Shown here piece by piece: positions 1 to 32,556 of a DNA stretch of 32,556 bases. Source of the DNA: Bacteroidales bacterium. GTDB lineage: Bacteria; Bacteroidota; Bacteroidia; Bacteroidales; GCA-2748055. A program made the translations under genes and the position numbers. Location of the stretch: NCBI GenBank assembly GCA_029931975.1, contig JAOZQY010000012.1:38231-70786 (forward strand), read 5' to 3'. Below the pieces are notes generated by a model. It saw only the letters and a program-made list of their open reading frames with translations, was not told the origin of the DNA and did no database searches. Numbering within the stretch: the stretch's first letter is position 1; every line of letters starts with the position of its first letter.

Positions 1-995
1 TGGATCCCTTGCTGGCAGGTGTGAAGGAGCGCCTGTTCGAGGAGACCGCTACCTGTGATGTACTGGTGGGAACTTTGAGTGAGAAGTGGGCCATCAAACT
101 TGGCTTACCAACAACAGTTGCAGTGGGTGCAGGAGCTTTTGACGCCCACCTGGGGGCTTTGGGTGCAGAGATCGCACCTTACCAGCTGAGCAAGGTGATG
201 GGAACTTCTGCTTGTGATATGCTGATTGTCCCGGCTGAAGAGGTGGGCGACAGGCTTGTGGAGGGAATTTGCGGACAGGTAGATGGATCCATTGTACCGG
301 GGATGGTGGGAATGGAGGCCGGGCAGTCGGCCTTTGGAGATATCTACGCATGGTTCAGGGACCTCTTGATGTGGCCCATTGAGAATGTGCTTCCTGGCAT
401 TGCCGGGTTTGATGAGCCTGCTATAGAGAAGATCAGGAAGGACAGCGCCGACCGGATGATTGCCCGCTTAAGTGAGGCAGCCGAAAAAATTCACCCTGAC
501 GAATCGTCTCTCCTGGCCCTGGATTGGATGAACGGAAGAAGAACTCCTGATGCCAACCTAAATCTGAAGGGGGCCATTATGGGTCTGACCCTGGGGACAG
601 AGGCCCCGGCCATTTTCAGGGCTCTGGTTGAGGCTACGGCCTACGGTGCACGAATGATCATGGAGCGCTTTGTGAATGAGGGTGTCCGTATTGACGGGGT
701 GATTGCCCTGGGCGGTGTGGCTAAGAAGTCTCCGTTGGTCATGCAGATCGTATCAAATGTGCTTGATAAGCCAATCCGTGTGGCCCGCTCTGAGCAGGCG
801 GTAGCCCTTGGCACCGCCATGGCCGCGGCTGTGGTGGCCGGTGTTCATAAGACTATCCCTGAGGCCCAGGCGGCCATGGGGGGTGGATTTGAAACCGAGT
901 ACCATCCCGATCCTGCCATGGTCCGGATCTATGCGGAGCTATATGAGCAATACAAACGCTTCGGGGACTTTGTGGAAGGGGAGACGCTCTGTTAG
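1..995 (+). CDS. araB: L-ribulokinase, C-terminal part (5' end outside window)
   Basis: FGGY-family sugar kinase that phosphorylates L-ribulose to L-ribulose-5-phosphate in cytoplasmic L-arabinose catabolism. The reading frame is open from the window edge (codons in phase with base 3), so the gene is partial; about 330 of an expected roughly 550 residues are visible. Seen in the sequence: a GQSAFGDIYAW stretch, DWMNGRRTPDANLNLKGAI, and the C-terminal ATP-binding region with ALVEATAYGARMI, IALGGVAKKSPLVMQI and SEQAVALGTAMAAAV. These match ribulokinase better than xylulokinase or glycerol kinase. No other arabinose gene is visible downstream; the rest of an ara operon would lie upstream of the window. 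Stop is TAG at 993-995, followed by a long gap, so this is probably the last gene of its operon. Confidence 0.9.
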   Translation, partial: DPLLAGVKERLFEETATCDVLVGTLSEKWAIKLGLPTTVAVGAGAFDAHLGALGAEIAPYQLSKVMGTSACDMLIVPAEEVGDRLVEGICGQVDGSIVPGMVGMEAGQSAFGDIYAWFRDLLMWPIENVLPGIAGFDEPAIEKIRKDSADRMIARLSEAAEKIHPDESSLLALDWMNGRRTPDANLNLKGAIMGLTLGTEAPAIFRALVEATAYGARMIMERFVNEGVRIDGVIALGGVAKKSPLVMQIVSNVLDKPIRVARSEQAVALGTAMAAAVVAGVHKTIPEAQAAMGGGFETEYHPDPAMVRIYAELYEQYKRFGDFVEGETLC

Positions 996-1124
996 CCAGA
1001 GTTCTGCAACAATATCAATAATTTTGGTTGATTACGCTGCTTTTCAATTTGAAAGAGCATAAGGATGCTCCAACTTTGTATGCCGTAGATGCAGGTGTAA
1101 ATTATCAGATTATTATGCAAATAT

Positions 1125-1215
1125 GTTAATAGATGGATAATAAATATCTATTCATAGATATTTATTATCCAAATCTGCATCAAAAAGGTTAATAATGGAT
1201 AATTTATATCTATTG
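1125..1215. repeat. Perfect 16-bp inverted repeat plus a diverged direct copy
   Basis: Bases 1135-1150 (GGATAATAAATATCTA) and 1155-1170 are perfect inverted copies separated by TTCA. A related unit recurs in direct orientation: TGGATAATAAATATCTATTC at 1134-1153 and TGGATAATTTATATCTATTG at 1196-1215, 17 of 20 identical, each preceded by GTTAATA. The hairpin is AT-only apart from the ends and has no U-tract, so it does not look like an intrinsic terminator. A paired regulator-binding site, or a scar of a small repeat element, are both possible. Confidence 0.6.
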
Positions 1216-1532
1216 TTGGTGATTTAGTGGGCCCGTTGCCCCAATAAGGTGACCCGGTTGTATTCCGGAGACAAAGAAATCTTCTGTTTATTAAATTTTG
1301 GGGTATGTCCAATAGGCCTTTGTAATCACGTAATAATGCCAGGGTTAATGACCTTGACAAAACAATTGTTTCTAATCACGATATTGCTTGAAAGATGACT
1401 TTCAACTAAAATTTCCTTTATTCATGTGCAAACTGGTTTTTCAATTGTCAATCCTGTGTTGTCGGGATTTTTGAATGTAATGCACTCTTTATCTTCTTTG
1501 TGTTATTGAAGAGTGATATGCGGATAGTTTAT

Positions 1533-1540
1533 TATATTTG
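1533..1540 (+). promoter_or_regulatory. Possible Bacteroidota -7 element (TATATTTG)
   Basis: TATATTTG fits the Bacteroidota housekeeping sigma -7 consensus TAnnTTTG and lies 25 bases before the ATG at 1566. No good TTTG -33 box sits at the usual spacing (ATTG at 1505-1508 is the nearest, 24 bases away), so this is weak and would imply a very short leader. Confidence 0.25.
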
Positions 1541-1565
1541 TTGAGTGGTGACTCCGGAAAATTTG

Positions 1566-2177
1566 ATGAGAAATTTATTTGTCATAGTAATATTATTCAT
1601 CTGCCTGCCTCTGATGAAGGGACAGTCGGCCGAAGAGAACGTGGTGCGTCTGAAGCAGCAGGTCGATGGGGTAGTGTTGGAAACGCCTCAGGAGGGCTTG
1701 CTGAACGGGGAGAGAGTCAAGCCAGGACACTGGAACTTTTCGGTGGGAACCAGCTACTCCTATATGAAAGGCTACGGATCAGGGATGATGCTTTATACAG
1801 TACCCACTTACACCCTGGCGATTTCCGATCGATGGTCCTTGCATGGTGGCGTGATGGCCTCTCACTACCAGGGATTTAACAATACACAGAACAGTGAAAA
1901 TCTTTTGCCCGGATCCTTTTCAAGCCTGTCTGTTTTTGCTGCTGCTTCCTACCGCGCGAGCGATCGACTGGTACTGCATGGCTCTGGAATTAAACAACTG
2001 GTACAAGGCCCCATTTCACCCTTTACCCCATATCCCATGGACGATGTCTCCCTGGGGGCAAGTTATCGAATTGGTGATAATATAACCATTGGGGCCTCTG
2101 TGCATATGAGAAACGGGAATTCATACCACTCTGCTCCCTTTATGAACCCCATGTTCCCATCAAATCCGGGCTGGTAG
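1566..2177 (+). CDS. Secreted outer-membrane beta-barrel-like protein, unknown function
   Basis: 203 residues. I chose the ATG at 1566 because it opens directly into a classic signal peptide (MRNLFVIVILFICLPLMKGQS, cleavage near residue 20), whereas the GTG at 1545 would add an unneeded polar leader. The mature part alternates polar and aromatic/hydrophobic residues (WNFSVGTSYSYMKG, YTLAISDRWSLHGGVMASHY, SSLSVFAAASYRASDRLVLHGSG, VSLGASYRIGDNITIGASVHMRN), the look of amphipathic beta-strands of a small outer-membrane barrel. It ends abruptly with a proline/asparagine-rich tail and a terminal W, which is typical of barrel proteins ending in an aromatic residue. No named family was recognised. 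The stop is 2 bases before the next start, so the two genes are co-transcribed. Confidence 0.7.
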   Translation: MRNLFVIVILFICLPLMKGQSAEENVVRLKQQVDGVVLETPQEGLLNGERVKPGHWNFSVGTSYSYMKGYGSGMMLYTVPTYTLAISDRWSLHGGVMASHYQGFNNTQNSENLLPGSFSSLSVFAAASYRASDRLVLHGSGIKQLVQGPISPFTPYPMDDVSLGASYRIGDNITIGASVHMRNGNSYHSAPFMNPMFPSNPGW

Positions 2178-2179
2178 CT

Positions 2180-2872
2180 ATGGCTATTCTGTTCGCCTCG
2201 CTGGCACCTGTTTTCATTATTCTTTTCTACATATATTTTCGGGATAAGTATGATAAAGAGCCGCTTGGACTCCTGGGTAAGGCCATCTTTGCGGGGATCC
2301 TTATTGTGATTCCAGTGATTTTTGTAGAACGTTTGCTGATGAGCCAGATGCCCTCCATAGGAAAAGTGGGAGAGGCTGCCTATCATGCCTTTGTGGTGGC
2401 TGGTTTTACTGAGGAGCTCTTTAAGTTCCTTGCCTTGTATCTTCTTGTCTGGAAGAGTCCCTGTTTTAATGAGCAGTTCGACGGAATTGTCTATGCAGTT
2501 TTTCTATCCCTTGGTTTTGCAGGTGTGGAGAATGTACTCTATGTGATGGACGGAGGAATGCAGACTGCCGCGGTTCGTGCCCTGACAGCAGTGCCGGCCC
2601 ATGCAATATTCGGCATCACCATGGGTTATTACCTGGGAGTAGCTCATATGTATAAAGAGATGAAAGGAAAGTACCTGGGCCTTGCCCTCCTGGTTCCCAT
2701 CGTGCTACATGGCCTTTACGACTTTATTCTGATGGTGGAGATTGGCTGGCTGCTATTCCTGTTTATCCCCTATGTGATTGTACTCTACACCATGGGCATG
2801 CGGAAGATAAAGGTGCTTTCCGATAGTTCAATTTTCAAGCCTGTGGAAGAGGAAGACCAAGATCAGCTCTGA
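2180..2872 (+). CDS. PrsW family intramembrane metalloprotease
   Basis: 230 residues, mostly hydrophobic, with about seven predicted membrane helices. Family motifs are visible: KEPLGLL after the first helix, FTEELFKFLAL with the glutamate pair E78-E79, GFAGVENVLYV, and PAHAIFG with a conserved histidine, followed by HGLYDFIL. These are the glutamate/histidine motifs expected for the PrsW/CPBP-like fold, in which they bind a catalytic metal in the membrane. PrsW in Bacillus performs site-1 cleavage of an anti-sigma factor; no sigma/anti-sigma pair is in this window, so the substrate here is unknown. The ATG follows the upstream stop by 2 bases, suggesting translational coupling with the beta-barrel-like protein. 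Confidence 0.85.
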   Translation: MAILFASLAPVFIILFYIYFRDKYDKEPLGLLGKAIFAGILIVIPVIFVERLLMSQMPSIGKVGEAAYHAFVVAGFTEELFKFLALYLLVWKSPCFNEQFDGIVYAVFLSLGFAGVENVLYVMDGGMQTAAVRALTAVPAHAIFGITMGYYLGVAHMYKEMKGKYLGLALLVPIVLHGLYDFILMVEIGWLLFLFIPYVIVLYTMGMRKIKVLSDSSIFKPVEEEDQDQL

Positions 2873-2944
2873 TTCTGTTTTGTGTCATATTTGGCAGGGG
2901 TTCATCCCATTTTTCATATCTTGGGTAAACCCTAATTCCAAGCT

Positions 2945-3994
2945 ATGTACGATTCCATAATTCCAACAGCCGATACCATACCGGTTCACTGGCTATGGTT
3001 CCAGGTGCTGCTAATCCTCACCTTTTTCATACATATGATTCTGATGAACTTTCTCCTGGGAGGAAGCCTGCTTACTGTATGGGATTATTTTACCGGGAAA
3101 CTGGAGAAGAAGACCTCTGGCAGCATCCCCACATTGGTGGCCCTGACCGTTAATTTTGGGGTACCACCTCTTCTTTTTGTTCAGGTTCTGTACGGACACC
3201 TGTTTTATTCCAGCTCGGTGATGCTGGCGGTGCCCTGGATCCTGGTGGTTCCAATACTTATTCTGGCCTATTATGGAGCTTATATTTTTGTGAAACGTGC
3301 GGACAAGTTTCCTGTCCTGTCAAAGGCTGCACTGGTGTTTACTTCCCTGTCTCTGCTCTATATTGCCTTTGTATTTGTGAATAACAATACCCTGGCCATT
3401 CAACCCGATCGCTGGGGGATATATTTCAAAAATCCAGGCGGATGGAACCTAAACCTTGGGGAACCCACCCTCTGGCCCAGGTACCTGCACTTTCTGCTTT
3501 CTGCACTGGGCATCGGGGCCCTGGGAAGGGCCATTTTCTACCGCTTCTCAAAAATGAAGGATAAGGAGAAGGAGACTCAGATCAAAAGGAACCTGAAGAT
3601 TTTTGCCTGGATTACAGTGATCCAGTTCGCTGTAGGCACCTGGTTCTGGCTGACTATGCCAAAACCTGTCTGGCTAACTTTTATGGGCGGATCGTTTTTT
3701 GCAACAGCTATGATGGTGACTGGCTGGTTGTTGGCACTGTTGATTCTTCATAGTGCTTTTACGGGAAGATTAACGACGGCCATGATTCTGGGCGGATTGG
3801 AGGTACTGGTGATGGTGATTGTGCGGGACCTGGCAAGGCTAGCCTACCTGAAGGAGGTATTCCGGCCCTCGCAACTTGAGAATGTAAGTGAGTTCTCCCC
3901 ACTGGTAGTGTTTCTGCTGGTATTTGTGGTGGGACTTCTGGCAATCTATTACATGATTCGTCTAATAAGCAAATCTAAAACTCCCCAATCATGA
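2945..3994 (+). CDS. Diverged cytochrome bd subunit I-like membrane protein
   Basis: 349 residues, about nine membrane helices, no haem-c motif. The first helix reads FFIHMILMNFLLGGSLLTVWD, with H30 in the place of the CydA haem b595 ligand (E. coli pattern YHFLFVPLTLG). The fifth helix reads RYLHFLLSALGIGALG, with H182 matching the CydA haem b558 histidine (KFVHTVASGYVTGA). A VRDLARLAYLKEVF stretch near the end corresponds to the C-terminal E-GRQPW region of CydA. The paired glutamates of CydA helix 3 are not present (AVPWILVVPILIL instead). Its stop overlaps the next start (ATGA at 3991), so it almost certainly forms a complex with the haem-c fusion protein. No CydB, CydX or Q-loop is recognisable. 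I infer a quinol-reactive b-haem partner subunit; calling it an oxygen reductase is not supported. Confidence 0.7.
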   Translation: MYDSIIPTADTIPVHWLWFQVLLILTFFIHMILMNFLLGGSLLTVWDYFTGKLEKKTSGSIPTLVALTVNFGVPPLLFVQVLYGHLFYSSSVMLAVPWILVVPILILAYYGAYIFVKRADKFPVLSKAALVFTSLSLLYIAFVFVNNNTLAIQPDRWGIYFKNPGGWNLNLGEPTLWPRYLHFLLSALGIGALGRAIFYRFSKMKDKEKETQIKRNLKIFAWITVIQFAVGTWFWLTMPKPVWLTFMGGSFFATAMMVTGWLLALLILHSAFTGRLTTAMILGGLEVLVMVIVRDLARLAYLKEVFRPSQLENVSEFSPLVVFLLVFVVGLLAIYYMIRLISKSKTPQS

Positions 3995-6642
3995 ATTATC
4001 CGCTCTGGTTTCTTCCCCAACTGGGAGGAGGATTGTTAATCGCTATTATTGCGGTTCTGCATGTGGTTATTTCGCACCTGGCTGTGGGAGGAGGCCTCTT
4101 TCTCGTGCTCACAGAAAGAAAAGCGGTGTTAACAAAAAATAATGCATTGTTAGAATATGTAAGAAATCATACCTGGTTCTTTTTGCTACTGACAATGGTC
4201 TTTGGCGGAATAAGCGGCGTGGGAATCTGGTTTATTATTGCACTGGTTAACCCGGCGGCCACTTCTTCCCTGATACACACCTTTGTATTTGGATGGGCCA
4301 TTGAGTGGGTCTTCTTTCTTGGGGAGATCGTAGCCCTGCTGATTTATCACTACCGCTTTGGCAAGATGGATCCTAAGTCTCATATGACCCTGGGCTGGCT
4401 CTATTTTATTTTTGCCTGGCTCAGCCTTTTTGCTATCAATGGAATTCTGGGCTTTATGCTTACTCCGGGAAAATGGATCGAGACCGGGTCTTTCTGGCAT
4501 GGTTTTTTGAATCCCAGCTTCTTGCCGTCCCTGATCTTTCGGACCTGTATCTCCCTGATTTTTGCAGGGATATTCGGACTGGTCACAGGAGCCTGGCTGA
4601 AGGACAGTGAGATGCGGCGGACCGTCTTTCGGCTTTGTGCACGGTGGATGTATATTCCATTGGCCGTACTGGTGCTTACAGGGATTTACTATACCCGGGT
4701 TATCAGTGCCGAATCCTTTGCAAACCTTTTCCACTTTAACCGGGAGAGTACTCCCTTCATTATCCTGATTATTGTTAGTTCGATCCTGCTCTTCGGATTG
4801 GGCCTCTTTACCCTGGTGAAAAGCTCACAAAGGATTCAGAAGATCGGGGCCCTGGTGCTGGTGCTTATAAGTTTTGGCTGGATGGGGGGATTTGAATATA
4901 TGCGTGAGATTGCCCGCAAGCCCTATGTACTCTATGGTCATATGTACTCCACAGGTATCACTCCCGCACAGATGGAAGCTGTGAACAATGAGGGGTTTTT
5001 GCATATAGCCAAATGGTCAGAAGTGAAAGCACTAAATGATACGAACCTGCTGGAGGCCGGATCTGAGATCTTCAGGCTCCAATGTATGTCCTGTCACACG
5101 ATAAATGGCTACAATGGGGTGTTAAATAAATCGGACCAGCTCACCGAGCGTGGCCTGGAGGCCATGCTTACCGGAATGGGAAAGGTGAATTCCTATATGC
5201 CCCCCTTCGCGGGGACTTCCGATGAGAAGCGGGCCGTTGCAGCTTACATATACAGGGAACTGCAGGGTAAAACCACCCTTCCCGATGTGGCTTTTGAGCC
5301 CGATACACTTCTTCTTGATATACCACACTTCGATCCCGATTCGGACGACTATGTGCTGCTGGTATGGAACGATCTGGGGATGCATTGTATCTCCGACAAT
5401 GAGAAATATTTTTCCTTTCTTCCCCCGGCAAATACTTTTAATGCACAACTGTTTATAAGGGGGCCCCTCCCGAAGCTGGTTAGTAGCGGGATTACCATGG
5501 AGTATGCTGTGGAAGAGGGCTTTCAGCATCCAGAATATCACTCCATGTTCTGGGATTACGATGAAGCGATTTTTGGGGCCGATCTCCCCGAGGGAACCGG
5601 TCTTATGGGAAAGGGTGTGAATGGAAGTATGGAATCCCATGGAGCTGTATTTGCGGCTCATCTGATACCTGTGGTGCCCTATATGGATAACAAGACCTAC
5701 AATCCCTACCCGGTATTTACCATCACCGCGAAAGATAAATCCACCGGAGACGTTCTGGCCGTTACCAAAGCCGTAGCCCCAACCTCCACCGAGATGGGAT
5801 GCCGAAATTGCCATGAAGGGGGCTGGGCCCGGACCGACATTAGCGGAATGGCAGATCTGACTGCCATCAATATCCTGGCAGTACACGATCGTTTCAACGG
5901 AACCACTCTGCTTGAGGATGCAGAAAATGGTGAACCCAGGCTTTGCCAGTCCTGTCACGCCGATCCTGCATTGATGGCAACGGGGAAACCGGATGTTTTG
6001 AACTTCTCTTCGGCCATTCATGGCTTCCATGCCAACTACCTTTCGGGAATGGACCAGGAGGCCTGTAATATGTGTCACCCGAGTCGGGAGGAGGGCAATA
6101 CCAATTGTTTCCGGGGAAGGCATACCCAGGTCGGTGTTGGCTGTACCGAGTGCCATGGAGCCCTGGAGGACCATGCTCTTGGATTGCTGGCAAACCAGAC
6201 GGGGATTGAAGCTTCAACAAGACTATCCAGGGGACTGGAGCCTGTATATGCTTATTCAAAGGAAGAAATCAAACCCCGCATGCCCTGGCATATGGAACCA
6301 GATTGCCGCTCCTGTCATACTAATTTTAATATATTTGAAGATGGTTTTACCGGAACGGCCTTTAATAGTTGGGTGCCTGGTAAGGAGGCACTTTACCGCA
6401 ACAGGACCGATAATCACGGAGTCATGTGCATTGCTTGTCACGGGTCCACGCATGCGGTGTATGGTGCATATAACAAATACGGCCTCCAGCGTGATAACCA
6501 GCAGCCCCTTCAGTACCAGGGACTTGCCGGTACCATAGGAACCCACGGTCAGTGCATGGTATGCCATACAATTGAGATGAGCAGTAGTGGTCATCACCGT
6601 AACATGTTGAACAGAGATCCGCTTCCAATGTTAGTTGAATAG
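3991..6642 (+). CDS. CydA-like membrane protein fused to octahaem cytochrome c
   Basis: 883 residues in three parts. Residues 1-320: about eight membrane helices resembling cytochrome bd subunit I, with VLHVVISHLAVGGGLFLVLTE (H24 at the b595 ligand position), AIEWVFFLGE (E105, E112, like the CydA glutamates) and FEYMREIARKPYVL near the end. The b558 histidine position is RTCISLIF, so it is lost here. Residues 350-430: a mono-haem cytochrome c domain (C365-H369, with methionine YMPPFAG downstream as likely sixth ligand). Residues 440-600: a domain starting WNDLGMHC. Residues 604-859: seven more CXXCH motifs, at 604, 652, 692, 718, 772, 813 and 855. Haem c attachment requires this part to be outside the cytoplasm. 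Probable role: quinol oxidation with electron transfer to an external or periplasmic acceptor. TNCFRGRH at about 702 is not a haem motif. Overlaps the upstream gene by 4 bases. Confidence 0.8.
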   Translation: MNYPLWFLPQLGGGLLIAIIAVLHVVISHLAVGGGLFLVLTERKAVLTKNNALLEYVRNHTWFFLLLTMVFGGISGVGIWFIIALVNPAATSSLIHTFVFGWAIEWVFFLGEIVALLIYHYRFGKMDPKSHMTLGWLYFIFAWLSLFAINGILGFMLTPGKWIETGSFWHGFLNPSFLPSLIFRTCISLIFAGIFGLVTGAWLKDSEMRRTVFRLCARWMYIPLAVLVLTGIYYTRVISAESFANLFHFNRESTPFIILIIVSSILLFGLGLFTLVKSSQRIQKIGALVLVLISFGWMGGFEYMREIARKPYVLYGHMYSTGITPAQMEAVNNEGFLHIAKWSEVKALNDTNLLEAGSEIFRLQCMSCHTINGYNGVLNKSDQLTERGLEAMLTGMGKVNSYMPPFAGTSDEKRAVAAYIYRELQGKTTLPDVAFEPDTLLLDIPHFDPDSDDYVLLVWNDLGMHCISDNEKYFSFLPPANTFNAQLFIRGPLPKLVSSGITMEYAVEEGFQHPEYHSMFWDYDEAIFGADLPEGTGLMGKGVNGSMESHGAVFAAHLIPVVPYMDNKTYNPYPVFTITAKDKSTGDVLAVTKAVAPTSTEMGCRNCHEGGWARTDISGMADLTAINILAVHDRFNGTTLLEDAENGEPRLCQSCHADPALMATGKPDVLNFSSAIHGFHANYLSGMDQEACNMCHPSREEGNTNCFRGRHTQVGVGCTECHGALEDHALGLLANQTGIEASTRLSRGLEPVYAYSKEEIKPRMPWHMEPDCRSCHTNFNIFEDGFTGTAFNSWVPGKEALYRNRTDNHGVMCIACHGSTHAVYGAYNKYGLQRDNQQPLQYQGLAGTIGTHGQCMVCHTIEMSSSGHHRNMLNRDPLPMLVE

Positions 6643-6646
6643 AGAT

Positions 6647-7624
6647 ATGAAAGAAATTGCTAAATTCCAGATATTGATCTTATTAATTCTTGCAGGAGTG
6701 CTTCTTTCTGGCTGCAGGTCAAAAGAAGAGGTTTTTCCCATTGGTGAATTCCTTCCGGAAAGTGATACATTCTGGGAGGTGGTTCCCCGAGATGCAGTGA
6801 TGGAGCGCATCGGGATCAATTTTGAATTTACCGAGGGTCCTGCCTGGCACCCCAAGGGTTACCTGGTATTTTCAGATATCCCGGCCTCTACCATCTATCA
6901 GTGGACCGGAAAGAGGTTTGTGAGCTTTCGGGATTCCACCAATGAAGCTAATGGACTCCTGTTTAAGCAGGGGGGTGACCTGCTGGCCTGTGAGCATGCA
7001 TCCAGGAGCATCACCCGCTATTCGCCCGAAGGGAAATTAACCACCCTGGTGGATGCATACCAGGGCAAAAGGCTGAACAGTCCCAATGATCTTTGCAGAT
7101 CCGCTTTCGGGGCCATCTATTTTACGGATCCGCCGTGGGGACTGCCCGAACTGAACGACGATCCATCCAAGGAGTTGCCCTATAACGGGGTGTACAGATG
7201 GGAAGATGGAGAAACGATCCTTATCGACAGCACCCTTTCATGGCCCAATGGCATTGCCCTCTCGCCCGACGAACGATACCTCTATGTTGCAAATATGGAG
7301 GTCTTGCAGGAGAATGGAGTCGATAGCTATGATGTCTTCTGGATGAGATATACCCTGAATGAAAATGGTGCTGTGGTGGATAAAAAGGTATTTTTCAGGG
7401 CTCTAGATACTTCGCTTCCTGGCGGACCCGACGGGATGAAGGTGGACCAGCATGGAAATTTATTTGTAACCGGTCCGGGCGGCATCCTGGTACTGGACAG
7501 TGCAGGAACTCACCTGGGGACCATTACTGTGCCCATTCCGGCCACCAACCTGGCCTTTGGACCTAAGGAGAAGGAGATATTTGTGACCGCCAGATCCACC
7601 GTATACCGAATCACTCTGGAATAA
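6647..7624 (+). CDS. SMP-30/gluconolactonase-like lipoprotein
   Basis: 325 residues. The ATG at 6647 is 4 bases after the cytochrome stop and gives a lipoprotein signal (ILAGVLLSGC, lipidation at the C near residue 23). The rest is a six-bladed propeller of the SMP-30/gluconolactonase/LRE family: FEFTEGPAWHPKGYLVFSDIP (metal-binding glutamate), ANGLLF, LNSPNDLC followed by IYFTDPPWGLP, WPNGIALSPDERYLYVAN and PGGPDGMKVDQHGNLFVTG (metal-binding N and D residues). Family members hydrolyse sugar lactones with a divalent metal. The tight coupling to the haem protein is unusual: it may act on a lactone in the periplasm whose oxidation feeds the electron chain, or the coupling may be accidental. Confidence 0.85.
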   Translation: MKEIAKFQILILLILAGVLLSGCRSKEEVFPIGEFLPESDTFWEVVPRDAVMERIGINFEFTEGPAWHPKGYLVFSDIPASTIYQWTGKRFVSFRDSTNEANGLLFKQGGDLLACEHASRSITRYSPEGKLTTLVDAYQGKRLNSPNDLCRSAFGAIYFTDPPWGLPELNDDPSKELPYNGVYRWEDGETILIDSTLSWPNGIALSPDERYLYVANMEVLQENGVDSYDVFWMRYTLNENGAVVDKKVFFRALDTSLPGGPDGMKVDQHGNLFVTGPGGILVLDSAGTHLGTITVPIPATNLAFGPKEKEIFVTARSTVYRITLE

Positions 7625-7627
7625 CTG

Positions 7628-7738
7628 ATGAATAAACCTTCGAAGTATATTCTGGTCATATTCGGGGTCCCGGGCGATTTGACCAGGTGCTACCCTTGTA
7701 AGAACCTGGCCGATGACAGCCTTTATTGTGAATTGTGA
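7628..7738 (+). pseudogene. zwf: Relic of glucose-6-phosphate dehydrogenase N-terminus
   Basis: A 36-codon frame, starting at the ATG at 7628 and stopping TGA at 7736-7738, contains KYILVIFGVPGDLTR. This resembles the NADP-binding start of G6PD (typically ILVIFGASGDLTKRKL, often preceded by MNKP, which is also present here). After the match the sequence diverges and stops; the remaining roughly 460 residues are absent. The stop overlaps the kynureninase ATG. I read it as the stump of a deleted zwf gene; chance resemblance is possible because the match is short. Confidence 0.5.
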
Positions 7739-9030
7739 TGGAACGAAACATGGACAAGATCTATACAATTGAACACGCAAGGATGCTGGACCGGGAGGAT
7801 CCACTTGCATCCTATAGAGCCGAATTTGTAATCAAGGATTCTTCCATTGTATACCTGGATGGAAATTCACTGGGCCGCTTGCCTGAAAAAACGGCAAGCT
7901 ATATGGAGAGTGCCATCAGGAAGCAGTGGGGTGAAAGGTTGATCAGAAGCTGGAACGAGGGATGGTACAAGCAGTCGGCCCGCCTGGGTAAGAAGATTGC
8001 CCAGATCTTAGGGGCACATCCGGAGGAAGTAATTATCTCAGATTCCACCTCAGTAAATCTTTATAAGCTGGCCTATGGAGCCCTGAAGGCCAAAGAGGGG
8101 AGGGCGGATATCATCTCTGACGATATGAATTTCCCCTCCGATCTCTATATAATGCAGGGCCTGGTCAGACAGTTTGGGGGTCAGCATGCGCTTAGACTCT
8201 TGAAATCGCCCGACGGGATCTCCTCGGATTTGACCGAACTGGTGAGGATGGTCAATCATAATACGGCCCTTGTATCCCTATCTCATGTGGCCTATAAGAG
8301 TTCCTATTTGTACGATATGGAGCGGGTAACTGAGCTGGCCCATATGCACGATGCCCTTATTTTGTGGGATCTGAGCCATTCGGTAGGAGTAGTCCCGGTG
8401 AGTCTGAACAGGGCCAATGTGGATCTGGCTGTGGGATGTACGTATAAATATCTGAATGGGGGACCAGGATCGCCTGCCTTTCTTTATGTGAAGAAGGAAC
8501 TTCAGGAGCGAATGGAGAATCCCATACAGGGCTGGTTTGGAGAGCAGAACCCCTTTGATTTTAATCTGCATTACAGGGAGTCAGAGGGGATCCGTAAATT
8601 CTTGACCGGAACACCGCCCGTAATTTCCATATCGGGACTGGAACCTGCCCTGGATATGATCCTGAAGGCAGGTATCGGATCTATACGGCAAAAGAGTGTG
8701 GCGCAGGGCGATTACCTGCTCTCCCTGGTACAGGAGTGCCTGCCGGGACAAGGATTCAGGATTGGTTCGCCCGAGTTTTTCGAAAAGAGAGGGTCGCATA
8801 TCTCTCTGAAACATGCGGAGGGCTATCGCATATGCAAGGCATTGATCGATCCGGAAATAGGAAGGTGCGTGGTGATTCCTGATTTCCGTGAACCCAATAA
8901 TATCCGACTGGGAATCAGTCCTTTGTATACAAGCTATGAAGATATCTTTTCTGCCATGGAAAAACTGAAGCTTATCATAGAAGAAAAACTCTACGAACAC
9001 TATCCCGGCACGAGGGACCAGGTGACCTAG
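7738..9030 (+). CDS. kynU: Kynureninase
   Basis: 430 residues. PLP-dependent cytoplasmic enzyme that cleaves L-kynurenine to anthranilate and L-alanine (or 3-hydroxykynurenine to 3-hydroxyanthranilate) in tryptophan breakdown. Motifs in order: VYLDGNSLGRLP near the N-terminus, SWNEGWYK, VIISDSTSVNLYKL, DDMNFPSDLYI, LILWDLSHSVGVVP (PLP-binding aspartate), GCTYKYLNGGPGSPAF with the PLP lysine at about K237, FLTGTPPV, and RLGISPLYTSYEDI near the end. Length matches the family. Start: ATG at 7738 overlaps the stop of the G6PD relic; ATG at 7750 (MDKIYT) is also possible. No tryptophan dioxygenase, kynurenine monooxygenase or formamidase is in the window, so the rest of the pathway must lie elsewhere. 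Confidence 0.92.
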   Translation: MERNMDKIYTIEHARMLDREDPLASYRAEFVIKDSSIVYLDGNSLGRLPEKTASYMESAIRKQWGERLIRSWNEGWYKQSARLGKKIAQILGAHPEEVIISDSTSVNLYKLAYGALKAKEGRADIISDDMNFPSDLYIMQGLVRQFGGQHALRLLKSPDGISSDLTELVRMVNHNTALVSLSHVAYKSSYLYDMERVTELAHMHDALILWDLSHSVGVVPVSLNRANVDLAVGCTYKYLNGGPGSPAFLYVKKELQERMENPIQGWFGEQNPFDFNLHYRESEGIRKFLTGTPPVISISGLEPALDMILKAGIGSIRQKSVAQGDYLLSLVQECLPGQGFRIGSPEFFEKRGSHISLKHAEGYRICKALIDPEIGRCVVIPDFREPNNIRLGISPLYTSYEDIFSAMEKLKLIIEEKLYEHYPGTRDQVT

Positions 9031-9041
9031 GACCTGCCCTC
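9012..9041. terminator. Hairpin across two convergent stop codons
   Basis: GAGGG (9012-9016) and CAGGT (9019-9023) pair with ACCTG (9032-9036) and CCCTC (9037-9041), leaving a 2-base bulge and an 8-base loop. It spans the 9-base gap between the convergent kynureninase and TIM-barrel genes. There is no clear U-tract on either side, so termination activity is only inferred. Confidence 0.3.
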
Positions 9042-10008
9042 AAATCTCCGAAAGGATCTTCTTCAGGTTAAGGGCACTCTGCTCCGCATATTTCATGGGC
9101 TCAGGGGGGAAGTCACTCTCGATAAATAGCTGGTTGATACCCGCATCATCCACATTGCTGATAATGCTTTTAAAATCGATCACGCCTTTACCGATAATGC
9201 ATTGGTTTCCCATTAACTTCATAAGCATATCCATGCCTTTAGCGGGATCGAAAGTTGTGTATGGTTCATCTAACAGTTGAGTCATATCCTTGATATGAAG
9301 GAGTTTTACACGTCCTGGATACTGCTTCACCAGTTTAACCACGTCCACTCCTGCTACTGCGGCCCAGAAAAGATCCAGTTCAAAACATACCAATTCAGGA
9401 TCGGTCTCTTTTACCAGGATGTCGAAGGGTGTGACTCCTTCATGAACTGCAAATTCCCCATTGTGGGTGTGGTATCCATATTGGATACCACCGGCTTTAC
9501 ACTTCTCTCCAAAGCTATTGTAGAGTTCAGCAGCTGCTTTGAATTCATCTGGCGTTTGTCCCATGAAAGCGGGACTCAGGATATACTTCTGACCAATGAT
9601 ATTCGCTGCATTAATTGCTTCGTCTATATTGTGTTTCAGGGAACTATCAGAAATATGAGCTGAAGTTGATACCAGTCCCAGGTCATCAAGTATCATCCGG
9701 ATATCTTGGGGAGTATGCTTGTGATAACCATAGCCCTTCAAGCCCATAATAGCCACCAGAGGATTGTTTTTGATCTCCTCCTCGGGACTGAAATAATAGG
9801 GCCCGGCGAACTCCAGATTCTTGTATCCAAATCCAGCCAGTTTTTGAATGGTGCCGGTGAAATCATCCGACAGCGGTTTGGCCAGTGTGTACAACTGGAT
9901 GCCAATATCCCTGGAGATCGCTGTCCTGGGTGATATAAAACCAGTGTTGAGCAGGGAGACTCCTGCAGCGGCTGTTGCACTGTTCCTGATAAAAGTGCGT
10001 CTTTTCAT
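9040..10008 (-). CDS. Sugar phosphate isomerase/epimerase-like TIM barrel, TAT-exported
   Basis: 322 residues. The N-terminus is a twin-arginine signal (MKRRTFIRNSATAAAGVSLL), so the folded protein is exported to the periplasm. The rest is the AP-endonuclease-2/xylose-isomerase-like TIM barrel: GIQLYTLAKPL on strand 1, GYKNLEFAGPYYFS, KYILSPAF, YGYHTHNGEF, CFELDLFWAAVAGVD, VKLLHIKDM and INQLFIESDFP. The histidine, glutamate and aspartate residues on these strands are the expected metal ligands. In Bacteroidota such proteins often accompany glycan and sugar-acid catabolism, but substrates are mostly unknown. Its start lies 12 bases after the stop of the upstream small lipoprotein, so the two form an operon. 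Confidence 0.85.
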   Translation of the reverse strand: MKRRTFIRNSATAAAGVSLLNTGFISPRTAISRDIGIQLYTLAKPLSDDFTGTIQKLAGFGYKNLEFAGPYYFSPEEEIKNNPLVAIMGLKGYGYHKHTPQDIRMILDDLGLVSTSAHISDSSLKHNIDEAINAANIIGQKYILSPAFMGQTPDEFKAAAELYNSFGEKCKAGGIQYGYHTHNGEFAVHEGVTPFDILVKETDPELVCFELDLFWAAVAGVDVVKLVKQYPGRVKLLHIKDMTQLLDEPYTTFDPAKGMDMLMKLMGNQCIIGKGVIDFKSIISNVDDAGINQLFIESDFPPEPMKYAEQSALNLKKILSEI

Positions 10009-10020
10009 TGGTGGATTCGT

Positions 10021-10401
10021 TTATTCCTGTTTGGTCATTTTCATTACAAACTCACCTCCCTGAGCAAAGAGGAAACCTTCGTAATTATTTCCGGTAAATT
10101 TCCCTTCAAATTCCACCAGAGTTCCGTCTGCATCGAGTTCGGCTGCAAGTACGTCATCTACAATAGTAAGTTTATCCATTTCCATCTCACCCATGGGGTT
10201 TACCAGGGTACCTGTCAATACTCCTTCTACCTCAGTGATCAGCAGAGTACCATCAATATCCACGGGGAGTTCTTCGACTACATAATCCCATGTGCCCACA
10301 TAGGGATTGGTTTTCTTACCCATTTTCAAGGAAGCACACGAGGAGAAAGCAAACATTACAGTAAGCAGGAGTGCAAGGTTTCTAAGTGTCTTGTTTTTCA
10401 T
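10021..10401 (-). CDS. Small lipoprotein, beta-rich, unknown function
   Basis: 126 residues. Lipoprotein signal MKNKTLRNLALLLTVMFAFSSC with the lipidated cysteine near residue 22. The mature part (VGTWDYVVEELPVDIDGTLLITEVEGVLTGTLVNPMG, LVEFEGKFTGNNYEGFLF) reads as a run of short beta-strands, similar to lipocalin-like small domains that begin with a GTW motif. It is the first gene of a two-gene unit with the TAT-exported TIM-barrel protein, so it may serve the same substrate. No catalytic motif is visible. Confidence 0.75.
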   Translation of the reverse strand: MKNKTLRNLALLLTVMFAFSSCASLKMGKKTNPYVGTWDYVVEELPVDIDGTLLITEVEGVLTGTLVNPMGEMEMDKLTIVDDVLAAELDADGTLVEFEGKFTGNNYEGFLFAQGGEFVMKMTKQE

Positions 10402-10533
10402 GTTTTTCTATATAAAGTTATTGAATGTGTCGAATATACACATTAAAATTGATTCCTGGAGTGTTTTCCTATGCTTTTCGATATTAGATGAGCTTTAATA
10501 ATTATCTTGTCTTCATAAACACAAACAACTGCT

Positions 10534-11481
10534 ATGGTACGCTACTTAGCCTTCTTCCTCATAGGTTTGGGTCTCACCCTTTGTGGAAGAGGGATTGCTC
10601 AGATCCTGGAGCCCTTTGACTATCTGTTTGAGAGCGGCACAGAAGGATATGCCTGTTTTCGTATTCCTGCTATTGTTACTACTACAGAGGGGACAGTCCT
10701 GGCCTTTGCTGAAGGTCGAAAGAAAGGGTGTTCCGATACGGGGGATATCGACCTTGTGATGAAACGTTCTGAAGATAATGGTCAAACCTGGACCAAGCTG
10801 ATGGTAATCAGGGATGAAGGAGAGCAGGTTTGTGGAAATCCGGCGCCGGTGGTGGATAAACTAACTGGTGCTATTCACCTGCTATCAACCTGGAACCTGG
10901 GAGAGGACCATGAAAGAGATATTATTGAGGGGAAGAGCCACGATACCCGCCTGGTATTTGTAATGAGCTCCACCGATGAGGGTCTGAGCCACGGGAGATC
11001 ACTGCTTCGGTTAAGCAGGAAAACTGGACCTGGTATGCAACGGGCCCCTGTCACGGAATTCAGTTAAAGAGAGGAGCTCACAAGGGGAGGCAGCACACCC
11101 CTGGACCAGGTAAATGAATGCACTATGGCAGAACTATCCGATGGAAAGGTGATGCTCAATATGAGGAACTATGACCGATCGCAGAAGACCAGGAAAGTCT
11201 CTATCAGTGCGGATGGCGGCCTTACATGGGGTCCTGTTTTTTCCGACACGGTACTTATTGAGCCCATCTGTCAGGCAAGTATGCTGATGGTTATTGCAGA
11301 AGCGGGGAAGAAACATACCTTACTTTTCCTGAATCCTGCTGATGAAAACAAGCGTCAAAATATGACCCTGCTTTTCAACGGAAATCTGGGATGTTTTTAC
11401 GAAGCCGGGAATTCAAATTCATATGAGGGTCTTGTCTTCCAGGAGTTCCCCTGGCAGAATATTGAACAGGCAGACTATTAG
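10534..11481 (+). pseudogene. Exo-alpha-sialidase (BNR repeat), frameshifted and internally deleted
   Basis: Secreted sialidase (GH33-like), which removes terminal sialic acid from glycans. Frame 1 (10534 to about 10985) has a signal peptide, CFRIPAIV with the catalytic arginine, SDTGDIDL and the Asp-box SEDNGQTW. At about 10985-10995 the frame shifts: the next frame reads EITASVKQENWTWYATGPCHGIQLKRGAHKG until about 11080. There the reading returns to the first frame as GGSTPLDQVNECTMAELSDGKVMLNMRNY, with a stretch of roughly 40 expected residues missing at the junction. A third lesion near 11370 is in frame: NMT is followed directly by NGNLGCFYEAG, losing roughly 35 residues. It retains IEPICQAS and YEAG. 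The gene cannot make a functional sialidase. Its last 4 bases overlap the convergent hydrolase gene. Confidence 0.85.
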
Positions 11482-12299
11482 TCTTTCTCTTTTGTAATCC
11501 TTTTTACCTCCTTAATCAGCAATGGGAAGGCCGGTGTGAGCATGTTGTGCCCGTAGCCATTCATTTCGTATAAACGGGTGTCGGGGTGACCAACCACCTT
11601 CATCATCCGCCATAGGTAGGCGTTCTCTTCGTAACGGCCCAGCATCTCCATCTCCCGGTCGCCCGTTATCAGCAGCAGTGGAGGAGCATCCTTGCGCACA
11701 TGATAGAGGGGTGCCAGATCATCCACTATGGGCCTGGTTCCTTCGATCCCGCGTTCGGCACGAACAGTAAAATGAGTGATGGCATGTCCACTGAAAGGAA
11801 TCAGTCCGGCAATACGATTGGCATCAATATCATGGGCCTGCAGCCAGCGCTTGTCCAGTCCCACCATGCTGGTGAGGTAGCCTCCGGCGGAATGTCCTGT
11901 GATAAAGATGAGTTCCGGATCACCGCCAAACTCTTCGATGTGATTGAATACCCAGGCCACAGCTGCTGCGGCATCTTCAATGTAGACAGGAGCCTTGATC
12001 TTTGGGTAGAGGCGGTAATTGACAGCAACCACGGCCATGCCCTTTTCCTTGAGTTCCCAGGGGATAGATTTATTTCCACCGGTGAGGCCACCCCCGTGGA
12101 ACCAAACTATGGTGGGATATCCTTTTTTTCCTTCAGGATGGTACAGGTCGAGCACACAGCGCTCATTGATGTATTCATCGGCCAGAGTTTCAGAATCTGA
12201 GTAGTAGTGGATGTCATTAATCGTTGTATATTCTGTCTGCTGGGCATTTGAGAGAATCCAGAACGGTACAAGGAGGATAAAAAGGAGTAATCGTTTCAT
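11478..12299 (-). CDS. Secreted alpha/beta-hydrolase (esterase-like)
   Basis: 273 residues with a cleavable signal peptide (MKRLLLFILLVPFWILSNAQ). Motifs of the Aes/BD-FAE esterase-lipase group: VWFHGGGLTGGNKS (oxyanion hole), VAVNYRLYP, ITGHSAGGYLTSM with the nucleophile serine, LLITGDREMEM with the acid residue, and GYGHNML with the catalytic histidine. Members remove acetyl, feruloyl or similar esters from sugars, or act on small esters; the secreted location near glycan enzymes favours a carbohydrate de-esterase. It is single-gene and divergent from the AlkD-like gene. The two genes share a 102-base promoter region. Confidence 0.82.
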   Translation of the reverse strand: MKRLLLFILLVPFWILSNAQQTEYTTINDIHYYSDSETLADEYINERCVLDLYHPEGKKGYPTIVWFHGGGLTGGNKSIPWELKEKGMAVVAVNYRLYPKIKAPVYIEDAAAAVAWVFNHIEEFGGDPELIFITGHSAGGYLTSMVGLDKRWLQAHDIDANRIAGLIPFSGHAITHFTVRAERGIEGTRPIVDDLAPLYHVRKDAPPLLLITGDREMEMLGRYEENAYLWRMMKVVGHPDTRLYEMNGYGHNMLTPAFPLLIKEVKRITKEKD

Positions 12300-12359
12300 T
12301 TTCCAGGAGGTTTTAACTATTGGATAACACTATTCTTTTCTTTATTAAGGGGGTTTAGT

Positions 12360-12367
12360 CAAAGATA
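12360..12367 (-). promoter_or_regulatory. Possible -7 element for the hydrolase gene (TATCTTTG)
   Basis: On the minus strand the bases read TATCTTTG, a full match to TAnnTTTG, about 60 bases upstream of the hydrolase start at 12299. A matching -33 TTTG box was not found at the usual spacing, so the call rests on one element. Confidence 0.3.
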
Positions 12368-12401
12368 AAAAAGCTATTTTAGATGCCTATCCTTTTTACG
12401 G

Positions 12402-13115
12402 ATGAATCAGTACGCTAAGACTCTTGTTCAGGAATTAAAAGTCAGGTCGGTCGCCCAAAAGGCGGATTGGTGGAACCTGTATATGAAAGGGGAGATCCGA
12501 TTCGTGGGGACAAGTCTTCCTGAAATCAGGAAGCTGCTAATTGAGAAAAATGGTAGCGAGGGCCTGGATCAACTACCCATGAATAGGCAGGTGAGTTTTG
12601 TTAACAATCTGATGCGAAGCGACCTGGCCGAGCACAAGCTGGCTGCTGTTCTCTATATGCAGCTCTTCTGGCTGGATAATCAGAAACACTCATTTCTCTT
12701 AAGTCTGATTTCCGACTGGTTCACCGATCACTACCTATATGATTGGAACACCACCGACTGGCTCAGTGTAAAGGTGCTTGCACCCTTGGTCGATTCCGGT
12801 GATGAAAGGGTGATCTGGACCCTGAAGAAATGGAATAGTGATCCCTATTTATGGAAAGCCCGGGCCTCTCTCGTACCCTTTACCCGATCGAAAAATATTG
12901 CCATCCACACTAAAAGTATCGCACGATTTTCCGATATCCTGATCAGGCGCGAGGAGCGCTTTGCCAAGACTGCCGTGGGATGGGTGATGCGTGAATACTC
13001 CAAAGTGGATGAGGATTTCGTACTTGAATTTCTCAGCAAGCATGTGAAACATACCACATGGGAAGTCAAACGAAATGCACTTAAATATTACCGTCAAAAA
13101 CAAAAGCAATCATGA
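12402..13115 (+). CDS. DNA alkylation repair protein (AlkD-like HEAT repeats)
   Basis: 237 residues. The family consists of HEAT-like helical repeats that wrap DNA and excise alkylated purines. Typical motifs are present: VGTSLPEIRKLL near residue 35 (family form GV-P-LR), DWLSVKVLAPLV, KWNSDPYLWKARASLVPFTRSKN with the conserved tryptophan and arginine, FAKTAVGWVMREYSKVD, and WEVKRNALKYY at the end. It is cytoplasmic with no signal peptide. Its stop overlaps the start of the GH20 lipoprotein (ATGA at 13112), an odd partnership between DNA repair and glycan degradation. Whether it is a DNA glycosylase in vivo is inferred from family. Confidence 0.85.
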   Translation: MNQYAKTLVQELKVRSVAQKADWWNLYMKGEIRFVGTSLPEIRKLLIEKNGSEGLDQLPMNRQVSFVNNLMRSDLAEHKLAAVLYMQLFWLDNQKHSFLLSLISDWFTDHYLYDWNTTDWLSVKVLAPLVDSGDERVIWTLKKWNSDPYLWKARASLVPFTRSKNIAIHTKSIARFSDILIRREERFAKTAVGWVMREYSKVDEDFVLEFLSKHVKHTTWEVKRNALKYYRQKQKQS

Positions 13116-15181
13116 GAACTTTTTGGATTGTTCTGATTTCAGCATTTTTTACAGTGTTCACTTCCTGTTTGTCCTCAATGGAAACAAGCGGTGACTTTAA
13201 TCTCCTTCCTAAACCCCGGATGGTAGAATATGAAGGTACCAGTAGACTCTTGCCCGATTCCATTCACTTCTACCGGCTGGCGGATGATATCCCTCTTCCC
13301 GTTCCTTTGGAGTATGTGAAGGATCTGGAGCAGACCGTAAAGCTGTCAGAAACCCAGATTGTGTTCCGAAAGGAGAAGTCCATCGAGATGGTGAAGGAAG
13401 AATATATGCTGGATATTAGCAGGGACCTTATTACCATTACCGGTAGCAAAAGAACAGGTTTGATGTATGGTTTTATTACCCTGCAACAGCTGATGAACGA
13501 TGCCAGGGAGCAGGGTGTTCCCCTGCCCATGTGTCATATTGAGGACTCGCCGCAGTTGTCTTACCGGGCCATCCAGTTGGATATGAAGCACCATATGGAG
13601 AAAAAGGAATACTATTATGAATTGATGGATCAGCTGGCCCGATACAAGGTGAATGCCGTGATTGCCGAGGTGGAAGATAAGTTGGGCTATGAGCGTCGGC
13701 CCAAGGTCGCTTCTGCAGATGCCCTGAGCATAAAGGAGTGGCAGAAACTGAGTGCATATGCCAAGGCACGTAATATTAAGATAAGTCCGCTCGTGCAGGG
13801 ACTCGGCCATGCCTCCTACATCCTGAAGCACGATAAATACAAGTATTTGCGTGACGATCCGGAAAGTGACTGGGCCTTTAATCCCTTGTTCCCGGAAACT
13901 TATAAAGTGCAGTTTGACCTCTACAGGGACGCTCTTGAGGCCTTGCCACATGGTAAATACCTGCATGTGGGTGGCGATGAGGTGCATACCACCGGCAGGG
14001 GTAGCGGAAAAACAGAACTGGAGCTGCAACTGACCTGGTTAAACAAGGTGTGTAAATTTGCAAAGGAAAATGATCGTATTCCCATTTTCTGGGATGATAT
14101 GCCCATCAAATATGCCGGACTCTACAGCCCCATGTTCAATAGCAGTCTCTCAAAGGAAGAGGTGGATAGTATGTGGAATGAAAATGAACATAAGCTCCTT
14201 GACTACCTGGAGTTATTTCCCAGGAAATGCATATACATGCGATGGAACTACAGCCATCCACAAGCGGAAGGAAACATCAAGGCCATGGAGTGGTTTGCAG
14301 AACATAAACTTCCGGTGATGGGTGCAACAGCGGGACAGACACGCTGGAAGCTGATGCCCCAGAATGAGAGTAATATGGAAAATATCAGATCCTTTACAAA
14401 TACCTCCATTGAGCAAGAGATTGATGGACTGTTGCTTACACTATGGGATGACGATTCGCCACATTTCGAGCTCTATATGCGCGGCATTCTGGCTTTTGCC
14501 GAGTATGCCTGGTCGGGCGATCAGCGGAGCAAAGAGGAAATTAAAGCTGCTTACCGGCACCGGGAGTATGCCAATGCCCTTTCGGACGAAGCCTATGGCT
14601 TTGTGGACCGACTGGAACACGGAGTGGCCTGGTGGAACGCTGCCCTTTTAAAATCTAATACCCGGAATCAACTTCGAAGTATGGAAGATCCGGCTACCGA
14701 GGCTGTGATTGACCTTCCCTTTTCCGGGGAGAAGGGAGCCTGGACAGCAAAGCATTCAAAGAGGCTGGAGGAAGCAGCAGCGGTGATGAAGGATTGTAAT
14801 GAAATAGCTTCCATTATCGACAGCATGAAGTTGAAGACCCTTCGGAACCGATATAGGCTGGAGGTCTATGAGCAGGTAAATGAGCTGGTCCGTTTCCCGG
14901 CCATGGTACTGTTTGCTTTGCAGGCCTATGATATTGCCCAGCCCGGACAGGAGGAGCAGGAGGCCCTGGAGGTCATTCAGATGCTTCAAATAGATTTCAA
15001 TTCCCTCAGATCTGAAATGGAGAGGGTATATGGAAAGACACGAGTGCTGAACAAGCCTCATGGCTATCTGCTGGATCAGGATCACCACCGTCACCTGGCC
15101 AATCAGAGCATCAACTTTGACTGGCAGTTTGGGGCTGAATTATACTTCCTCAAAAAGCTTGAGGACCAAATGAATAAATAG
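13112..15181 (+). CDS. GH20 beta-N-acetylhexosaminidase-like lipoprotein
   Basis: 689 residues. Lipoprotein signal MRTFWIVLISAFFTVFTSC. A GH20b-type N-terminal domain (NLLPKPRMVEYEG to YGFITLQQLM) leads into the (beta/alpha)8 barrel: SYRAIQLDMKHH, YKVNAVIAEVEDKLGY, ISPLVQGLGHASYIL, and LHVGGDEV with the adjacent D289-E290 pair, the aspartate stabilising the acetamido-oxazolinium and the glutamate acting as acid/base. FAEYAWSG matches the late-barrel tryptophan motif. A long helical C-terminal region (residues 480-689) is larger than in basic hexosaminidases. The family releases terminal GlcNAc or GalNAc by substrate-assisted catalysis. Probably anchored to the outer membrane. Overlaps the AlkD-like gene by 4 bases. 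Confidence 0.85.
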   Translation: MRTFWIVLISAFFTVFTSCLSSMETSGDFNLLPKPRMVEYEGTSRLLPDSIHFYRLADDIPLPVPLEYVKDLEQTVKLSETQIVFRKEKSIEMVKEEYMLDISRDLITITGSKRTGLMYGFITLQQLMNDAREQGVPLPMCHIEDSPQLSYRAIQLDMKHHMEKKEYYYELMDQLARYKVNAVIAEVEDKLGYERRPKVASADALSIKEWQKLSAYAKARNIKISPLVQGLGHASYILKHDKYKYLRDDPESDWAFNPLFPETYKVQFDLYRDALEALPHGKYLHVGGDEVHTTGRGSGKTELELQLTWLNKVCKFAKENDRIPIFWDDMPIKYAGLYSPMFNSSLSKEEVDSMWNENEHKLLDYLELFPRKCIYMRWNYSHPQAEGNIKAMEWFAEHKLPVMGATAGQTRWKLMPQNESNMENIRSFTNTSIEQEIDGLLLTLWDDDSPHFELYMRGILAFAEYAWSGDQRSKEEIKAAYRHREYANALSDEAYGFVDRLEHGVAWWNAALLKSNTRNQLRSMEDPATEAVIDLPFSGEKGAWTAKHSKRLEEAAAVMKDCNEIASIIDSMKLKTLRNRYRLEVYEQVNELVRFPAMVLFALQAYDIAQPGQEEQEALEVIQMLQIDFNSLRSEMERVYGKTRVLNKPHGYLLDQDHHRHLANQSINFDWQFGAELYFLKKLEDQMNK

Positions 15182-15185
15182 CAGA

Positions 15186-15275
15186 ATGAAACAATACGGC
15201 GGAATTTTAGTGCTCGTTTTGCTCTGGGTTGGACATGGCTCTTCCGGAAGGTTCAGGAATCTGGTTCTACTTTAG
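15186..15275 (+). pseudogene. Possible stump of a secreted protein gene
   Basis: A 29-codon frame starts 4 bases after the GH20 stop and begins like a signal peptide (MKQYGGILVLVLLWVGHGSSG), then ends at TAG inside the end of the convergent sulfatase gene. The position is right for a third gene of the AlkD-GH20 operon that has lost everything after its signal peptide. A chance frame is equally possible. Confidence 0.25.
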
Positions 15276-16811
15276 CTCCAGTTCTCCAGAGATCTCATCA
15301 CTCACTCCGCGTATGACTTTGAAAGTGGCAATCATTTCCTCAAGTTTTTCCTGATGGCTTGAGGCCAGGTTATGCTGTTCCCCAAGATCCTCATCCAGGT
15401 AATATAGCTGGTATTCTGGTGCATTTCCAAGTTCAATATTTACTTCACTGGCTAGAGCACGTCCCTCATGGGGTGGAATAAGTACCCAATCTCCCTTACG
15501 CAGGGCGGTCCTTCCGGTGGCCTCCAAAATCAGTTCACTCCGTCCCGGCTTTTCCTCTCCCATTAAAACCTGCAGCAGATTCTCACTATCAATGCTTTTG
15601 GCCTCACTTCCAGCCAGAGATGCAAGGGAAGCGAAGAGGTCCACCTGCGACACTATGGCATCTGACACGGCGGGAGTGATATGACCTTTCCAGTAGGTGA
15701 TAAAGGGTATGCGTGTTCCAGCTTCAAAGAGACTGTATTTCCCTCCCCGGAGGGGGCCGGAAGGGGTATGATTGCCCACCTTTGTGTCGGAATCATCGTA
15801 ATAGCCGTCGTTAAGGACCGGACCATTGTCACTGGAGAGGATGATCAGGGTGTTTTCCATTACTCCTGCTTCTTCGAGGGTGGAGATCAGCTCACCAATA
15901 CACCAGTCAGCTTCCACAATTACATCGCCCCGTGGACCCATGCTGGTTTTCCCCACAAATCGAGGATGTGGGGTGCGGGGAACATGGGGTTGCTGAAGGG
16001 CATAGTAGAGAAAGAAAGGCTTTTCTTTATGGTCCATAATATAATCCTGAGCTTTTAGCAGAAAGGTATCAGCCATATTCTCATCCACCCACCTGGCCTC
16101 TGCTCCGCCTTTCATATAACCGATGCGGGATATGCCATTTACCACAGAATTGAAATGTCCATGGTGCCACTTCATCTTCAATAATTCAGGATTATCCATC
16201 CCGGTGGGCTCACCCGGAAAGTTATGCTCATAAGAGACCTTGATGGGGTCCCCGGGATCGGAGCGTACCACCAAACCATTTTCAATATAGACCGTGGGAA
16301 CGCGGTCCTGGGTGGCTGCCATGATATAGGAATACTCAAATCCTACCTCATTGGGTCCGGGAGCTATCTTAACATTCCAGTCCACATGTCCATCGCCCAG
16401 TCCCAGGTGCCATTTTCCCACAATTCCTGTATGATATCCCTGTTCTTTAAACATTTTAGGAAGGGTCATCTGCTCTGTGCTTATGAGCAGGGGTGCCGTT
16501 CCATCCAGAATTTTTGCATTCTCGTTGCGCCAGGGATAGCTTCCGGTCAGCAGGGCGTACCTGCTGGGGGAGCAGGTGGCAGAGGAGGAGTAGCCATTGG
16601 TAAAGCGAATACCTCCCCGGGCCAGTCTGTCAATATTTGGAGTGCTGATCTCCGTGGCACCATAGGCGCTTACATCACCATATCCCAGGTCGTCGGCATA
16701 GATAATCACAACATTGGGTCTTGGTACTTCCCTTCCTTTTTGCTGTCCGCTATTGCATGCAGATAGCAGCACTGCTATGGCAGAAATTAGGATAAATGTC
16801 GGGTATTTCAT
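15267..16811 (-). CDS. Formylglycine-dependent sulfatase, lipoprotein
   Basis: 514 residues from ATG 16811; the frame extends to a TTG at 16817 but the ATG gives the better lipoprotein signal (MKYPTFILISAIAVLLSAC). Type I sulfatase, arylsulfatase-A-like: RPNVVIIYADDLGYGDVSAYG with the metal-binding aspartates, the signature CSPSR at residues 80-84 where C80 is converted to formylglycine, GKWHLG, LQQPHVPRTPHPRF and SSDNGPV with late metal ligands. It removes sulfate esters from glycans and needs an anaerobic or aerobic formylglycine-generating enzyme, not seen here. Subfamily, and therefore the sulfate position attacked, cannot be assigned by eye. Lies directly downstream of the GH13 gene (14 bases), in the same operon. 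Confidence 0.92.
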   Translation of the reverse strand: MKYPTFILISAIAVLLSACNSGQQKGREVPRPNVVIIYADDLGYGDVSAYGATEISTPNIDRLARGGIRFTNGYSSSATCSPSRYALLTGSYPWRNENAKILDGTAPLLISTEQMTLPKMFKEQGYHTGIVGKWHLGLGDGHVDWNVKIAPGPNEVGFEYSYIMAATQDRVPTVYIENGLVVRSDPGDPIKVSYEHNFPGEPTGMDNPELLKMKWHHGHFNSVVNGISRIGYMKGGAEARWVDENMADTFLLKAQDYIMDHKEKPFFLYYALQQPHVPRTPHPRFVGKTSMGPRGDVIVEADWCIGELISTLEEAGVMENTLIILSSDNGPVLNDGYYDDSDTKVGNHTPSGPLRGGKYSLFEAGTRIPFITYWKGHITPAVSDAIVSQVDLFASLASLAGSEAKSIDSENLLQVLMGEEKPGRSELILEATGRTALRKGDWVLIPPHEGRALASEVNIELGNAPEYQLYYLDEDLGEQHNLASSHQEKLEEMIATFKVIRGVSDEISGELELK

Positions 16812-16825
16812 GTTCAAAGGGGTGT

Positions 16826-18688
16826 TTACTGGAGTTTTAAAATCAAAGACTGAAGTGGTTTGAGGTCGACTCTTGTTTCTGCTTTCTCTCCGGAGAGGAT
16901 AAGTTTTAGGGTGGCGTCTGAGAGCTGGTCCTCCAGGGCATATTCACCCTCCTGGAGACTCCAGGCCTGGATGACTTCCACCGGAAGGCGAAGCTCAAAT
17001 CCAAAGCTGTTTTTTGCGTCAAAATTGCTAATTATAATCAGGCGATCCTCTCCTTTCCAGCGCACATAAGAGAAAATCCGGTCGTTGTACCACTGGGTAT
17101 GCTCCCGGTTGTAGCTGTGAATTTCCCTGTAATTGCCGGTGAGGGCCTTGCTGTTTTTGGTGAAATTCAGCAGGGTGGAGTAAAATGAATTCAGTTCTTT
17201 CTCTTCATCTGAAAGACCAGCTCCGTCAAACTTTCCCCCATTCATCCAGTGCTGGTGGTGGGGGACACCGATGTAATCATAAATGGAGGTGCGGGAGGGA
17301 CCGCCAAATCCGGGCTCTTCTGCCCCGGGTTCGCCAACATTCTGACCAAAATAAAGCATGGTGGGAGAGCTGCCAATGGTGGAAGATACGACCATGGCCG
17401 GCATTCCTTTGCGGGCATCTCCTGCAAAGCCCGGACTGGCAATTCGCTGTTCATCATGATTCTCGAGGAAATGCAGCATATGATGCTCAATATCGCCTAG
17501 CTCATTTTGAATAGTCACAATGGCATCGGTGCTGCCATGCCCCTGCATGATGGCTTTCAGGCTATCGTAGAGCTGTACCTTATCATATAGGTAGTCCATT
17601 TTACCCCTGGAGATATAGTCCCTGTAGATATGGGGCTGGTAGATCTCTGCCAGGAGGAAGGCATCGGGTTTTGCCATCTTGATAGCAGAGTTCATATAAC
17701 TCCAGAACTCCACCGGAACCATCTCGGCCATATCATAGCGAAATCCATCCACTCCCTTCTCCAGCCAGTAAAGGGCAATGTCTTTGTACTTTTTCCAGGA
17801 GTCAGGCACCTGCTTATCCTGCCAGAAGGTATAATGGGCCTGGCAGGATTCATTTTCATAGCCGGCGGGCAGGGCATCAAAATCATGAAAGCCATCCGGA
17901 TCCACACCGAAATTGATCTTGACCGCTTCGTACCAGTCATTCATATCGGGTTGGGGACTTCTCGAACCGTTACCGGTCCATTTGGCCGGATCTTCCTTGA
18001 AGTGGCCATCGGCCCCGGGGCGATTCTCACCTCCCAGTACCTGGTAGCCATCCCTCCATTCAGGAACCCGGAAGGGCTGTCCGGGTATATAGTAGAAATT
18101 GTTATCCTTCAGGTATTCCCGGGAACGGTCATCGCTTGCTCCAAAATCCACCACCCCTTCGGGATTGCTTACCGAATGATAGACCCGTGCCACATGGTTG
18201 GGAACTATGTCGATCACCACCTTCATGCCGTGCTGGTGGGTACGTTCGATCAATGCCTGGAACTCCTCCAATCGCCTTGCCGGATCGACGGCCAGGTCGG
18301 GATTCACATTGTAGTAATCTTTCACCGAATAGGGCGAACCGGCCCTGCCTTTTACCACATCGGGATCATCGCCCGGTAAACCATATGCACTGTAATCGGT
18401 GACCATGGCATGGTGGAGAACTCCCGTATACCAGATATGGGTGATTCCCAGATCTTTGATGGCTTCCAGTGCCTCATCGCTGAAATCCTTGAATTTGCCC
18501 ACCCCGTTTTCCTTCAGCGTTCCCCAGGGTATATTATTCGTGGAAGTATTGCCGAACAGACGGGTAAATACCTGGTATACATTGATTTTCATCTCTTCTG
18601 TTTCAGGTTCTGTTTTATGATCGCTTTGTGTGCTACATCCTGTCAGCATTGCTGCCAGGGCCAGCCCTGCTATAATGACACGCTTCAT
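16826..18688 (-). CDS. GH13 alpha-amylase family lipoprotein
   Basis: 620 residues. Lipoprotein signal MKRVIIAGLALAAMLTGC. Four GH13 regions are present: VVIDIVPNH (I), VDGFRYDMAE with nucleophile D319 (II), FLLAEIY with acid/base E348 (III) and FLENHDEQR with D412 (IV). Between regions I and II there is a long insert (roughly residues 170-290) with repeated aromatic/glycine turns, larger than in simple alpha-amylases. The C-terminal beta domain ends at LKLQ. Acts on alpha-glucans or alpha-linked oligosaccharides such as maltodextrin; specificity is not visible. It is coupled by a 4-base ATGA overlap to the small membrane protein upstream and followed closely by a sulfatase. Confidence 0.88.
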   Translation of the reverse strand: MKRVIIAGLALAAMLTGCSTQSDHKTEPETEEMKINVYQVFTRLFGNTSTNNIPWGTLKENGVGKFKDFSDEALEAIKDLGITHIWYTGVLHHAMVTDYSAYGLPGDDPDVVKGRAGSPYSVKDYYNVNPDLAVDPARRLEEFQALIERTHQHGMKVVIDIVPNHVARVYHSVSNPEGVVDFGASDDRSREYLKDNNFYYIPGQPFRVPEWRDGYQVLGGENRPGADGHFKEDPAKWTGNGSRSPQPDMNDWYEAVKINFGVDPDGFHDFDALPAGYENESCQAHYTFWQDKQVPDSWKKYKDIALYWLEKGVDGFRYDMAEMVPVEFWSYMNSAIKMAKPDAFLLAEIYQPHIYRDYISRGKMDYLYDKVQLYDSLKAIMQGHGSTDAIVTIQNELGDIEHHMLHFLENHDEQRIASPGFAGDARKGMPAMVVSSTIGSSPTMLYFGQNVGEPGAEEPGFGGPSRTSIYDYIGVPHHQHWMNGGKFDGAGLSDEEKELNSFYSTLLNFTKNSKALTGNYREIHSYNREHTQWYNDRIFSYVRWKGEDRLIIISNFDAKNSFGFELRLPVEVIQAWSLQEGEYALEDQLSDATLKLILSGEKAETRVDLKPLQSLILKLQ

Positions 18689-19035
18689 GCCTTGGTTTTA
18701 TCCAAGTGATATCTTTTCTTTAGCGATTTTCCGCGGAATACAAGACCAGAGCATGCTGTGAGCAGCGCCACAACGCTAAGGATAATGGCAAGCCTTCCCC
18801 AGTCATCTCCTATCGCTTTCCGAATCTCAATATATCCGAACATGGAACGGATCCATTCAAGTGCCCCAAGCAGCAAAAGGATCTGTAGGCTCCTTGCTAC
18901 CCAGGCTTTTTTTATAAGAAGTAAAAAGGGAATCAGCATGCTTACAATCACCAGGGGAAACAAATTTGCTCTCGAGAAATGAGCCGTCAGCACTCCGAAT
19001 GATAAAATGACGGGGAGTAGTCTAAGAAAATTCAT
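18685..19035 (-). CDS. Small four-helix membrane protein, unknown function
   Basis: 116 residues from the ATG at 19035 (MNFLRLLPVILSFG); a TTG at 19059 would extend it by 8 residues. About four hydrophobic segments: residues 5-22, 28-45, 50-68 and 82-102, ending in a basic tail (FRGKSLKKRYHLDKTKA) that is likely cytoplasmic. No known domain was recognised. The stop overlaps the GH13 start (ATGA), so it is the first gene of a unit with GH13 and the sulfatase, which may only reflect shared transcription. Confidence 0.7.
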   Translation of the reverse strand: MNFLRLLPVILSFGVLTAHFSRANLFPLVIVSMLIPFLLLIKKAWVARSLQILLLLGALEWIRSMFGYIEIRKAIGDDWGRLAIILSVVALLTACSGLVFRGKSLKKRYHLDKTKA

Positions 19036-19146
19036 AGGATAAAGATATGGGTTTAACAATCATTTTTTTCATAGAATAGGACTCAATTAGCTTACGGTTT
19101 TTGATTTTCCGGGAAACATGCTTTAAAAGTAATAAAACCTGAGAAT

Positions 19147-19177
19147 TTTGTTTTACTCAGTATATTGAGTAAATTTA
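19147..19177 (+). promoter_or_regulatory. Possible promoter of the AAA ATPase gene inside the palindrome
   Basis: TTTG at 19147-19150 and TAAATTTA at 19170-19177 (one mismatch to TAnnTTTG) are separated by 19 bases, a good fit for a Bacteroidota promoter. The -7 element is the exact centre of the 44-bp palindrome, so any protein binding the palindrome would block or control this promoter. Confidence 0.35.
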
Positions 19178-19195
19178 CTCAATATACTGAGTAAA
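19152..19195. repeat. Perfect 44-bp palindrome (four TTTACTCA/TGAGTAAA arms)
   Basis: Bases 19152-19173 and 19174-19195 are perfect reverse complements with no spacer. Each half is itself TTTACTCA-N6-TGAGTAAA, so the 8-base arm occurs four times in alternating orientation. It lies 9 bases before the ATG at 19205. The design is that of two abutting dyad operators, or of a cruciform-forming recognition site for a DNA-binding or cleaving protein. It is too close to the start to be a terminator for an upstream gene. Confidence 0.9.
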
Positions 19196-19204
19196 TTGTA
19201 AATA

Positions 19205-20395
19205 ATGTTTGAACGACCACATAAACAGATGCTTACAAGAAGGATTGAAGGTGAGAGCAGGAAATTTATTCAGGTATTATATGGTCCCAGGCAGGTGGGG
19301 AAGACCACTCTTGTAACTCAGTTTGCCCGACAAACGGCTCTTCCGGTACACTATGTTTCTACAGATGGAGTAATCTCGCCCGGTGGAACCTGGATCAGTC
19401 AGCAATGGGAAGTTGCGAGGATGCAGGTAGCCGGAACCACAAAAAATGAAGCAGTCCTGGTGATCGATGAGATCCAGAAGATAGAGAATTGGAGTGAAAC
19501 GGTGAAGAAGGAATGGGATAAGGATAGCCGAAATGGTTTTCCTTTGAAGGTGGTTTTGCTTGGCTCTTCTCGTCTGATGATACAGAAAGGATTGACAGAA
19601 TCTCTGACCGGGAGATACGAGAGCATCTATGTCGGACACTGGACCTACCCGGAAATCAGGGAAGCATTCGGATTAACGGCCGAACAGTTTGTATGGTACG
19701 GAAGTTATCCAGGGTCCATGGGATTGATCGACCAGGAAGAACGATGGAAAAGTTATATACTGGATGCAATGATAGAGCCAGGTATTTCAAAGGATATCCT
19801 TTTGTTGACCCGCGTAGATAAGCCGGCCTTATTGAAGCGATTATTTGAAATCGGCTGCTTGTACTCCGGACAAATACTCTCATACACAAAGATCATGGGA
19901 CAACTTGCAGATGCCGGTAATACGACTACACTTGCGCATTACCTTCATCTGCTTGACACAAGTGGCATGTTGAAAGGAATTGAGAAATACTCTTCCGGAA
20001 TACTGCGTCAACGATCGTCCAGTCCGAAATTCCAGGTCCATAACACAGCGTTCATTTCTGCCCAGCAAGGTTTGTTGTTCCCGGATGCAAAATCTCAAGT
20101 ACCTTATTGGGGCAGAAGGGTGGAGTCGGCCATCGGAGCTCACCTCCTGGCCTGGTCTTTTCAGGAAGATTTTCAGCTCTACTACTGGAGGCATCGTAAT
20201 GATGAAGTTGATTTTGTGATTGCTTCACACGACAGGGCCATTGGAATAGAAGTAAAAAGTGGTGCCTCTGAACGAACTTCAGGCATGGCGGCTTTTCAGC
20301 AAAAATTTATACCCTATAAATTAATCATGGTTGGATCACAAGGGATCCCCTGGCAGGAATTTCTGATGATAAATCCAATGCACTTGTTTATGTAA
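19205..20395 (+). CDS. AAA_14/DUF4143 ATPase with PD-(D/E)XK-like C-terminus
   Basis: 396 residues. Walker A GPRQVGKTT (residues 27-35), Walker B VLVIDEIQ (D88, E89) and sensor LLGSSRL give an intact P-loop ATPase of the AAA_14 type. Helical middle region: LLKRLFEIGCLYSGQILSYTKIMGQL and LAHYLHLLDTSGML, a DNA-binding-like winged helix. The C-terminal DUF4143 part has YWRHRNDEVDFVI and IGIEVKSG, with D336 and E349-V350-K351 forming a complete PD-(D/E)XK nuclease-type site. Such genes are very common, poorly understood and patchily distributed in Bacteroidota, consistent with mobility or with a toxin/defence-like role. The single ATG sits just after the 44-bp palindrome. Stop is at 20393-20395. 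Confidence 0.85.
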   Translation: MFERPHKQMLTRRIEGESRKFIQVLYGPRQVGKTTLVTQFARQTALPVHYVSTDGVISPGGTWISQQWEVARMQVAGTTKNEAVLVIDEIQKIENWSETVKKEWDKDSRNGFPLKVVLLGSSRLMIQKGLTESLTGRYESIYVGHWTYPEIREAFGLTAEQFVWYGSYPGSMGLIDQEERWKSYILDAMIEPGISKDILLLTRVDKPALLKRLFEIGCLYSGQILSYTKIMGQLADAGNTTTLAHYLHLLDTSGMLKGIEKYSSGILRQRSSSPKFQVHNTAFISAQQGLLFPDAKSQVPYWGRRVESAIGAHLLAWSFQEDFQLYYWRHRNDEVDFVIASHDRAIGIEVKSGASERTSGMAAFQQKFIPYKLIMVGSQGIPWQEFLMINPMHLFM

Positions 20396-20420
20396 TGAAA
20401 GAATTTATGTAATGAAAGAA
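20387..20420 (+). repeat. 17-bp tandem duplication at a gene junction
   Basis: TTTATGTAATGAAAGAA occurs twice head to tail (20387-20403 and 20404-20420). The first copy carries the ATPase stop (TAA 20393-20395) overlapping an ATG (20395-20397); the second repeats the same TAATG arrangement, in which the ATG (20412) opens the nitrilase gene. As a result a five-codon mini-frame MKEFM (20395-20412, stop TAA) now sits between the two genes and ends overlapping the nitrilase start. Confidence 0.9.
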
Positions 20421-21371
20421 ATTAACATTGCCACGGCACAGTTTCAAACCAGGAACGGAGATAAGGAGTATAACCTGAGTCGCATCGATGCACTTACCGC
20501 TGAAGCTGCAGGAAAAGGGGCCCGGGTGGTCAGTTTCCATGAAATGAGTATTAGCTCTTATTCCTTTACGAGTAAGCTCTCCAGGGCCGAAATGTTTGAA
20601 TTGGCCGAAGAGGTCCCTTCAGGGGAAAGCACCAGGCAGTTGATCCGGATCGCCGGAAAGTACAATGTAGCCTTGCTGGCGGGTCTGGTGGAGAAGGAGG
20701 GCGATCACGTTTACAATACCTATGTATGTGTGACCGGGGACGGATTTGTGGCTAAATACAGAAAAATTCATCCCTTTATCAGTCAGCATCTTTCAGCTGG
20801 AAATCAATATGTGGTATTTGACCTCTTTGATTGTCGTTTCGGGATGCTGATCTGCTATGATAATAATGTGATCGAAAATGTAAGGGCCACTACCTTACTG
20901 GGAGCCGAGATCATCTTCATGCCCCACGTAACTGGTTGTACACCATCGCCCATGCCGGGCAGGGGATGGGTGGACCGGAAATTCTGGGACAACAGGGAGA
21001 GCGACCCGGAAGCGCTGCGGGCAGAATTTGAGGGGCCCAAGGGAAGGGGATGGCTTATGCATTGGCTTCCTGCACGTGCCTATGATAATGGGATCTATGT
21101 GATCTTCTCAAATCCCATTGGTCCGGACGACGATCAGTTAAAAAATGGCAACTCCATGATCCTTGATCCCTATGGAGAGATTCTGGCCGAATGCCGTTCC
21201 ATGGGCGATGAGGTGGTGGTAGCCACCTGTACGCCTGATAAACTGGAGCTGGCTGGTGGCCACCGCTACAAGAAGGCCCGGAGGCCGGAGTTGTACAGGG
21301 AGATACTGGGGGCAGATCACGACGCATCCCTGAAGGTTGAATGGATGAAGAAGCCTGACGACAGGCATTAA
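20412..21371 (+). CDS. Carbon-nitrogen hydrolase (nitrilase superfamily)
   Basis: 319 residues. Cytoplasmic amidohydrolase with the complete catalytic triad: E44 in VVSFHEMSISSY, K118 in AKYRKIH and C148 in GMLICYDNN. The family hydrolyses carbamoyl, amide or nitrile bonds; the length and the RGWLMHWLPARAYDNGIYVIFSNPIG region resemble N-carbamoyl-amidase-like members more than true nitrilases. Substrate cannot be named. The start at 20412 is fixed by its overlap with the mini-frame stop. The neighbouring DNA-linked ATPase offers no hint to its role. Confidence 0.85.
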   Translation: MKEINIATAQFQTRNGDKEYNLSRIDALTAEAAGKGARVVSFHEMSISSYSFTSKLSRAEMFELAEEVPSGESTRQLIRIAGKYNVALLAGLVEKEGDHVYNTYVCVTGDGFVAKYRKIHPFISQHLSAGNQYVVFDLFDCRFGMLICYDNNVIENVRATTLLGAEIIFMPHVTGCTPSPMPGRGWVDRKFWDNRESDPEALRAEFEGPKGRGWLMHWLPARAYDNGIYVIFSNPIGPDDDQLKNGNSMILDPYGEILAECRSMGDEVVVATCTPDKLELAGGHRYKKARRPELYREILGADHDASLKVEWMKKPDDRH

Positions 21372-21384
21372 GGTCTAAAGCCTG
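21362..21384. terminator. Hairpin between convergent genes
   Basis: CAGGCATTA (21362-21370) and TAAAGCCTG (21376-21384) pair over nine positions with one mismatch, around the 5-base loop AGGTC. It covers both convergent stops (21369-21371 and 21375). There is no long U-tract, so it may terminate only weakly. Confidence 0.35.
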
Positions 21385-22758
21385 ATAAATCGTCCGGAGT
21401 AGAGGGTCCAGTTACCCATTGATATCTGATAAAGGAAGAGTCCGCTCGTGCGTGCTCCTTCAAATTCCAGTCTATACTGGCTGCTCCCATAGGGGAGGTA
21501 TATGGAAGGAGATTTCTGAACCAGAATTCCGGAAGTATTATAGATTCGGATCTCAGCAAGGGATTCCAACTCCGTTTTAAACTCGAATATGAGGAATTCA
21601 CTGGCTGGGTTTGGATAGACAAAGAGTTCTTCTACGCCCGGTTGCTGTTTTGTACGCATTCTCCCTGAATTTCTCCCACTGAACTCTGACCCGGTATCTG
21701 AAGGAGGGGTCTGAAAAGAGTTTCGGCCAGAAGAATGGGGTATTGTCTGTTCCGGAATGAGAGAAGAGCCATTGATCAATTACCCCGTTGTCGGGATAGG
21801 ATGAATTCCCGGACGACTGATCAAAATCCCATGCCGGACCGGCATTTATTTTCCCCTGCCGGTCTTTATGAAAATAGCCACTCCATCCATAGGCATCACT
21901 GTTTCTCATGGCCTCCTGAACAAGGAGTTCTGATGTAAATGATTCCACATCAATCCAGCTCTGATAACCCCTTGTTTCATCCATGTAATCAGGAGTATAC
22001 ATACAGTCACGAAATCCATTGTCATAGGCTGTGATATAGTCGATTTGTTGAGATGCAGCCTCATCGAATTTCGGATATTTCAATTTTCGTGACTCTCCCA
22101 GGTTGGTGTCAAATCCGGTAATTTCATAAATATAACCACCTGAGATATCTGGCTCCTGGATATCACTGGGTTCAAGCTTGGCAATATCCACCCTGCCCTT
22201 ATCCCATTTTATCTTTTCCATGAAGATATAGATCCCCTGGTAGCTGCCACTCAGGACCAATTCGACCATATGGCATCGGCTGGCCCACCGGCCGGTTTGC
22301 CTGGACATATGCATGGCCAGGGGATTTCGTATAAAGGTGTGGTCCATATAGCTTGCTCTCAAGACCCAATCATTTTCTGCAGGCATTCCAAAGAGCGATA
22401 CATTTAAATTGTTTCCCAGGCTGTCCCTGGTCTCAATATTATATGGTTTCTTAGGGAACGACTGGGATGAGTTGCCTCTTAATTCAATACCTATCAGCCC
22501 CTTATAATGATTGGGCGGATCGCTTATGTGATTGATCTGACCGCTTCCATTGTAAATAATACCCATGGAAGCCGTGATCTTTGGCTCATCGGGTATTTGT
22601 TGCTGATTGTCTGTGTCGATGATCAGGATGGGCAGGTTTGAAGAGACAAAGGGTACTGGTGCAACTAAGCATTCCGGATCAGGCTGATTTGTATAAGCGC
22701 TTGTAGCAAAAAGCTGAAAGCAGAAAACAGTGATCAGAAATCTGTAGGCATTCTTCAT
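21375..22758 (-). pseudogene. CotH-kinase-family protein with T9SS sorting domain, frameshifted
   Basis: The first part (22758 to about 21670) is a secreted CotH-like protein: signal peptide MKNAYRFLITVFCFQLFATSAY, GIELRGNSSQSFPKKPYNIETRD, NDWVLRASYMDHTFIRNPLA, YQGIYIFMEKIKWDKGRVDIAKL, GGYIYEITGFD and NAGPAWDFDQSSGN with the late catalytic aspartate. After RYRVRVQWEKFRENA the frame runs into unrelated residues and stops at 21598. The other frame continues from the same place as QPGVEELFVYPNPASEFLIFEF to LFLYQISMGNWTLYSGRFIRL, a standard T9SS type A sorting domain. The helical segment usually found between these parts (roughly 100 residues) is missing. I infer a deletion that also broke the frame, giving an unanchored, truncated CotH protein. 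Confidence 0.8.
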
Positions 22759-22791
22759 GAGATATCTCTCTGGATTGAAGATTAGTAGGGT

Positions 22792-24153
22792 CTAAACAAA
22801 CAGACTTGCCAGCATGGTTAAGGCGAGTCCGCAAAAGGCGATAATCGTTTCCATCATGGTCCAGGACCGGAGGGTTTGTCTTTCGTCCATGCCGAAATAC
22901 TTGCTTACCAGCCAGAAACCACTGTCATTTACATGCGATAGCAGGGTGGCTCCCGAAGCAATGGATATAACAATCAGGGCCAATTCAGGGGCTCCGGGGT
23001 TAATGAAGTTAAGTACCGGGGCCATAATACCCGCAGCAGTGATCATGGCTACGGTGGCAGATCCCTGGGTGACCCTTACAATGGCTGCCAGGATCCAGGC
23101 AAGAAGAATGGGGGGCAATGCGGAGTCTGCAATTGAATTGGCCATCATCTCACCAATTCCGCTATCTACCAGAATTTGCTTGAGTACCCCGCCAGCCCCT
23201 GTTACCAGGATAATGATTCCTGCCGGCCCCAGTGCTTTATTGCTCAGATCGAGAAGTTCCTGCTTTGATTTCCCTCTTTTGACCCCCAGAAAGTAGACAG
23301 CCAGCAAGGCTGCAATAATCAATGCACTAAATGGATGCCCCAGGAAGATCAGGACATCTGTCACCAGGTTTTTTGCAAAAATACCTTTATCAACCAGCAC
23401 AGCAGTGAAGGTATTCACCAGTATCAGGAAAAGGGGTACGGCTATCAAAAGTGCAATGGAACGAAACGAAGGCAGGTCTTCCGGCGGAGTTGTCCCGGAA
23501 GAATTTTGCGCCATCATGTCCTCAGGGGGCTGGATATTGATCTTGCCTGAGATATACTTGCCAAAAATGGGTCCTGCAATGATGGCGGTGGGGATCCCCA
23601 GGATGAAGCCAAAGAAGATCACCCAGCCAAGCTGGGCATCCAGAATTTCAGCCACAGCAATGGGGCCCGGTGTTGGAGGCATGAAGCTGTGTGTAACGGC
23701 CAGACCGGCCAGCAGGGGGATTCCATAGTATAAAAGCGATCTTTTTGTGTCCCTGGAAAGGGCATAGAGGATGGGGACCAGGATGACCAGTCCCACATCC
23801 AGAAAAACCGGAATGGCCACGATAAAGCCTGTAAGCACCATGGCCCAGGAGGCTCTGTCGACACCAAACTTTTTCACCAGGTGATGGGCCAGTGATTCTG
23901 CTCCCCCGGAGGCTTCCAGGATTTGTCCGAAAATGGCCCCCAGTCCCACCACAACAGCAACGAAACCAAGTGTTCCTCCCATCCCTTCCTGGATACTTTT
24001 CAGAATGTCCTGAAGAGGCATGCCGGAGAGAATGCCCACAAACATGGAAGTGATGAGGAGGGCAATGAAGGCGCTGATCTTGAATTTCAGCACCATTAAC
24101 AGTAGTAGAGTTACCGCTGCTACAACGAGGATGATGATATGGGCAGTTGACAT
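22792..24153 (-). CDS. GntP-family sugar-acid:H+ symporter
   Basis: 453 residues, about 12-14 membrane helices, in the inner membrane. Motifs of the gluconate permease family: GLGAIFGQILEASGGAESLA, LTGFIVAIPVFLDVGLVILVPI, GLAVTHSFMPPTPGPIAVAEILDAQLG, VTQGSATVAMITAAGIM and SHVNDSGFWLVSKYFGM. Members import gluconate, 2-keto-3-deoxygluconate-like or related sugar acids with protons. Its position 14 bases after a sulfatase and opposite a GH88 enzyme suits uptake of acidic products of uronic-acid glycan breakdown. This substrate assignment is inference. Confidence 0.9.
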   Translation of the reverse strand: MSTAHIIILVVAAVTLLLLMVLKFKISAFIALLITSMFVGILSGMPLQDILKSIQEGMGGTLGFVAVVVGLGAIFGQILEASGGAESLAHHLVKKFGVDRASWAMVLTGFIVAIPVFLDVGLVILVPILYALSRDTKRSLLYYGIPLLAGLAVTHSFMPPTPGPIAVAEILDAQLGWVIFFGFILGIPTAIIAGPIFGKYISGKINIQPPEDMMAQNSSGTTPPEDLPSFRSIALLIAVPLFLILVNTFTAVLVDKGIFAKNLVTDVLIFLGHPFSALIIAALLAVYFLGVKRGKSKQELLDLSNKALGPAGIIILVTGAGGVLKQILVDSGIGEMMANSIADSALPPILLAWILAAIVRVTQGSATVAMITAAGIMAPVLNFINPGAPELALIVISIASGATLLSHVNDSGFWLVSKYFGMDERQTLRSWTMMETIIAFCGLALTMLASLFV

Positions 24154-24167
24154 AGTATTTTTTTAAG

Positions 24168-25751
24168 CTAATCCCTGGTGACCATGCTTCCCCACCACAT
24201 GTTTTCAGGGTCAAAATCCTTGGAAAGAAAATCCATTCGCTGTTTTTCAAGTTGAGGCCAGCGTTTATGAATTACCTGTTCAAGATACTCTTGTTCCTTC
24301 TCTGCACTATATTCCGGATCCCTCACAGGAAAACGGGCTCCCATCTCATGGAGCATAGCAAAGAGCTTTTCGCTGAGTTGTTGCACCAGCTCCGGATTGT
24401 TTACGGCCACATTGTAATTTTCCTCCAGGTCGTTTTTCAGATTATACAGCTCTTCCCTGCCATCTTCATAATAGTGAATCAGCTTCCACTTTCCGAGGCG
24501 GATCACCCCGGAAGGCTCCCCGCCCTGGTTCCCGTAATGGGGGTAGTGCCAGATCAGGGGGCGTTCCGGTATGGATTCTCCTTGCAGCAGCGGAACCAGA
24601 CTCATTCCATCCACATGTTCCTCCGGTTTCAGTTGGTTACCGGTCAGCTCCAACAGGGTCGGATAAAAGTCGGTTCCGGTCACGGGAATGTCGCAGGTTC
24701 CCCCCCCTTCGATCCCGGGTACCTTGATAAAGTAAGGCTCACGAATTCCCCCTTCGAACTGGTAGCCCTTGCCCGCCCTGAGGGGCAGGTTAGAGGTAGC
24801 AAAAGCATCACCGGCAGCGACCCCTCCATTGTCCGAAGTAAACACCACAATGGTGTTTTCTGCCAGGCCGAGTTCATCCAGTGTCTTTAATACTTCGCCC
24901 ACTGCATCGTCCATGGCTTCAACCAGTCCGGCATAAACAGGGTTATCCTGTACCTGTCTGATGGGAAGGAAATGTCCCATTTCAAAACCCGACTCGGCAA
25001 TTCCCAGATCTTCTGCTTTCTGCCGGTATTTGTCCCACTTTTCCCGGGTGGTTTGAATGGGACCATGAACGGCATAGAAGGATAGAAACGCAAAAAATGA
25101 AGTGTCCCTGTTCTCACTTATGAAATCAATAGTCTCTTTGGCCAGTCGCATGGAGAGGTTTTCCCCATCGGGTCCGCTTTCCAGATTGGGATTCTCCCAG
25201 GGAGCAAAATAACCACCCCTTGGACTACCTACATCCCATCCCCCTTTGTTGATATCGAATCCATGGTCTTCGGGCCAGGAACCTTTCGTTCCGAGATGCC
25301 ACTTGCCTGCAAAAAATGTAAGGTATCCGGCCTCTTTCATGGCTTCGGGCAGGGTGGTATAGGCATGGGGCAATGCATGTACATATTCCGGGGGGAGCAA
25401 GAGGTTAAACCTTCCCGCTTTGCGCCATGCTTCACCCTCCGGAGCACCAATCCAATCGGTGATCCCATGTCGGGCAGGAAATCTTCCGGATAGGATGCTG
25501 GCACGGGAAGGACTGCACACCTGGCAGGTGGCATAGCCATTGGTAAAAATGGTACCTTCGATGGCAATCCGGTCCATATTAGGAGTTTCATAATAGCGAC
25601 TTCCCATCACACTCAGATCGTGGTAACCAAAATCATCGGCCAGGATAAACAGGACATTGGGTCTCTGCTCCTTAGTTTTTTTGGAAGTGCACATGGTGAG
25701 CGCCAAAAACAGAAGGGGCAGTATGCTAAATGATTTCATCGGGATGTTCAT
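24168..25751 (-). CDS. Formylglycine-dependent sulfatase, lipoprotein
   Basis: 527 residues from ATG 25751 (MNIPMKSFSILPLLFLALTMC); the ATG at 25739 (MKSFS) is an equal candidate. The lipoprotein cysteine follows the LALTM stretch. Motifs: RPNVLFILADDFGYHDLSVMG, the signature CSPSR (C79 numbered from 25751; preceded by CQV), FFAGKWHLGTKG, FYAVHGPIQTT, and VFTSDNGGVAAG. The long C-terminal region includes WHYPHYGNQGGEPSGVIRLGKWKLI, a form common in exo-acting sulfatases of Bacteroidota glycan loci. It differs strongly from the sulfatase at 15267, so the two probably remove different sulfate groups. One base separates it from the RbsD-like gene upstream and 14 bases from the GntP permease downstream. 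Confidence 0.92.
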   Translation of the reverse strand: MNIPMKSFSILPLLFLALTMCTSKKTKEQRPNVLFILADDFGYHDLSVMGSRYYETPNMDRIAIEGTIFTNGYATCQVCSPSRASILSGRFPARHGITDWIGAPEGEAWRKAGRFNLLLPPEYVHALPHAYTTLPEAMKEAGYLTFFAGKWHLGTKGSWPEDHGFDINKGGWDVGSPRGGYFAPWENPNLESGPDGENLSMRLAKETIDFISENRDTSFFAFLSFYAVHGPIQTTREKWDKYRQKAEDLGIAESGFEMGHFLPIRQVQDNPVYAGLVEAMDDAVGEVLKTLDELGLAENTIVVFTSDNGGVAAGDAFATSNLPLRAGKGYQFEGGIREPYFIKVPGIEGGGTCDIPVTGTDFYPTLLELTGNQLKPEEHVDGMSLVPLLQGESIPERPLIWHYPHYGNQGGEPSGVIRLGKWKLIHYYEDGREELYNLKNDLEENYNVAVNNPELVQQLSEKLFAMLHEMGARFPVRDPEYSAEKEQEYLEQVIHKRWPQLEKQRMDFLSKDFDPENMWWGSMVTRD

Positions 25752-25752
25752 C

Positions 25753-26334
25753 TTATTTATTAATGGCGGGTGTATCCAGGGAGATATGCTCGCGCAGCAA
25801 GGCTTCGTTTTCCGGATTCCAGTAAGCACAATCCAGTTGTAGAAATACGGAGGTGTAAGGAAGGGTGCCATTGGTTTTAATCACCAGGGTCCGGAAGAGG
25901 GAAGAGCTCTTGTCCAGCATCTTAAATACCTCGTCGTGCCACAGCGTATTCACAGGTCTGTCTTCCAGGAGGATTTTGCTTTCCCATCGAAATGCATCAA
26001 TCCCAGGAGCCTGTTCCTCTGAAATAAAAGAGAGTTCCTTATCCCTGTAAATGATTGGTTTGACGTGCGAACTGGCTTCCACCTGCTCAAGTACATATTC
26101 GAGGGTGGGCAACAGCTCCCCTTCCACATAGATGTATTTCATGCCGGGAGAAGATTGCTCCGGGAAGGCTTTATCCACCACCAGGATCCAGTTCCGGTGT
26201 CCCAGCAGGTGCAGGTCCTGTTCCAGAACCGTTTTCCATTCGTCCATCTGAGGATTGCTTTTTTGTTCTGGTACACAGGAGCATGTCAGGCTGGCCATAC
26301 AGATGACTAACAGGATGAGAATTGAGATGCGCAT
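25753..26334 (-). CDS. RbsD/FucU-like lipoprotein
   Basis: 193 residues from ATG 26334 (a TTG at 26340 is the alternative). Signal region MRISILILLVICMASLTCSC suggests a lipoprotein. Then LHLLGHRNWILVVDKAFPEQSSPGMKYIYVEG, followed by LPTLEYVLEQVEASSHVKPIIYRD, resembles the start of the ribose pyranase/fucose mutarotase (RbsD/FucU) fold, which has the form LGHGD-IVIADAGLP. The histidine is kept but the HGD is HRN. Family members interconvert sugar anomers in the cytoplasm; an exported lipidated form would act outside. The match is partial and from memory, so function is uncertain. First gene of an operon with sulfatase and GntP permease. Confidence 0.6.
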   Translation of the reverse strand: MRISILILLVICMASLTCSCVPEQKSNPQMDEWKTVLEQDLHLLGHRNWILVVDKAFPEQSSPGMKYIYVEGELLPTLEYVLEQVEASSHVKPIIYRDKELSFISEEQAPGIDAFRWESKILLEDRPVNTLWHDEVFKMLDKSSSLFRTLVIKTNGTLPYTSVFLQLDCAYWNPENEALLREHISLDTPAINK

Positions 26335-26354
26335 AATCAAGAAGTTTGTTGAAT

Positions 26355-26362
26355 CAAATATA
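26355..26362 (-). promoter_or_regulatory. Possible -7 element for the sulfatase operon (TATATTTG)
   Basis: Read on the minus strand the bases are TATATTTG, a full match to TAnnTTTG, 21 bases before the ATG at 26334. A direct repeat AATCAAAT (26352-26359 and 26367-26374) overlaps it and could be an operator. No -33 TTTG is at the normal spacing. Confidence 0.3.
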
Positions 26363-26464
26363 CTTAAATCAAATGTTCTGAATCGATTGCCGAAAGATAT
26401 TTTTTATCTTGAACTGTCAATTTTACATGCCATTTGAAATATAATCAATAACTGATAAGAGACC

Positions 26465-27676
26465 ATGAAACAACATCTTATATTTCCCCTGCTGGCTGTG
26501 CTGCTGGTCATTGTATCCTGCAGCACCCCTGCCAGTCAGACTGAAGTGATCACCCTGGATGATATTGCGGCACAGCTTCTTTTGCTGGATGATAATATAT
26601 TGAAAGTGCAGGCTGAGAATCCCACCACCGGGGATGGTTTGCCGAGAGTAATCCCCCGGACCATCAACAAGGACGGTTCTCTTTCGGTGCTGCCTGCCGG
26701 GGATTGGACCAGCGGGTTTTATCCCGGAGTCTTGTGGTATATGTATGAACTGACCGGAGAAGCGGAGTGGAAGGATAAGGCGGTCAAATATACGGCCACC
26801 CTGGAGGAACAACAATACAACGGTTCCAACCACGATGTGGGATTCAGGATGTTCTGCAGCTACGGGAATGCCCTGCGGCTTACCGGCGATGAGGCTTATA
26901 TTTCTGTGCTGGAGCAGTCAGCAAAAACGCTCATTGTCCGATATTATGAAAATGTGGGATGTATTCGTTCCTGGAATTTTAACGAAGAGGTGTGGCAGTG
27001 CCCGGTAATTATTGATAATATGATGAACCTGGAATTGCTGTTCTGGGCCTCGGAACAAACCGGTGATCCGGATTATTATGATATCGCCTTCCGCCATGCA
27101 CTTACTACCATGGACAACCATTTCCGTCCTGATAACAGTTCGGTTCATGTGGTTGACTACGACACTATTACCGGAGCTGTTCGAATGAAGAATACTCATC
27201 AGGGTTATGCTGATGAATCAGCCTGGTCGCGTGGACAGGCCTGGGGCCTCTATGGCTATACCATGACCTACCGTTTTACAGATCACCTGGATTTCCTGAA
27301 GCAGGCTGAGAAGATTGCCGGTTTTTTGCTGGAGAATCCCAATATGCCTGACGACCTGGTTCCTTATTGGGACTACGATGCCCCTGGCATTCCTGATGAG
27401 CCCAGGGATGTTTCTGCAGCAGCCATCATGGCATCGGCTCTGTATGAGTTGTGCAGCTACTCAGAAAATGGAGCCTATTATAAGGAAAAGGCAGATAAAA
27501 TTTTGGAGAGTCTGGGAAGCACTTATGCTTCGGCACCGGGTGAGAATTGCGGTTTCATCCTGGGACATTCGGTGGGGTCGAAACCTGCTGATTCGGAGCT
27601 TGATGTTCCCCTGAACTATGCTGACTATTATTACCTGGAAGCCCTGCTTCGCCAGAAAAACCTCGAATCACAGTAA
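26465..27676 (+). CDS. GH88 unsaturated glucuronyl hydrolase, lipoprotein
   Basis: 403 residues. Lipoprotein signal MKQHLIFPLLAVLLVIVSC. Six-hairpin (alpha/alpha)6 barrel motifs: PAGDWTSGFYPGVLWYMY, NHDVGFRMFCSYG with D124, VIIDNMMNLELLFWAS with D184, and HQGYADESAWSRGQAWGLYGYT. The two aspartates are spaced 60 apart, as the D88/D149 pair of the Bacillus enzyme (61). The enzyme hydrates and releases 4,5-unsaturated uronic acid from the non-reducing end of oligosaccharides made by polysaccharide lyases, hence a lyase must act elsewhere. Lipid anchoring puts it in the periplasm or outer membrane. Divergent from the sulfatase operon, sharing a 130-base control region. Confidence 0.93.
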   Translation: MKQHLIFPLLAVLLVIVSCSTPASQTEVITLDDIAAQLLLLDDNILKVQAENPTTGDGLPRVIPRTINKDGSLSVLPAGDWTSGFYPGVLWYMYELTGEAEWKDKAVKYTATLEEQQYNGSNHDVGFRMFCSYGNALRLTGDEAYISVLEQSAKTLIVRYYENVGCIRSWNFNEEVWQCPVIIDNMMNLELLFWASEQTGDPDYYDIAFRHALTTMDNHFRPDNSSVHVVDYDTITGAVRMKNTHQGYADESAWSRGQAWGLYGYTMTYRFTDHLDFLKQAEKIAGFLLENPNMPDDLVPYWDYDAPGIPDEPRDVSAAAIMASALYELCSYSENGAYYKEKADKILESLGSTYASAPGENCGFILGHSVGSKPADSELDVPLNYADYYYLEALLRQKNLESQ

Positions 27677-27707
27677 GCAATAAGCATTAACGACTAAGCT
27701 GTTATTT

Positions 27708-28904
27708 ATGAAATACAAAAACATCGCCATGCTCGGTGGCGGATTTATCGGCGACTTTTATATACATGCCTTACACGGACATCGCAGGCCAGACCGGGTT
27801 AAGGTCGTTTATTCCAGAAGCAAGGCCAGTGCAAAGAAAGTGGCCGAACGGCATGGAATTCCCAAATGGGCCACCGATATGAAAGAGGCGGTCAACGATC
27901 CAGAGATTGATACGGTGATTGTGGCTCTCCCCAACTTCCTCCACCTGGAGGCGGTTCGCATGGCAGCTGAAGCAGGGAAATCGATCCTGGTAACCAAGCC
28001 CCTGGGAAGGAATGGAGCAGAAGCAAAAGAGATGCTGGATATAGTGGAGAAGTATGGGGTATTCCATGGCTACCTGGAGGATCTCTGTTATACTCCCAAA
28101 ACCCTGAAGGCGGTGGAATCGGTCAAGAACGGAGCCCTGGGCGATATCCTCTGGGTCAGGGCACGGGAGGCCCATCCTGGTCCCCACAGCGACTGGTTTT
28201 GGAACCCGGAACTTTCAGGTGGCGGGGCCATCATCGACCTGGGCTGTCATTGCATCGAGATTGCACGAAATTACATTGGAAAGGATGTGAAGCCGGTGGA
28301 GGTCATGTGCTGGGCCGATACCCAGGTAAAGCCCATCGAGGCTGAGGATCATGCCATTGCTCTGGTCAAGTATGCCACCGGGGCCATTGCTCAGTTCGAG
28401 GTGAGCTGGTGTTTCCGTGGAGGAATGGATCTGCGCGATGAGGTGATGGGCGTGGAAGGAACCATCTTCCTGAACCACTTCCTGCGTACCGGCTTTGATA
28501 TGTATACGGCTGTAGGAGAGGGTGATTATGTGGCCGAGAAAGCTGAGTCAGCTACCGGTTGGCTCTTCCCGGTGGGAGATGAGGTCAATGCGCTAGGCTA
28601 CGATTTTATGTTTACGGATATGTTCGATGCCATGGATGAAGGAAAACAAGCCATGGAGAACTTCTACGATGGCTATGTGGTCAATGCCATCATGGATGCC
28701 TGTTACAAGTCTTCCAAATCCAAGAAGTGGGAGCCTGTAGAACTGGACGACTGGCGAGGCAGTGATAAAGTCTCCGGTGGTCCCAAGCTAAAGGAGTATG
28801 ATGAGCAATACTATCTGATCAAGGAAGAGAAGATTCCCGATGGCACGGTGAAACTGATCCTGAAAGATAAGTCCTCAGGGGAGATCATTCAGAAAATGCG
28901 GTAA
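27708..28904 (+). CDS. Gfo/Idh/MocA family oxidoreductase
   Basis: 398 residues, cytoplasmic (no signal peptide). Rossmann start [17 protein letters not shown], then [36 protein letters not shown] with the family lysine K97 (here TKP, where EKP is usual), and the second domain with [22 protein letters not shown] carrying the catalytic-type aspartate/histidine. The long C-terminal extension past residue 330 ([26 protein letters not shown]... to the end) is richer in charged residues. Uses NAD(P) to oxidise or reduce sugars or inositols. 31 bases after the GH88 gene, same strand, so probably part of the same unit handling uronic acid or derivatives; the substrate is not visible. Confidence 0.88.
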
Positions 28905-29481
28905 AGGACTCTGGTCATGATGGGCAAGGTCATTGTCTTGGGATGAACTGTACTAAAAGCCAAGCTATTTTACCCTAAATTCACATTTACGCTTCGAATA
29001 TTCTCATCATAATACAATCCCGTTTTATTTATCGCCAAAGATTGCTTAAGTAGATAAATGGCGGTTCTCTTAGGTGTATTTCGTCCCACTTCGACTCCAC
29101 TTTATGAAGCGAACTTGCACTATCTCTGAAGATTAGAAAATGCCACATTGATTTTTATAAGATTTTTGCACCATAGTCGAATTGCAATATTGCAGATATA
29201 ATCATAATATTGATTCTTATGTGTTTTGCAACACACGCAGAGTGGGTAACGAAACTGAAAATTTTGGAATAAACCTATAGAAGGTTTACGGATTCAAGCA
29301 CATTTGCTTAATGTGACCCTTTTAATAGCAATTCACGCAAGCTCCTTGATATAAGGTTTTAATTTTCCTACATTTCTAATGAATTCCACCCAGATAATTA
29401 TCTGATTTCTCAAGTATGCTGAACCACTTGAACGGGTGGTTAGATAATATGTTTTTGCATAATACCCTAACAATTCATACA
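28905..29481. other. AT-rich intergenic region at the left edge of an AT-rich island
   Basis: About 577 bases. It holds several small dyads: GCAATATTGC near 29185, CACATT/AATGTG near 29298, the perfect 14-bp palindrome CAGATAATTATCTG at 29391-29404, and CCACCC (29386-29391) pairing with GGGTGG (29434-29439). A weak promoter-like pair CTTG (29427-29430) and TATGTTTT (29448-29455) precedes the next gene. No RNA gene or intact reading frame was supported. Confidence 0.5.
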
Positions 29482-30570
29482 ATGAAAAAACAAATTCTGT
29501 TTCTATTAACCCTTTCCTTTCTTGCGTCCATTTCTCTAAAAGCTCAACTGGAAATGAACTCCAGCGGTGAGATTGGTATTGGAGCAACACCTGTAGTTGG
29601 AAACGCTTTGTTTACCACAACGGCAAAAATCAATCATTTAGGAGTCAATTGGTCACCAATAAGCGGTATTGATTTTTGTACACCCAAAGCGCAAATTACT
29701 TGCCTGGGAATTAATTCAAGCCCAAGTACAACTTACAAACTGAATTTAGAAGGGGATGCAAATTTCAAGGCTAATTCGGCGCTGGTTAGCCTGATCTTTA
29801 CTAATTGTGGAATGTGGGAAACTGAGTTGCGCCCATCAATGAACAACTCTAATACTATTGGATCCTCGAGCTATGCATTTAGAGCAATGTATTCGTATGC
29901 CTATCCGACCTTGTCTGATAAAAGACAGAAAGAGAATATCCAAAATATCGCAGGAGCCCTTAGTAAGATTTTGCTGTTGCAAGGTGTCAAATATGATATT
30001 AAAGAAGAATTTGCATATGATAGGGATTTGATCACAGATGAGGAATTTATAAATAAGCTTGATCAAGAAAGGAAGGATCAGTTAGGGTTTTTAGCCCAAG
30101 ATGTAGACAAAGTCTTGCCAGAAGTTGTAGTTTATGACGATTCAACAGATATTTATGCTATTGAGTATTCTCGTATTATACCTGTGTTAGTTGAAGCAAT
30201 AAAAGAACAACAACTGCAAATTGAGGAATTGCAAACAGCTCTGGAATCAAGCGGAGATCTAAAAGGTGCAGCTGTCTCGTTTTCGGACTCTCAAATACCA
30301 GAAACAAGTTCCTCTGATATCTTCCAAAATGCACCGAATCCATTCACTAAAGAAACGATAATCAGGTACTCCCTGGATGAAAGCGTTGAATCTGCAACAT
30401 TGTTCATTTACGACATGAACGGAAAGCAACTAAGCAGCTATAATCTGCATGATAGAGGCGAATCCGAGATCAATATTGTTGGCGGAGAGCTAGACCCTGG
30501 AATGTATATGTACTCCTTGGTGGCCGATGGGTTGCTGATCGGAACCAAACAAATGTTACTCACTGACTAA
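29482..30570 (+). CDS. Tail-fibre S74 chaperone domain protein with T9SS sorting domain
   Basis: 362 residues from ATG 29482, which opens into a signal peptide (MKKQILFLLTLSFLASISLKAQ); earlier in-frame ATG at 29416 only adds a non-signal leader. Residues 25-140: beta-rich repeats (GEIGIGATPVVGN, LGVNWSPISGID). Residues 143-255: Peptidase_S74/intramolecular chaperone domain, with LSDKRQKENI (S145, K150) as the autocleavage-type motif, QLGFLAQDVDKVLPEVV, IEYSRIIPVLVEAIKEQQ and a coiled-coil tail. Residues 283-362: T9SS type A sorting domain beginning NAPNPFTKETIIRYSL. The protein is therefore exported to the cell surface. First of three genes in the AT-rich island. Fused S74-T9SS proteins are known in Bacteroidota. 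Confidence 0.85.
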   Translation: MKKQILFLLTLSFLASISLKAQLEMNSSGEIGIGATPVVGNALFTTTAKINHLGVNWSPISGIDFCTPKAQITCLGINSSPSTTYKLNLEGDANFKANSALVSLIFTNCGMWETELRPSMNNSNTIGSSSYAFRAMYSYAYPTLSDKRQKENIQNIAGALSKILLLQGVKYDIKEEFAYDRDLITDEEFINKLDQERKDQLGFLAQDVDKVLPEVVVYDDSTDIYAIEYSRIIPVLVEAIKEQQLQIEELQTALESSGDLKGAAVSFSDSQIPETSSSDIFQNAPNPFTKETIIRYSLDESVESATLFIYDMNGKQLSSYNLHDRGESEINIVGGELDPGMYMYSLVADGLLIGTKQMLLTD

Positions 30571-30580
30571 ATGGATAGCT

Positions 30581-31297
30581 ATGAAAATATATTGCATTAT
30601 TAGTATTCTTCTGTTTGTCATGGGATTGTCTGTGATGGGTCAAACATCTACGGTTTATACTCCCTGGGGTACAGAAGTTAGTGTCACTGAGCCAGATGAG
30701 GGGGGCCTCAACGGAAGGTTATATTATGAAAACGAGGCTAAATCAGCACATCCAAATGCTATTTACCATAAAACTTGGCCGGTTTATCCATATCTAGATC
30801 TAAGTTCAACATTCAGATTTAATTGCCATGGTTATGCATGGCATATGTTTTGGTTTGGTGAAGATGATGAATTAGATGAACCTGTTAAAATGACCTTAAC
30901 AGAAGCAGAAAAATACTTCAATGATGGTAGTTTTATAGAATGTACACAGTCAGAGGCAGAAATATGGTGGATTAATGGAGGATCTCATTCTGCTGCTGCT
31001 CTAGACAACCCAGCGTACCTGAAGTCAAAATGGGCTAATGGTCCTCTGGTTACTCATCTTATAAATGATCAACCCTACATTCCTGATATGAACTATACAT
31101 CGTTTTTCAAACAATGTTATAAGGATTATACTGGTGTTTATACCTCTGATATTACCCTGAATGAGTGCTCTGCTCAATTCACGAATTCGGGAACATCAAA
31201 CTATGTTGATCTGGAGATAGAATATGAAGTAGCAATCCGATTTGAAGGTGTTTTTAGTACAGGAACTGGCTCTACTTTATATTTTCATCCTGATTAA
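30581..31297 (+). CDS. Secreted protein with NCHGYAW motif, possible cysteine hydrolase
   Basis: 238 residues with signal peptide MKIYCIISILLFVMGLSVMGQ. The central part has FNCHGYAWHMFWFG (C82, H83), then IWWINGGSHSAAALDN with H136, followed by YLKSKWANGPLVTH. A cysteine within NCH(S/G)YAW and a later GxHSAxx histidine followed by SKWG-PLV-H is a combination I recall from secreted, uncharacterised cysteine-hydrolase-like proteins (NlpC/P60-like layout: cysteine first, histidine later). The C-terminal 60 residues (YVDLEIEYEVAIRFEGVF) are beta-strand rich. Function is unknown; a peptidase or amidase role is inference. 10 bases after the S74-T9SS gene, so co-transcribed. Confidence 0.65.
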   Translation: MKIYCIISILLFVMGLSVMGQTSTVYTPWGTEVSVTEPDEGGLNGRLYYENEAKSAHPNAIYHKTWPVYPYLDLSSTFRFNCHGYAWHMFWFGEDDELDEPVKMTLTEAEKYFNDGSFIECTQSEAEIWWINGGSHSAAALDNPAYLKSKWANGPLVTHLINDQPYIPDMNYTSFFKQCYKDYTGVYTSDITLNECSAQFTNSGTSNYVDLEIEYEVAIRFEGVFSTGTGSTLYFHPD

Positions 31298-31361
31298 GTT
31301 TTGCGTTTCACATACTACTAGCTTTACCAAAGTATTCAGTGTCATTTAATACCTAAACAAT

Positions 31362-31844
31362 ATGAAACAAATTACCATATCCGTATGTTGTATTTTGTTA
31401 GTACTTACAGGCTCTAGATGTGAAAATGAGCCTCTTCTCGGGCATATTAGATTATTTGTGACCTATCCAGAAGCTGTCGTTGAGCCTGATCAGCCATTAT
31501 CATTCATACAGGTTCCTGCTAATGGAGCTGAGGTAAGATTATATGACAAAGATGCTCAGTGTTGGGGAATCAGGGATGCAAGAAGTGGTGTTGCGTGGAT
31601 TGATAGTAAACCAACTGCTTCAATTTGTACCCAAAAAACTAATGAGAAGGGCGAAGCTTTGTTCAATGATTTACCAGCAGGAGAGTACTATCTGGTTATT
31701 TATGCAAAACAGCTATATAAATACACCGAAAAATACGTTGATGTTTATAGTGGTGACACATTGAAACTTACGAAAGATTTTACAGCTGATCTTGGATACT
31801 CAAATGACCTAGAACCTTGGGATTATGTAATGCCAGTAAACTAA
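31362..31844 (+). CDS. Lipoprotein-like protein with prealbumin-type beta domain
   Basis: 160 residues. The N-terminus MKQITISVCCILLVLTGSRC has a cysteine after a short hydrophobic segment; GSRC is a poor lipobox, but lipidation fits the position. The mature part matches a carboxypeptidase-regulatory/SpaA-like (prealbumin-like) sandwich: NGAEVRLYDKD, TNEKGEALFNDLPAGEYYLVIYAK, and TEKYVDVYSGDTLKLTKDF. Such domains serve as stalks or adhesion modules in surface proteins. Its role here is not visible. Last gene of the AT-rich island, just before a strong terminator. Confidence 0.65.
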   Translation: MKQITISVCCILLVLTGSRCENEPLLGHIRLFVTYPEAVVEPDQPLSFIQVPANGAEVRLYDKDAQCWGIRDARSGVAWIDSKPTASICTQKTNEKGEALFNDLPAGEYYLVIYAKQLYKYTEKYVDVYSGDTLKLTKDFTADLGYSNDLEPWDYVMPVN

Positions 31845-31869
31845 AGGCGTTGTTTAAGAGTATATTATA

Positions 31870-31898
31870 GAAAAAGCTGGGCAAGTTCCGGCTTTTTC
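31870..31898. terminator. Strong hairpin terminator between convergent genes
   Basis: GAAAAAGCTGG (31870-31880) pairs with CCGGCTTTTTC (31888-31898) over 11 positions with one G-T wobble; loop GCAAGTT. The GCTTTTTC arm acts as U-tract on the plus strand, and the A-run as U-tract for the other direction, so it can serve the 31362 gene and the convergent recombinase. Confidence 0.7.
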
Positions 31899-31920
31899 AT
31901 TGAATAAAAAACAAATCACA

Positions 31921-32553
31921 TTATGAAACCACCCTTAAATGCTCCGAATTCTTCTCCCAGTGCATCTGCAGGAGCTTGGCATGCTCTTCCGGGGTCACCT
32001 TGATATATTTCAGAAAAGCTGCCTCGGTCTTGTGGCCGGTGATCTGCATGATGGAGATCGAAGGAAACCCGGATTTGTAGAGATTTGTTGCAAAGGATCT
32101 CCTGGCAGAGTGCGAGGTTACCAGCTGCCACTTCTCGAATTTAGTTGAAATGGTCTTCCCTCCCTTGGTGATCCGCTTGTGGAAAGGTGCATTGATCTTT
32201 GCTTTTTTTGCAATTAACTTCAATGCTTCATTGAATTTTTGATTTGTAATAATTGCAGGTATCTCAAAGTCATATTTCTCCAATATAGCCTTGACCATCG
32301 GGTACATCGGGATCCATACTTTATTACCGGTTTTATGCTGAGTGATGTGGATCATGCCGCCCTCGATGTTCTCCTTGTTCACCTGGGGCAGATCACCAAA
32401 CCAGCCGGTCCAGGCACCAATCAAAAATATATCTCTCACCCTCTCCTGACCAGGCGTACTGGAAAGATCCAGCTCATACAACTTGGCCAATTCTTTCGTA
32501 TCTAGCCCGAGTTTACGGGTTACGCACCAGCAACTAAGATAACATACAGTTAG
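31921..32553 (-). pseudogene. Degenerate tyrosine recombinase, C-terminal catalytic part
   Basis: Phage-integrase-family catalytic domain: KELAKLYELDLSSTPGQERVRDIFLIGAWTG at the start, HKTGNKVWIPMYP (lysine), TSHSARRSFATNLYKSG (H-x-x-R) and ITGHKTEAAFLKYIKV (histidine and nucleophilic tyrosine). The normal TGLR(F/Y)SDL box, which carries the first catalytic arginine, is here TGWFGDL: one residue shorter and without arginine. There is no ATG in the 5' region; a TTG at 32490 is the only near-start. Upstream, the frame continues as residues unlike an integrase N-terminus and meets TGA at 32554-32556. Thus the arm-binding and SAM-like domains are missing and one catalytic residue is lost. Probably a remnant of an integrated element. 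Confidence 0.7.
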
Positions 32554-32556
32554 TCA

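Follow-up and report, generated by a model that had tools for sequence, protein, structure and literature searches.

We find that two overlapping genes, here called A and B, probably encode the two subunits of a bd-superfamily oxygen reductase that takes electrons from cytochrome c and has a multihaem wire built into one subunit, a reading to which we give a probability of about 0.6. The pair lies in a stretch of 32,556 nucleotides from a Bacteroidales bacterium (the whole stretch that was analysed, called the window below) and appears to be a conserved variant within an already known enzyme family. The reading draws on the anatomy of the two proteins, conservation, topology signals, the ligand pattern, the fact that B has lost its Q-loop and b558 ligand, and a statistical link to canonical oxidase genes. 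From this sequence-based evidence we infer oxygen as substrate, the direction of electron flow, the donors, the haem types and the formation of a complex.

Both reading frames and their junction were found exactly where the initial annotation had placed them:

2945..3994, + strand: gene A, 349 aa
3991..6642, + strand: gene B, 883 aa, a CydA-like/octahaem fusion
3991..3994, + strand: ATGA, in which the stop of A overlaps the start of B (sequence)

In a survey for the pair, as suggested at the outset, A stands directly before B in 76 of 80 relatives from several phyla. The overlap is exactly 4 nt in 46 of the 76 and at most 12 nt in 65; in the remaining 11 the overlap looks longer, since the B frame as called mechanically starts further upstream. 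In the four relatives with no visible A, B starts 3-230 nt from a contig end. Named isolates carrying such loci are Thermodesulfobacterium hveragerdense, Thermodesulfobacterium thermophilum, Desulfogranum japonicum, Draconibacterium orientale and Thermodesulfovibrio sp. N1. The claim that the pair has no CydB also stands: none adjoins it, the partner gene is A, and the single canonical CydA-CydB of the source genome is on another contig.

The N-terminal part of B is a CydA-like membrane domain with a putative oxygen site:

3991..4917, + strand: B residues 1-309, CydA-like domain, eight helices in the model (Pfam, profile, Foldseek, model)
4060-4062, + strand: B H24, candidate oxygen-site residue, kept in 71/74
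4303-4305, + strand: B E105, candidate oxygen-site residue, kept in 73/74
4324-4326, + strand: B E112, candidate oxygen-site residue, kept in 73/74
4906-4908, + strand: B E306, candidate oxygen-site residue by weak alignment, kept in 74/74
4915-4917, + strand: B R309, candidate oxygen-site residue by weak alignment, kept in 74/74

Residues 17-233 match the Pfam family Cyt_bd_oxida_I (PF01654) at E 9.6e-8 and 31.4 bits (cut-off 26.2), and 36 of 55 aligned B relatives match it at E <=0.01. The B profile matches 5doq_A (E 3.5e-6) and, over residues 17-182, nine canonical CydA sequences (E 1.5e-4, 51% probability). Foldseek pairs B with 8b4o_A at E 5.8e-7, and its best 20 matches are all bd subunits. 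H24, E105 and E112 align with the canonical TM1 His and TM3 Glu residues in three separate comparisons. E306 and R309 are set against the canonical Glu and Arg only by a second segment whose score is weak (7.5 bits, i-Evalue 7.6) and which two other alignments lack; together with P311 they are invariant or nearly so, and the segment pairs all three with the E-x-GRQPW motif on the b595 side. A check of 15 mono-haem relatives of classes II and III found H24, E105, E112, E306 and R309 retained in every one. The features of quinol use are missing from this domain. Between TM6 and TM7 of the model the Q-loop is replaced by a 13-residue linker (residues 238-250), and the position of the b558 His is taken by F183 (Phe in 71/74), which adjoins an invariant R184.

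Behind the membrane domain, B carries its haems c:

5050..5262, + strand: B residues 354-424, Cytochrome_CBB3-type monohaem c domain (Pfam/profile, alignment)
5308..5790, + strand: B residues 440-600, beta-rich domain with an NDLGMHC motif (model)
5791..6600, + strand: B residues 601-870, seven CXXCH haem sites (motif and conservation)

As first described, one polypeptide holds eight CXXCH motifs (at residues 365, 604, 652, 692, 718, 772, 813 and 855), and the order of parts in the fusion can now be given: the CydA-like domain is followed by a monohaem c domain with His/Met ligation, then by a beta domain and finally by the chain of seven haems. Shuffling B 2000 times gave no CXXCH in 1965 cases and one in 35. 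Eight motifs are present in 71 of the 73 B frames of at least 800 aa; the exceptions are one frame that ends at a contig edge (L067, three motifs) and one with broken frames (L076, seven). The monohaem domain combines C365-C368-H369 with M403, and H369 and M403 are kept in 74/74. Eight extra conserved His (632, 677, 680, 711, 728, 821, 868 and 869) accompany the seven-haem region. The C-terminal haem module recurs in stand-alone multihaem cytochromes, some of which start, by eye, like lipoproteins, and the NDLGMHC domain is found in stand-alone multihaem cytochromes too. When B was compared with the PDB by Foldseek, its haem part gave no credible match. The periplasmic location proposed for the haem chain remains probable, given the eight helices of the B model and its mostly N-out charge pattern.

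Subunit A is predicted to have nine helices in a bd-oxidase fold, and its sequence has zero cysteines and hence zero haem c sites. H30, Q80, R179, H182, M290, R294 and R298 are kept in 73-75 of 75 relatives, among them:

3032-3034, + strand: A H30 codon (alignment of 75 A sequences)
3488-3490, + strand: A H182 codon, aligned with the haem b558 ligand of CydA, kept in 74/75
3812-3814, + strand: A M290 codon, kept in 75/75

Of the residues of the active-site haem pair (TM1 His, TM3 Glu), A retains only the His, H30, and it has no Q-loop. The initial annotation had called both proteins diverged CydA-like, which holds for B by Pfam, profiles and Foldseek. For A the term is fair because of the match between the A family profile and the B profile (95.4% probability, E 1.8e-8) and the fold, not because of direct similarity to CydA, which was not significant with one canonical sequence and reached 2.4% probability with nine. 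No Pfam family matched A, Cyt_bd_oxida_I was matched by 1 of 61 aligned A sequences, and of two PDB sequence searches one was empty and one lacked a credible match. We rejected A as a CydB: PF02322 was matched by 0 of 61 A sequences, and A gave no match to the CydB of its own genome. TM-scores on the A model do not separate the CydA fold from the CydB fold.

The number of haems c in B varies among relatives: one, three or eight. In a tree rooted at midpoint, with long branches flagged (L103 foremost), the octahaem forms, the tri-haem forms and one mono-haem form (L105) make up one clade (98/96), apart from the mono-haem classes II and III; the tree relates these forms to one another only, and the published CydA reference alignment lies outside it.

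The genomic setting of the family points to oxygen. CydB is present in 13 of 14 Desulfobacterota genomes with the closest form versus 83 of 233 in the sample of that phylum (p 2.6e-5), and in 10 of 12 such genomes versus 114 of 283 in Nitrospirota (p 0.005), p values that are uncorrected for kinship or genome completeness. Class II genomes show no enrichment of CydB (9/23 versus 87/224). Among 27 module genomes tested, CydB occurs in 24 and COX1 in 12, so that A-B is rarely the only oxygen reductase and a role as sole oxidase was rejected; two genomes (G018, G025) have neither.

Canonical cydAB lies in the flanks of four of 80 unselected octahaem loci (L026, L068, L071 and L073), where 0.25 would be expected from 882 kb of flank and an assumed one cydAB per 3.5 Mb. 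Since L068, L071 and L073 are close kin, the four amount to about two independent cases, and the probability of two or more is 0.027. For control there were only 12 loci, short ones and all from a single phylum. In these three kin an Rrf2-type regulator sits between divergent cydAB and A-B. The retrieved flanks of the other 76 loci showed no cydAB, and other oxygen-defence queries matched there only at L053 (peroxiredoxin) and L078 (desulfoferrodoxin). There are also selected examples: on one strand, L125 has desulfoferrodoxin, CydA, CydB, a trihaem c7, an FprA-type flavodiiron protein, A and octahaem B, while L122 reads Rrf2-CydA-CydB-B-A and L123 CydA-CydB-B-A. Four of nine Desulfobacterota regions of class II have peroxiredoxin, Fur-family, Crp-family or FprA neighbours, and five lack the neighbours searched for; one class II region has a molybdopterin oxidoreductase (L093) and another a multihaem cytochrome adjoining the pair (L095). 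Rrf2-type regulators are also near the pair at several class II loci. A tri-haem relative (L106) is followed by an adjoining OTR-like octahaem cytochrome, and class III relatives are preceded by TsdA-like cytochromes.

A different reading, and the one first proposed for this DNA, is that A, with a b558-type haem, oxidises quinol and that electrons leave outward through the haems of B for an acceptor in the periplasm or at the surface, serving anaerobic or extracellular respiration, as in CbcL, ImcH and CbcBA, which are inner-membrane cytochromes with haem c. These three are described as quinol dehydrogenases in the accessible parts of PMC8235581 and PMC10553843, and A-B resembles them as an inner-membrane cytochrome with haem c; its membrane fold, however, is different, and neither A nor B of the window exceeded the cut-off of any quinol-dehydrogenase family (NapC/NrfH, DUF4405 or NrfD-type). 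The NrfH model reached 14 bits against a cut-off of 134.2, and PF03264 was listed for 1 of 55 B relatives (E 0.0008). Outward flow would fit the retention in A of H182 (74/75), M290 (75/75) and several polar residues, the many hosts that are anaerobes by name, and the stand-alone, partly lipoprotein-like occurrence of the haem module; the OTR-like and TsdA-like cytochromes beside tri-haem and class III relatives would suit the feeding of a periplasmic reductase. Yet the Q-loop is absent from both subunits, B lacks the b558 ligand while conserving H24, E105 and E112, oxidase and oxygen-defence genes lie beside some of the pairs, CydB is enriched, and no porin-cytochrome conduit was conspicuous in the neighbourhood clusters, which were read without a targeted search for one. 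The initial annotation had itself named an oxygen-reductase haem environment as a finding that would count against its proposal, and at residue level this environment is largely there (H24, E105 and E112 firmly, E306 and R309 by the weak segment; 71-74 of 74 kept). We therefore regard quinol oxidation with outward flow as unlikely. Subunit A, with its b558-type His, may still oxidise quinol.

Two further alternatives were weighed. Electrons from the haem chain may be used at the di-haem site to reduce NO, peroxide, nitrite or a sulfur compound: canonical bd handles NO and peroxide as well, and the Rrf2-type regulators noted above for L068, L071, L073 and several class II loci belong to a group that includes NO sensors in other bacteria. 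We consider this improbable by a wide measure, because the oxygen-site residues are unchanged, no special ligand was seen, and the neighbours identified (denitrification genes were not specifically searched for) are genes for oxygen, superoxide, peroxide and oxidases. Less credible still is that the seven-haem domain is a catalytic multihaem reductase fed by the membrane part. The domain does have stand-alone relatives, but its seven CXXCH are matched by eight extra conserved His, sufficient for bis-His ligation at every haem, and it has no CXXCK and no match to the NrfA or HAO families.

Returning to a cytochrome-c-fed oxygen reductase, A and B would form a two-subunit complex in which A carries a low-spin haem of b558 type and stands in for CydB. 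Small periplasmic cytochromes of c3/c7 type, or periplasmic dehydrogenases acting through them, would supply electrons, which would pass along the seven haems to the His/Met haem c fused behind helix 8 and on to the di-haem site of B, bypassing the quinone pool. In its mostly anaerobic hosts the likely job of A-B would be to remove oxygen beside canonical CydAB, perhaps conserving some energy, and it probably protects these anaerobes from oxygen.

Canonical cytochrome bd is quinol-fed; those bd relatives for which cytochrome c has been proposed as donor are known mainly from sequence. Murali, Gennis and Hemp are said to have set out in 2021 a bd-type oxygen reductase superfamily with an OR-C family. 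OR-C is the haem-c-bearing branch, with a fused cytochrome c domain and no quinol site, and B has both characters. In the accessible parts of PMC13189123, PMC10839748 and PMC12342949, OR-C likewise appears as a family of the superfamily classification. A-B shares with it a CydA-like catalytic subunit with a di-haem site and no quinol site; the window type differs in its eight haems c per chain and in a seven-haem module also found in separate cytochromes. Another likeness is offered by the NIDE0901-like OR-N CydAA' of Nitrospinota and Nitrospira, which lacks a quinol site and for which a pair of CydA-like subunits and cytochrome c as donor have been proposed, but the accessible parts of its descriptions (PMC10839748, PMC12342949, PMC3578206) contain no fused octahaem. 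With the B membrane profile, Nitrospirota frames, mostly of 500-630 aa, that presumably represent OR-N give E values of only about 1e-12 to 1e-20. Compared with canonical CydAB (5doq, 6rko, 8b4o), B keeps the fold and the TM1/TM3 di-haem-site residues but has no Q-loop, b558 ligand or CydB and has gained haems c.

Cable bacteria have a CydA relative without CydB, CydAh (PMC13047784, PMC10030654, PMC12093952, accessible parts), described as having a cytochrome c domain that faces the periplasm and as possibly taking part in oxygen reduction (PMC13047784); by this description, B is alike in lacking CydB. In the available portions of PMC10030654, PMC13047784 and PMC12093952, several cable bacteria are reported to have no complete terminal oxidase. 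Within the literature covered, in excerpts and with most subscription papers outside it, we found no description of an octahaem CydA fusion, an absence that is thus unproven. The Melioribacter roseus bd oxidase paper was rejected as a prior description, since its accessible text calls MROS_0842-0843 a quinol oxidase with a short Q-loop.

A-B is a compact, conserved bd relative to which a putative donor wire is fused, and named isolates carry it. It makes testable the possible removal of oxygen by anaerobes with periplasmic electrons (hydrogenase, formate dehydrogenase, c3), as well as a possible role of CydA homologues in cable bacteria. A bolder and rather doubtful extension is that A-B is a self-contained oxygen-reducing cathode across anaerobic phyla, its eight-haem wire drawing on periplasmic or even extracellular or syntrophic donors with no quinone step; if true, its principle would be the one required at the oxic end of cable bacteria.

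Among the proteins scanned in the window there is no oxygen-defence or oxidase neighbour, and ORF clustering across the 80 loci showed no third gene in common, only small groups. Named by eye, these include a PsiE-like frame upstream in 8 loci and FeoA- and FeoB-like frames downstream in 8 each.

Re-examination of the sequence bore out the gene structure described in the initial annotation: two overlapping genes, an ATGA junction and eight CXXCH motifs in the second product.

2945-3994, forward strand: gene A, CydA-like membrane subunit of 349 aa without haem c
3991-6642, forward strand: gene B, CydA-like/octahaem fusion of 883 aa

Shuffled versions of B (n=2000) never held more than one CXXCH motif, against eight in the real protein, and cysteine is absent from A. 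The scanned neighbours (ORFs up to 21371) are ordinary Bacteroidota content: kinases, a sulfatase, glycosidases and a PrsW protease. Upstream of the pair, 1545-2872 encodes a protein that fits no family clearly, plus an intramembrane protease of PrsW type. In the source genome, searches with the profile of A and with the C-terminal portion of B both hit this locus alone, the remaining CydA is canonical and paired with CydB on a different contig, and a genome search found no haem-copper oxidase.

AlphaFold models of A (pLDDT 90.5) and B (pLDDT 88.3) contain nine and eight long helices, respectively. Lys/Arg residues in B number 3 in each of loops 1, 3, 5 and 7, 0, 0, 1 and 2 in loops 0, 2, 4 and 6, and 3 in the stretch after helix 8; this distribution makes a periplasmic location probable for both the N-terminus and the haem domains. 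The domains are as follows.

B residues 354-424: CBB3-type monohaem c domain
B residues 440-600: beta-rich domain with an NDLGMHC motif
B residues 601-870: seven haem sites

In the mono-haem domain, H369 and M403 are invariant (74/74), and the Cys of NDLGMHC is conserved in just 45/74 sequences. The seven-haem part has eight extra histidines, each kept in 71-74 of 74, and their conservation beside seven haem sites makes a bis-His wire the simplest reading of this part.

The membrane part of B resembles CydA on three counts: its Pfam match, a profile match to Geobacillus CydA (5doq_A) and its fold. In three alignments H24 falls on the histidine of TM1 in CydA, and E105 and E112 fall on the glutamates of TM3, residues with roles in the d/b595 site. 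E306 and R309 fall on the E-x-GRQPW motif, at its Glu and Arg, only in a weak second segment of a single alignment. All five are highly conserved (H24 71/74, E105 and E112 73/74, E306 and R309 74/74) and are kept in 15/15 class II and III relatives (mono-haem forms of B) checked; one outlier, L103, is without E112. Where CydA has its b558 histidine, B has F183 (Phe in 71/74), the next residue being R184 (74/74), and a 13-residue linker takes the place of the Q-loop. A is too diverged for direct family detection by Pfam, PDB sequence search or comparison with canonical CydA, and is tied to B by profile match and to bd subunits by fold. It keeps H30 (75/75), M290 (75/75) and, at the b558 position, H182 (74/75), a pairing also drawn in a second alignment that is itself not significant overall; the TM3 glutamates are missing. 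From this complementarity we infer that B holds the oxygen site and that A binds a low-spin haem.

A single search of genome contigs yielded 293 B relatives; the 80 top-ranking ones were retrieved. Their record titles include Bacteroidota, Calditrichota, KSB1, Ignavibacteria, Thermodesulfovibrio and other Nitrospirota, Desulfobacterota, Verrucomicrobia, Gemmatimonadales and Spirochaetes. Gene A lies directly upstream of B in 76/80 loci, and in the other four B starts 3-230 nt from a contig end; an overlap of exactly 4 nt is seen in 46 of these 76. Eight CXXCH motifs occur in 71 of the 73 B frames of at least 800 aa, and identity to the window B is 40-86% among 54 aligned sequences.

The bd superfamily and its branches without a quinol site have already been described (PMC13189123, PMC10839748, PMC12342949 and PMC3578206). 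PMC13047784, PMC10030654 and PMC12093952 mention a CydA homologue in cable bacteria, with a periplasmic cytochrome c domain and possible oxygen reduction (PMC13047784). No description of an octahaem CydA fusion was found in the available portions of this literature on the superfamily and cable bacteria.

Searched with a profile built from the membrane part of B, a Desulfobacterota sample gave matches in 46 of 247 genomes. The close class (window-type B) occurs in 14 (E below 1e-130; frames 855-915 aa long in 11 of them and shorter in the other three), class II in 23, class III as eight hits (one in a genome also holding the close class) and outliers in two. The 20 regions fetched from this sample include the following.

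Class II, nine regions: mono-haem B (438-456 aa), then A
Class III, six regions: TsdA/SoxA-like dihaem gene plus mono-haem B plus an A that bears two haems c
L106, L107: tri-haem B
L105: mono-haem form near the window type
L103: mono-haem B, A not detected
L104: no match

Since mono-, tri- and octahaem forms occur beside A, the core of the family, judged by gene content, is a pair of a CydA-like protein with one haem c and the CydA-like A, and the octahaem chain one elaboration. In the class III run (L097-L102) a TsdA/SoxA-like dihaem cytochrome is encoded together with a mono-haem CydA-like protein and a second CydA-like protein bearing two haems c. This may be a bd-family enzyme linked to thiosulfate or tetrathionate; TsdA-like identity comes from Pfam for L097 and L101 and from phmmer matches to L097 for the rest. 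In L106 (3510-7935) A shares one run with the tri-haem CydA-like protein and an OTR-like octahaem cytochrome (PF11783). The seven-haem module matches 25/247 genomes at E 1e-10 or better, 11 being octahaem genomes and 14 having it in other proteins only. The 12 stand-alone regions fetched encode cytochromes 407-698 aa long that carry between six and ten CXXCH motifs; by eye, some of their N-termini look like signal peptides or lipoprotein leaders. In L108 (1238-6124, reverse strand) a 10-haem relative adjoins a TAT-signal molybdopterin oxidoreductase, which suggests a periplasmic dehydrogenase as partner of this type of module.

By raw counts, uncorrected for kinship or completeness, CydB accompanies the close class in Desulfobacterota (13/14 genomes vs 83/233 others, p 2.6e-5), class III (8/8 vs 88/239, p 4e-4) and octahaem genomes of Nitrospirota (10/12 vs 114/283, p 0.005). 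Class II shows no such enrichment in Desulfobacterota (9/23 vs 87/224, raw counts). Of 27 module genomes tested, 24 have CydB and 12 a haem-copper oxidase.

At the locus level, canonical cydAB lies in the flanks of 4/80 unselected octahaem loci (L026, L068, L071, L073) vs 0.25 expected (882 kb of flank at an assumed density of one cydAB per 3.5 Mb). L068, L071 and L073 are close kin of one another, and in each an Rrf2-type regulator separates A-B from cydAB. Two more loci (L053, L078) match a defence query, and the flanks of the other 74/80 gave neither cydAB nor a defence match. No oxidase or defence query was found in the control set of stand-alone cytochrome regions (0/12). Peroxiredoxin, Crp-family, Fur-family or FprA neighbours occur in 4/9 class II Desulfobacterota regions (L088, L089, L092, L094) and in none of the other five; L103 has FprA and rubrerythrin. 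Among loci picked after co-location was seen, L122, L123 and L124 have cydAB, and the L125 island holds desulfoferrodoxin, flavodoxin, CydA, CydB, trihaem c7, FMN reductase, FprA, A and octahaem B. Other class II regions of Nitrospirota have the following neighbours.

L129: ferritin
L130: hemerythrin
L132: COX1 and a UbiA-family gene
L127, L128: copper-ATPase-like gene, by similarity to L124
L131: Rrf2-type gene only

The simplest model using the conserved features is that A-B, which probably belongs to the OR-C branch, would be a bd-type oxygen reductase fed by cytochrome c, with its donor haem wire covalently attached. The initial annotation had proposed a quinol dehydrogenase with electrons flowing outward through the haem chain. 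That direction, with A oxidising the quinol, would account for the anaerobic hosts and for the OTR-like and TsdA-like neighbours, but would leave unexplained both the retained oxygen-site residues and the higher than expected frequency at which the pair is found with genes for oxidases and oxygen defence.

Some further genes lie around the octahaem pair. A PsiE-like small membrane protein gene (by eye) lies directly 5' of A, ~1.1 kb upstream of B, in eight loci (L018, L019, L021, L022, L027, L061, L078, L079). FeoA-like and FeoB-like iron transport genes, also named by eye, lie downstream of B in eight loci each, in overlapping sets (L037-L040, L045, L064, L066, L076, L077). L026 carries an additional truncated CydA-like gene (17887-18645) near cydAB and the octahaem pair.
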